A DNA stretch of 42,514 bases, taken from a virus. Positions 1 to 42,514 of the stretch are shown one piece after another (positions within the stretch are counted from its first letter, which is position 1; each line of letters opens with the position of its first letter). The notes under the pieces are model-generated. The model was not told the DNA's origin. It saw only the letters and a program-made list of their open reading frames with translations, and did no database searches. The stretch lies in the IMG/VR virus record IMGVR_UViG_3300044846_000322, positions 1-42,514 of that record; one strand, given 5' to 3'. Position numbers and translations under genes: made by a program.

Positions 1-1
1 T

Positions 2-568
2 TTAGTCCCACCATTCGGCAGAGTGTCTTTTAAGAATCTCAAATATTAGATCATCAGCTTTTTGTTGACGTATCATACCCATATATAAAGAAATGGTTTC
101 TTTCTCTTCTAAACGTGAATGATGAGAATACTTTTTTAAAGCAGCTCGTTTAGCTGCTGGATACTTAGCAACATATTCATCTAAGTTTTCAGATAGTGCA
201 TCACCAAGTATATCTTCATCATTGAGAACTATATAATCATAGCGTTCTAATTGATAATATTCAGTATGCTTACGTTCTAAAAGATTAAGTACTACTGTCA
301 TCCAGTAGTTATCTCTGTCTATATTTACATGTCTATTTTCTGATACTAGATGAGCTCTATGAAATTCAAGTTTCTTTTGTAAAAGCTTAGTGATATAGTA
401 ATCATCCCAATGCCTATCTTTCCAAATAGTTGGAAACCATATAATTAGACTGTATATAGATGTAAAGAATTCTTTTATACGCCAATGCATATATCTTTGC
501 CATTTATACCTTGGTACATCCCAAGCTGTATCTTTAGGAATAGGTAATTTAGTATACTGTTTCATCAT
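2..568 (-). CDS. Uncharacterised phage protein ending in WWD
   Basis: A complete 188-residue leftward frame closing with TAA at 2-4. The product is rich in Trp, Tyr and charged residues. It has a basic, aromatic N-terminal third (a hydrophobic stretch around residues 40-47), a central helix-rich part and a C-terminal segment ending in Trp-Trp-Asp. This arrangement, with the conserved 'W-D-x-x-Y' motif near residue 55 and the terminal WWD, resembles a family I recall from many large phages, with no known role. The first two codons are both ATG, so either may start. The start overlaps the 3' end of the next leftward gene by about 17-20 bases, so the two are probably translationally coupled. Confident as a gene; no function assigned. 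Confidence 0.75.
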   Translation of the reverse strand: MMKQYTKLPIPKDTAWDVPRYKWQRYMHWRIKEFFTSIYSLIIWFPTIWKDRHWDDYYITKLLQKKLEFHRAHLVSENRHVNIDRDNYWMTVVLNLLERKHTEYYQLERYDYIVLNDEDILGDALSENLDEYVAKYPAAKRAALKKYSHHSRLEEKETISLYMGMIRQQKADDLIFEILKRHSAEWWD

Positions 569-827
569 CTAAGTGTTTAGCTATTTCTAATAAAGATTTT
601 ACATGAGATTTATCTAAGATAAATTCATCCCATGCACCATACTGAGATTTATATCCAAATATGTACTTAACTGCATACTTGACACGGTACAAAAAAGACC
701 GTCTTACTAGATGTACGTGAACAAATGCTTCTGGAGGAAACATATCTCCACCTTTATCTAAATGTATTATCATTTGATGATCTGAGCTATAACAGCTACA
801 GAGTAATAATATAGACTTATCTTCCAT
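549..827 (-). CDS. Uncharacterised small phage protein
   Basis: A 92-residue protein starting at the ATG one base after the stop codon of the upstream leftward gene. An ATG 27 bases further upstream would overlap that gene and add nine residues not expected in the family. Residues 8-10 read C-S-C and are followed by a Ser/His-rich turn. The middle (V-H-V-H-L) looks like a beta strand, and the C-terminal half has the motif F-G-Y-K-S-x-Y-G-x-W-D-E-F. I recall that pattern from uncharacterised phage proteins, but no enzymatic motif is evident. It overlaps the next gene downstream and so belongs to a three-gene run (829-1260, this gene, 2-568). Confidence 0.75.
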   Translation of the reverse strand: MEDKSILLLCSCYSSDHQMIIHLDKGGDMFPPEAFVHVHLVRRSFLYRVKYAVKYIFGYKSQYGAWDEFILDKSHVKSLLEIAKHLDDETVY

Positions 828-828
828 T

Positions 829-1260
829 TTAATGTGTTTTAGGTTTCCAACCAATCATAGCTCGATCACCATTTGCTATTACGCAATTTCTGCATAAAAC
901 ACTTAACCAACCACTTGTTATACCAAGATCTTGTTCAGATCCACAGTCTTGACAAGTATAGTCACATAAGTGCTCAGCCATTTTAATCATACCTTCTACC
1001 ACCTCATCATGACCATCAGTATAAAAACGTAATCCTCCAAACTTTTCTTTCATTTGGCTACAGGTTACTTGAGCCGGTTTATACTGGCCATCTTTTGTAT
1101 AAGAAACATGATAATCAATATAGTGTTGTATACAAGCACATAGCTTATCTATAACTGGTAACCAGCCTTCTGGTACACCATGCCAGTTAACACCATTAGG
1201 GTTACCATTGTATGGCTCAAATATCTTAGGATACTTGTTAATAATATCTTCTGTTTTCAT
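829..1260 (-). CDS. Zinc-ribbon phage protein, function unknown
   Basis: A 143-residue protein. The N-terminal half contains G-V-P-E-G-W near residue 30. Its centre carries Q-M-K-E-K-F-G-G-L-R-F-Y (69-80), a signature I recognise from a widespread but uncharacterised phage family. Two CxxC pairs, C103/C106 and C123/C126, are spaced as in a four-Cys zinc ribbon. By family analogy the protein probably binds zinc and perhaps nucleic acid; that is inference. It is the first gene of a tightly packed leftward trio. A strong 12-bp hairpin lies 15 bases before the start codon, so expression may be set at the RNA level. Confidence 0.85.
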   Translation of the reverse strand: MKTEDIINKYPKIFEPYNGNPNGVNWHGVPEGWLPVIDKLCACIQHYIDYHVSYTKDGQYKPAQVTCSQMKEKFGGLRFYTDGHDEVVEGMIKMAEHLCDYTCQDCGSEQDLGITSGWLSVLCRNCVIANGDRAMIGWKPKTH

Positions 1261-1275
1261 AATCTAAGTTTTAAA

Positions 1276-1306
1276 ATAGAGGATAGACATTATATCTATC
1301 CTCTAT
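1276..1306 (-). promoter_or_regulatory. 12-bp leader hairpin before the 829-1260 gene
   Basis: ATAGAGGATAGA (1276-1287) is a perfect inverted repeat of TCTATCCTCTAT (1295-1306) with a 7-base loop. Read leftward it is followed by TTTTAAAACT, so it could end transcripts from the non-coding island behind it. However, its base is only 15 bases from the start codon at 1260, which leaves no room for a promoter. It may therefore be a read-through terminator, a processing site or a 5' stabilising hairpin. The hairpin at 2836-2863 has the same geometry. Confidence 0.7.
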
Positions 1307-1771
1307 GGTTCGTTAATTACTTTTTCGGGGCACCATTGGAACGATTTACCGTCTGTTTATAAGTGCGTTCTGCTACACGTAACGTATAAGTAGCTTCCAT
1401 ACATGGAGATTTCATTAACTGCTCCCAAATATCCGGTTTTGTCGTGGCTCTCTACAGTGCAATACTAAGAGGACATTTCACGTGGCCGGTTTTATTGCCA
1501 CTGACTTCAATTTGGTAATGTCTTAAAAAAGGGTCTATCCAAGGGTTCCATAGTTCTTATGGGTCTAGTACTGTCCTGGGTTCTTTACTGTACTTTTACA
1601 GACGTCTCTGCTACTCGTCACCGAAGAAGCTCTTGTCCTGACTAATTTAGTTAATACACCACTTAGCTCCTCAGATCAGACCCTTTAATTAAATAGCTAC
1701 TATACTAAGCCAATGCGGGCGTAAAGCCGATGACTTACATGACGTTAATACAATCAGCTAATATCAATATA
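1307..1771. other. GC-richer non-coding island with broken frames
   Basis: No intact gene longer than about 33 codons is visible on either strand across roughly 465 bases, and base composition is clearly less AT-rich than in the flanking genes. The leftward strand has a 32-codon ATG frame (1317-1415). Upstream, the same frame reads like protein (Trp/Pro/His-containing, low Lys/Asn) but is broken by TAG at 1452-1454 and by further TAA, TAG and TGA codons up to about 1690. It may be a decayed gene or structured RNA whose translation merely looks plausible. A tRNA-like gene follows directly at 1772-1844. Confidence 0.5.
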
Positions 1772-1844
1772 TAGTCAGAACAGGACTTGAACCTGCATTT
1801 CTATGCAATATTGCACCGCTGTTACCAATTACAGCCACCTGACT
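1772..1844 (-). tRNA. tRNA-like gene with abnormal anticodon arm
   Basis: Leftward, 73 nt. The acceptor stem AGTCAGG/TCTGACT pairs in all 7 positions with one G-U. The D arm GCTG/CAGC has a loop containing TTGGTAA. The T arm is GCAGG-TTCAAGT-CCTGT, and the discriminator is A. The 21 bases between the D and T arms (1797-1817) cannot form a 5-bp stem with a 7-base loop in any register I tried. The best hairpins are GTGCA/TGCAT around ATAT, or TGCAT/ATGCA around AGAA. The amino-acid identity therefore cannot be assigned. It is either a decayed tRNA or a tRNA mimic. Confidence 0.65.
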
Positions 1845-1848
1845 ATAA

Positions 1849-2136
1849 TTATTTTAATATAATAGTTTTTCTAGTGTTACCCTTACCCATAAAGAGTCTA
1901 TCTATAATTCCCATAGATACAAGAGTATCTATACTTCTCTTTATAGATGACGGACTTGTTCCACATTCATCTGCCATGCGGTATACACTTACAATAAGTT
2001 CATTAGTTTGACTACCAGCAAACGTACATAGATATGCGTACAAGCCCTTGTCTTTCAAAGATAGCTCTGGATTTCTCATCACTTCATTAGAGACTTGACC
2101 AAAGCCTTTCTGTAAACGTGGATTTGTGCTTTTCAT
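1849..2136 (-). CDS. Winged-helix DNA-binding protein (HTH_36-like)
   Basis: A 95-residue protein. The opening segment with V-S-N-E-V-M-R-N-P-E-L-S-L-K-D-K-G-L-Y-A (15-34) is followed by a helix-turn-helix (S-V-Y-R-M-A-D-E-C-G-T-S-P-S-S-I-K-R, about 50-67) and a wing-like C-terminus. This resembles the N-terminal domain of phage and plasmid replication initiators or replisome organisers; here only the DNA-binding domain is present. It could be a small transcription regulator or a replication accessory protein. It stands alone, with a Bacteroidota-type promoter candidate in front of it and the tRNA-like gene directly downstream. Confidence 0.75.
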   Translation of the reverse strand: MKSTNPRLQKGFGQVSNEVMRNPELSLKDKGLYAYLCTFAGSQTNELIVSVYRMADECGTSPSSIKRSIDTLVSMGIIDRLFMGKGNTRKTIILK

Positions 2137-2174
2137 GCATCATGTATTGTGTGTAGTTTATGACTATTGTTATA

Positions 2175-2182
2175 CAAATATA
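2175..2182 (-). promoter_or_regulatory. Candidate Bacteroidota-type -7 box (TATATTTG)
   Basis: Leftward TATATTTG matches the published Bacteroidota -7 consensus TAnnTTTG. A TTTG lies 22 bases further upstream inside the 2193-2222 hairpin, near the usual 19-21-base spacing. It sits 39 bases before the start of the gene at 2136. Assignment rests on motif match only. Confidence 0.4.
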
Positions 2183-2192
2183 GTAGAAAAAA

Positions 2193-2222
2193 TGTAGAGG
2201 TGGTCAAAGACCTACCCCTACA
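2193..2222 (-). terminator. Rho-independent terminator, leftward
   Basis: An imperfect inverted repeat (TGTAG.GGT.G against C.ACC.CTACA) with a short A-rich loop, followed leftward by six T residues (A2187-2192 on the + strand). It lies 20 bases beyond the stop codon of the 2242-2820 gene and should end that transcript. Confidence 0.7.
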
Positions 2223-2241
2223 AACTACTAACTAACCCTAA

Positions 2242-2820
2242 TCAAAGATAGTCCTTTAAGAAATCATCTACATTAAAGTCACCGTCTGGACGACTGCTTA
2301 ACTTTTTTGTTATTAATTTTAAATATGTGTCAAAGTTATAAAGTGAACTTTTAACAATAGATATCCTCTTAATGGTTGTGTTAACTGTAATATTATCTAT
2401 TTCATCCTCTTCTTTACTATTATTTTCTTCGTCTTCTTGTTTTTCTTTAAGATCCATCATCAAGTTAATAATACTTAACTTAATTTTATCTTCTTTAGAC
2501 TGAGACGATGAATTTAAATACTTATACCTACTATATGCTTCCATAGCCATACGTTGATGACCATAAAAGGTAAGTAAAGTGTATTCATATTCTAATGGAT
2601 CGTTGATCATTTTAAGACAACGTTGTAGGTCACCTGTAACGGTAGACATATCTTTAGGAGCATCATCTTCATCTTCAAATAACTCAGCTCTCTGTAGAGC
2701 ATTTGAGAAAGCTGCAAAGAAGATACGCTCACGGCATTTAGTTCTGATATAACCAGGAATATTCATAGCCTCATGAAATTCATCCTTATCATGGTTAAAA
2801 TCTCTTTCTTTTAGTAACAT
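2242..2820 (-). CDS. Acidic protein of unknown function
   Basis: A 192-residue protein that I do not recognise. The N-terminal 110 residues are predicted mainly helical, with a 'R-E-R-I-F-F-A-A-F-S-N-A-L' helix near residue 30 and several Tyr/Phe. A strongly acidic, low-complexity linker (about 125-145; runs of E, D, N, S) separates it from a C-terminal Lys/Leu-rich segment ending in D-D-F-L-K-D-Y-L. A short acidic, hydrophobic C-terminal tail like this often mediates protein contacts, but that is inference. The gene starts 15 bases after the hairpin at 2836-2863 and ends just before a terminator. Confidence 0.7.
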   Translation of the reverse strand: MLLKERDFNHDKDEFHEAMNIPGYIRTKCRERIFFAAFSNALQRAELFEDEDDAPKDMSTVTGDLQRCLKMINDPLEYEYTLLTFYGHQRMAMEAYSRYKYLNSSSQSKEDKIKLSIINLMMDLKEKQEDEENNSKEEDEIDNITVNTTIKRISIVKSSLYNFDTYLKLITKKLSSRPDGDFNVDDFLKDYL

Positions 2821-2835
2821 AGCTTTAGTTTTAAA

Positions 2836-2863
2836 AGAGAGAGGCCATTGCTAACCTCTCTCT
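2836..2863 (-). promoter_or_regulatory. 9-bp leader hairpin before the 2242-2820 gene
   Basis: AGAGAGAGG (2836-2844) pairs perfectly with CCTCTCTCT (2855-2863). Leftward it is followed by TTTAAAACT and the start codon, with exactly 15 bases between hairpin and ATG. The same spacing and nearly the same spacer are found at 1276-1306. It could be a weak terminator after the 2870-3241 gene or a leader control element. Confidence 0.65.
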
Positions 2864-2869
2864 ATTGGT

Positions 2870-3241
2870 TTAGTTAAACTTTTTAAACTTTAATACCAAA
2901 CTAGTTACTCCTTTGTCATTACGTAGCTCAAAAGAATTAATTGGAATGATAAACTCACCATGTTTAATGATGTTAGTTGTATTAACTACAGATTTATCAG
3001 TAGTCACTTTTACATCATTACTAACTTTCTTAGTATATCTTCTTTTAACTCTTCCAAGGTCTTTGTAGATAACTTTTTGATTACGTACATATTTATGCAC
3101 GGAATTAGTTGTTCTAGACAATTCTGCAGCTAATCCTTTAGCTACATTATAGTCAAACCTTAAATTACCATTGATATATGGCATTAATTTACTGATTTCT
3201 TCATTAGTGAAGAATTTACCTGGTTTTTGAATAGTACCCAT
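2870..3241 (-). CDS. Possible HTH/SANT-like protein, unknown
   Basis: A 123-residue basic protein. Residues 10-55 (F-T-N-E-E-I-S-K-L-M-P-Y ... A-A-E-L-S-R-T-T-N-S-V-H-K-Y-V) look like a small helical DNA-binding domain with a helix-turn-helix spacing resembling Myb/SANT-like phage regulators. A Lys/Arg-rich linker (60-75) and a beta-rich C-terminus follow. DNA binding is inferred from fold impression and charge only; no family is firmly recognised. It lies 21 bases downstream of the 3263-3664 gene and so probably shares its transcript. Confidence 0.7.
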   Translation of the reverse strand: MGTIQKPGKFFTNEEISKLMPYINGNLRFDYNVAKGLAAELSRTTNSVHKYVRNQKVIYKDLGRVKRRYTKKVSNDVKVTTDKSVVNTTNIIKHGEFIIPINSFELRNDKGVTSLVLKFKKFN

Positions 3242-3262
3242 TTTTGTTTATTTTATGATTGA

Positions 3263-3664
3263 TTAATGATTAAGAATCTTGTCTGCAATATAAGTGATAA
3301 ACTCTTCTGCAGTTTTTGTATCATCAGACATGTAGTCTTCTATTAAGATCATATCTTTGATACTATCTACCGAAAATGCGGAATGGTAGTTAACAGATAT
3401 ATGAGGTGTAGAATGATAAGAAGAAACACCTACATCAGATATTTTTGTAGAGAATTTATCCTCTATTTCTTTTCTAAGAACTTGTTTTTTAACTTCAAGC
3501 TCTTCAATCTTAGCAATAGTTAGTAATAACTCTTTATATAATTTGGAAGATTCCACCTTAGTTATAAGGATTTCGGAACTTCCTTTGTGACGAGCTACTA
3601 ATTCAGCTCTCACTTTCTCTGCTAATGCTTTAGCAATAGTTGGTGTCAGTTTTTTCTGTGACAT
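3263..3664 (-). CDS. Coiled-coil protein, unknown
   Basis: A 133-residue protein with no family recognised. Residues 1-85 are Lys/Glu/Leu-rich with heptad-like spacing (E-E-L-E-V-K-K-Q-V-L-R-K-E-I-E-D-K), so a dimeric coiled coil is likely. A His/Ser-rich turn (Y-H-S-T-P-H-I-S-V-N-Y-H) around 92-107 and a short acidic helical tail follow. It sits in a compact leftward run of small genes with 10-25-base gaps, which suggests one operon. Confidence 0.65.
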   Translation of the reverse strand: MSQKKLTPTIAKALAEKVRAELVARHKGSSEILITKVESSKLYKELLLTIAKIEELEVKKQVLRKEIEDKFSTKISDVGVSSYHSTPHISVNYHSAFSVDSIKDMILIEDYMSDDTKTAEEFITYIADKILNH

Positions 3665-3674
3665 GATTGTTTTT

Positions 3675-3902
3675 TTATGAATGATAAATTGATTGCAGGT
3701 CTACTATCTTTACTCTGTTACCCATTATAATCTCCACTCTATTAGAGCGTCTATCTGCAAGAGAAGACACATGGAGTTCTTTACACCAGTTTATATATTC
3801 TGGTGTAATTGGTCTTGGTTTAAAAGAAGAATAGTTAGTTAGAACTAAAGGACACTCATCTGGTCCTTTAGTTCCTAATAATTGGTTTATTAACTTTTTC
3901 AT
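3675..3902 (-). CDS. Small unknown protein
   Basis: A 75-residue protein starting at MKKLINQLLG. An ATG eight codons earlier (3926) would overlap the end of the upstream gene and add a His/Asn-rich stretch, so the downstream start is preferred. It contains G-T-K-G-P-D-E-C-P-L near residue 10 and a V-K-I-V-D-L strand at the C-terminus. I see no known motif. It is packed between the 3913-4428 and 3263-3664 genes. Confidence 0.6.
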   Translation of the reverse strand: MKKLINQLLGTKGPDECPLVLTNYSSFKPRPITPEYINWCKELHVSSLADRRSNRVEIIMGNRVKIVDLQSIYHS

Positions 3903-3912
3903 ATGATGGTTT

Positions 3913-4428
3913 TTAAAATGATTCAATCATAGGTAGTAAAGTTAATGCTTGATCATATGAGTCAGCCCAGATCTTATAATCTTTAATGATCCACATAGAT
4001 TTACCTGTTGTGGTATTGATCTCGTCTGGAGGTGGAGGCATTGTATTATCAGCTACAGTAAAACCTGCACTGTCATACTCTGGTTCTTCGCTCATGCAAT
4101 ATGCATTAGGAACCTCACTCCATACAGACTCATCATTAAGGATGGCCACTGGTAACCATACAAAACCTGACTGTACACCATTAGGTGTTGGCGTCACTAT
4201 GTTATTCTTTATAAGAAAGTCTAACATACCCTCATTTTCTGAGTAGTCTTTGATTAGCACTTCGTTATCAGCTAGAAGAACATGATCTATGTTCACTGTA
4301 GCTGTTGCATAGGGTTGACCATCAATAGCATCTAGGATCTGTATAGCAGTACGCCCATTGGCATACTTATCTAGTTTTACAGTTACACTGTAAGTCTGCT
4401 CGTGAGCAGTTAATTTAAATACTTTCAT
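3913..4428 (-). CDS. DUF4313-like N-terminal domain protein
   Basis: A 171-residue protein. Residues 1-95 (short beta strands with Y-A-N-G-R-T-A-I-Q-I-L-D-A, then a V-Q-S-G-F-V-W-L-P-V closing strand) resemble DUF4313-type proteins found on Bacteroidota mobile elements; this is recall, not a search. The C-terminal part holds an unrelated acidic Pro-rich linker (T-M-P-P-P-P-D-E) and a W-I-I-K-D-Y-K-I-W-A strand. No catalytic motif is visible, and the gene is probably an accessory function. It is the first gene of the 3263-4428 cluster. Confidence 0.65.
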   Translation of the reverse strand: MKVFKLTAHEQTYSVTVKLDKYANGRTAIQILDAIDGQPYATATVNIDHVLLADNEVLIKDYSENEGMLDFLIKNNIVTPTPNGVQSGFVWLPVAILNDESVWSEVPNAYCMSEEPEYDSAGFTVADNTMPPPPDEINTTTGKSMWIIKDYKIWADSYDQALTLLPMIESF

Positions 4429-4445
4429 GTTTAATGAATTAAGGG

Positions 4446-4613
4446 TTATATATAATTTTGTGGACGTTTTTTAGCTTTTGCAAAGTTAAACTCTACAATA
4501 AAGCATAATACAACTATGAACAACTGTGGTCTATCATAGCTAATACCGAATAGGATGGTGTTCTTAACAAACTTAAGAGACACAAACTTGTTACTGAATA
4601 ATGTTTTCTCCAT
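4446..4613 (-). CDS. Small basic protein with one hydrophobic helix
   Basis: A 55-residue frame with an ATG start and TAA stop. A basic N-terminus is followed by a hydrophobic stretch around residues 29-41 (P-Q-L-F-I-V-V-L-C-F-I-V-E-F) and a Lys/Arg-rich tail (A-K-A-K-K-R-P). This suggests a single membrane-associated helix with a cytoplasmic basic end. It sits 17 bases after the 3913-4428 gene's start and is oriented with its neighbours. Coding status is inferred from position and a codon pattern like the surrounding genes; function unknown. Confidence 0.5.
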   Translation of the reverse strand: MEKTLFSNKFVSLKFVKNTILFGISYDRPQLFIVVLCFIVEFNFAKAKKRPQNYI

Positions 4614-4633
4614 GATTAAGGATTTTTAAATGA

Positions 4634-4792
4634 TTAATGTTTCCAATAGTTTACTTTACCAACTACGCATCGGTATTGTTTTGGTGCATGATACTGTCTT
4701 TCAACTGCACATGATGACACCATTAACACTATAGTCATAGTTACAAGAAACCATATGACTAGTTCTAATACAGGATTGATACTCTTTTTCAA
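4634..4792 (-). CDS. Putative small lipoprotein, TTG start
   Basis: A 52-residue frame that has no ATG before the hydrophobic segment; TTG at 4790-4792 is the best start, giving a K-K N-terminus. Residues 11-25 are hydrophobic and end in V-S-S-C (25-28), a fit to a lipobox, so the mature protein would be a 25-residue lipid-anchored peptide beginning at Cys28. That could place it at the host envelope, for example in exclusion of other phages, but this is speculative. The non-ATG start lowers confidence. Confidence 0.45.
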   Translation of the reverse strand: MKKSINPVLELVIWFLVTMTIVLMVSSCAVERQYHAPKQYRCVVGKVNYWKH

Positions 4793-4873
4793 TATAATTG
4801 ATTTAGTGGTTAAGAATTATACAGATGTACCCCCTTTGATGTGATCTCCAGGGCTAACCATCCATACATAAGT

Positions 4874-5008
4874 TTAATATTGTTCTATTTGAGGGAAATA
4901 TTTTATAAAACTGATCCACCATAAGGTGAGACATGCCATGAGTGCTATTAGACCAGTATAGAATACGGTCCACTTGATTATGGATAAGATTATATATCTT
5001 CTTTTCAT
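4874..5008 (-). CDS. Single-pass small membrane protein
   Basis: A 44-residue protein starting at MKRRYIIL, four bases after the stop codon of the 5013-5249 gene. A longer in-frame start would lie inside that gene and is unlikely. A basic N-terminus (K-R-R) precedes a long hydrophobic segment (about residues 5-36; F-Y-T-G-L-I-A-L-M-A-C-L-T-L-W-W), typical of an inner-membrane protein with its N-terminus in the cytoplasm. No family is recognised. Confidence 0.55.
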   Translation of the reverse strand: MKRRYIILSIIKWTVFYTGLIALMACLTLWWISFIKYFPQIEQY

Positions 5009-5012
5009 AATA

Positions 5013-5249
5013 TTAGTCGCACCAGCTTCTACTACATGTTGGACAAGAGATGATATGTGTAGAGGAAGAGATCTTAAATGCTTCTTCTTCTCCATGTTTC
5101 TCTATTAGCATCTCAGACAATGTCTGAAGCTTACCGTACCTGTCATCTCTAACCCAACCATATGTATGGTTACAATTAGAAGATGCAAAGAAAGGAACCT
5201 TGTTAGTGTCACAATAGATCCTTTGATTATCGTAATGAATATTATCCAT
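5013..5249 (-). CDS. Small putative zinc-binding protein
   Basis: A 78-residue protein. C26 and H28 (N-C-N-H-T-Y-G-W) together with C69 and C72 near the C-terminus (C-P-T-C-S-R-S-W-C-D) could form a zinc knuckle. The middle is a charged helix (L-S-E-M-L-I-E-K-H-G-E-E-E-A-F). This resembles small zinc-finger proteins common in phage accessory regions; the role is unknown. It is followed within four bases by the small membrane protein at 4874-5008, suggesting coupled translation. Confidence 0.7.
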   Translation of the reverse strand: MDNIHYDNQRIYCDTNKVPFFASSNCNHTYGWVRDDRYGKLQTLSEMLIEKHGEEEAFKISSSTHIISCPTCSRSWCD

Positions 5250-5632
5250 TAGTATGTTGTTTAGAAGGTTAGAAATATATAGGTTTTGTGCTTCAACCTA
5301 CAAAGCCTCTGATCAATGAAGTAGACCAGATAAACTCCTTAAAGGACACCCTAATTTATCCAACTTACAGGTGTTGTGGCTGTCCCAAGAATCTCAAGGA
5401 TCCTCTTGGTTAGGAATAGATTATTTAGATTTGCTCCCAGGTTATCAACCTGCTGTTACCAAGTAACAGTACTTACCCATATGGCTATCACACCATTTCC
5501 TTTCATATTGGGCATACTATCTGTTGATTATACAGACCGTATCTTTAATGAGGTCATATTTGACCCCTCCATAACATAGTAGTAAGAGTTAACTATATAG
5601 TAGTATGTTAATGGGGTCATATATGAGCTCAC
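5250..5632. other. Non-coding island with hairpins and a tRNA-Ile-like arm
   Basis: There is no convincing gene here. AGGTTTTG (5281-5288) can pair with CAAAGCCT (5301-5308), or AGGTT (5281-5285) with AACCT (5295-5299), two competing hairpins. Leftward, 5437-5471 holds a D-arm-like CTG..TTGGTAA..CAG followed by an anticodon-like hairpin with loop TTGATAA (anticodon GAT, Ile). No T arm with a TTCRA loop or matching acceptor stem can be found, so it is not called as a tRNA gene. Composition is richer in G+C than in neighbouring genes. Confidence 0.45.
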
Positions 5633-5851
5633 TTAGAACACTTTCTCAAAATACTCTTCGTTCTTGATGTAGTATTCACGAGCCGGGAAGATGGCTAACC
5701 ACCAACCAAAGAACATAGTGTATCCTATGAACCATCCGTCAGATGTTATAACTTCTAAGTATGGTGTAAAGAACATACCTACTGTGGATAACATAAGGAA
5801 GAAGAAGATATAGGATACAAAGTAGATGACAATAAGCATGATAGATTTCAT
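5633..5851 (-). CDS. Two-helix small membrane protein
   Basis: A 72-residue protein. Two hydrophobic segments at about residues 3-29 and 41-55 are separated by a short polar loop (Y-L-E-V-I-T-S-D-G), and the C-terminus is charged (Y-Y-I-K-N-E-E-Y-F-E-K-V-F). The topology suggests a hairpin in the inner membrane with both ends on one side. It could be a holin-like or superinfection-related protein, but there is no evidence beyond topology, and no lysin gene is nearby. Confidence 0.6.
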   Translation of the reverse strand: MKSIMLIVIYFVSYIFFFLMLSTVGMFFTPYLEVITSDGWFIGYTMFFGWWLAIFPAREYYIKNEEYFEKVF

Positions 5852-5897
5852 GATTTAATGATTTAGTATGTGAATGGATAGAAAAAGAGCTTGTAGT

Positions 5898-6188
5898 TTA
5901 TGTAAAATGGCCCATCTTGCTCAAGGATCGGGTTGAAAACTGCCACTGTAAACAGCAGGCTAGATACTTTTCGGAACAATAATAGTAATAATAATAATGT
6001 ATTACCTTACCTATAACATCATAGAGCTCATCCGATCTGACATTACTGTCCAGATGTCTCTCCGTAAATAGGTGGTGACAGAAGTCAACCATATGTCTAC
6101 CGTTTGCAACCGTCATATGACGACTGTCTGTGAGCTGTATCTGTTGCTCAACAAAAACCCAGTTACAATACATCTTAATCTCTAACAA
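5898..6188 (-). CDS. Doubtful 96-residue frame with poly-Tyr tract
   Basis: An open leftward frame whose better start may be the ATG five codons in (MYCNWVF). Residues 14-62 look like ordinary protein with repeated R-H-M motifs, but a trinucleotide (ATT/ATA) repeat then encodes six Tyr in a row, and the C-terminus is atypical. It lies between non-coding islands. It may be a real, recently evolved gene or a chance frame across structured RNA; I give it less than even odds. Confidence 0.35.
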   Translation of the reverse strand: MLEIKMYCNWVFVEQQIQLTDSRHMTVANGRHMVDFCHHLFTERHLDSNVRSDELYDVIGKVIHYYYYYYCSEKYLACCLQWQFSTRSLSKMGHFT

Positions 6189-6254
6189 CCGGGAAGCTCA
6201 AGAGATGGAAGCAGAACAGCTGCACACTGGACAGTTATATACACCTGACAAGTA

Positions 6255-6349
6255 TGTCCGTAAGAATAGGTAAGAGGCAGAACGTTTCTGATACATCAGA
6301 CAGTATGAACGTTAACTGTTGTTCCTACATAGCCTATTCTCCAGGGACA
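6255..6349. ncRNA. Nested multi-helix RNA candidate
   Basis: The outer helix TGTCC (6255-6259)/GGACA (6345-6349) encloses AGAATAGG (6263-6270)/CCTATTCT (6333-6340). Inside, two copies of the self-complementary AACGTT (6281-6286, 6308-6313) can pair with each other around the hairpin TCTGA-TACA-TCAGA (6287-6300). Four mutually compatible perfect helices in 95 bases is more than AT-rich filler usually gives. No known RNA family is recognised. Confidence 0.5.
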
Positions 6350-6661
6350 ATAAGTTATAGCTATCTTATCCGCACCCAAAGGTGTGGTTTAGAGCTAATG
6401 GAAAGGATGAAAGAAGTGAGTGACAGTGTCCTACCACTCACTTATACACACACAAACGTTTATAAAACGGTTTAATATGTGACAACTACAATAACTCTGG
6501 ACATATATCCAGAATGTAGCTTGGCCAATACTAGCTTTAGGTTAGTAAAGCGTAGTTTAATATGTTCATACCAATTACGGAACATGTCCCAGGTATGAAA
6601 CATAAGAGTCTTAGATCTAATCATAGATACGTAAGTTTAGGGATGGGTAGATAAGAGTAAA

Positions 6662-6724
6662 AACTTAGTACTATATCCTAACGGAAAACCTACATCAGGT
6701 TAACATAAGACGTAGTACTAAGTT
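6662..6724. repeat. 12-bp perfect inverted repeat with inner hairpin
   Basis: AACTTAGTACTA at 6662-6673 and its exact complement at 6713-6724 enclose AACCT-ACATC-AGGTT. A further hairpin (TTCCGT/ACGGAA, 6726-6743) and the terminator follow. It could fold as a branched RNA or extrude as a cruciform. Confidence 0.6.
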
Positions 6725-6745
6725 GTTCCGTGACATAACGGAAAA

Positions 6746-6766
6746 AAAGGGGATATAATCCCCTTT
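6746..6766 (-). terminator. Rho-independent terminator for the 6780-7067 gene
   Basis: AAAGGGG-ATATAAT-CCCCTTT forms a perfect 7-bp hairpin. Leftward it runs straight into a seven-T tract (A6742-6748 on the + strand). It lies 13 bases past the stop codon at 6780, ideal for ending that leftward transcript. Its strength suggests that the gene before it is transcribed strongly. Confidence 0.85.
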
Positions 6767-6779
6767 GGTGGAACTGGTC

Positions 6780-7067
6780 TTATGACCAGAATCCACCTTG
6801 GCTTGCATCCTTTGGGATCAAGCCTCCGTCATCCGCAAGGCGGGTGCCGGGTACGACCTGGAAGTTTCCAGAGTCGTCCGTGGCTTCCACGACCTGGTCC
6901 ATTGAAGATGACCAGAAAGTAACTACACGACCTTGGTCTGTGGTTACGCGGAAGCCTACATTTCCAGTCTTAGAAGCTTTAGCTTCGACAGACGAAATGT
7001 TGAAGGTCAACGTTTCTAGTTGACCGAGTGCTTGCTTTGCAAGCAGATGCAATGATGTTGCTGCCAT
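6780..7067 (-). CDS. Probable highly expressed early protein, unknown
   Basis: A 95-residue protein that I do not recognise. It has an N-terminal helix (L-H-L-L-A-K-Q-A-L-G-Q-L), then alternating beta strands with V-G-F-R-V-T-T-D-Q-G-R-V-V-T-F-W, and a Gly/Asp-rich C-terminus. The beta pattern is compatible with an OB- or SH3-like small domain, but this is only an impression. Its base composition is close to half G+C with many GGC/GTC/ACC-type codons, unlike the AT-rich neighbours. It is a monocistronic unit with a hairpin-bearing leader and a strong terminator, and the first leftward gene from the divergent control region. It could be an early protein made in large amounts, or recently acquired. 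Confidence 0.75.
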   Translation of the reverse strand: MAATSLHLLAKQALGQLETLTFNISSVEAKASKTGNVGFRVTTDQGRVVTFWSSSMDQVVEATDDSGNFQVVPGTRLADDGGLIPKDASQGGFWS

Positions 7068-7310
7068 AAATTTTAGTTTAACTTGTTAAACGGGGGGTAT
7101 TCCCCGCCAAATTTATGTTGGGGTAGCTTGATTGGGCGGGTGCTCAGAACCTCTAATATAAACCACGTAAGAGGGGGGGGTCATTTTTAGGGGGTAAATT
7201 GGGTGGGTGAATAAAAAACTAAAAAAATAATATTTGGAAAATTGGTAGGTTATAATTAAATTTGTTAAGTTTAAACCTAATAAGTATATTATACTATAAA
7301 CCAAGATTAT
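7068..7310. promoter_or_regulatory. Divergent control region between leftward and rightward genes
   Basis: A 243-base intergenic region. For the leftward gene it holds a leader with GTTTAAC/GTTAAAC (7076-7091) and CGGGG/CCCCG (7091-7106) hairpins. The middle (7120-7207) is unusually G-rich on the + strand: GGGG 7120-7123, GGG 7134-7136, GGG 7138-7140, eight G at 7173-7180, GGGGG 7190-7194, GGG 7201-7203 and GGG 7205-7207. For the rightward genes it holds TTTG (7261-7264), 19 bases, then GTATATTA (7284-7291). It is a plausible early promoter pair and perhaps an origin; neither is proven. Confidence 0.6.
7261..7291 (+). promoter_or_regulatory. Candidate rightward promoter TTTG-N19-GTATATTA
   Basis: TTTG at 7261-7264 and GTATATTA at 7284-7291 are separated by 19 bases, the Bacteroidota -33/-7 spacing. 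The same pair with the same spacing is found at 24128-24158. The start codon follows at 7311, giving a short leader. Confidence 0.45.
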
Positions 7311-7622
7311 ATGATACATGTTTGTAACATCCACTGTCACGCATTAGATATTGAAAAAGTGGAGCTCATGGGTATAGAGGACAAGGGTCAGTGGATGTCC
7401 TTTGCATTCCATCTAGATGTAGTGATTGCTTGTAAGCTCACTTCCCTAGAAGAGGACTCCTTAGTGTTTAACTGTACCACCATCTTTACGGAGCCTGGGG
7501 ATACGTACATTATAGACACACCGTATCCAGAGTTTCTAAAAATATTTGTTGATTATCATGAACAACCTACAGTGTCTCATCCTTCTAAAGAAGAAAAGAG
7601 TGGAGATGAGTTAGATTTTTAA
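7311..7622 (+). CDS. Unknown protein, first rightward gene
   Basis: A 103-residue protein. It looks like an antiparallel beta domain: W-M-S-F-A-F-H-L-D-V-V-I-A-C (around 28-41), then S-L-V-F-N-C-T-T-I-F, then G-D-T-Y-I-I-D-T-P-Y-P-E-F (62-74), and an acidic tail. The 'D-T-P-Y-x-E-F' segment recurs in uncharacterised phage proteins I have seen next to structural genes. There is no enzymatic motif. It is the first gene of the rightward transcript and begins about 20 bases from the candidate promoter. Confidence 0.65.
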   Translation: MIHVCNIHCHALDIEKVELMGIEDKGQWMSFAFHLDVVIACKLTSLEEDSLVFNCTTIFTEPGDTYIIDTPYPEFLKIFVDYHEQPTVSHPSKEEKSGDELDF

Positions 7623-7641
7623 ACAATAAAACAAACCAAAA

Positions 7642-7989
7642 ATGAAAAAAGAACAAAACATGGAGCAGGAAGAACAGAAGGTTCCTACCAAAGAAGAGAT
7701 CATTGCTTTTATTAAAGAGCAGATTGAAGTGAAAACTGTGCAGCTAGAGTTGCAAGAGTTAAACACTGGACTAGCTAGTGCAAGAGCAGAAGAGCTTAAA
7801 GCTTTAGCATTTATTGCACAGATGACCCAACAAGGAGGAGCTAAACCAGAAGGCACCCCTCACACTATTACACAAGAAGATATGGATAATAATCCAGAAC
7901 TTGTAGAAGAGGGTATTAAGGTGGGAGACGAAGTGATTATTCCTTCTATGCCTCCTACAGAAAAAAGATCTTTAAAGAAAGACAAATAA
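7642..7989 (+). CDS. Small helical protein, unknown
   Basis: A 115-residue protein, strongly Glu/Gln/Lys-rich in residues 1-70 (I-K-E-Q-I-E-V-K-T-V-Q-L-E-L-Q-E-L), so a long helix or coiled coil is likely. A short C-terminal region with V-G-D-E-V-I-I-P-S-M-P-P follows. The start is preceded by AACAAACCAAAA, the A-rich leader type typical here in place of a Shine-Dalgarno site. Members of this type sit near the packaging genes of related phages, with no known role. It lies 19 bases after the previous gene. Confidence 0.65.
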   Translation: MKKEQNMEQEEQKVPTKEEIIAFIKEQIEVKTVQLELQELNTGLASARAEELKALAFIAQMTQQGGAKPEGTPHTITQEDMDNNPELVEEGIKVGDEVIIPSMPPTEKRSLKKDK

Positions 7990-7995
7990 ATTAAT

Positions 7996-8427
7996 ATGGT
8001 TGTTGCCTATAAGCTTAAGGACTACTCATCATCATTTATTTTTGAAAGAGAACATCCAAAAGAGTTACGATGGGATAATAAGTACAAGTTGTACATGCTG
8101 ACAGAACATGAAACATGTCAAGGGATATGGTTCTATGATAAGTCAGTGTTATTTGGAGAGATTATTACATCATGGCAGAGCAGCAACGTATTACATATAG
8201 ATAGTTTCACTGTGCTTCCTAGCCATAGGGGAAAAGGATTGGGATATGCAATGATCCATTCCCTTATGGATTGGGCACAGGAAATGGGTTATGAGTTTAT
8301 TACAGGAGAAGCTCGTGAAGGAGCTAGTTGGCATATATTCAAAAACCTAGGAGCTGAGTCTATTCTTTCTTACAAGGATTGGAACAAAACAAAAGAAAAT
8401 TACACAAGTTTTAAAATCACATTATAA
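7996..8427 (+). CDS. GNAT-family N-acetyltransferase
   Basis: A 143-residue protein. The acetyl-CoA-binding motif of the GNAT fold is clear: V-L-P-S-H-R-G-K-G-L-G-Y-A at residues 73-85, with the R/Q-x-x-G-x-G/A signature as H-R-G-K-G-L-G. It is preceded by the beta-4 strand (V-L-H-I-D-S-F-T-V) and followed by the helix (M-I-H-S-L-M-D-W-A). The length matches a single GNAT domain. The substrate is unknown; in phages such enzymes could acetylate host proteins, antibiotics or nucleotides. Its stop overlaps the next start by one base (TAATG), so it is co-translated with the 8427-8789 gene. Confidence 0.85.
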   Translation: MVVAYKLKDYSSSFIFEREHPKELRWDNKYKLYMLTEHETCQGIWFYDKSVLFGEIITSWQSSNVLHIDSFTVLPSHRGKGLGYAMIHSLMDWAQEMGYEFITGEAREGASWHIFKNLGAESILSYKDWNKTKENYTSFKITL

Positions 8428-8789
8428 TGGCACTAGTTAATCAGGTGGATAAAAGAGTGAGAATGACCACTTGGCAGATTGTCAAGTATCAGATACTCAC
8501 ACATTGCTATCTCTTTGAAATACCAGTTAGTGAAGCAGACTTAAACTGTCTCACTCTATTGGCTATTGAAGGAGATCAAGAACTAACACATTTCTGTAAC
8601 AAAGCATATGATAAGAAAATCTTCTCTAGCACACAGTCTGTGCGTAACTGTCTCACTAAAGCTGAAAGGAAAGGATTGATTATGAAAGAAGGAAAGAATA
8701 AGAAAAAGATTTCTATTAATTCTAGTCTTAAACTACATGCTCACGGAAATATTTTGTTAGACTATAAATTTTTAAGCGTTGAAGCCTAA
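8427..8789 (+). CDS. wHTH-like protein upstream of the IHF-like gene
   Basis: A 120-residue basic protein. Residues 40-90 are helical, with a possible helix-turn-helix (S-S-T-Q-S-V-R-N-C-L-T-K-A-E-R-K-G-L-I), followed by a Lys-rich wing-like segment (K-E-G-K-N-K-K-K-I-S-I). This organisation resembles winged-helix proteins that sit beside HU/IHF-like and packaging genes in Bacteroidota phages; DNA binding is inferred. It overlaps the preceding gene by one base and the following TTG-started gene by 11 bases. Confidence 0.7.
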   Translation: MALVNQVDKRVRMTTWQIVKYQILTHCYLFEIPVSEADLNCLTLLAIEGDQELTHFCNKAYDKKIFSSTQSVRNCLTKAERKGLIMKEGKNKKKISINSSLKLHAHGNILLDYKFLSVEA

Positions 8790-9210
8790 AAAGTATAAAG
8801 ACATACTTCCTATTGTAGCTGAAGAGCTAAACTTGTCGCAACAGATGGTGACAGATGTCACATCGTTCTATTGGCAAGAGATAAGAAAAAGTCTATCAAG
8901 CTTAAAACATAGTAGAATACATATTACCAATCTTGGAGACTTTACAATAAAGCATTGGAAGTTAGATGACAAGATTGATAAGTTAGAAAAGTTTAAAGAC
9001 AACTTTAGACAAAAAGGATTACAAGAAATTGTAACCAGGTTTAGAACAGATGAGACACTCTTTGATCTAAAGGCAATTAAGATCCTAATGGATGAAGAGA
9101 AACAAAGGAAAGATTTTATTAAGTTACATAAAACCAAAACTGATGAGTCTAAAAGAGAACATAATACAAATTTGGAAAGCAAAGGGACAGATCCTGGAGG
9201 GAATAACTAA
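8779..9210 (+). CDS. HU/IHF-like DNA-bending protein, TTG start
   Basis: A 143-residue protein beginning with TTG (8779-8781); no ATG is available near the N-terminus. Residues 5-60 match the HU/IHF dimerisation domain: helices A-E-E-L-N-L-S-Q-Q-M-V and V-T-S-F-Y-W-Q-E-I-R-K-S-L, then H-I-T-N-L-G-D-F-T-I (48-57), equivalent to the I-x-x-L-G-x-F strand of HU. The DNA-binding arm is not obviously conserved, and a long Lys/Glu-rich helical tail replaces it. In crAss-like and related phages an IHF-like gene near the terminase is usual. It may bend DNA for packaging or act in transcription. Confidence 0.75.
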   Translation: MKPKKYKDILPIVAEELNLSQQMVTDVTSFYWQEIRKSLSSLKHSRIHITNLGDFTIKHWKLDDKIDKLEKFKDNFRQKGLQEIVTRFRTDETLFDLKAIKILMDEEKQRKDFIKLHKTKTDESKREHNTNLESKGTDPGGNN

Positions 9211-9472
9211 CTCCATCTTTAAGAGAGAGGATGTAGAAGAGATTGCTAAACGTAGAATGGATATATGCTTCTTCTGTGATCTATATACAGAAGATGATAA
9301 AGGATGTTTAGTTCCGGGTACAGGTCCATGTTGTAATCAAGAACTTAGTGGATGCGGATGTAGTTTAAGTTTTAAAACTAGATCTCTATCTTCAGATTGC
9401 CCAAAGGGACATTGGAAAGCTGAGGTGACACAAGAAGAAGAAGATTTAATTAATCAGAAGTTAGGAATATAA
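9143..9472 (+). CDS. Cys-rich putative zinc protein
   Basis: A 109-residue protein starting at MSLKENII; an earlier ATG (9092) lies deeper in the IHF-like gene and is less likely. Even this start overlaps that gene by 68 bases. An amphipathic helix (W-K-A-K-G-Q-I-L-E-G-I-T-N-S-I-F) is followed by eight Cys (C42, C45, C55, C63, C64, C71, C73, C86) arranged as C-x-x-C ... C-C ... C-G-C-S-L ... C-P-K-G-H-W. This is a recurring phage family that I recognise by the 'C-G-C-x-L ... K-T-R ... C-P-x-G-x-W' pattern, probably binding two zinc ions. The role is unknown. Confidence 0.75.
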   Translation: MSLKENIIQIWKAKGQILEGITNSIFKREDVEEIAKRRMDICFFCDLYTEDDKGCLVPGTGPCCNQELSGCGCSLSFKTRSLSSDCPKGHWKAEVTQEEEDLINQKLGI

Positions 9473-9483
9473 ACAACAAACAT

Positions 9484-10323
9484 ATGAGCATTATAACATT
9501 CACACCACATGACCACAAGTATACAAGTATAGATAAACAAGAAGATATCAAATGGGTATCTGTAACATCGTTTATTGGTAACTTTAAACAACCATTTGAC
9601 GCAGATAAGATTGCTCTAAAAACATCTAAGTCTAAGAAGTCTAAATGGTACGGCATGACGCCAGAAGAAATAAAACTTGCATGGTCTAATGAAGCATTAC
9701 GTGCTACAACATTAGGTACATGGTATCATAATTGCAGAGAATCAGATATATGTTCATTAGAAACAATAGAAAGACATGGTAACACTGTTCCTATTTTTAG
9801 GCCGATTGAGACTGACGGTATTAAGGTTTCTCCAAATCAGAAGCTCACAGATGGTGTATATCCTGAGCACATGGTTTACCTAAAATCTGCCGGATTATGT
9901 GGTCAATCAGATCTTGTTGAGGTGATTAGTGGAGAAGTTCATATTACAGACTATAAGACTAATAAAGAAATTAAGACAGAAGGATTCACTAACTGGGAGG
10001 GTATCACCACTAAGATGAACTCTCCTGTTAGTCATCTTGATGATTGTAATGTAAACCACTATGCGTTACAGTTAAGTTTGTATATGTATATTATACTGAA
10101 ACATAATCCAAAACTAAAGCCAGGAATACTAACTATACATCATATTCTATTTGAAGAAGTGGGTAAAGATAAGTTTGGTAATCCCATCACCGCTCTTGAT
10201 ACAAATGGTGATCCTATAGTTAAAGATATTATTCAGTATGACCTACCATATTTGAAAGCAGAAGTTATATCTTTACTACATTGGTTAGAAGATAATAGAG
10301 ATAACTTAAAAGCTAAACACTAA
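9484..10323 (+). CDS. PD-(D/E)XK nuclease
   Basis: A 279-residue protein. The core is at residues 125-160: Glu in Y-P-E-H-M-V-Y (E128), G-Q-S-D-L-V-E with D143, then V-H-I-T-D-Y-K-T-N-K with D156-x-K158. This gives the E ... D ... (D/E)-x-K order of the PD-(D/E)XK fold seen in RecB-like, Cas4-like and phage exonucleases. The N-terminus contains a T-x-V-T-S-F-I motif and a helical segment. It lies just upstream of the terminase in the position where related phages carry such a nuclease, suggesting a part in recombination or genome-end processing. Its stop overlaps the next start (TAATG). Confidence 0.8.
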   Translation: MSIITFTPHDHKYTSIDKQEDIKWVSVTSFIGNFKQPFDADKIALKTSKSKKSKWYGMTPEEIKLAWSNEALRATTLGTWYHNCRESDICSLETIERHGNTVPIFRPIETDGIKVSPNQKLTDGVYPEHMVYLKSAGLCGQSDLVEVISGEVHITDYKTNKEIKTEGFTNWEGITTKMNSPVSHLDDCNVNHYALQLSLYMYIILKHNPKLKPGILTIHHILFEEVGKDKFGNPITALDTNGDPIVKDIIQYDLPYLKAEVISLLHWLEDNRDNLKAKH

Positions 10324-10838
10324 TGAGAAAAGAATTACTAGTTTCAGCTACTAAAGAAAAGAAACTTATTGTTACACTTACCAATAAGATTATTGAAAAA
10401 TATCCTGATCTATCAGCTGATAATACACTTGTTTTAATGGTTAGTCCTGATTATTCTGCAACAGTAGCTATGCACCTTGCTCATAATTTAAGTAAAGATG
10501 GTGAAATGTGTGATATACTACCTATACACGTCCCTTATCCTGATGAAAATGAGCACATCTATGTAAGAAAAGCAGACCAAGATATAGATAACTGGTTTAA
10601 GTTTTCAGAAGATAATTATAAATATTATCTTTTAGTAGAAGGAGGTGTAATACGTGGAGGCAATTATACATGGCTCACTAAGTTATTAAATAAAAAAGTC
10701 ACTGGTAAAGTGATTACTGCTTCTTTATATGAAAATATAGGAAGTAGATTTCAAAGTGATGTTGTAGCAGAATACTATGATAACACTAAACAAGACCTCA
10801 CTTTCTATTTTGAAAGAGAAAATAAACATTGGAACTAA
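10323..10838 (+). CDS. Possible phosphoribosyltransferase-like protein
   Basis: A 171-residue protein. The pattern is alpha/beta: T-L-V-L-M-V-S-P-D-Y-S-A-T-V-A-M-H (41-57), then Y-Y-L-L-V-E-G-G-V-I-R-G-G-N-Y-T (102-117), then a strand G-K-V-I-T-A-S-L-Y-E-N. The hydrophobic strand followed by E-G-G-V-x-x-G-x-x-x-T is reminiscent of the PRPP loop of phosphoribosyltransferases, although the acidic pair is incomplete (E-G in place of D-D/E-D). Function is therefore uncertain. It overlaps both neighbours by one base (TAATG), so it is part of a tightly coupled trio. Confidence 0.6.
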   Translation: MRKELLVSATKEKKLIVTLTNKIIEKYPDLSADNTLVLMVSPDYSATVAMHLAHNLSKDGEMCDILPIHVPYPDENEHIYVRKADQDIDNWFKFSEDNYKYYLLVEGGVIRGGNYTWLTKLLNKKVTGKVITASLYENIGSRFQSDVVAEYYDNTKQDLTFYFERENKHWN

Positions 10839-11350
10839 TGGTAAGATTATTTGATATACAGAATGGTAAGCTTGTTCCTAGTGAACATTGCTACACATTA
10901 AAGTTTTTAAAAGATATAATGGATGAGTATGGTGATGAATCTGTAAAGGTTTATACATATTTGTTCTATATGACTTGTCCTAACCCAGATTTGAATCCTT
11001 TCTTTGATGTACCGGAAACAGACAAAGAAGAGATTATTGTAACAGAGGTGGACGGAGAATTTTCTACAGAAGATGATCTTATAGTGAATGCACTTAAAAT
11101 GTGTAAGAAATTATATGAGACTCCTACATATAGAGCATACCAGGGTATTAAGATAGCACTAGATAATATGGCTGGGTTTATGGCTACAGAAAAAGTAACT
11201 TCTGGAAGAGATGGATCTGCTACAGCTATTCTAAGAATAGCAGAAAGATTTGATGCAGTTAGACAAAGCTTTAAAGGTGTGTATAGAGATTTATTAGAAG
11301 AACAACAATCACAAGTTAGAGGTGGACAGAATCTAGCTTATGATCAGTAA
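10838..11350 (+). CDS. Packaging-region protein; small terminase candidate
   Basis: A 170-residue protein started by the ATG that overlaps the previous stop (TAATG); a TTG three codons earlier is less likely. The family is recognisable from other Bacteroidota phages, where it also sits just before the large terminase. It carries the motifs Y-L-F-Y-M-T-C-P-N-P-D-L-N-P-F-F (about 43-58), E-T-P-T-Y-R-A-Y-Q-G-I-K (about 100-111) and R-G-G-Q-N-L-A-Y-D-Q at the C-terminus. Mostly helical and acidic, it could be the small terminase subunit, but no DNA-binding domain is visible; that role is inferred from position only. Confidence 0.65.
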   Translation: MVRLFDIQNGKLVPSEHCYTLKFLKDIMDEYGDESVKVYTYLFYMTCPNPDLNPFFDVPETDKEEIIVTEVDGEFSTEDDLIVNALKMCKKLYETPTYRAYQGIKIALDNMAGFMATEKVTSGRDGSATAILRIAERFDAVRQSFKGVYRDLLEEQQSQVRGGQNLAYDQ

Positions 11351-11481
11351 AGATAATGTTCCCTAAGTACACGGGATCGTAGTTCCTCTAAGGCTTATTT
11401 ATTAAATAGGCACACTACAAGAGCTAGATCGTAAGCTAGATGGTTTGGTAACTTTTCCACTGACGTAATAAGTTACAACAT
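11351..11481 (+). ncRNA. Structured non-coding segment upstream of the expanded tRNA
   Basis: No gene is visible. Helices seen are GTAGT/ACTAC enclosing the 8-bp hairpin GCTTATTT-ATT-AAATAGGC (11393-11411), a direct repeat of GCTAGAT about 12 bases apart, and GTAACTT (11448-11454) with its perfect complement AAGTTAC (11470-11476). Together with the elements that follow, it forms a roughly 400-base RNA island between the packaging genes. Confidence 0.45.
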
Positions 11482-11651
11482 TGTAGAGTGGCGAAATTGG
11501 GTTGTCTCAGTTATGACCCTGGCATACGCACCCACCTGTCTCGTGGGCGGTGACAAAGAAATAGATTGATGATATGGGGTAGACCACCAGCTTGCAAGCG
11601 TACTGTCATCAATTGAATCTCACCTTGGTGGTTCGAGTCCATCCTCTACAG
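11482..11651 (+). tRNA. Expanded tRNA with D-loop and variable-arm insertions
   Basis: All tRNA helices can be traced over 170 nt. The acceptor is TGTAGAG/CTCTACA (7 bp, 11482-11488/11644-11650) with discriminator G. The D stem is GCG/CGC around AAATTGG ... CATA. The anticodon arm is CCCAC-CTGTCTC-GTGGG (11531-11547), nominal anticodon GTC. The variable stem is GGTGA/TCACC (11549-11553/11620-11624), and the T arm is GGTGG-TTCGAGT-CCATC (11627-11643). Two insertions make it twice normal size: about 22 nt in the D loop (11501-11522, itself a GGGT/ACCC hairpin) and about 66 nt in the variable arm (11554-11619, with an 8-bp ATTGATGA/TCATCAAT helix). T at position 37 is unusual. The identity is uncertain, since a long variable arm normally means Leu, Ser or Tyr rather than Asp. 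Confidence 0.6.
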
Positions 11652-11662
11652 CATATTAGGTT

Positions 11663-11723
11663 GACTGGAATGTATCCTTTAACTGTAGAAAGGGCGGATA
11701 CCTAGAGGTTAGAAATGCCAGTC
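11663..11723 (+). ncRNA. Hairpin RNA with two competing inner helices
   Basis: GACTGG (11663-11668) and CCAGTC (11718-11723) close a 61-base domain. Inside, GTATCC/GGATAC (11672-11677/11696-11701) and CCTTT/AAAGG (11676-11680/11689-11693) share two C residues, so only one can form fully at a time. It could be a small switch-like RNA or a degraded tRNA; no TTCRA loop is present. Confidence 0.45.
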
Positions 11724-11726
11724 GTA

Positions 11727-11759
11727 AAAGCAGATGTCCACGCACCCATCTTCTGCTTT
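11727..11759 (+). terminator. Terminator-like hairpin before the terminase operon
   Basis: AAAGCAGA (11727-11734) pairs perfectly with TCTGCTTT (11752-11759) around an 17-base loop. It is followed by CCTAAAAATATT without a clean T run, so it may be a processing site or attenuator between the RNA island and the packaging genes. Confidence 0.5.
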
Positions 11760-11784
11760 CCTAAAAATATTAAACTATAAAACT

Positions 11785-12069
11785 ATGGCACAAGACGTTT
11801 ACACAGATTATGAAATTAAAGAGTTTGCAGCAATTGACCCTCTATCAGATATTGATGGTTATATGCATGATTGGGTTTTCCATTTTAATCCTTACAATAA
11901 ACTATGGAATGCTATTCCTAGAGATTTATATATTAAATATTGGGACAATTGTGAACTGGATGGCGTATTACGTAGTAAAGATTTTAACACTCTTTTACAC
12001 TTATTACATAAGTCTAAAGGTGATGTAAACGAGATTCGTAATATAACCACTGTTGTTACTCGTAAATAA
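11785..12069 (+). CDS. Small protein coupled to the large terminase
   Basis: A 94-residue protein started at MAQDVYTDY; an ATG 17 codons upstream lies inside the hairpin at 11727-11759 and is rejected. It is acidic and aromatic, with W-V-F-H-F-N-P-Y-N-K-L-W-N-A-I near residues 32-46 and a helical C-terminal part. The pattern 'W-x-F-x-Y-N-P-x-x-x-x-W-x-A' is familiar from small proteins before phage terminases, but no function is established. Its stop overlaps the terminase start (TAATG), so it is translationally coupled and could be a terminase accessory factor. Confidence 0.7.
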   Translation: MAQDVYTDYEIKEFAAIDPLSDIDGYMHDWVFHFNPYNKLWNAIPRDLYIKYWDNCELDGVLRSKDFNTLLHLLHKSKGDVNEIRNITTVVTRK

Positions 12070-14261
12070 TGTTTAAAGAAATACCTACATATGAGAATGG
12101 TGTATGGGATGTAACCACATTCTATACAAGAGAGGAGTTTAAAGACTTTCTTTTATCTATGTTTAAAGAGCCAGGCAAGTATGACTTTAATGAAACTAGT
12201 AAGATCTTTAATGAAGAAGGACGTAAGTTTCAAAAACAGGGATACTATTGTGCAGCACCAATAAAGAGTAAAGACTTTATTACATACTGGAACGATCAAA
12301 AGAACAAATGTCGTAACGGTGTAATTATTAAAGATGCTGGCAATTCTTGGTTTATAAGTAGAGACTATTACATGTGGTTAAACTTTCTTCCTATCTATGA
12401 TAAAGAAGAAAAGAGGTTTGACTTTGCCAAAGTGAGAGATGCACAGTATCATATGGCTCTATATGAGCATTTAGCTGAAATGAACTGGAAGCATGCCATC
12501 ATTCTAAAAAAGCGTCAGATAGCATCCTCATATTTTCATATGGCTAAGCTAATCAACCAGTATTGGTTTGAAGAAGGAGCTGTATTAAAGATAGGAGCTA
12601 GTCTAAAGGATTACATTAATGAGAAAGGTTCATGGAAGTTTCTTGGTGAATACAAGAACTTTTTAAATGAACACACTGCATGGTATAGACCAGCAGAGCC
12701 AGACAAGGTGGGAGCTTGGCAGCAACAGATTAAAGTGAGAATGGGTGGTCGTGACACTTATAGAGGTTTGAAATCCACGATCAACCTATACTCCTTTGAG
12801 AAAGACCCGACACACGGTGTCGGTGGACCTGTCACCTATTTCTTTCATGAGGAAGCCGGTATTGCTCCAAAGATGGACGATACTTACGGGTTTATGAAAC
12901 CAGCATTGAAGTCTGGTCACATGATTACGGGCCAGTTTATTGCAGCTGGATCTGTCGGTGATTTAGACCAGTGCGAGCCTATGAAAGAATACATCATGCA
13001 TCCAGAAGAAAATGGATTTTATGCTGTAGAGTCTAATCTCATTGATAAAGATGGTACAATAGGAAAAACAGGTTTGTTTATTCCTGAACAATGGTCTATG
13101 CCTCCATACATAGATCAATGGGGCAACTCTAAAGTGGAAGAAGCTTTAGAAGCATTGGAGAAAGAGTTTGATAAGATGAAGAAGGACTTAGATCCGGCAG
13201 CTTATCAGTTGACAGTATCTCAGCAACCTCGGTGTATAGAAGAAGCATTTGCAACACGTAAGGTGAGTGTGTTTCCTCCACACTTAGTTGCTAAACAAAT
13301 GCAACGTATACAAGATAAAGAATATCCCACTGAATATTTAGAACTATCTCGTAATGCTGAGGGTAAGATTGTAGACAAACCTTCTAGAAAGATTCCTATC
13401 ATGGACTTTCCTGTATCTAAGAAGACAGAAGATAAAGAAGGAGTGTTATGTATTTACGAAAGACCTCATAAAGATCCTACATTTGGGATGTACTATGCTT
13501 CTGTGGACCCTGTTAGTGAAGGAAAGACCACTACATCTGATTCACTATGTTCTATATACGTATATAAGAATCCAGTGGAGGTTATAAAGGATGATGGTAA
13601 CGGATCTGTAAAGAACGAGATAGAACGTGACATGATTGTAGCATCATGGTGTGGACGTTTTGATGATCTTAATAAAACTCATGAAAGACTTGAGCTTCTT
13701 ATAGAATGGTATAATGCCTGGACTATTGTAGAAAATAACGTAGCTTTGTTTATTCAGTACATGATTTCAAAAAGAAAGCAGAAGTACTTAGTTCCAAAAG
13801 ATATGATCTTATTTTTAAAAGATATTGGTGCCAATAGAAATGTATTCCAAGAATATGGTTGGAAAAACGTAGGTACATTATTCAAAGGAAATGTACTATC
13901 TTATGGTATAGAGTTTACAAAAGAAGAACTAGATCATGAGACCAAAGAAAATGGTGACATTGTAAAGACAATATATGGTGTTGAACGTATCCCTGATATT
14001 ATGCTTCTAAAAGAGATGCAAGCATACAGAGATGGTCTAAACGTAGATAGATTAGTAGCTTTTTGTGCTCTTATAGCTTTTGCAAAGGTGCAACAGAGTA
14101 ACAGAGGATTGACTAAACGTGTAGAAGTTACAAAAGAAAACTTGGATAACTCCCAGAAATTTAGTAAATTAAATTGGAGCCCCTTTAGACATATAGGTGG
14201 CTCTAAAGGTAATGGAGTTAATTCAAAAAGCCCACGTAATCCCTTTAAAAATATGAGATAA
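12069..14261 (+). CDS. terL: Terminase large subunit (TerL)
   Basis: A 730-residue protein of normal length for a two-domain large terminase: the ATPase that pumps DNA through the portal plus the nuclease that cuts genome ends. ATPase domain: a deviant Walker A (I-L-K-K-R-Q-I-A-S-S-Y, 145-155) with the Lys at the front of the loop rather than before the Ser, as in lambda-type terminases; Walker B V-T-Y-F-F-H-E-E (255-262) with the catalytic Glu; coupling motif A-A-G-S-V-G-D (292-298). RNase H-like nuclease domain: first Asp in Y-Y-A-S-V-D-P (D480), Glu in I-V-E-N-N (E555), Asp in I-P-D-I-M (D643). It is followed after two bases by a small gene and then the portal. Confidence 0.95.
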   Translation: MFKEIPTYENGVWDVTTFYTREEFKDFLLSMFKEPGKYDFNETSKIFNEEGRKFQKQGYYCAAPIKSKDFITYWNDQKNKCRNGVIIKDAGNSWFISRDYYMWLNFLPIYDKEEKRFDFAKVRDAQYHMALYEHLAEMNWKHAIILKKRQIASSYFHMAKLINQYWFEEGAVLKIGASLKDYINEKGSWKFLGEYKNFLNEHTAWYRPAEPDKVGAWQQQIKVRMGGRDTYRGLKSTINLYSFEKDPTHGVGGPVTYFFHEEAGIAPKMDDTYGFMKPALKSGHMITGQFIAAGSVGDLDQCEPMKEYIMHPEENGFYAVESNLIDKDGTIGKTGLFIPEQWSMPPYIDQWGNSKVEEALEALEKEFDKMKKDLDPAAYQLTVSQQPRCIEEAFATRKVSVFPPHLVAKQMQRIQDKEYPTEYLELSRNAEGKIVDKPSRKIPIMDFPVSKKTEDKEGVLCIYERPHKDPTFGMYYASVDPVSEGKTTTSDSLCSIYVYKNPVEVIKDDGNGSVKNEIERDMIVASWCGRFDDLNKTHERLELLIEWYNAWTIVENNVALFIQYMISKRKQKYLVPKDMILFLKDIGANRNVFQEYGWKNVGTLFKGNVLSYGIEFTKEELDHETKENGDIVKTIYGVERIPDIMLLKEMQAYRDGLNVDRLVAFCALIAFAKVQQSNRGLTKRVEVTKENLDNSQKFSKLNWSPFRHIGGSKGNGVNSKSPRNPFKNMR

Positions 14262-14263
14262 TT

Positions 14264-14533
14264 ATGGAAAATCAAGAACTTCATGCTCAAAAAGTAACTA
14301 TTCTTTCTAGATTGATTAAAGAAAACTACCTAACCCTTGAGGAAGCTTTGCTTCTTTTAAAGGATGAAGAGCCTAAACAAGCTCCAATAAATATTGTAAG
14401 TGGTGGTAGTACAATTAGCTATCCTTCTTTGGGTACTTGGAGTCCAACTACTAACTATCCTTCGTTCATCTCTACAACTGGCACATCTTTTATTAATACA
14501 GCTGTAGATAATTCAGCAGACTTAAATACTTAA
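14264..14533 (+). CDS. Small protein between terminase and portal
   Basis: An 89-residue protein. The N-terminal 40 residues form an amphipathic helix (Q-K-V-T-I-L-S-R-L-I-K-E-N-Y-L-T-L-E-E-A). The C-terminal half is a Ser/Thr/Pro/Tyr-rich, probably disordered tail (S-T-I-S-Y-P-S-L-G-T-W-S-P). No family is recognised. Its place between terminase and portal, with gaps of two and five bases, suggests a structural or assembly role, possibly as a head decoration or adaptor, but the sequence does not show it. Confidence 0.6.
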   Translation: MENQELHAQKVTILSRLIKENYLTLEEALLLLKDEEPKQAPINIVSGGSTISYPSLGTWSPTTNYPSFISTTGTSFINTAVDNSADLNT

Positions 14534-14538
14534 CTATC

Positions 14539-17289
14539 ATGCAGATATATAATGCTCTAGATCTTAAATCTGGGAAAAAGGCGGATTATAACAAAATGGG
14601 TACACTTACCCAGCCTGTCCAGTTTATATCTGAAAAGGAAAAAGACGAAGAGTGGAGATCTTGGAACCTAGATTGGCTAGAATTTCAAGGAATGAAACAG
14701 CTTAGACGTAATGCTCGTAGACTCATGAAGAACTACAAGCTTGCTAAAGGTATTATTGACAAAGCTGATTATATTGTAGAAGAGGATAATGAGATGGCAG
14801 ATCTTATTGACACACTTACAAAAGAAGATGAATCTGCTTTAGAACTTAAGTTTTATCCTATTATTCCTAACGTAATTAACGTATTATGTAATGAGTTTTC
14901 CAAAAGAAGCTCACGTATTATGTTTAAAGCTATGGATGACATCTCTCATAACGAGATGATGGAAGAAAAGCGTGGTATGGTGGAGAAAGTCTTGCTTGAA
15001 GATGCTGAAAGGAAGATGATGATGGAGATGATGGCTATGGGTATTGAGCTTGACTCTGAAGAAATGCAGAAAGCATTAGCTCCAGAAAGCTTACAACAAC
15101 TTCCTGAGATTGAAGGATTCTTCCGTAAAGACTACAAGTCTATGATTGAGCAATGGGCTAGTCATCAGATGTCTGTAGACGAGGAAAGATTTAAACTACA
15201 AGAATTAGAAGAGCGTGGATTTAAAGACATGCTTATTACAGATAGAGAGTTCTGGCATTTTAAAATGAATGAAGATGACTATGAACTAGAACTTTGGAAC
15301 CCACTTTTAACTTTTTATCATAAGTCTCCAGATGTTAGATACATCTCCCAAGGTAATTGGGTCGGTAAGATGGATATGATGTCCGTATCGGACGTTATTG
15401 ACAAGTATGGATGGATGATGAACGAGGAACAAATGGAGTCCTTAGAAGCCATCTATCCGGTCCGTTCAGCAGGCTATGCTGTACAGGGTTACCAGAATGA
15501 TGGTACTTATTATGATCCTACTAAATCTCATGATTGGAATACAGAAATGCCATCATTGGGGTATAGACAATATGCTTCTTTATACGACACTAAGTTTGGT
15601 ACAGGAGATATTGTAGAATGGATCTTATCAGACTCAGAAGACACTGTAGATTTTGGTAAGACTCATCTATTACGTGTTTCTACTATTTATTGGAAGAGTC
15701 AACGTAAGATAGGTCACTTAACTAAGATTACAGAAGAAGGAGAAATTATACAGGATATCATCACTGAAGAATATAAAGTGACAGATAAGCCTTTGTATAA
15801 TACATCTATATACAAACAAAAGTCCAAAGATAACTTAATCTTTGGTGAACATATTGACTGGATTTGGATTAATGAAACATGGGGTGGAGTGAAGATTGGT
15901 CCTAATAGACCAGCGTTTTGGGGTATGAATAACCCAGGTGGCATCAATCCAATTTATTTGGGACTGAATGGTGGCAAACCAGGAAGAGTTCCGTTCCAGT
16001 TTAAAGGAGATGCAACATTATATGGCTGTAAACTACCAGTGGAAGGTTCTGTGTTCGGTGATCGTAATACCCGCAGTATTTCATTGGTAGATCTTATGAA
16101 ACCATACCAGATAGGCTATAACATTGTAAATAACCAAATAGCAGATATCTTAGTTGATGAGCTTGGTACGGTTATTATGTTGGACCAGAACTCTTTGCCT
16201 CGTCACTCCATGGGAGAAGATTGGGGTAAAAATAATCTGGCCAAAGCCTATGTGGCTATGAAGAACTTCCAGATGTTGCCTTTAGATACGTCTATTACAA
16301 ACACTGAGAATGCTCTTAACTTCCAACACTATCAAGTGTTGAACCTAGAACAAACTAACCGTTTACTTTCTCGTGTAAACTTAGCAAGTTATTTCAAGAA
16401 CCAAGCTTTTGAGGTGATTGGTCTTAACCCACAACGTATGGGCCAAGCTATTGCACAACAAACAGCTACAGGTATTGAACAAGCTATGTCTGCTTCTTAT
16501 GCACAGACAGAGCAGTATTTCATACAACACTCTGATAACTTAATGCCTAGAGTTCACCAAATGAGAACTGACTTGGCTCAGTATTATCATTCTAACAAAC
16601 CTAGTGTACGTCTTCAGTATATCACTTCTAAAGATGAGAAGGTTAACTTTGAGATTAACGGCACTGAGTTGTTAATGAGAGACTTAAACATATTCTGCAC
16701 CACTAAGACTAATTCTCGTGCTGTAATGGAGCAGCTTAAACAACTAGCTATTAACAATAACACCACTGGTGCTTCTATATATGATCTAGGTAATGTTATT
16801 AAGTCTGAGTCTATTGCAGAACTTACTGGTGTTCTTAAGAATGCAGAACAAAAGGTACAGTCTCAGAAAGAATCTGAAATGCAGCAGCAACAAGAAATGC
16901 AGAAGCAGATGATTGAGTCTCAAGAGAAGCAGAAAGCAATGGATCTTCAGTTTAGATCTGAACAAGCTGATATGGATAGACAAACACAGCTTACAGTGGC
17001 AGAGATTAGAGCAGCAGGTTATGGTGCCACTGTAGATATTAATCAAAACCAGGTTTCAGATTACCAAGATGCTTTAGAAGGTATTCGTCAGGAACAACGC
17101 TATCAAGATCAGATGAACTTGAAACGTGAATCTGAGATGACTAAGAAAGAACAGGGTAATCAGAAACTACAGATTGAGCGTGAATCATTACAAGCTAGAA
17201 AAGAAATAGCAGACAAACAGTTACAAGTTGCTAAAGAAAATAAAAATAAATATGATGTCTCTAAATCTTCTGATAAAAAGACAAAATAG
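14539..17289 (+). CDS. Portal protein
   Basis: A 916-residue protein, the dodecameric ring at the packaging vertex by family and position. The N-terminal 250 residues are helical and charged, and the central part is beta-rich with many Trp/Tyr (clip and wing). The stem region near 530-640 includes the motif G-L-N-P-Q-R-M-G-Q and an A-M-S-A-S-Y-A helix typical of crAss-like and related portals. The C-terminal ~160 residues (about 760-916) are an extremely Gln/Lys/Glu-rich coiled coil (repeats of M-Q-Q-Q-Q-E-M-Q-K-Q), which probably forms the long barrel projecting into the capsid. The length fits the large portals of these phages. It directly follows the terminase genes. Confidence 0.9.
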   Translation: MQIYNALDLKSGKKADYNKMGTLTQPVQFISEKEKDEEWRSWNLDWLEFQGMKQLRRNARRLMKNYKLAKGIIDKADYIVEEDNEMADLIDTLTKEDESALELKFYPIIPNVINVLCNEFSKRSSRIMFKAMDDISHNEMMEEKRGMVEKVLLEDAERKMMMEMMAMGIELDSEEMQKALAPESLQQLPEIEGFFRKDYKSMIEQWASHQMSVDEERFKLQELEERGFKDMLITDREFWHFKMNEDDYELELWNPLLTFYHKSPDVRYISQGNWVGKMDMMSVSDVIDKYGWMMNEEQMESLEAIYPVRSAGYAVQGYQNDGTYYDPTKSHDWNTEMPSLGYRQYASLYDTKFGTGDIVEWILSDSEDTVDFGKTHLLRVSTIYWKSQRKIGHLTKITEEGEIIQDIITEEYKVTDKPLYNTSIYKQKSKDNLIFGEHIDWIWINETWGGVKIGPNRPAFWGMNNPGGINPIYLGLNGGKPGRVPFQFKGDATLYGCKLPVEGSVFGDRNTRSISLVDLMKPYQIGYNIVNNQIADILVDELGTVIMLDQNSLPRHSMGEDWGKNNLAKAYVAMKNFQMLPLDTSITNTENALNFQHYQVLNLEQTNRLLSRVNLASYFKNQAFEVIGLNPQRMGQAIAQQTATGIEQAMSASYAQTEQYFIQHSDNLMPRVHQMRTDLAQYYHSNKPSVRLQYITSKDEKVNFEINGTELLMRDLNIFCTTKTNSRAVMEQLKQLAINNNTTGASIYDLGNVIKSESIAELTGVLKNAEQKVQSQKESEMQQQQEMQKQMIESQEKQKAMDLQFRSEQADMDRQTQLTVAEIRAAGYGATVDINQNQVSDYQDALEGIRQEQRYQDQMNLKRESEMTKKEQGNQKLQIERESLQARKEIADKQLQVAKENKNKYDVSKSSDKKTK

Positions 17290-17357
17290 TTATAGCTCTA
17301 TTATCCACACCTTAGATAAAAATATTACAGGATAAGTAAATTTTTAAGATTTAAGTT

Positions 17358-17365
17358 GTATATTA
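17358..17365 (+). promoter_or_regulatory. Candidate promoter box GTATATTA
   Basis: GTATATTA in the 109-base gap after the portal gene, 34 bases before the next start codon. The same octamer is found at 7284 and 24151. No TTTG at 19 bases is present here, so the match is partial. The leader ends ACCAAACAAA directly before ATG. Confidence 0.3.
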
Positions 17366-17398
17366 ATTATGTAGAGATACACAAAAAAACCAAACAAA

Positions 17399-18664
17399 AT
17401 GACTGATACTCAAACCAATGTACAGACATCTGTACAACAAGTGGATCTTGATATTGACAGTTGGTTAGGAGCACCTGGTGCAGACAGCATCGTTACTCCT
17501 AGCACTGAAGATAAAAAAGACCAAAAACCCAACATCTTTAGTCAAGGAAAGTTTGATACAAGCTTCCTAGATGAAGAAGATAATACTGATAAAGATGAAA
17601 ATGCTGATGGAAAGCCAAAAGATCCTGATGCAGCTAAAAACTTTATTAATGACCTTGTGAATGTAGATGATAATGATCAAGATGATGATCAGCCATCTAA
17701 ATCTAAAGGTGGAAGACCTAAGACAGAAAAGTCTGGCTTAGTAGAGTTTCTTAAAAAACGAATAGAGTCAAAAGAGATGTTTGCTTTTGATGACTATGAT
17801 GAGGGTAACCAGTCTCTTGAAGAGTACTTAGGTGGTCTTGGAGAGAAAGATGTTGAGGAGCTATGGCAAGCCAACATTGATAACTTAAAACAAGAAGTTG
17901 CTGCTAAGACACCCCAAGAGTTTTTTGAGTCACTACCAGAAGAGTTGCAATATGCAGCTAAGTATGTGGCAGATGGAGGACAAGATTTAAAAGGTCTTTT
18001 CCAAGCTCTAGCACAAGTTGAGCAAGTTCGTCAGCTTGACCCTACTAAAGAGAACGATCAGGAAGGTATTGTAAGATCTTATTTACAAGCCACCGGATTT
18101 GGTAACGAAGAGGAGATTGATGAAGAACTAACTACTTGGAAAGATCTAGGAGTACTAGAGAAAAAAGCCAAGCAGTTTAAGCCAAAGTTGGATCAGATGC
18201 AAGAAGAGTTTGTACAATCTCAGATTGTTGAACAAGAAAGCAGAAAGATTCAGCAGGAACAAGCAGCAGACACTTACATGAAAAGTGTATTTGAAGCTCT
18301 TAGACCGGCAGAGATCAACGGACTTAAGTTGGATAAGAAAACTCAGGCTCAGTTATATAGTGGACTAGTTCAACCAAACTATCCTTCTATTAGTGGAAGA
18401 CCAACTAACCAGTTGGGTCATCTTTTAGAGAAGTATCAGTTTGTAGAACCTAACTACCCATTAATTGCTGAAGCACTTTGGTTACTATCTAATCCTGAAG
18501 AATACCGCCAGACTCTTGTAAAACAAGGGAAGAACCAAGCGGTAGAACAAACAGTGAGACAATTGAAGACTGAACAAAGTCGTAAGAATGTTTCTACTTA
18601 TCAGGAAGAAGATGAAACTAGATCTAGAAAGATTGCTAGACCTACAAACATATTTAAACGCTAA
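17399..18664 (+). CDS. Probable capsid scaffolding protein
   Basis: A 421-residue acidic, low-complexity protein between portal and major capsid protein, the classic scaffold position. Residues 40-100 are rich in D/E/N/K with almost no hydrophobic core. Residues 130-300 are long helices with Q/E repeats (Q-E-E-F-V-Q-S-Q-I-V-E-Q-E-S-R-K-I-Q-Q). The C-terminus is basic and ends I-A-R-P-T-N-I-F-K-R, as expected for the capsid-binding hook of scaffolds. There is no protease motif. Function rests on context and composition; an alternative is a minor head protein. Confidence 0.65.
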   Translation: MTDTQTNVQTSVQQVDLDIDSWLGAPGADSIVTPSTEDKKDQKPNIFSQGKFDTSFLDEEDNTDKDENADGKPKDPDAAKNFINDLVNVDDNDQDDDQPSKSKGGRPKTEKSGLVEFLKKRIESKEMFAFDDYDEGNQSLEEYLGGLGEKDVEELWQANIDNLKQEVAAKTPQEFFESLPEELQYAAKYVADGGQDLKGLFQALAQVEQVRQLDPTKENDQEGIVRSYLQATGFGNEEEIDEELTTWKDLGVLEKKAKQFKPKLDQMQEEFVQSQIVEQESRKIQQEQAADTYMKSVFEALRPAEINGLKLDKKTQAQLYSGLVQPNYPSISGRPTNQLGHLLEKYQFVEPNYPLIAEALWLLSNPEEYRQTLVKQGKNQAVEQTVRQLKTEQSRKNVSTYQEEDETRSRKIARPTNIFKR

Positions 18665-18686
18665 TTTACTTAAACTATTTATTATT

Positions 18687-18707
18687 AACCCTTTAAATTT
18701 AAAAGCC
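18687..18707 (+). promoter_or_regulatory. Dyad leader element of the capsid gene
   Basis: AACCCTTTAAATT followed by TAAAAGCC, ending two bases before the ATG of the major capsid gene. It contains the palindrome TTTAAATTTAAA. The same element, also ending two bases before ATG, stands in front of the 22716 gene. It is probably a shared translation or transcription control site. Confidence 0.6.
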
Positions 18708-18709
18708 TC

Positions 18710-20329
18710 ATGGCAACTCCAGTTTTGAACAATGGTATATTTCTACGAGATACCAGCTACCAGACTAGCTCGCACGTAGACAGCTACCACCTTTCAAACT
18801 TGCTAAAGTCAGCTGAACCTACAGATTTAGGTCCAGTAGATTTATGGGCTATGGCACAAAAAGTAGAAATGCCTTTGTACCAAATGTCCAGCTTTGGCGG
18901 TAAGAACGTTATCTCAGTAGATAATGCACGTGGTGAGTACAAGTGGCAGATTCCAGTAACGCAGGATCTCCCATACATTACAGAAGATATTGAATCAGCA
19001 AATGCCACTAAAGGTATTGATGGTCAAGCTTTCAAGATTAAAATTAACAAGCGTTCTTTTGGTCATGGTGATATCATCACTTATGACAAGTACAATGGTG
19101 TGGAAATGTACATCACAGCTGACGATATTATCCCAGCAGGTGACGGTTTCATCTACACTGTTCAGTTGGTAAACAACGACAATGCTAAGTATTTGGATAA
19201 CAAATATCTTAAAGTTGGTACTAAGGTGTTCCGTAAAGGATCTGCTCGTGGTGAATACGGTGAGCGTTTCTCTGATATCGGTAACATCAATGCAGGTTTC
19301 CGTGAATTTTACAACTACGTAGGTGGTGCTGAAGCTCACGTTCATTATTCTGTAAGCTCTAGAGCTGACTTGATGATGAAAGGTGGAATGAAAGCTGACG
19401 GAACTGTTCCAGTTATTGAAATGTGGAGAAACTTCGACAAGAACGTTGATCCTTCAGTTTCAAGTTTGGAAACAATGGCTTCTAAAATGGGTAAAGACTA
19501 TGTAAAGAAAGCTTACGAATCAGGACAGCTTACTCGTACATTCTTAACTGCAATGGAAGCAGCTCACTTGAGCAAAATTGCTAATGACATTGAAACCTAC
19601 TTAATGTGGGGTCAAGGTGGTAAGGTTAAGCAAGATGGTCCAGATGACATCAGATTATCTGTAGGTCTTTGGAAGCAGTTGGATAACTCTTACAAGCGTA
19701 TTTACAACAAAGGTTCTTTCAACTTAGATTTGTTTAAGTCTGAGATCTTCAACTTCTTTAATGGTAAAGTTGAGTTTCAAGGTCCAGATCCTAAGCGTGA
19801 ATTAGTTGTACAAACTGGCCTTGGTGGTATGAAGCTTGTAAACGAAGCTATTAAGCGTGAGGCTATCAACTCTGGCTTAGTGATCAATGCATCAGAAGTA
19901 GGAGCAATCACTGGTAAAGGTATGGATCTAAACTTTGGTTTTGCATACACTCAATACGTTATTCCTTTCTTGGCTAACGTTAAGTTTGTATTGAACCCAG
20001 CGTTTGATAACGTTCATACTAACGACATTGAGAACCCTATTATTGATGGTTTCCCATTAAGTTCTTATAATTTCATTATCTTTGATATCACACAGAATAC
20101 TAACGACAACATCTTCTTGTTGAAGTTATCTTGGGATAATCAATTGAAGTGGTTCTACCAAAACGGTACAATGGACTACATGGGACGTACCCAAGGCTTC
20201 CAGTCTTCTGGACAGTTCAACGGTTACCGTGTATTCATGACACAGACAATGCCAGCTATCTGGGTTAAAGACCCAACCAAGGTGTTGAAAATTGTTATGA
20301 GAAATCCAGTTACTGGAGGATCATTCTAA
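18710..20329 (+). CDS. Major capsid protein
   Basis: A 539-residue protein with the composition and context of an HK97-fold major capsid protein: it follows the probable scaffold and has an N-terminal extension (V-L-N-N-G-I-F-L-R-D), an insertion domain with many Gly/Asp (about 130-220), and long helices around 255-320 (M-A-S-K-M-G-K-D-Y-V-K-K-A-Y-E-S-G). A strand-rich C-terminal half closes with A-I-W-V-K-D-P-T-K-V-L-K-I-V. Codons are those of highly expressed genes (CGT, GGT, AAC, TTC), visibly different from most neighbours. The gene stands apart with its own leader element and a perfect hairpin just after the stop codon. Sequence families of this type occur in large Bacteroidota phages. 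Confidence 0.9.
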   Translation: MATPVLNNGIFLRDTSYQTSSHVDSYHLSNLLKSAEPTDLGPVDLWAMAQKVEMPLYQMSSFGGKNVISVDNARGEYKWQIPVTQDLPYITEDIESANATKGIDGQAFKIKINKRSFGHGDIITYDKYNGVEMYITADDIIPAGDGFIYTVQLVNNDNAKYLDNKYLKVGTKVFRKGSARGEYGERFSDIGNINAGFREFYNYVGGAEAHVHYSVSSRADLMMKGGMKADGTVPVIEMWRNFDKNVDPSVSSLETMASKMGKDYVKKAYESGQLTRTFLTAMEAAHLSKIANDIETYLMWGQGGKVKQDGPDDIRLSVGLWKQLDNSYKRIYNKGSFNLDLFKSEIFNFFNGKVEFQGPDPKRELVVQTGLGGMKLVNEAIKREAINSGLVINASEVGAITGKGMDLNFGFAYTQYVIPFLANVKFVLNPAFDNVHTNDIENPIIDGFPLSSYNFIIFDITQNTNDNIFLLKLSWDNQLKWFYQNGTMDYMGRTQGFQSSGQFNGYRVFMTQTMPAIWVKDPTKVLKIVMRNPVTGGSF

Positions 20330-20343
20330 AAAATAGTATCTAA

Positions 20344-20367
20344 GGCAGGGGTGTAAAGTCCCCTGCC
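20344..20367 (+). terminator. Perfect 8-bp hairpin after the capsid gene
   Basis: GGCAGGGG-TGTAAAGT-CCCCTGCC lies 14 bases after the capsid stop codon. There is no T tract behind it (AAACG follows), so it may be a partial terminator or a 3' stabiliser that keeps capsid mRNA abundant relative to downstream genes. Confidence 0.6.
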
Positions 20368-20526
20368 AAACGATACATCAGTGCCGCCCTGTAGATAAGT
20401 ATCTCCAGGCTTCCTATTGTATGCGTACCATGGTGATCACATGAGGAGCTCGCAACTCTTAATAGGTTCTAAATATAAAAGGTTACATTTGTAACCAGTT
20501 ATAAATAAAAACCAAACAAACCAAAC
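20368..20526 (+). other. Structured spacer between capsid and next gene
   Basis: About 160 bases without a gene. CCTG/CAGG encloses AGAT-AAGT-ATCT (about 20391-20416). Palindromes ACCATGGT, GTGATCAC and GAGCTC follow within 40 bases, then GGTTAC-ATTT-GTAACC near 20480-20495. The region ends in CCAAACAAACCAAAC before the next ATG. I see no tRNA. Confidence 0.4.
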
Positions 20527-21543
20527 ATGAGCGGAGTAACAATCGTGGAGAAGTATCCACAAAACAAAAAGTCCACTATTGCCATTAGACCTTTTTTTGA
20601 TCCAATGGTTGATAATATGGGACTACAGAAGTACGGATTAAGTCTTTTTGACGGAGCGTTCCACGAAGAACAATTAGCTTGTCTAGAGATTAACGGCATC
20701 AAAAGATACGTAACTGGCTTAAATGAGTTTTCTCCAGATGTAAAAGATTTACCAGCTGAAGAACAAGAAGCTAAGATTAAGCAGATACGTGTAGTTGTTG
20801 CTCAGTTAGAAAGAGAATTAGCTGCTAATGTAGTTGATGCAACTGACGAAGAGTTTTGGAATAAGATCAAACTCATGAAACCTGATAACTCAGTCTTTTG
20901 GGATAAGATCAAAATTAGATGTGGTAATGAACCAAGTTTTCTAGAGCCTGATAAAGACCCTTATGATCTAATTAGATTATATGCAATTGAAGCAGGTGGG
21001 TTTTGTATAGTGGCTAAAAGTTTAGAAGAAGCTCGCAGAATGCCAGTTCCTCCTAAGTTTTATCTTGATAAACTTGAAGAAACAGCATCAGTACAAACAG
21101 AAGTTAAGAAGATCCGTAACAAAGCTCTTTCTGAACTTCAGAAGTTATTTGACAAGAATCAGAATAAACTATTGTATGTAGCAAAAGTGTTAGATGCTAA
21201 TAGTGCTCAGTATAAGAAGTCTACTCCTAATGATATTGTCTATGATAACATGGATAAATATATAAACGGAGATTTAGTTGAAAAAGACAAACGTAAGACT
21301 GCTCAAAGGTTCTTAGATATATCTACTCTTGATATGGAAACATTAAAGATTAGAGCTATTGTAAAAGACTGTACATATTACAAGTTTATTGCAACTAAAG
21401 CTGATGGGTTTATATATCATATGGAAACTACTACAATGTTAGGACGTACTCCATCTGATTGTGTAGAATACCTTAAGAATCCTTTGAATGAGGAGATTTT
21501 GGTAAACTTGACTAAGAAAGTAGAAAAATACTGGAATCAGTAA
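20527..21543 (+). CDS. Conserved head-region protein, unknown
   Basis: A 338-residue protein of a family I recognise from related Bacteroidota phages, always downstream of the capsid gene, but without known function. Features are an N-terminal F-F-D-P-M-V-D-N-M-G (23-32), Y-V-T-G-L-N-E-F-S-P-D-V (about 60-71), a central Glu/Lys-rich helix, K-S-T-P-N-D-I-V-Y-D-N-M-D-K-Y-I-N-G (around 228-245) and T-M-L-G-R-T-P-S-D-C-V-E-Y-L-K-N-P-L near the C-terminus. Being soluble and helical, it may be a head completion or scaffold-like protein. The start is preceded by the A-rich leader CCAAACAAACCAAAC. Confidence 0.75.
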   Translation: MSGVTIVEKYPQNKKSTIAIRPFFDPMVDNMGLQKYGLSLFDGAFHEEQLACLEINGIKRYVTGLNEFSPDVKDLPAEEQEAKIKQIRVVVAQLERELAANVVDATDEEFWNKIKLMKPDNSVFWDKIKIRCGNEPSFLEPDKDPYDLIRLYAIEAGGFCIVAKSLEEARRMPVPPKFYLDKLEETASVQTEVKKIRNKALSELQKLFDKNQNKLLYVAKVLDANSAQYKKSTPNDIVYDNMDKYINGDLVEKDKRKTAQRFLDISTLDMETLKIRAIVKDCTYYKFIATKADGFIYHMETTTMLGRTPSDCVEYLKNPLNEEILVNLTKKVEKYWNQ

Positions 21544-21551
21544 AATAGTAT

Positions 21552-22256
21552 ATGAATAACAACCTGCTACAGATAAAAATCAAGCAAAGGCTTAATAAGC
21601 TTAGCTCCTTTGATTATGACAACATAGAGTGTTGGATGATACAAGAAGCTTTTAATAAGGCTCAGCTTGAATGGACACGTAGAAGGTTACATGGATTGAA
21701 TGCTTTAAAAGAGTCTTCAGAACAAAGTGTAACAGTTGTTGATGATCTACAGATCTTACTTAATGAAGTTGATCTGACTGGTTATGAAAGATTAAAGTTC
21801 TTTGAGAGTGAATTAATTCCAGCTAACTATTTACACTTTGTAAGAGTTGGTGCTAGTATACAGAATGATTGCTGTCCTAAAAGAGCTTTAACTACAATAT
21901 ACCAAGCTGAAGAAGCTAACGTAGATATATTATTGGCTGATAGTTTTAAACAACCTTCTTTTGAATGGGCAGAAACATTCTGCACAATCTTAGGAGATAA
22001 GATTAGAATCTATACAAATGGTAAGTTTACGGTACTTGACGCTAAGTTAGTATATTATAGAAAGCCTAGAGAAATTCAGTTTATTGGATGTAGCAATATA
22101 TCAACTGGACAAACGTTTACAGTAAATGTAGAGTGTGAGTTAAAAGATGATATTTGTGAGATTATAGTTGATGATGCAGCTGCTATTTTAGCAGGAGATA
22201 TAGAGTCAATGAACCAGTATCAGAGAGAAGTACAAAACGCACAAAGAAATAGTTAA
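21552..22256 (+). CDS. Probable head-tail connector (adaptor/ring) protein
   Basis: A 234-residue protein. The N-terminal helical part (I-K-Q-R-L-N-K-L-S-S-F-D-Y-D-N-I-E-C-W, 11-29, then F-N-K-A-Q-L-E-W) is followed by beta strands with P-S-F-E-W-A-E-T-F, I-R-I-Y-T-N-G-K-F-T-V and Y-Y-R-K-P-R-E-I. This combination of an N-terminal helical segment and the 'S-F-E-W-x-E-T ... Y-Y-R-x-P-R' beta motif matches adaptor-type proteins I recall from crAss-like and related phages, which sit below the portal. The precise ring identity is inferred from order. It overlaps the next gene by one base (TAATG). Confidence 0.7.
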   Translation: MNNNLLQIKIKQRLNKLSSFDYDNIECWMIQEAFNKAQLEWTRRRLHGLNALKESSEQSVTVVDDLQILLNEVDLTGYERLKFFESELIPANYLHFVRVGASIQNDCCPKRALTTIYQAEEANVDILLADSFKQPSFEWAETFCTILGDKIRIYTNGKFTVLDAKLVYYRKPREIQFIGCSNISTGQTFTVNVECELKDDICEIIVDDAAAILAGDIESMNQYQREVQNAQRNS

Positions 22257-22669
22257 TGATGCAGAAACTACAAAGACCTGGTCCAATGGGACCTTGTATG
22301 GAAACAGCAGCAATGTTGGCACATGCTCAAGCTCTTACAACAAGTATGCATCAGTTACATCTTAAGATAACTGGACCTGGTTCTTTTTCAGCACATAAAG
22401 CTCTTAATGAGTTTTACGATGGAATGCCAGATTTAGTAGATGCTGTAGCTGAACAATACCAAGGAGCTCGTGAGAAGCTTCTAGACTTCCCGGCAGTAAG
22501 CCCATATAAATGTGGATCTGTACAGGAAGCAATCTCTCACATGAAAGAACTATATACAGAAGTTGTTGAGTTACAAAAGATTATGCCTTTTTCAGAAGTA
22601 ACAAACCAACTAGATGAAGTGAAAAGCTTGATCTCTTCAACCAAGTATAAGTTAATGTTTTTAAGTTAA
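22256..22669 (+). CDS. Dps/ferritin-like protein in the virion module
   Basis: A 137-residue protein (start at either of two adjacent ATGs). Residues 31-70 contain H35, H47, D62 and E66. Spacings of 12, 15 and 4 are the same as the Dps ferroxidase ligands (H31-H43-D58-E62 in Dps numbering), embedded in similar helix sequence (A-H-K-A-L-N-E-F-Y-D-G-M-P-D-L-V-D-A-V-A-E). A helical C-terminus completes a probable four-helix bundle. This resembles a phage family sometimes listed as DUF5856 (recalled, not searched). Dps proteins oxidise and store iron and protect DNA. Here the gene is locked between connector and virion genes by TAATG overlap, so it may be a virion or DNA-protection protein. Confidence 0.7.
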   Translation: MMQKLQRPGPMGPCMETAAMLAHAQALTTSMHQLHLKITGPGSFSAHKALNEFYDGMPDLVDAVAEQYQGAREKLLDFPAVSPYKCGSVQEAISHMKELYTEVVELQKIMPFSEVTNQLDEVKSLISSTKYKLMFLS

Positions 22670-22694
22670 ATTTGTTTTTTATTTATTTATTTAT

Positions 22695-22713
22695 AACCCT
22701 TTAAATTAAAGCC
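22695..22713 (+). promoter_or_regulatory. Second copy of the capsid leader element
   Basis: AACCCTTTAAATT followed by AAAGCC, ending two bases before the ATG at 22716. It contains the dyad CTTTAA-A-TTAAAG. It is the same element, at the same distance, as before the capsid gene. Confidence 0.6.
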
Positions 22714-22715
22714 CT

Positions 22716-24071
22716 ATGTATTTTCCTAATGCATTCCGCAAGTCATTCTTGCCTGCTAGCACAACACTTGCTAGCTCTGGTGGAACTGATGCTTTAACTG
22801 CTGGACAGATTGGTTTCTTTGATGCCAAATCTTACCAAGTAGTTTCTGCACAAGCTGCCCCTTTTATTTTGGCTCAAGGTAGTTACTTTGCTGCTGACAA
22901 AATTGGCCCCGTACACGGTGGTTACAAAGAGTCAGTTAAGTCTAAAGTGATTAACCCTAAGTACATCAGCCGTCTTATCAAAGTGACATCTGATGCTGCT
23001 CAGAACCAAATCGTATCTGTAGATCCTTCTGCAGCTACAATTTACAGTGATAACACTTACCGTCTACGTCTAGATGTTAAAGGTTCACCTGCTTTACGTT
23101 TTGTAAGCCGTAATCTTTATGACACTTTGGATGGATTCAGTGGTTGTGACACTGTAGCTGGTACTACTAACACAGTAGACCAAAATGTTGTCTTACTTAA
23201 GTGGAAAGACCAAATCAACGAGTCTCTTTTGTTAAAAGAATTTGTTCAAGCTAAGGTTTGGAATTTAACTACAGCTTCTGTAGCTATTGACCCAACTGCT
23301 GCTTCTGCAACTATTGTTGTAGCAAATGCTGACCGTACTTCTTTCCAAGTTGGTGAAAAAGTAGTTCATGCTTCTTTAGCTCCTAACTCAATTGTAGTAT
23401 CTATTGGTGCTGCTGATTCAGCTAGTTCAGGTAATGCAAACGTGGTTCTTTCTGTTGCTGCTGTAGCTTCTACAAACGGTAATGCTAAGATCTATAGTGA
23501 GATTGCAACTGATACTTACACTGCAATCACTGTAGCTAATGACATTGCTGCTATTGACTCTCATTTAGCAATTTCTGCTGCTTACGTTGAAACTAAGTTT
23601 GGTGCTTGTACTTTCACTCCTACTGATAAATATGACTTAGAGCCATTGTTTATCTACACTTCTTTCGTAGAAGAGTCTGGTGATCCTTGTGCTGTAAACG
23701 GTTTTGTATCTGCAGAGATCCAAGCTCCTAAGCAAGCTTCTGGTCTTGGTGAAACAGTTTTACGTGAATTGATCTTAGATGGTCGTTACTTACAAAATGC
23801 ATATCCTGATAGCTCTCGTGTAGATAGCTTACGTATGCGTGAGATTGAAGCTGATCCAGCTTTGAACACTGTAACTAAGTCTGCTTTGTATGATCAAGTA
23901 TTGATCTTGCACAACGTACCTCGTTTTAACAATCCTTCTAGTACTTTTGATAATGATCAGTATTTGATCGTAGTTCACGTACCAACTGGTACTGCAACCA
24001 CTTCAATTACTAACTTCATTGTATCTAGTGCAAGTGCTGCTGGTAATGCTGTTTCTCTAGAGACTGTATAA
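22716..24071 (+). CDS. Abundant virion protein; tail-tube candidate
   Basis: A 451-residue beta-rich protein with an Ala/Thr/Val/Ser-heavy composition. N-terminal A-G-Q-I-G-F-F-D-A-K-S-Y-Q-V (29-42) recalls tail-tube type proteins. Residues about 180-275 read like an inserted Ig-like domain (strands separated by T/A/S-rich turns). The remainder ends in Y-L-I-V-V-H-V-P-T-G-T-A-T. Codon use is as optimised as in the capsid gene, and it shares the capsid's leader element and has its own terminator, so it should be made in high copy. It is probably the major tail (tube) protein; a head-decoration or crAss-type muzzle protein is the alternative. Confidence 0.65.
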   Translation: MYFPNAFRKSFLPASTTLASSGGTDALTAGQIGFFDAKSYQVVSAQAAPFILAQGSYFAADKIGPVHGGYKESVKSKVINPKYISRLIKVTSDAAQNQIVSVDPSAATIYSDNTYRLRLDVKGSPALRFVSRNLYDTLDGFSGCDTVAGTTNTVDQNVVLLKWKDQINESLLLKEFVQAKVWNLTTASVAIDPTAASATIVVANADRTSFQVGEKVVHASLAPNSIVVSIGAADSASSGNANVVLSVAAVASTNGNAKIYSEIATDTYTAITVANDIAAIDSHLAISAAYVETKFGACTFTPTDKYDLEPLFIYTSFVEESGDPCAVNGFVSAEIQAPKQASGLGETVLRELILDGRYLQNAYPDSSRVDSLRMREIEADPALNTVTKSALYDQVLILHNVPRFNNPSSTFDNDQYLIVVHVPTGTATTSITNFIVSSASAAGNAVSLETV

Positions 24072-24094
24072 GGATATTAAGAATATCTAACACT

Positions 24095-24124
24095 AAGGGA
24101 GAGGACTCGTGTCCCTCCCTTTTT
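24095..24124 (+). terminator. Rho-independent terminator after 22716-24071
   Basis: AAGGGAG-A-GGAC-TCGT-GTCC-CTCCCTT forms a long GC-rich hairpin with a single bulged A, followed by TTTTTGTTTTT. It begins 24 bases after the stop codon. It is the clearest rightward terminator in the window and ends the head-gene transcript. Confidence 0.9.
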
Positions 24125-24127
24125 GTT

Positions 24128-24158
24128 TTTGGATAATTCCCAAAAATTTGGTATATTA
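24128..24158 (+). promoter_or_regulatory. Candidate promoter TTTG-N19-GTATATTA
   Basis: TTTG at 24128-24131, 19 bases, GTATATTA at 24151-24158, with the same arrangement as upstream of 7311. It lies immediately after the head terminator and 53 bases before the 24211 start, as expected for a separate tail-module promoter. Confidence 0.5.
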
Positions 24159-24210
24159 TTATTGAGGACCTTTGTCTTCAAATTTATATAAACTATAAAA
24201 GTTTACACTA

Positions 24211-24768
24211 ATGGCAAGCAAACATCAGCTAAGTTTAGAGCTGCCTGATACTAACAATATTAAGGTTTTACGTATCTTTGATACCAGCATATATGCTGAC
24301 GGAATTGGTAAAGACTGCGGTTTTCTAAGTGTTACTTCTCCAGGATTTAATCTTCCTGTAAATATTGAGATGTTACCTGGATTTAACACCACACTAACAG
24401 CCTGTACTTTAGGTTTACAAAAGACAGGATGTAGTGAAGCAGTGCAACCACTTCCAGACGGTATCTATGTTATTAATTATTCTATGTCTCCAAACAGCAT
24501 AGTTCAAGTGGAATATAACCATCTTCGTGTAACACAAACTGTGAACAGGTATTACAATCTTTTGTGTGAACTAGAGATGGGTGCTTGTGAACCAGATGCA
24601 GACATAAAAGAAAAACTTATAGAATTAAGATTGATAAAAAGTTTTATAGATGCAGCCAAGGCTAAGGTGGAATATTGCCACAGTCCTGAAGCAGGTATGG
24701 AACTATTGTTATACGCAAAGAAAAGATTGGATAAGATTACCAACGGACTTTGTGGAACAAACTGTTAA
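24211..24768 (+). CDS. Tail-module structural protein, unknown
   Basis: A 185-residue protein. The N-terminal ~120 residues are beta-rich with I-K-V-L-R-I-F-D-T-S-I-Y (17-28) and D-G-I-Y-V-I-N-Y-S-M-S-P-N (84-96). The last 65 residues are helical with Cys near both ends (C138, G-L-C-G-T-N-C). The pattern 'G-I-Y-x-I-x-Y-S-x-S-P-N' recurs in proteins I have seen in the tail region of Bacteroidota phages, where it is usually followed by a zinc-ribbon mini-protein, as here. It is probably a baseplate or tail component; the sequence does not prove it. Confidence 0.65.
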   Translation: MASKHQLSLELPDTNNIKVLRIFDTSIYADGIGKDCGFLSVTSPGFNLPVNIEMLPGFNTTLTACTLGLQKTGCSEAVQPLPDGIYVINYSMSPNSIVQVEYNHLRVTQTVNRYYNLLCELEMGACEPDADIKEKLIELRLIKSFIDAAKAKVEYCHSPEAGMELLLYAKKRLDKITNGLCGTNC

Positions 24769-24790
24769 AGCTCACTAAAAACCAAATATA

Positions 24791-24955
24791 ATGAGACAGT
24801 GTTCAAATTGTGGAACCCAAATCTCCTGCGGATGCCAAGATAGAATAGCATCTAACGGAATCAGAGTTTGTGCAAATTGCATATCTTTGTACGAACAACA
24901 GTTAATTAATCAGATTAAAACTCAAAATGAGAACGTATCTACAGAACAGAGTTAA
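24791..24955 (+). CDS. 54-residue zinc-ribbon mini-protein
   Basis: A short gene: C4-S-N-C7, C13-G-C15 and C27-A-N-C30 give six Cys in a zinc-ribbon arrangement, followed by a Gln/Asn/Glu-rich helix. The phrase C-G-T-Q-I-S-C-G-C-Q is characteristic of small proteins I associate with this gene neighbourhood. The start lies behind an A-rich leader (AAAAACCAAATATA). It overlaps the next gene by 29 bases in another frame. It probably has an assembly or regulatory role, unproven. Confidence 0.75.
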   Translation: MRQCSNCGTQISCGCQDRIASNGIRVCANCISLYEQQLINQIKTQNENVSTEQS

Positions 24956-25523
24956 ATATAATAAGCAGTTTGCTGATGTAATGCACCGTCTGTATAAGCA
25001 GATGCGTTACGGTATTGACTCTTGTAAGCCAGACCAAGACAACCAACTTATCTCTATGAGAAAAGAGTTAGTTGAATGGGAAGCTAATGAGGATGATGGA
25101 GCTCTATCTGAAACTAAAATCCAACTTAAAACCTGGCTTGGCGTAAAGTATGATGATGTATTATACTCTAAAGGAGGCACAGGTTTTTTTGTATCTGAAG
25201 ATGGAAGAGGTCCTGCTGTAGGTTTAAACTATATGGGTACGCAACAGTCTGGTCAAAATATTATAGAGATTAACTCTGGTGGATGTATAACTAGAATTAA
25301 CTTAAATCCTGCTATTACTATTAATCAAAATAGTTCTTTTGTTTTTACACAAGCAACAGCTGCCACTATGTGGGATATTGTACACGGTATGAGTTTAAAT
25401 CCTAATGTACGTATTGAAGATTTAACTGGTGTAGATATTATAGGAACTATTGATTATGTAGATAACAACAGACTTAAGATTTACTTTAATCAACCCGTAG
25501 CCGGTAAAGCATACTTATCATAA
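24927..25523 (+). CDS. Tail appendage protein with shared C-terminal domain
   Basis: A 198-residue protein. Residues 1-75 are helical and charged (V-K-Y-N-K-Q-F-A-D-V-M-H-R-L-Y-K-Q-M). Residues 80-140 hold Gly/Asn-rich turns and beta strands. The last ~60 residues are a beta domain (M-W-D-I-V-H-G-M ... V-R-I-E-D ... I-G-T-I-D-Y-V-D-N-N-R-L-K-I-Y-F) that is also found at the end of the next two proteins. This suggests successive layers of a tail tip or fibre base built from one fold. It overlaps the next gene by one base (TAATG). Confidence 0.7.
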   Translation: MRTYLQNRVKYNKQFADVMHRLYKQMRYGIDSCKPDQDNQLISMRKELVEWEANEDDGALSETKIQLKTWLGVKYDDVLYSKGGTGFFVSEDGRGPAVGLNYMGTQQSGQNIIEINSGGCITRINLNPAITINQNSSFVFTQATAATMWDIVHGMSLNPNVRIEDLTGVDIIGTIDYVDNNRLKIYFNQPVAGKAYLS

Positions 25524-26050
25524 TGGCATTACAGAGAATATATGTAGACTACGATTTTAATAAGAATAGTATTCTTAATGCTAAGCTACAACCTGTAACA
25601 ACTACAGAAAGAAATGCTTTAGCGTCTGGGTATAATTCTAATGACAGTGGTATTATTGTATATGACACTACATTAAAACTAGTATATGCATGGGATGGTA
25701 ATCAGTGGGATCAGGTAAGTTTATCTGACACTCAACTTTCTCAAATAGCTGAGGCTTTTAATAAAACAGTAGTTGACATCACTGTAACTGCTGATAATGA
25801 AAATAGAACTATTATTCTTACGTATAGAGATACACTTTCTATACAAGAGACTTATAAGTTCTCTCACATTCATAATCAAACAGTGTCTAGTTCCACGTGG
25901 AGCATTACGCATAATTTAAATAAATACCCAGCCGTTTCTATAGTGGATTCTAGTAATGCAGAAGTTATAGGAGAGGTAGAATATACAAACTCTAATTCAT
26001 TAACAGTTAAATTTTCTGCACCATTTAGTGGGAAAGCATTTTTGAACTAA
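25523..26050 (+). CDS. Tail appendage protein with shared C-terminal domain
   Basis: A 175-residue protein. The N-terminal ~60 residues contain Y-V-D-Y-D-F-N-K-N-S-I-L-N-A-K-L (7-22) and S-G-I-I-V-Y-D-T-T-L-K-L-V-Y-A-W-D-G-N-Q-W (42-62), a phage fibre attachment motif type in which a particle-binding strand is followed by a Trp-rich loop. The C-terminal ~55 residues carry W-S-I-T-H-N-L-N ... V-S-I-V-D-S-S-N ... V-I-G-E-V-E-Y, the same beta domain as in the preceding protein. Probably a tail fibre base or collar component. Confidence 0.7.
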   Translation: MALQRIYVDYDFNKNSILNAKLQPVTTTERNALASGYNSNDSGIIVYDTTLKLVYAWDGNQWDQVSLSDTQLSQIAEAFNKTVVDITVTADNENRTIILTYRDTLSIQETYKFSHIHNQTVSSSTWSITHNLNKYPAVSIVDSSNAEVIGEVEYTNSNSLTVKFSAPFSGKAFLN

Positions 26051-26068
26051 TTATAAAATATAAATATC

Positions 26069-27274
26069 ATGTCTAAAAAGTTTTTAACAAATCTGGACCT
26101 CACCAAAAATCAGATTTTGAATGTGGCCATCCACAATTTAAGTAGTGCTCCTGCATCTCCCGTAACAGGTCAGGTGTATTTTGACACTACAGATAAGCGT
26201 ATTTACTTCTGGGATAGTTTAGCCTGGGTGGATATGTCTGGGGATATCCAAGATGTTCTTGGTGGAGCCGGTCTTACAGCCTCTACATCAGCTAATGGTG
26301 ACGTGGTTACTCTTGATGTAAACGTAGATAGCGTTACAATTGAGATTAATGCTGACACACTAAGAATTAAAGATCTTGGTGTAAGCACAGGTAAACTAGC
26401 AGATTCTGCAGTTACCACTCTAAAGATCAATGCTAATGCTGTAACTTTTGATAAGTTACAACAGATTGCTAATCTAAGAGTAATTGGTAATGTATCTGGA
26501 TCAACAGCTAATCCAGCTGAGGTGACGATCATCACAGATATGGCTAACTCTAGTACTTCTACATTAGCTACATCTACAGCAATCAAAACATACATTGATG
26601 CTAACGTAGGTAGTCTTGGTAATTTAGAAGGAGCTTGGGATGCATCTAGTGGTTCGTTTCCGGTAGGTTCTAGCCCCGTGGCTGGCACCAAAGCTGGTGA
26701 CTATTGGTATGTATCAGTAGCAGGAACAACTGGCAGTGTAGCCTTTAATGTAGGTGATGTAATTGTTGCTAAGATTAATGCAGCTTCAACATCAGTAGCT
26801 ACAGACTGGATTCAATTAGAAGTAAATAGAGATCAAGCTACTACAACTGTATTAGGATTAGTGTTTATTGCTACAAACGCAGAAACACAAACTGGTACAG
26901 ACACTGTAAAAGCTGTAACTCCTTCTGCTTTATCTGCTCGTACTGCTACAGAAACTCGTACAGGTATTGCAGAGATTGCAACAGATGCTGAGTTAACAAC
27001 TGGTACAGATGATACTAGAATTGTAACTCCTGCAAAATTAAAGACTTATTTAGATAACAGAACTGGTGGTTATGCTGCAAACATTGGAGGTGCTGGCACT
27101 TCTTATGCTTTAACACATGGCTTGAACACTATTGATGTAATCGTGATGATTAAAGATAATACAACATTAGAAGAAGTTATGACAGATGTAGTTATAACTG
27201 ATGTCAACACAGTAACTGTAAGTTTTGCTGTAGCTCCTTCTGCCAATGCGTATCGTGTAATTATCAAGAAATAA
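26069..27274 (+). CDS. Tail fibre-like protein, 401 residues
   Basis: The N-terminus (F-L-T-N-L-D-L-T-K-N-Q-I-L-N-V, 5-19; then R-I-Y-F-W-D-S-L-A-W-V) resembles the particle-binding region of the previous protein. The middle contains a beta region with G-A-W-D-A-S-S-G-S-F-P-V-G-S (about 190-203) and two fibre-type pseudo-repeats (T-G-T-D-T-V-K-A-V-T-P-S-A-L and T-G-T-D-D-T-R-I-V-T-P-A-K-L). The C-terminus (T-H-G-L-N-T-I-D-V-I-V-M-I-K-D-N) is the shared beta domain. It likely forms a trimer. It is a moderately short fibre or a baseplate spike. Confidence 0.75.
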   Translation: MSKKFLTNLDLTKNQILNVAIHNLSSAPASPVTGQVYFDTTDKRIYFWDSLAWVDMSGDIQDVLGGAGLTASTSANGDVVTLDVNVDSVTIEINADTLRIKDLGVSTGKLADSAVTTLKINANAVTFDKLQQIANLRVIGNVSGSTANPAEVTIITDMANSSTSTLATSTAIKTYIDANVGSLGNLEGAWDASSGSFPVGSSPVAGTKAGDYWYVSVAGTTGSVAFNVGDVIVAKINAASTSVATDWIQLEVNRDQATTTVLGLVFIATNAETQTGTDTVKAVTPSALSARTATETRTGIAEIATDAELTTGTDDTRIVTPAKLKTYLDNRTGGYAANIGGAGTSYALTHGLNTIDVIVMIKDNTTLEEVMTDVVITDVNTVTVSFAVAPSANAYRVIIKK

Positions 27275-27284
27275 TAAACTCTGA

Positions 27285-30200
27285 ATGAAATTTCTATCTG
27301 ACATACTAGCTAAAGCTGGTCTGACAGTAGATGGTGTAGTTACACTTAACAATACTGCTACTGGTCAAACACCTGATGCTAACGACAACTCTACCAAGTT
27401 GGCTACAACCGCTTGGGTTAGAGGGTTTGTTACACCCTATTCTTTACCGATAGCGTCTAGTGTCACCCTTGGTGGTATTAAGATAGGTAGTGGTTTAGCT
27501 ATTGATGGAACAGGTGTTGTATCTATAACTACAACTGGTACAGCATCTATTAAGTCTACACAAACTTTTACTGCTACAGCAGCCCAAACTGTATTTACTA
27601 TATCAGGTGGTTATACTGCTGGACTTATTGATGTATTCTTAAACGGTGTATACTTATCTCCTAATCAAACTACAGCTACCAATGGTACTACAGTTACATT
27701 AGCTGACGCAGCTTCATCTGGAGATATTATAGATGTTATTATAACAAGTCCTATTTATCAAGGATCTGTAATCACCACTGATCAACTTCCTGAAGGATCT
27801 ACCAATCTATATTACACTAATGCTCGTGCAAGAGCTGCTATTTCATTAACCACCACTGGTACAAGTGGATCTGCCACTTATAATAGTTCAACAGGAGTGT
27901 TGAACATTCCTAGTTATATAGGAGGTGTTGTATCAATATTTGGAAGAACAGGTACAGTGATTGCTGTGAGTGGTGATTACACCACTACATTAGTAACTGA
28001 AGGAACTAATCTTTATTACACAGATGCAAGAGCTCGTGCCGCTATTAGTGTAACTGGTTCTGGATCTTATGATTCTGCCACTGGTATTATCACTATAACA
28101 GGAGGTGTTACATCATTCAATACAAGAACAGGAGCTATCACTCCTACTTCTGGAGACTACACTACAGCATTAGTTACTGAATCTGGTAACCTATATTACA
28201 CTGATGCTAGAGCTAGAGCAGCAATCAGTTTAACTACCACCGGAACTTCTGGTGCAGCTAGTTATAACAACACAACAGGTGTTCTTAATATACCACAATA
28301 TCAAGGTGGTGTTACTAGTTTCAATACTCGCACGGGTGCTATCACGCTTACATCTTCTGATGTAACTACAGCTTTAACGTACACTCCTGTAACAAATGCT
28401 AGAACATTAACTATTAATGGTGATGCATATGATTTAACAGCTGACCGTACATGGACAATTGGTGTCACTCCTTCTGCTAGAACAATACAAACCTATACAG
28501 CTACGGCTGCTCAAACTACTTTCACTGTAACAGGTGGATATGTAGTGGGACTTGTAGATGTGTTTATAAATGGTGTTAGATTAACATCAGCTGACTTTAC
28601 AGCAACTAACGGAACCACTGTAGTGTTAACTACAGGAACTGGTGTAAACAATATTGTTGATGTAATAAAATATACATCAGCATTTACAGCTACTAATGCA
28701 TTAAGACAAGTAACTAATTTTACAGCCACTGCCGGTCAGACTAGCTTTACAGTTAGTTACACTCCAGGATTAATAGATGTATTCTATAACGGATCTAAAT
28801 TAGTAGCTTCTGAATATACAGCTAGCAATGGTACAACTGTTGTATTAGCTAATGCTGCTGTTCTAAATGACTTATTAGAAATCATATCATATTCCTACAC
28901 AGTAGGAGCATATAGTGGACAAACACAACTTAATGGAACTGGACTAGTAAGAATGTCTGGTACTACAGTGAGTTATGATAATGCTACATATGCTACAGAG
29001 TCTTATGTTACAACAGCTGTAGCTAACTTAGTAGATGCAGCTCCTGCTACATTAGACACATTAAACGAGTTAGCAGCTGCCCTCGGAGACGATCCTAACT
29101 TTGCCACTACAATAGCTACAAGTATAGGTACTAAACAACCTCAGTTAAATGGTACTGGGTTTGTTAAGATTAGCGGAACTACAATTAGTTATGATAACAG
29201 TACGTATTTAACTACAGCTTCTGCAAGTTCAACGTATGTTCCATATACTGGTGCAACTGGTGCAGTAAATCTTGGGGCATATGATTTAAAAGTCAATGGA
29301 TTGACTATAGGAAAAGGTGCTGGTAATCTTGGTCAAAATGTAGCTTTAGGATATAATGTATTAGTTGATAACGCTTCAGGAAATTATAATACTGGAGTTG
29401 GTACAAGTGCATTATCTAGTCTTGGAACAGGTTCTTATAACACTGTAATAGGATATAGTGCAGGAATGAGTATATATTCTGGTTCAAATAATACTATTGT
29501 TGGCATATATGCAGGAGCGTCTACTTTATCAAGTAATGTTATTATAGCTGATGGTGCTGGTAATATAAGATTTCAATGGGATGGTTCAAACATTAAACTA
29601 AATGGTAATACAGTTGGTTCTAATGCTTATACTTCTACTGCTTACCTACCATTAGCAGGGGGAACTTTAACAGGTGATTTATCAATAGCATATACAACCT
29701 CAAACTTGAGATTGTTTCTTAATAATACTACTGCAACAACAGGCAGAAGTTGGTATTTAAATTCTTTTAGTAATGGTAATCTTTATATTGGTAACACAAC
29801 CGCTTCCGATGTATTTAATTTTTCATCAGCTGGTGTAGCTACATTTAGTTACGCATTAAGTGGAACAAGTGCAACATTTAGCAGCACAGGTTCATTTGGT
29901 AATGCTTCATTAAATGGTGCTTATCTTGTTGTTAAAGGTGCAAATGGAGTACCTGCATCAAGTGGTACTACAACAACTGCGGTGTTTAGAGTGTCAAGCG
30001 GTACAGGCTTATATAATGTTCTTGATTTTGGAACTAATGAATCGGATGATTATTCTTGGATGCAATCAACAAGAGCAAATAGTTTAGGAACTTATGATAG
30101 ATTATTAATTCAACCTAATGGTGGTGCAGTAAGAATAGGAGGCACAGGCACAACATCTTATAAATTACTTGTTGATGGAACACTTGGAGTAACAGGAGCA

Positions 30201-31631
30201 GCTACATTCTCTAGTAGTATTACAAGTACATCAGGAAACATAACAGCAAATGGAGATATTGTAGCAAACTCAGGTAGTTCTACAGCAGTTTATGTTTATA
30301 ATGCTAGTTCTGTTAGAGCTAAATTAAGCATGACTGGTAATGAAGGAGACTTATCATTATATGGCTCTTCTGCAAATAGACTTGTTTATTTATCAGCTTA
30401 TTATGATTCATATATTGTTGCAGGAAAAGTTGGTATAGGAACTACAGGTCCTGTAGCTAAATTACACGTTGAAGGAAGTACTGCAATTGGAACAACGGGT
30501 ACCGAAGATATACTAATTTTAGGTAGAGCAATAGGTGGCGGTGCCTCTTTTCAACAAGCAGCTTCTTTAAAACTTGGTAGGTATCAAAATGCGGGAGGTT
30601 CGTTTGAATCATATACACGATTAGATTTTGCATTAAGAGATAATAGTGCGGCTAGTAATTATAATACTAACACTACCGTAATGACTCTTACAAATGCAGG
30701 GAGTGTTGGAATTGGAAGCGTAAATCCTTTAACTTTTGTTGAAGTAAGAAAAGGCGGTACTTCTACAACACCAACTAATCTTTTTGGAGGTAATCCTACA
30801 ATATCTGTTATTAGTGGGGAGCCAGGTATTGCTTTTTCAAGTAACATTGTAGCAGCAACTGGAGCAGTAAGTACTTCACAGACAGCACTAGCCGGTGTTG
30901 GATTTACTTATATTAACTCAACAAGCCCAACTGAATTTAATATAGGAATATATGGAGCTCCAACTGTATCATCAAATGTTACATTTTGGAATCAGACTGA
31001 ACGTATGCGTATTGCTAGTAATGGTGCTATTACAATGTTAGTACCTACAGGTGGACAGACTTTATCAATTTTTGGAAAAAATAATAACTGGTGTGAAGAA
31101 GTAATTGGGTCATCTACTACAGGTCAATCTTATGGGTTGCTAGTAACTGCTGGAACTAACAGTGCTGACTATTCATTTTACGTACAAAATCAAGCAGGTA
31201 CAAGTCCTTCTTTTAGAATACGAGGTGATAGTTTAGTAGCTTTTCCAAAGATTAACGATTTTACTACTGGTAACTCTCCTAATACATGGATCAACCCAGC
31301 ATCAAGTTATGGTATTTATATTAATACATCATCAATTAGATATAAGAGAGATGTAATTAATTATGATAAAGGTCTATCTATAGTTGATCAACTAAGACCA
31401 GTATATTATAAAGGTACATCTGAAGTAGATGGTGATAAGCAATTTGCTGGATTTATAGCTGAAGAAGTTAATGATTTAGGTTTAACAGAATTTGTTAACT
31501 ATTTAGATGATGGTAGACCAAACTCTTTATCATATCCAAATATGTTAGCATTAGCAGTAAAAGCTATTCAAGAACTTAAAACTCAGAATGATTTATTAAA
31601 GGATAGACTAGATAAAAATAACATTAACTAA
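27285..31631 (+). CDS. Giant tail fibre with peptidase S74 chaperone
   Basis: A 1448-residue protein. The N-terminus holds T-T-A-W-V-R-G-F-V and S-L-P-I-A-S-S-V-T-L-G-G-I-K; repeats of Y-T-N/D-A-R-A-R-A-A-I-S follow (about 180-320). Then come the shared module L-D-T-L-N-E-L-A-A-A-L-G-D-D-P-N-F (about 583-599), a YadA-head-like N-T-x-x-G stretch near 690-760, G-N-V/K-V-G-I-G-T-T repeats, and the C-terminal S74 domain from residue about 1349 (S-S-I-R-Y-K-R-D, with the Ser-x3-Lys dyad; Q-F-A-G-F-I-A-E-E-V; terminal coiled coil). S74 domains trimerise the fibre and cut themselves off, so the mature protein should end near residue 1349. Confidence 0.9.
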   Translation: MKFLSDILAKAGLTVDGVVTLNNTATGQTPDANDNSTKLATTAWVRGFVTPYSLPIASSVTLGGIKIGSGLAIDGTGVVSITTTGTASIKSTQTFTATAAQTVFTISGGYTAGLIDVFLNGVYLSPNQTTATNGTTVTLADAASSGDIIDVIITSPIYQGSVITTDQLPEGSTNLYYTNARARAAISLTTTGTSGSATYNSSTGVLNIPSYIGGVVSIFGRTGTVIAVSGDYTTTLVTEGTNLYYTDARARAAISVTGSGSYDSATGIITITGGVTSFNTRTGAITPTSGDYTTALVTESGNLYYTDARARAAISLTTTGTSGAASYNNTTGVLNIPQYQGGVTSFNTRTGAITLTSSDVTTALTYTPVTNARTLTINGDAYDLTADRTWTIGVTPSARTIQTYTATAAQTTFTVTGGYVVGLVDVFINGVRLTSADFTATNGTTVVLTTGTGVNNIVDVIKYTSAFTATNALRQVTNFTATAGQTSFTVSYTPGLIDVFYNGSKLVASEYTASNGTTVVLANAAVLNDLLEIISYSYTVGAYSGQTQLNGTGLVRMSGTTVSYDNATYATESYVTTAVANLVDAAPATLDTLNELAAALGDDPNFATTIATSIGTKQPQLNGTGFVKISGTTISYDNSTYLTTASASSTYVPYTGATGAVNLGAYDLKVNGLTIGKGAGNLGQNVALGYNVLVDNASGNYNTGVGTSALSSLGTGSYNTVIGYSAGMSIYSGSNNTIVGIYAGASTLSSNVIIADGAGNIRFQWDGSNIKLNGNTVGSNAYTSTAYLPLAGGTLTGDLSIAYTTSNLRLFLNNTTATTGRSWYLNSFSNGNLYIGNTTASDVFNFSSAGVATFSYALSGTSATFSSTGSFGNASLNGAYLVVKGANGVPASSGTTTTAVFRVSSGTGLYNVLDFGTNESDDYSWMQSTRANSLGTYDRLLIQPNGGAVRIGGTGTTSYKLLVDGTLGVTGAATFSSSITSTSGNITANGDIVANSGSSTAVYVYNASSVRAKLSMTGNEGDLSLYGSSANRLVYLSAYYDSYIVAGKVGIGTTGPVAKLHVEGSTAIGTTGTEDILILGRAIGGGASFQQAASLKLGRYQNAGGSFESYTRLDFALRDNSAASNYNTNTTVMTLTNAGSVGIGSVNPLTFVEVRKGGTSTTPTNLFGGNPTISVISGEPGIAFSSNIVAATGAVSTSQTALAGVGFTYINSTSPTEFNIGIYGAPTVSSNVTFWNQTERMRIASNGAITMLVPTGGQTLSIFGKNNNWCEEVIGSSTTGQSYGLLVTAGTNSADYSFYVQNQAGTSPSFRIRGDSLVAFPKINDFTTGNSPNTWINPASSYGIYINTSSIRYKRDVINYDKGLSIVDQLRPVYYKGTSEVDGDKQFAGFIAEEVNDLGLTEFVNYLDDGRPNSLSYPNMLALAVKAIQELKTQNDLLKDRLDKNNIN

Positions 31632-34408
31632 TGAGCAAGAACACACAGATAGGTGAGTTAATTAACTACATCTCTTATGATGGTAGTGGTAATGTGGTAT
31701 TTACTACTGTATCAGCCGCTACTACTAATACTGATAAGTTCTTAGTATCTGATGCTGGTACATTGAAATATAGAACAGCTGCTCAATTATTATCTGATAT
31801 AGGATCTCAACCTGCTTTATCAGGAACCGGCTTTGTAAAGATAAGTGGCACCACTATATCATACGATAATAGTACTTACGCCACACAAACTTATGTTGGT
31901 ACAGCAATAAGTAATCTAGTAGATTCTTCTCCAGCAACACTAGACACTCTTAATGAACTAGCCGCTGCTTTAGGTGATGATCCAAACTTTGCTACAACAG
32001 TAGCTACTAGTATTGGAACTAAACAGCCACAACTAAACGGTACAGGTTTTGTAAAGGTAACGGGAACTACAGTGTCTTATGACAACTCTACATATCTAAC
32101 TACAGGTACAGCTGGAACTACTTATGTCCCTTATACAGGAGCTACCGGTAATGTTAATCTAGGAGTTTATAATTTAGCTGGTGGTAATGTTAACATTAAC
32201 GGAGGTGGTTCTGGCGGTGGTGCTCTTAGACTAAAACAATTTGGAAGTTCAGAAGCTAACCTTGAAGGTTACAATAGCATTAGCACTTTAACAAGTGGTG
32301 TATTTTATTTTACATCTTCTGCTTCTGTTCCTAATTTTAAAAACTTTGCATTAAACCCTAGCGGCTTAACAGATAATACATTAAGAACATATACTCTTCC
32401 TGATGCTTCAGGTACGCTTGCATTAACTAGTGATCTTCCTTCTGTATCTGGTGTTTACCTACCTCTTGCTGGTGGTACACTTACTGGACCTTTGGCTGGT
32501 ACTACTAGTGCATGGAATGGATATGCTATTAATGCAACTCCACCTTCAGTAGGAACAGCTCAAACATTTGTAAGATATATAAACGCAGGTTCAGACTGGT
32601 ACATAGGATCAGAAAGTTCTGTTGCAGGTGGTTTTTTTGCTGGAGCATCAGCTTATGCAAGTGTACTCTTTGGTCAAAATCCTTTTCAGTTTATTACTGG
32701 TGGAGTAAAAAGATTTGAAATAGCAACAGGAGGTATTACATCTACTGTTGGTTTTACAGGAACTAGTGCTATATTCAGTTCATCAGTTGCGGCAACTACA
32801 TTAACATTAAGTACAACAACTGCTGATTATGCTGCTACTATTACAAACGTACAAGATTCATCTCAAGGTTTATTAGTAAGAGCAACAGATAATGATACAA
32901 GTTTATATCTACTCAATCTTCAAAGTTCAAATGGTGCTACATCTCAAACTTGGGTAGATAAATTTGTTGTAACTAAAGGTGGTAACGTAGGTATAGGAAC
33001 AACCACAATTGACCAATTATTACAAGTAGCAGGTAATATTAGTTTAGGTAGATATAATGTTGGTACAAGTAGATATATAGGAATAACAAATGGTGGTGGG
33101 GGATTTGGAGATAGTAGCGGTTCACATATTGAATTTACTTCTCCAAGTGGGACAAGTAATGGTATCAATTTTTATACTTATAATGGTACTACTTATTCTG
33201 CAAAACTCACCATAGCATCCACAGGAGCAGCTACATTTAGTTCAAGTGTAACTGCAGCACAATTTTTAGCTACAAGTAATAATAATAATGCAGCTATAAT
33301 AACTTCAACAGGAACAGCAGGTTATGGTTTAGTTGCAGTAGGTTCAAGTGGTGGAGCAAGAGATATTTTACTTGCGGGTCAAAGTGGATTTTCAAATGGA
33401 TTTACTGTTCAATATACAGGAACAGAAATGATATATGGGTTTCTAAGTGGTAATGTAGGTATTGGAATTGTTCCTCAAGGTCTTCTTGATGTTTATAAAT
33501 CTACATCTGGTGGTTTAGGTGGTCATATATATCTAAGAAATAATGGTGCTGCTGTTGGTAATGAAATGGCTGTAATGTTTGTAGATGGAGATGCAAGTAC
33601 TATGAGAGCCGCCATTTCTTCAACAACTGAAGGAGCTCCATATTTTGGTGATATTAAGTTTAAAACTGGTCTTGGTACTTATGCTTCACTTAATACCAGA
33701 ATGACAATTAGTGGTGAGGGTAAAGTAGGAATTGGTTTTACTCCTAGTTATAAATTACAAGTAGCGGGAGAAATTACAACTCATGCAGGTACTAATACAA
33801 CCTATTATGCCTATATGAATTATTTGGGTACAACTTATAATTTTGGAAGTAGTGAAAATACAGATAATGTTGATTTTAAAGTAGCCGGTGGTACTACTTG
33901 GACTACAGGAGGTAACATTAGATTTTGGACACAAGCAGGTGCTTCAACCCCATTAGAAAGAATGAGTGTTACTAGTAGAGGAACTATATTTAATAAACAA
34001 TATGTAGGAACTAACCTAATGGGTGGCTATTCATTAATAGGTACAATTTCACCTGGTAATACTGGAAATGGATTTTTACATGTACGTATTAATACTATTG
34101 TTAATATGATGGTTTGGATTAAAGTTTTTGGATACAGTTATGTTTACGGCTTAATAGAAGGAATGTGTGGTGGATATATAGGTGGTGGAACGGGTGGTGT
34201 AAACCAAGGATTTATAAATGGAAGTATAGCAGCACAATACCAGAATGGCAATTTTTTAGAAGTTGTGGTGAGTTTAGGTGGTGCTGGTGCTACAAGTAAT
34301 AGATGGGGAAGTGTTACCTTTTTAGGTGGTACAGATACTATTGCAAGTGTACAACCTCTTGAAATATCAGCATATTCTTTTACATCAACAGCTGATAGAG
34401 TTTATTAA
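31631..34408 (+). CDS. Tail fibre with G-N-V-G-I-G repeats, 925 residues
   Basis: The start overlaps the previous stop by one base (TAATG). The N-terminus I-N-Y-I-S-Y-D-G-S-G-N-V-V-F is shared in form with the next fibre genes and is probably the virion attachment strand. Residues 58-180 hold two copies of the G-T-G-F-V-K-I/V-x-G-T-T-I/V-S-Y-D-N-S module separated by L-D-T-L-N-E-L-A-A-A-L. A beta region with G-N-V-G-I-G-T-T and K-V-G-I-G-F-T-P repeats follows. The C-terminal ~120 residues are Gly/aromatic-rich (G-G-Y-I-G-G-G-T-G-G-V-N-Q-G-F), a likely receptor-binding tip. No S74 domain is present. Confidence 0.85.
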   Translation: MSKNTQIGELINYISYDGSGNVVFTTVSAATTNTDKFLVSDAGTLKYRTAAQLLSDIGSQPALSGTGFVKISGTTISYDNSTYATQTYVGTAISNLVDSSPATLDTLNELAAALGDDPNFATTVATSIGTKQPQLNGTGFVKVTGTTVSYDNSTYLTTGTAGTTYVPYTGATGNVNLGVYNLAGGNVNINGGGSGGGALRLKQFGSSEANLEGYNSISTLTSGVFYFTSSASVPNFKNFALNPSGLTDNTLRTYTLPDASGTLALTSDLPSVSGVYLPLAGGTLTGPLAGTTSAWNGYAINATPPSVGTAQTFVRYINAGSDWYIGSESSVAGGFFAGASAYASVLFGQNPFQFITGGVKRFEIATGGITSTVGFTGTSAIFSSSVAATTLTLSTTTADYAATITNVQDSSQGLLVRATDNDTSLYLLNLQSSNGATSQTWVDKFVVTKGGNVGIGTTTIDQLLQVAGNISLGRYNVGTSRYIGITNGGGGFGDSSGSHIEFTSPSGTSNGINFYTYNGTTYSAKLTIASTGAATFSSSVTAAQFLATSNNNNAAIITSTGTAGYGLVAVGSSGGARDILLAGQSGFSNGFTVQYTGTEMIYGFLSGNVGIGIVPQGLLDVYKSTSGGLGGHIYLRNNGAAVGNEMAVMFVDGDASTMRAAISSTTEGAPYFGDIKFKTGLGTYASLNTRMTISGEGKVGIGFTPSYKLQVAGEITTHAGTNTTYYAYMNYLGTTYNFGSSENTDNVDFKVAGGTTWTTGGNIRFWTQAGASTPLERMSVTSRGTIFNKQYVGTNLMGGYSLIGTISPGNTGNGFLHVRINTIVNMMVWIKVFGYSYVYGLIEGMCGGYIGGGTGGVNQGFINGSIAAQYQNGNFLEVVVSLGGAGATSNRWGSVTFLGGTDTIASVQPLEISAYSFTSTADRVY

Positions 34409-34440
34409 TATATTAAGATGTATAAAAAAGTAATTAACTA

Positions 34441-36636
34441 ATGGGAAATACAAGAGATACCGGATACTTAAGAAACCTCGTAGCATACGATGGTAGTGGT
34501 AATATTACATTACCAGCTAATCTAACTGTAACAGGTAGTATAGTGGGGTATGCCACTACGTCTTATGTAACCACTCAGATTAATAATTTAATTAACGGAG
34601 CACCCGGTCTATTAGATACATTAGATGAGCTTGCTGCTGCATTGGGTGACGATGCTAACTTTGCATCTACTATCACTACATCATTAGCTGGTAAACAATC
34701 CACTTTAACTTTTACAGGTCCATTAGTTAATACAAGTGGAACAATAACTATCACTCAGTCAAGCGGTTCTACAAACGGATTCCTATCTAACACTGATTGG
34801 ACTACATTTAATAGTAAGCAATCAACATTAACATTTTCAGGACCTTTAGTAAATACATCAGGTACTATTTCTATAACCCAATCAAGTGGGTCAACAAATG
34901 GTTACTTATCAAATACGGATTGGACTACGTTCAATAATAAACAAGCTGCTCTTAGTGGAACCGGTTTTGTTAAAATATCTGGTACAACTATATCTTATGA
35001 TAATAGTACATATCTTACTACAGCTAGTGCTTCTTCTACATATCAAACTATTTTAACTAATCCAGTAACGGGTACAGGTACTAATAACTATATTCCTAAG
35101 TTTACTACAACAGGAAGTACAATAGGTAATAGTGTAGTTTATGATAATGGTAGCCAAATTGGTATTAGTCAAACAACTTTATTTGTTAAGTTTTCTATTT
35201 CTGATAGTTTAGCTGCTACAAGCGTAGGATCAAACTATAATCCAGGTATTATAAATATACAAAATACTAATACTACAAATGGAAACTTATCCTTAATAGG
35301 TTTCCAAGATGCAAGTGGTTTTATTAATCTTGCAGCTTTTGGAGCTATTAATGAAGTACATAGTTCAAGTCCTAATAATGTTAAAGGATCTTTAGCCTTT
35401 TATACAAAGAATAGCGGTACTAGTTATGTGATAGAGAAAATGAGGCTAACTGCTTCAGGTAATTTAGGTATAGGAGTTGCTGATCCTGATACAACTTTAG
35501 AAGTAAGAAACCCAAACTTATCTACAGATACAGTAAATACTTTATTAACTCAAAGATGGTCAAGGCAGCAAACTGGTGCTGTTAAATGGGGTAACTCGAT
35601 GGATTTATTGCTTGGTAGTTATGAGAGCGGTATTATTAGTTCCCGAACCAGAGTTGATTTTAGATTGGCAAATGGAAATACTGATGACCCTGATACAACA
35701 GTACTAACATTACAAGGAAACGGTAATGTTGGTATTGGCATAACGTCTCCAAGTTATAAATTTAGCGTAAACGGAATTGGTAGTTTTGCAGGTAGTGGAA
35801 CTGTAACTGGAACTGTATATATACAAGCAGGTCATCAATGGTCATTAAATGCAGACCAAAGTGGTGGTGGAAGTCCAGCTTTTGCAGGTAGTGGTTTTTA
35901 TATTAAAAATGAAAATACTTCTACTATTGCTCTTGGATTTAATACTGGAGGAGCAGCTACTTTTGTAAGCAGTGTATCAGCTACAAGTTTTAATGCAAAT
36001 GTTTCTTCTTTTGGTACTGATATATCTGCTAACAGTACAATAAGAGTAGGTAGTGGTTTTGCTACACAAGCTTCTATTATTTTTGGAGATGCAGGTACTC
36101 CTTATTGGAGTGTTGGAAGACCGGCAGGAAGTGGTAATTTATCTATAAGTAGTTATGCTTTAACAGCTTTAACAATACAACCTACTACAGGAAATATAGG
36201 TATGGGAACTACAAATCCATATACTAAATTAGATGTAAGAGGTGCTATAGGGATGGGAGGGGGAGCTACTTATCCATTAAATGCAAGACTGGTAAAACAA
36301 GGTGTTACATCAGTTACGTTTACAGCAACTTTAGGTACTATAGGTGCTTGGAGACCAGGGCATGTAATGATTAAAGTATCAGGTGGTCAAAATGGATTGC
36401 AAGAATATTGGGCAGCTTGGTTCTTTGTAAGAATTATTGCGTATGTAGCATCTAGTGTAATATGTACAGTTGTTGATTCAGGTGGTGAAACAGGTGCTGT
36501 TTCATTTTCAAGTACTAGTGATACTAACTCACCACAAACAGTAACTTTTACTTTGACAGATGGTGGTGGTACTACAAATACAATAATAGCAGATATAGAT
36601 TTAACTTATAATGAAGGAATAGTTTCTTTATCATAA
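34441..36636 (+). CDS. Tail fibre with tandem 41-residue repeats
   Basis: A 731-residue protein. The N-terminus L-V-A-Y-D-G-S-G-N-I-T-L-P-A-N-L-T-V matches the other fibres. A diverged L-D-T-L-D-E-L-A-A-A-L-G-D-D-A-N-F module (about residues 60-76) is followed by two adjacent 41-residue repeats (34699-34821 and 34822-34944; F-x-G-P-L-V-N-T-S-G-T-I, N-T-D-W-T-T-F-N), then the G-T-G-F-V-K module and G-N-V-G-I-G-type repeats. The tip (last ~115 residues; V-T-F-T-A-T-L-G-T-I-G-A-W) differs from the other fibres, consistent with an exchangeable receptor-binding domain. Confidence 0.85.
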   Translation: MGNTRDTGYLRNLVAYDGSGNITLPANLTVTGSIVGYATTSYVTTQINNLINGAPGLLDTLDELAAALGDDANFASTITTSLAGKQSTLTFTGPLVNTSGTITITQSSGSTNGFLSNTDWTTFNSKQSTLTFSGPLVNTSGTISITQSSGSTNGYLSNTDWTTFNNKQAALSGTGFVKISGTTISYDNSTYLTTASASSTYQTILTNPVTGTGTNNYIPKFTTTGSTIGNSVVYDNGSQIGISQTTLFVKFSISDSLAATSVGSNYNPGIINIQNTNTTNGNLSLIGFQDASGFINLAAFGAINEVHSSSPNNVKGSLAFYTKNSGTSYVIEKMRLTASGNLGIGVADPDTTLEVRNPNLSTDTVNTLLTQRWSRQQTGAVKWGNSMDLLLGSYESGIISSRTRVDFRLANGNTDDPDTTVLTLQGNGNVGIGITSPSYKFSVNGIGSFAGSGTVTGTVYIQAGHQWSLNADQSGGGSPAFAGSGFYIKNENTSTIALGFNTGGAATFVSSVSATSFNANVSSFGTDISANSTIRVGSGFATQASIIFGDAGTPYWSVGRPAGSGNLSISSYALTALTIQPTTGNIGMGTTNPYTKLDVRGAIGMGGGATYPLNARLVKQGVTSVTFTATLGTIGAWRPGHVMIKVSGGQNGLQEYWAAWFFVRIIAYVASSVICTVVDSGGETGAVSFSSTSDTNSPQTVTFTLTDGGGTTNTIIADIDLTYNEGIVSLS

Positions 36637-36655
36637 TAAATAACAATTAGATATA

Positions 36656-39600
36656 ATGAACAAACAAAGGAAGACCTCCCATATACTTAATGTATTTCAG
36701 TATGATGCTGATGGACACGTTGTGTTACCAGCAAGTCTTACTTTAACTGTACCTCCTGCGGGTAATGATAATAGTGCTAAGGTGACCACTACTGCATGGG
36801 TGCGTACATACGTTTCCGGTCTTAGTTATCAAGGAGCTATAACACTTACTGTTACAGGAACTAGCGGTGCAGCTACATTAGTAGGTAATACATTAAATAT
36901 ACCCACTTATACATTAGCCGGTTTAGGTGGTCAAGCAGCTTTGAGTGGAACTGGTTTTGTAAAGATATCAGGTACCACTATATCCTACGATAATAGCACA
37001 TATGCTACAGAAACTTATGTAGGCACTGCCATTTCTAATTTAGTTGATAGTTCACCTGCTACTCTTGATACACTTAACGAACTTGCTGCAGCTCTTGGGG
37101 ATGACCCTAATTTTGCAACAACTGTTGCTACATCTATTGGTACAAAACAAGCTCAGCTTAATGGCACTGGTTTTGTAAAAGTAAGTGGTACTACTGTATC
37201 CTATGATAACTCTACCTACTTAACTACTGCTACAGGTAGTAGTACATATGTTCCTTACATAGGAGCAACAACGGCAGTTAATTTAGGTGCTTTTGATTTA
37301 ACGGTAAATGAATTAACAATAGGCAAAGGGTTAAGTGCATTGTCAAATAATACTGCATTAGGTTATAGAAGTTTATATCATACTACAACTGGTAACTTTA
37401 ATACTTCAGTAGGTTATCAATCAGGGCATAATATTACTACAGGTCAATATAATACTACATTAGGGCAGTCGGCTATGTTTACCAATAATACAGGTAGCCA
37501 AAATACTGCAATCGGTGTAAATTCATTATTAAACAATACTTCAGGTAGTTCAAACGTTGCGGTTGGTTTAGATGCAATGCAACATAATACAACTGGTAAT
37601 TCAAATACTGCTTTAGGTTATAATGCAGGTAGTCATCTTACAAATGGTATTACTCCAAATGAAACTACATCAACTTCTGTTTATTTAGGTCGAGATACAA
37701 AAGCAAGTGCAAGTGGTAATGCAAATGAAACAGTAATAGGATATAATGCAATCGGAAACGGAAGTAATACAGTTACAATCGGTAATTCATCCGTAACTGC
37801 AAACTATTTAAAAGGTTCAGTAAATGCAGGTTCATTTGTTAAGACTGGTGGAACTTCATCTCAGTTTTTAAAAGCAGATGGTAGTGTTGATTCAAATACT
37901 TATTTAACAACAAGCTCAGCTAGTACAAGTTATGTTCCTTATACTGGTGCTAGTACAGATTTAGTATTAGGAGCTAATAATTTTTCAGCAAAGAGAGTAA
38001 GTGTATTAAAGTCTTCAGATGGATATAGCGGGTTTACATCAAACTATTTATTTCTACAGACAGGTTCATCTACAACAAATGTAGGAACTGATGGTATATC
38101 TTTATTTAGTAAGCCAAACACAAGAGCATTAGTAATAAACTATGATATTGGTGGAACGAACTATAGTGCTACATTAGATGCAGCTTTATTAACTGCAAGT
38201 AGAACATTTGAGTTTCCTAATGCGTCAGGTACACTAGCTCTTACTAGTGGTATTCCTACTAACAATAATACACTTACTAATGGAGCGGGATATGTTAACA
38301 CAAGTGGTTCACCTACTACTAGTTACATACCTAAATTTACGGGTGCAACTACTATAGCTAATAGTTTAATATATGACACCGGTAGTGTTATACTAATAGG
38401 AGCTACAACAGCTAGTGATAATCAATCTAAATTAGAACTAATTAGTTCTGGAACTGTTGGATTAAAGATTAAAAGCTCTGGTGTAAACGGTAATAATACA
38501 TTCTTATCTATAGAGAGTTCTAAAGAATGGAGATTTCTTACTAACCGTGGTGATCTAATATCAGGTAATCAAGGAGACTTAATCATTAGAAATAATACAG
38601 ATGGTATTAATCATATTATTTTAAATCAAAGTGGAGCTACTACTTTTTATGGTGCATTGAGTGGAACTAGTGCTACATTCTCTAGTAGTGTAGGTGCAAC
38701 AAGTTTTAATTTAGGCAATGGTCAGTTTTTAAGATTAACTAGAAACTCTGGAGCTTTACAATATGATGCATTTGGAATTGTAGCAGGTACTGATAATACT
38801 AGAATTATATCTACTGGAGATTTTGATATAGTAAATGGAAGTTTAACTAGTCAATTTAAAATAGCTTCTACAGGAGCAGCTACATTTAGTGTGCCAAGAA
38901 CAAATGGAACAAACGCAACTTCTATTATATTATCAGATAATTTAACAGGAGTTAGTACTCCTGGTTATGGAACAAGAATAGTAGGTTATTCTAATGGCAA
39001 TAGTGTACAATCTGTAATAGGATTTGAAAATGGAGGAACAGGTACTAATAATGAATCTCAGTTATCTTTTTATACTCAAAATGTTGCTGGTAGTTTAACA
39101 AGACAATTATTAATAACTTCTACTGGTGTTGCTAATTTTTCTAATAGAATAGAAATTATATCTAATGGAGGAACTAATCCAGTTTTAGCAATTAGACAAA
39201 CTAATGCTGCTACACAAGGTTATGATTTTGAAACTGAAGATGTGAGTGTAGGTAGATTAGATCTATACGGGGTTACTTCTGGGGGAAGAGTACAAATGAT
39301 GACTTGGATAAAGGCAAATGGAAGGGTTGGAATAGGTGCTATTGCACCAAAAACAAAATTACAGGTAACTCCCGTATCAAACGCAGAAGTTCCAGTCTTA
39401 GGAACCGCCACCGGTGTGGCAATATTTACCTCCGCAAATACCAATTACGGACTACAATTTAATAGTACATCCGATGGTTCTTTTCATATACAATCCCAAA
39501 GATTTGACGCTAGTGCAACCGCATATAATCTTATTCTAAATTATGCGGGAGGTAATATAGGAATTGGAGGAAACACTGCTCCAGGTTGTTCACTTGATAT

Positions 39601-40480
39601 TGGTTCGAGAACTGATGCAATTGCAATACCTAAAGGGACAACCGCTCAAAGACCGGGTTCACCATCTTCAGGTATGGGTAGGTTCAATACTGAGATAAGT
39701 AAAACTGAATTTTATAATGGTACTGTTTGGGTTGCAATTGGAGGTGCTGGTGACGGATCAACATCATCATCTGCAGCATCATCAGCTAAGGCAATTAAAG
39801 CTGCCGTAGGTAACCCAACAAGTGGTGTTTATTGGTTACAAATTCCAAACGTAAATGGTGGTAACGCTTTTCAATGTTATTGTGACTTTACTATGAATGG
39901 CGGTATTGGTTATGCCATTATTGTCAATCAGTACTTTACAGGTCCAGAAACAGGACCATCACACGCTAATTTCGCAAGTTCAACTATAGGTACTGCTGGT
40001 TATGATACTGAATATATCATATCACCAAGTGCAATGTTAGCAAATTACGGGGTAACTAAATTAGCGGTATTTGCAAGAGTTGGCGGTAGTTCAAGTGGTG
40101 GTATTGCTAATGCAACATATACTAATTGGGTAGCGTTTTCTGGGCCAACATCAACACAATATAATACAATATTTACACAAGGATTTGGTAGTACTCAATT
40201 TACTGGATCATTTGTTTCCGCTGATGGAAATACGGGAACCGCATATTTTCCAAACAGTCACGGAAATACTGGAGGTGTAACACAAATAACAACAAATGGT
40301 GGTACTGTAAATGATTATCTTCTTTATGAATATAATGCTAATGGTGGATCTGACCCTAATCACTTTTGGATGGTATTAAATGGTAGAAGTGGTGATACCT
40401 ATTGGGCTGGAAATACTAGATATGGTAGTAGTAGTGGTAACGTAATGTATAATAGATGGGGTGGAGTTGCACTTTATTAA
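36656..40480 (+). CDS. Giant tail fibre ending in a fibrinogen-like domain
   Basis: A 1274-residue protein. The N-terminus V-F-Q-Y-D-A-D-G-H-V-V-L-P-A-S-L has the attachment motif. Two G-T-G-F-V-K-x-S-G-T-T modules (about 98-117, 169-187) flank L-D-T-L-N-E-L-A-A-A-L-G-D-D-P-N-F. Residues about 232-325 are four to five repeats of N-T-A-x-G-x-x-S-L ... T-G-x-x-N, the YadA-type head repeat that stacks into a trimeric beta roll. The C-terminal ~230 residues (from about 1045; N-P-T-S-G-V-Y-W-L-Q-I-P, F-Q-C-Y-C-D-F-T-M-N-G-G) match a fibrinogen-related domain, a glycan- and peptide-binding fold. It is probably an adhesin for the host surface. Confidence 0.85.
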   Translation: MNKQRKTSHILNVFQYDADGHVVLPASLTLTVPPAGNDNSAKVTTTAWVRTYVSGLSYQGAITLTVTGTSGAATLVGNTLNIPTYTLAGLGGQAALSGTGFVKISGTTISYDNSTYATETYVGTAISNLVDSSPATLDTLNELAAALGDDPNFATTVATSIGTKQAQLNGTGFVKVSGTTVSYDNSTYLTTATGSSTYVPYIGATTAVNLGAFDLTVNELTIGKGLSALSNNTALGYRSLYHTTTGNFNTSVGYQSGHNITTGQYNTTLGQSAMFTNNTGSQNTAIGVNSLLNNTSGSSNVAVGLDAMQHNTTGNSNTALGYNAGSHLTNGITPNETTSTSVYLGRDTKASASGNANETVIGYNAIGNGSNTVTIGNSSVTANYLKGSVNAGSFVKTGGTSSQFLKADGSVDSNTYLTTSSASTSYVPYTGASTDLVLGANNFSAKRVSVLKSSDGYSGFTSNYLFLQTGSSTTNVGTDGISLFSKPNTRALVINYDIGGTNYSATLDAALLTASRTFEFPNASGTLALTSGIPTNNNTLTNGAGYVNTSGSPTTSYIPKFTGATTIANSLIYDTGSVILIGATTASDNQSKLELISSGTVGLKIKSSGVNGNNTFLSIESSKEWRFLTNRGDLISGNQGDLIIRNNTDGINHIILNQSGATTFYGALSGTSATFSSSVGATSFNLGNGQFLRLTRNSGALQYDAFGIVAGTDNTRIISTGDFDIVNGSLTSQFKIASTGAATFSVPRTNGTNATSIILSDNLTGVSTPGYGTRIVGYSNGNSVQSVIGFENGGTGTNNESQLSFYTQNVAGSLTRQLLITSTGVANFSNRIEIISNGGTNPVLAIRQTNAATQGYDFETEDVSVGRLDLYGVTSGGRVQMMTWIKANGRVGIGAIAPKTKLQVTPVSNAEVPVLGTATGVAIFTSANTNYGLQFNSTSDGSFHIQSQRFDASATAYNLILNYAGGNIGIGGNTAPGCSLDIGSRTDAIAIPKGTTAQRPGSPSSGMGRFNTEISKTEFYNGTVWVAIGGAGDGSTSSSAASSAKAIKAAVGNPTSGVYWLQIPNVNGGNAFQCYCDFTMNGGIGYAIIVNQYFTGPETGPSHANFASSTIGTAGYDTEYIISPSAMLANYGVTKLAVFARVGGSSSGGIANATYTNWVAFSGPTSTQYNTIFTQGFGSTQFTGSFVSADGNTGTAYFPNSHGNTGGVTQITTNGGTVNDYLLYEYNANGGSDPNHFWMVLNGRSGDTYWAGNTRYGSSSGNVMYNRWGGVALY

Positions 40481-40492
40481 AAATAAATTAAA

Positions 40493-40768
40493 ATGGAAAA
40501 GACAGCATACGAGTATTATTTAGAATCAGAAAACAAAGAACAGTTTATTATTGATAAGATAAGTGAATGGGGAGTTTGTAAAGATGAGTTATTAATTATA
40601 CTAAATAATACAAATAAAATCATAAGAGAAAGACAATATCCTAAAGTAGTTGAACAGTTAGATATGTTGTGGCATGAAATAAATACTACTGGTACTATAT
40701 CAGAAAATGGAGACTGGTTTAATACTATTAAAGAAATAAAGGATAATCATCCTAAACCAATACAGTAG
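40493..40768 (+). CDS. Small fibre-cluster protein, possible assembly factor
   Basis: A 91-residue protein. The acidic N-terminus (E-K-T-A-Y-E-Y-Y-L-E-S) is followed by R-E-R-Q-Y-P-K-V-V-E-Q-L-D-M-L-W-H-E-I (45-63) and a terminal I-K-E-I-K-D-N-H-P-K-P. The 'Y-P-x-x-x-E-Q-L-D-x-L-W-H' motif is a recurring phage signature that I associate with small genes near tail fibres, often suggested to help assembly; this is family recall. It is inserted between two giant fibre genes and does not share their repeats. Confidence 0.7.
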   Translation: MEKTAYEYYLESENKEQFIIDKISEWGVCKDELLIILNNTNKIIRERQYPKVVEQLDMLWHEINTTGTISENGDWFNTIKEIKDNHPKPIQ

Positions 40769-40803
40769 ATTAGAATAATAACTTAGAATAAATAATATAA
40801 GCT

Positions 40804-42514
40804 TTGTTTACAACTGACTCACTTGGTAACATATATTTTCCTGCTGGACTATCACTAGCTTCTATACCTGCTACTACTGGTACACAGGCTAGAGTTCTTG
40901 TGCCTGGAGTTAACGGTAGGATATCATCTGCTACAGTGGCACAGCTTATTACACAGAGTGGTAGTAATCTTGTTAGTTCTGTATTTGGTAGAACCGGAGC
41001 AGTTGTTGCAAAATTTGGAGACTATACTACAGATCAAATAACAGAAGGTAGACATGCTTTGTATTTTAGTATTGATAGAGTTAGAAAAGCTATAGCCTTA
41101 ACTACATTTAATACATCTGGTCCGGCTACTTATGATAGTGTTACAGGTATACTTAATATACCACAGTATGGATCAGGTACGGCTAGTCCTACTAACTTTG
41201 TTCCTCTTACAAGAACTATAACCATTAATGGTCAAACAGCTGATTTATCTAGAGATAGGATATTTAGTGTAGCTTCAATGGTTTATCCATCTACAGGTAT
41301 AGCTTTATCTAATGGTGTTTCATGGGAACCAAGTATAGTTAACAACTCTGCTAATTGGAATACAGCTTATGGTTGGGGTAATCACGCTATAGCTGGCTAT
41401 GCATTAGATACTCAAGTAGTACATATTACAGGAGCAGAAACTGTTGCTGGATTAAAAACATTTACATCTGCTGTAAAAGCTCCTAATTTTATTTTATCTG
41501 GAGGTACAGGAAATACTGGTATGTACTTTGGTCATACTGATAGATTAGTACTTGCTAACTACGGAGTAGGCGGAATAGATTTTGAAAGTAATGGTGGTGT
41601 AATTAATGGTACATTATTTCCTAGTGGTAACTGGGCATTTAGTACTAGTGCAATAGATGATACAATTAATAGAGTACAAGTAGGTGGTTATATTATAGCC
41701 ACTGGCTATAGAATCCCTTCAGGTACAGTTTCACAATTTTTAAAAGCTAATGGCTCTATAGATAGTACTAGTTATACACCTACAAGTAGGACACTAACTA
41801 TTAACGGAACTGCTTATGATTTAACAGCAGATAGATCTTGGACAATAGCTGCATATATATTACCAATAGCTAGTACAACGGTACTAGGTGGAATTAAAGT
41901 AGGTACTAATTTATCTATTAATGCAACTACTGGTGTTTTAGATGCAACATTTACATACACTTTACCTATTGCAAGTGCTACGGTTCTTGGAGGAATAAAG
42001 GTTGGATCTAATTTATCTATAGATGCTAATGGGATTCTTTCTGCTGGAAACAGTTATGTGCTTCCAATAGCATCTGCTTCAGTGCTAGGAGGAATTAAAG
42101 TAGGAACTAACCTTAGTATAGACGCAAACGGTGTTTTATCTTCAACAGATACTAATACAACCTACGTTAACTTTACAAGAACAGTAGCAGGTCTTGTTCC
42201 TAATCCTGGAGGATCAACCACTACTCGTTATTTACGAGAAGATGGTACGTGGGTAATACCACCAGATACCGATACTGACACAATTTATGTTCATCCAACT
42301 ACTGCTGGTAATAAACATATTCCTGCAGGAGGTGCAGCTGGTCAGATATTAAGATATTCATCAGATGGTACAGCAGTATGGGGAGCTGATAATGATACTA
42401 CTTATGTAGTTTTTACAAGAAGTGCTAATGGATTAGCTCCAGCAGCTCCAGCAGGAGCAGGAACTACTAAGTATTTGAGAGAAGATGGAACATGGCAAGT
42501 TCCTCCTGATACAG
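40804..42514 (+). CDS. Tail fibre, N-terminus short, cut by window end
   Basis: An open frame runs from TTG at 40804-40806 to the window end (570 codons), with an in-frame TAA immediately upstream. There is no ATG before the region homologous to the other fibres' attachment segment (F-T-T-D-S-L-G-N-I-Y-F-P-A-G-L-S-L aligns with Y-D-G-S-G-N-I-T-L-P-A-N-L). The usual first ~15 residues are therefore missing, and a TTG start or a small disruption must be assumed. Later there are L-I-T/V-F-G-R-T-G-A-V-V fibre motifs, three tandem V-L-G-G-I-K-V-G-x-N-L-S-I repeats (about 41850-42140) and two R/K-Y-L-R-E-D-G-T-W units near the edge. The 3' end is not in the window. Confidence 0.75.
   Translation, partial: MFTTDSLGNIYFPAGLSLASIPATTGTQARVLVPGVNGRISSATVAQLITQSGSNLVSSVFGRTGAVVAKFGDYTTDQITEGRHALYFSIDRVRKAIALTTFNTSGPATYDSVTGILNIPQYGSGTASPTNFVPLTRTITINGQTADLSRDRIFSVASMVYPSTGIALSNGVSWEPSIVNNSANWNTAYGWGNHAIAGYALDTQVVHITGAETVAGLKTFTSAVKAPNFILSGGTGNTGMYFGHTDRLVLANYGVGGIDFESNGGVINGTLFPSGNWAFSTSAIDDTINRVQVGGYIIATGYRIPSGTVSQFLKANGSIDSTSYTPTSRTLTINGTAYDLTADRSWTIAAYILPIASTTVLGGIKVGTNLSINATTGVLDATFTYTLPIASATVLGGIKVGSNLSIDANGILSAGNSYVLPIASASVLGGIKVGTNLSIDANGVLSSTDTNTTYVNFTRTVAGLVPNPGGSTTTRYLREDGTWVIPPDTDTDTIYVHPTTAGNKHIPAGGAAGQILRYSSDGTAVWGADNDTTYVVFTRSANGLAPAAPAGAGTTKYLREDGTWQVPPDT

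Follow-up and report, generated by a model that had tools for sequence, protein, structure and literature searches.

Tail fibre genes of a phage carry a shared stem module with the same protein in different codons

Mosaic tail fibres, in which a conserved front is joined to an exchanged tip, are known in the T-even phages and in P2, Mu and P1. Fibres of solved structure include gp4 in PDB entry 9d93, the tail collar fibre of a Bxb1-type phage. With respect to codon choice, Ackermann and Chao (2006; PMC1378130) described synonymous coding that avoids mononucleotide repeats. Herein, we describe a row of fibre genes in which one stem module recurs, with little or no change in protein in three of its four copies, and with largely different codons.

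The window, i.e. the whole stretch of DNA analysed, corresponds to IMG/VR virus record IMGVR_UViG_3300044846_000322 (42,514 bases), in which packaging and head genes lie at approximately 12-20 kb (PHROG matches to terminase, portal and major head protein) and the fibre row extends from 27 kb. The portal (14539-17289) is 22-24% identical to portals of crAss-like phages and 33% identical to that of Leptolyngbya phage Lbo-JY46, with near-identical and 77-93% relatives abundant in IMG/VR; an ORF at 9484-10323 matches exonuclease PHROG phrog_298 and possibly belongs to a recombination system. The fibre row and its landmarks are as follows:

26069..27274, + strand: tail structural ORF, adjoining the fibre row upstream, without the module (PHROG tail-fibre/collar matches)
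27285..31631, + strand: fibre gene A, 1448 aa (ORF; PHROG tail fibre matches)
29019..29135, + strand: module core, copy A (VANLVDAAPATLDTLNELAAALGDDPNFATTIATSIGTK)
31329..31493, + strand: Peptidase_S74 (endosialidase-type chaperone), C-terminus of A (Pfam PF13884, 24.9 bits, cut-off 22)
31631..34408, + strand: fibre gene B, 925 aa (ORF; PHROG tail fibre matches)
31907..32023, + strand: module core, copy B (ISNLVDSSPATLDTLNELAAALGDDPNFATTVATSIGTK)
34441..36636, + strand: fibre gene C, 731 aa (ORF; PHROG tail fibre matches)
34579..34695, + strand: module core, copy C, diverged (INNLINGAPGLLDTLDELAAALGDDANFASTITTSLAGK)
36656..40480, + strand: fibre gene D, 1274 aa (ORF; PHROG tail fibre matches)
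37031..37147, + strand: module core, copy D, protein same as copy B
39782..39904, + strand: fibrinogen-like YCDxxxxGGGW domain, C-terminal part of D (NCBIfam NF040941, 37.2 bits, cut-off 30)
40804..42513, + strand: fifth fibre-like ORF, running past the window end (distant homology to A)

The visible part of the fifth ORF does not contain the module core. The fibrinogen-like domain near the C-terminus of D is a candidate surface-binding tip. Relatives of the window were found with the tail structural ORF (26069..27274) as an anchor, at identities from 98% down to approximately 53%.

A preliminary description of this DNA had singled out a 40-residue segment as identical in protein between genes B and D, and this was confirmed: 31904-32023 and 37028-37147 both translate to AISNLVDSSPATLDTLNELAAALGDDPNFATTVATSIGTK, with 11/40 codons in common and a longest exact run of 6 nt. 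The two further copies that it had placed near 29020-29140 and, in diverged form, near 34580-34680 are also real. Copy A (29019-29135) agrees with B and D at 35/40 residues, with 13 codons in common, while copy C (34579-34695) is identical at 25/40 residues and has 7 codons in common with B and 13 with D. A chance origin of the module protein identity is excluded; by BLASTP, the homology extends over approximately 120-130 residues around it (244 for A-D).

The module is widespread, occurring in 663 phage records (phages of Mycobacterium, Gordonia, Escherichia and Klebsiella among them), at least 596 viral stretches and 212 prokaryote-genome stretches from many phyla, with nine columns invariant across 43 diverse copies. 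It is covered by PHROG tail-fibre families; neither Pfam nor NCBIfam holds a model covering it. A PDB-sequence profile search returned solved relatives in 9d93 ("Tail collar fibers, gp4", E=3e-23) and 6v8i ("Fiber Upper, gp68", E=7e-11), with both of which the window shares the L-V-D-S-x-P-x-T-L-D-T-L-N-E-L-A-A-A-L-G-D-D core. Monomer prediction placed three short helices (segment residues 29-42, 44-58 and 63-79) between the beta strands of shaft repeats at moderate confidence (pLDDT 72, pTM 0.27); a Foldseek search with this model returned no hit with an E value below 5. We infer that the module may act as a joint of helices within the stem or, alternatively, as a trimer-stabilising element.

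By BLASTP, homology from gene to gene is essentially confined to one stretch of 50-240 residues around the module, the tips being unrelated:

28920..29288, + strand: A stretch homologous to B (BLASTP A 546-668 to B 60-182, 123 residues, 79%)
31790..32176, + strand: B stretch homologous to D (BLASTP B 54-182 to D 87-215, 129 residues, 86%)
36914..37300, + strand: D stretch homologous to B (BLASTP)

Homology between A and D extends further (244 residues, 59%; A aa 537-780), and BLASTP detected none between B and D beyond the 129-residue stretch. As almost no homology lies outside the module stretch, the fibre genes are not recent whole-gene duplicates, and recent whole-gene tandem duplication was rejected; the "tandem fibre genes" of the preliminary description are better described as genes that share a stem module and have unrelated tips. 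The neighbouring non-repeat segments, from which the preliminary description would date the duplication, are not homologous and provide no such date.

Comparison with close relatives yields a similar division along A, B and C. From the front through and past the module, A, B and C are mostly 92-100% identical in nucleotides to their counterparts, with a few blocks lower; downstream of this front, their identity to relatives L324 and L167 drops abruptly to approximately 45%, i.e. to the level of unrelated sequence. The approximate junctions are the following:

29085..29384, + strand: junction in A versus L167, from ~99% to ~47% nt (50-codon-block profile, ~aa 600-700)
32381..32680, + strand: junction in B versus L324 and L167 (identity profile, ~aa 250-350)
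34891..35190, + strand: junction in C versus L324 (identity profile, ~aa 150-250)

In gene A, the drop against L167 comes just after the module, and that against L324 approximately 180 residues later. Where two genes carry modules of one DNA type, tip homology is absent in 77/132 pairs. Pairs of the same gene order share C-terminal parts more often (19/393) than pairs of different order (22/1402), the pairs not being independent. These are mosaic fibres in which the front is kept and the tip replaced; the exchanged parts would be the receptor-binding tips.

At silent sites, the module cores of the window paralogues differ with a pS of 0.57-0.87, that of B-D (0.81) lying past Jukes-Cantor correction; silent sites among the window copies are therefore saturated or nearly so. 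Between close orthologues, all core changes are silent: the 195 codons compared (A, B and C versus L324 plus A and B versus L167; dS 0.07-0.14) show 15 such changes and no amino-acid replacement. Copies A, B and C have 35-37/39 codons in common with their counterparts in L164, L166 and L167; the closest DNA relative of D is carried by another phage, L219 (108/117 nt identical, 80 of them in one uninterrupted run). Codons thus follow gene lineage across phages, implying that separation of the copies predates the divergence of these phages. Together, these results support well one of two readings offered in the preliminary description, namely that the copies are ancient and strongly constrained as protein.

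The ordinary explanation, i.e. an old and strictly conserved stem module with saturated silent sites in mosaic fibres, is in our judgement the probable one. Each of A-D would comprise a conserved front, the stem module that all four share and a C-terminal tip that is unrelated or swapped. The module itself would be an ancient element from which many fibres are built, its protein under very strong purifying selection. The window copies would have split before the sampled relatives diverged, via either an old duplication or separate acquisition; thereafter, the protein would have stayed fixed and its silent sites would have drifted until saturated, hence the same protein in different codons.

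Another potential source of the pattern is the arrival of the genes from different donor phages with their own codon habits, such that it would reflect local codon dialect only. Leucine codons indeed differ by copy (TTA in A, CTA in B, CTT in D), the nearest DNA relative of D sits in another phage, and much of the apparent codon deficit disappears with local composition (for the extended B-D stretch, the expectation drops from 45.5 to 39.6 once this is held). However, counterparts of A, B and C occur together in other clade phages, as do those of A and D, pointing to a long co-resident set, and the rest of the difference would still need saturation. We consider dialect as the whole cause to be unlikely.

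Selection against DNA identity, the other reading in the preliminary description, seems to us quite unlikely. On this reading, copies that match over more than approximately a dozen bases would recombine, with loss of the intervening genes; match-breaking silent changes, or acquisitions already dissimilar, would be favoured, leaving co-resident copies less alike than chance predicts. For B-D, whose P values need the caveat that this pair was selected because it stands out most among the six, the 11 identical codons seen compare with 16.7±3.0 expected from random codon draws under structural-gene usage (P=0.043) and 19.4±3.0 under fibre-gene usage (P=0.003); over a 42-residue stretch with whole-gene codon usage, the values are 11 versus 20.1 (z=-2.97). 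With local codon composition held, the extended B-D stretch gives 35 seen versus 39.6 expected (P=0.16), and the remaining window pairs give P values of 0.26-0.82. The codons of B and D do not differ by much more than chance would predict. Exact k-mer repeats across all four genes are not depleted relative to within-gene synonymous shuffles (k=14, 28 versus 43±16, P=0.19; k=20, 2 versus 5.7, P=0.40), and direct exact repeats of 21 nt (33221/38870) and 18 nt (30201/38672) connect fibre genes. With local composition held, the window does not need selection against repeats.

For the clade, complete fibre rows from relatives provided 33 co-resident gene-type pairs, which share lineages and are not fully independent. 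Calibration of clade fibres against those of unrelated phages gave a mean z of 0.00 with gene usage and 0.20 with local composition (1350 pairs). Against this, co-resident type pairs show a mean z of -1.08 with gene usage (28/33 negative) and -0.55 with local composition held (22/33 negative; p ~0.012-0.017), while the same type pairs across contigs show -0.10 (paired p=0.028); high-similarity between-contig comparisons were not used as controls because they include partly orthologous pairs. Within the clade, co-resident copies thus share slightly fewer codons than a composition-preserving shuffle predicts, a shortfall not expected from plain saturation. Within contigs, the longest exact match falls on average at the 37th percentile of shuffles, with 20/49 pairs in the lowest fifth. 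Synonymous avoidance of mononucleotide repeats (PMC1378130) is a precedent for coding choices that reduce instability; our literature search on the motif letters and on between-copy repeat avoidance yielded nothing direct.

Other comparisons weigh against repeat avoidance. Two further, small and partly overlapping sets showed no recurrence of the deficit, with mean z values of +0.17 (10 type pairs) and -0.25 (9 type pairs), neither significant, and at the core level the same type pairs do not differ in codons within versus across genomes (p=0.29). Exact fibre repeats of 41-42 nt are present in relatives L347, L336 and L338; elsewhere, in L004, L024, L240 and L247, same-contig fibre genes contain long recent duplications with exact runs of 71-102 nt, meaning that strong internal fibre-gene repeats are tolerated somewhere. 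Anti-repeat coding as the main cause was rejected, as gene- and composition-level shuffles, k-mers, exact runs and comparisons within and between contigs leave only a weak hint: the clade codon deficit hints weakly at something beyond plain saturation, to which coding that avoids repeats would contribute at most a weak extra effect.

A more speculative possibility, which we regard as very doubtful, is that the different module spellings serve as position-specific recombination addresses, permitting tip exchange with other phages at the same position while keeping low the gene-deleting exchange between neighbours; the latter may be limited through weak selection or because look-alike copies are lost. 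Front conservation with tip replacement at the same position, same-order C-terminal sharing and the small clade deficit are all compatible with such addresses, though C-terminal sharing across positions also occurs, so any isolation is not strict.

That a shared binding partner pulls co-resident modules to the same amino acids while their DNA stays different is extremely improbable: among 215 distinct cores, every case of identical protein with at most 13/39 common codons does involve gene types that are co-resident (B/D of the window, the L164 and L167 orthologues of B versus D, and L013), but when the same type pairs are compared, their protein identity is no higher within genomes than across them (mean +0.37 residues, p=0.49), and protein-level concerted evolution of co-resident copies was dropped on this same lack of excess. 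L013 is a second genome with two protein-identical modules, at 7882 and 11512, with 13/39 codons in common.

Ultimately, the window shows how far silent sites can drift while a fibre protein stays fixed. Fibre genes that are co-resident and have identical stem modules constitute a data set for testing selection against internal phage repeats. Were avoidance true, codon choice would be tied to the stability of multi-fibre phages; at present, the ordinary explanation suffices.

Among known systems, the module of 9d93 and 6v8i is the same by sequence, with LVDSAPSTLDTLNELAAALGDDPNFATTVASQIG aligning with the window at E=2e-13 as a single sequence and 3e-23 as a profile. The match is limited to the module, however; the window proteins are much longer, are encoded by four genes in a row and come from an unrelated phage. 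With fibres that carry an S74 endosialidase-type chaperone, the resemblance concerns gene A, the only one of the four with a C-terminal Peptidase_S74 above the curated cut-off; B, C and D have no Pfam match to this domain. In the work of Ackermann and Chao, the common idea is that synonymous choice lowers DNA instability; theirs concerns mononucleotide runs, whereas the question in the window concerns identity between gene copies, for which avoidance is quite unlikely. The constant segment Sc of phage P1 tail-fibre gene S contains a relative of the module stretch (54.7% identity over query residues 2-74), so that in P1, too, a module relative lies in a fibre gene whose front is constant and whose end varies. 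In P1 that end varies through site-specific inversion, which takes place at cix sites; a system of this kind was not identified in the window, where the variation is between phages. Finally, the window resembles the mosaic fibres of T-even phages and P2/Mu/P1 in its conserved fronts followed by abrupt loss of identity, and differs from them in having several such genes per genome, built on one stem module carried in separate DNA lineages.
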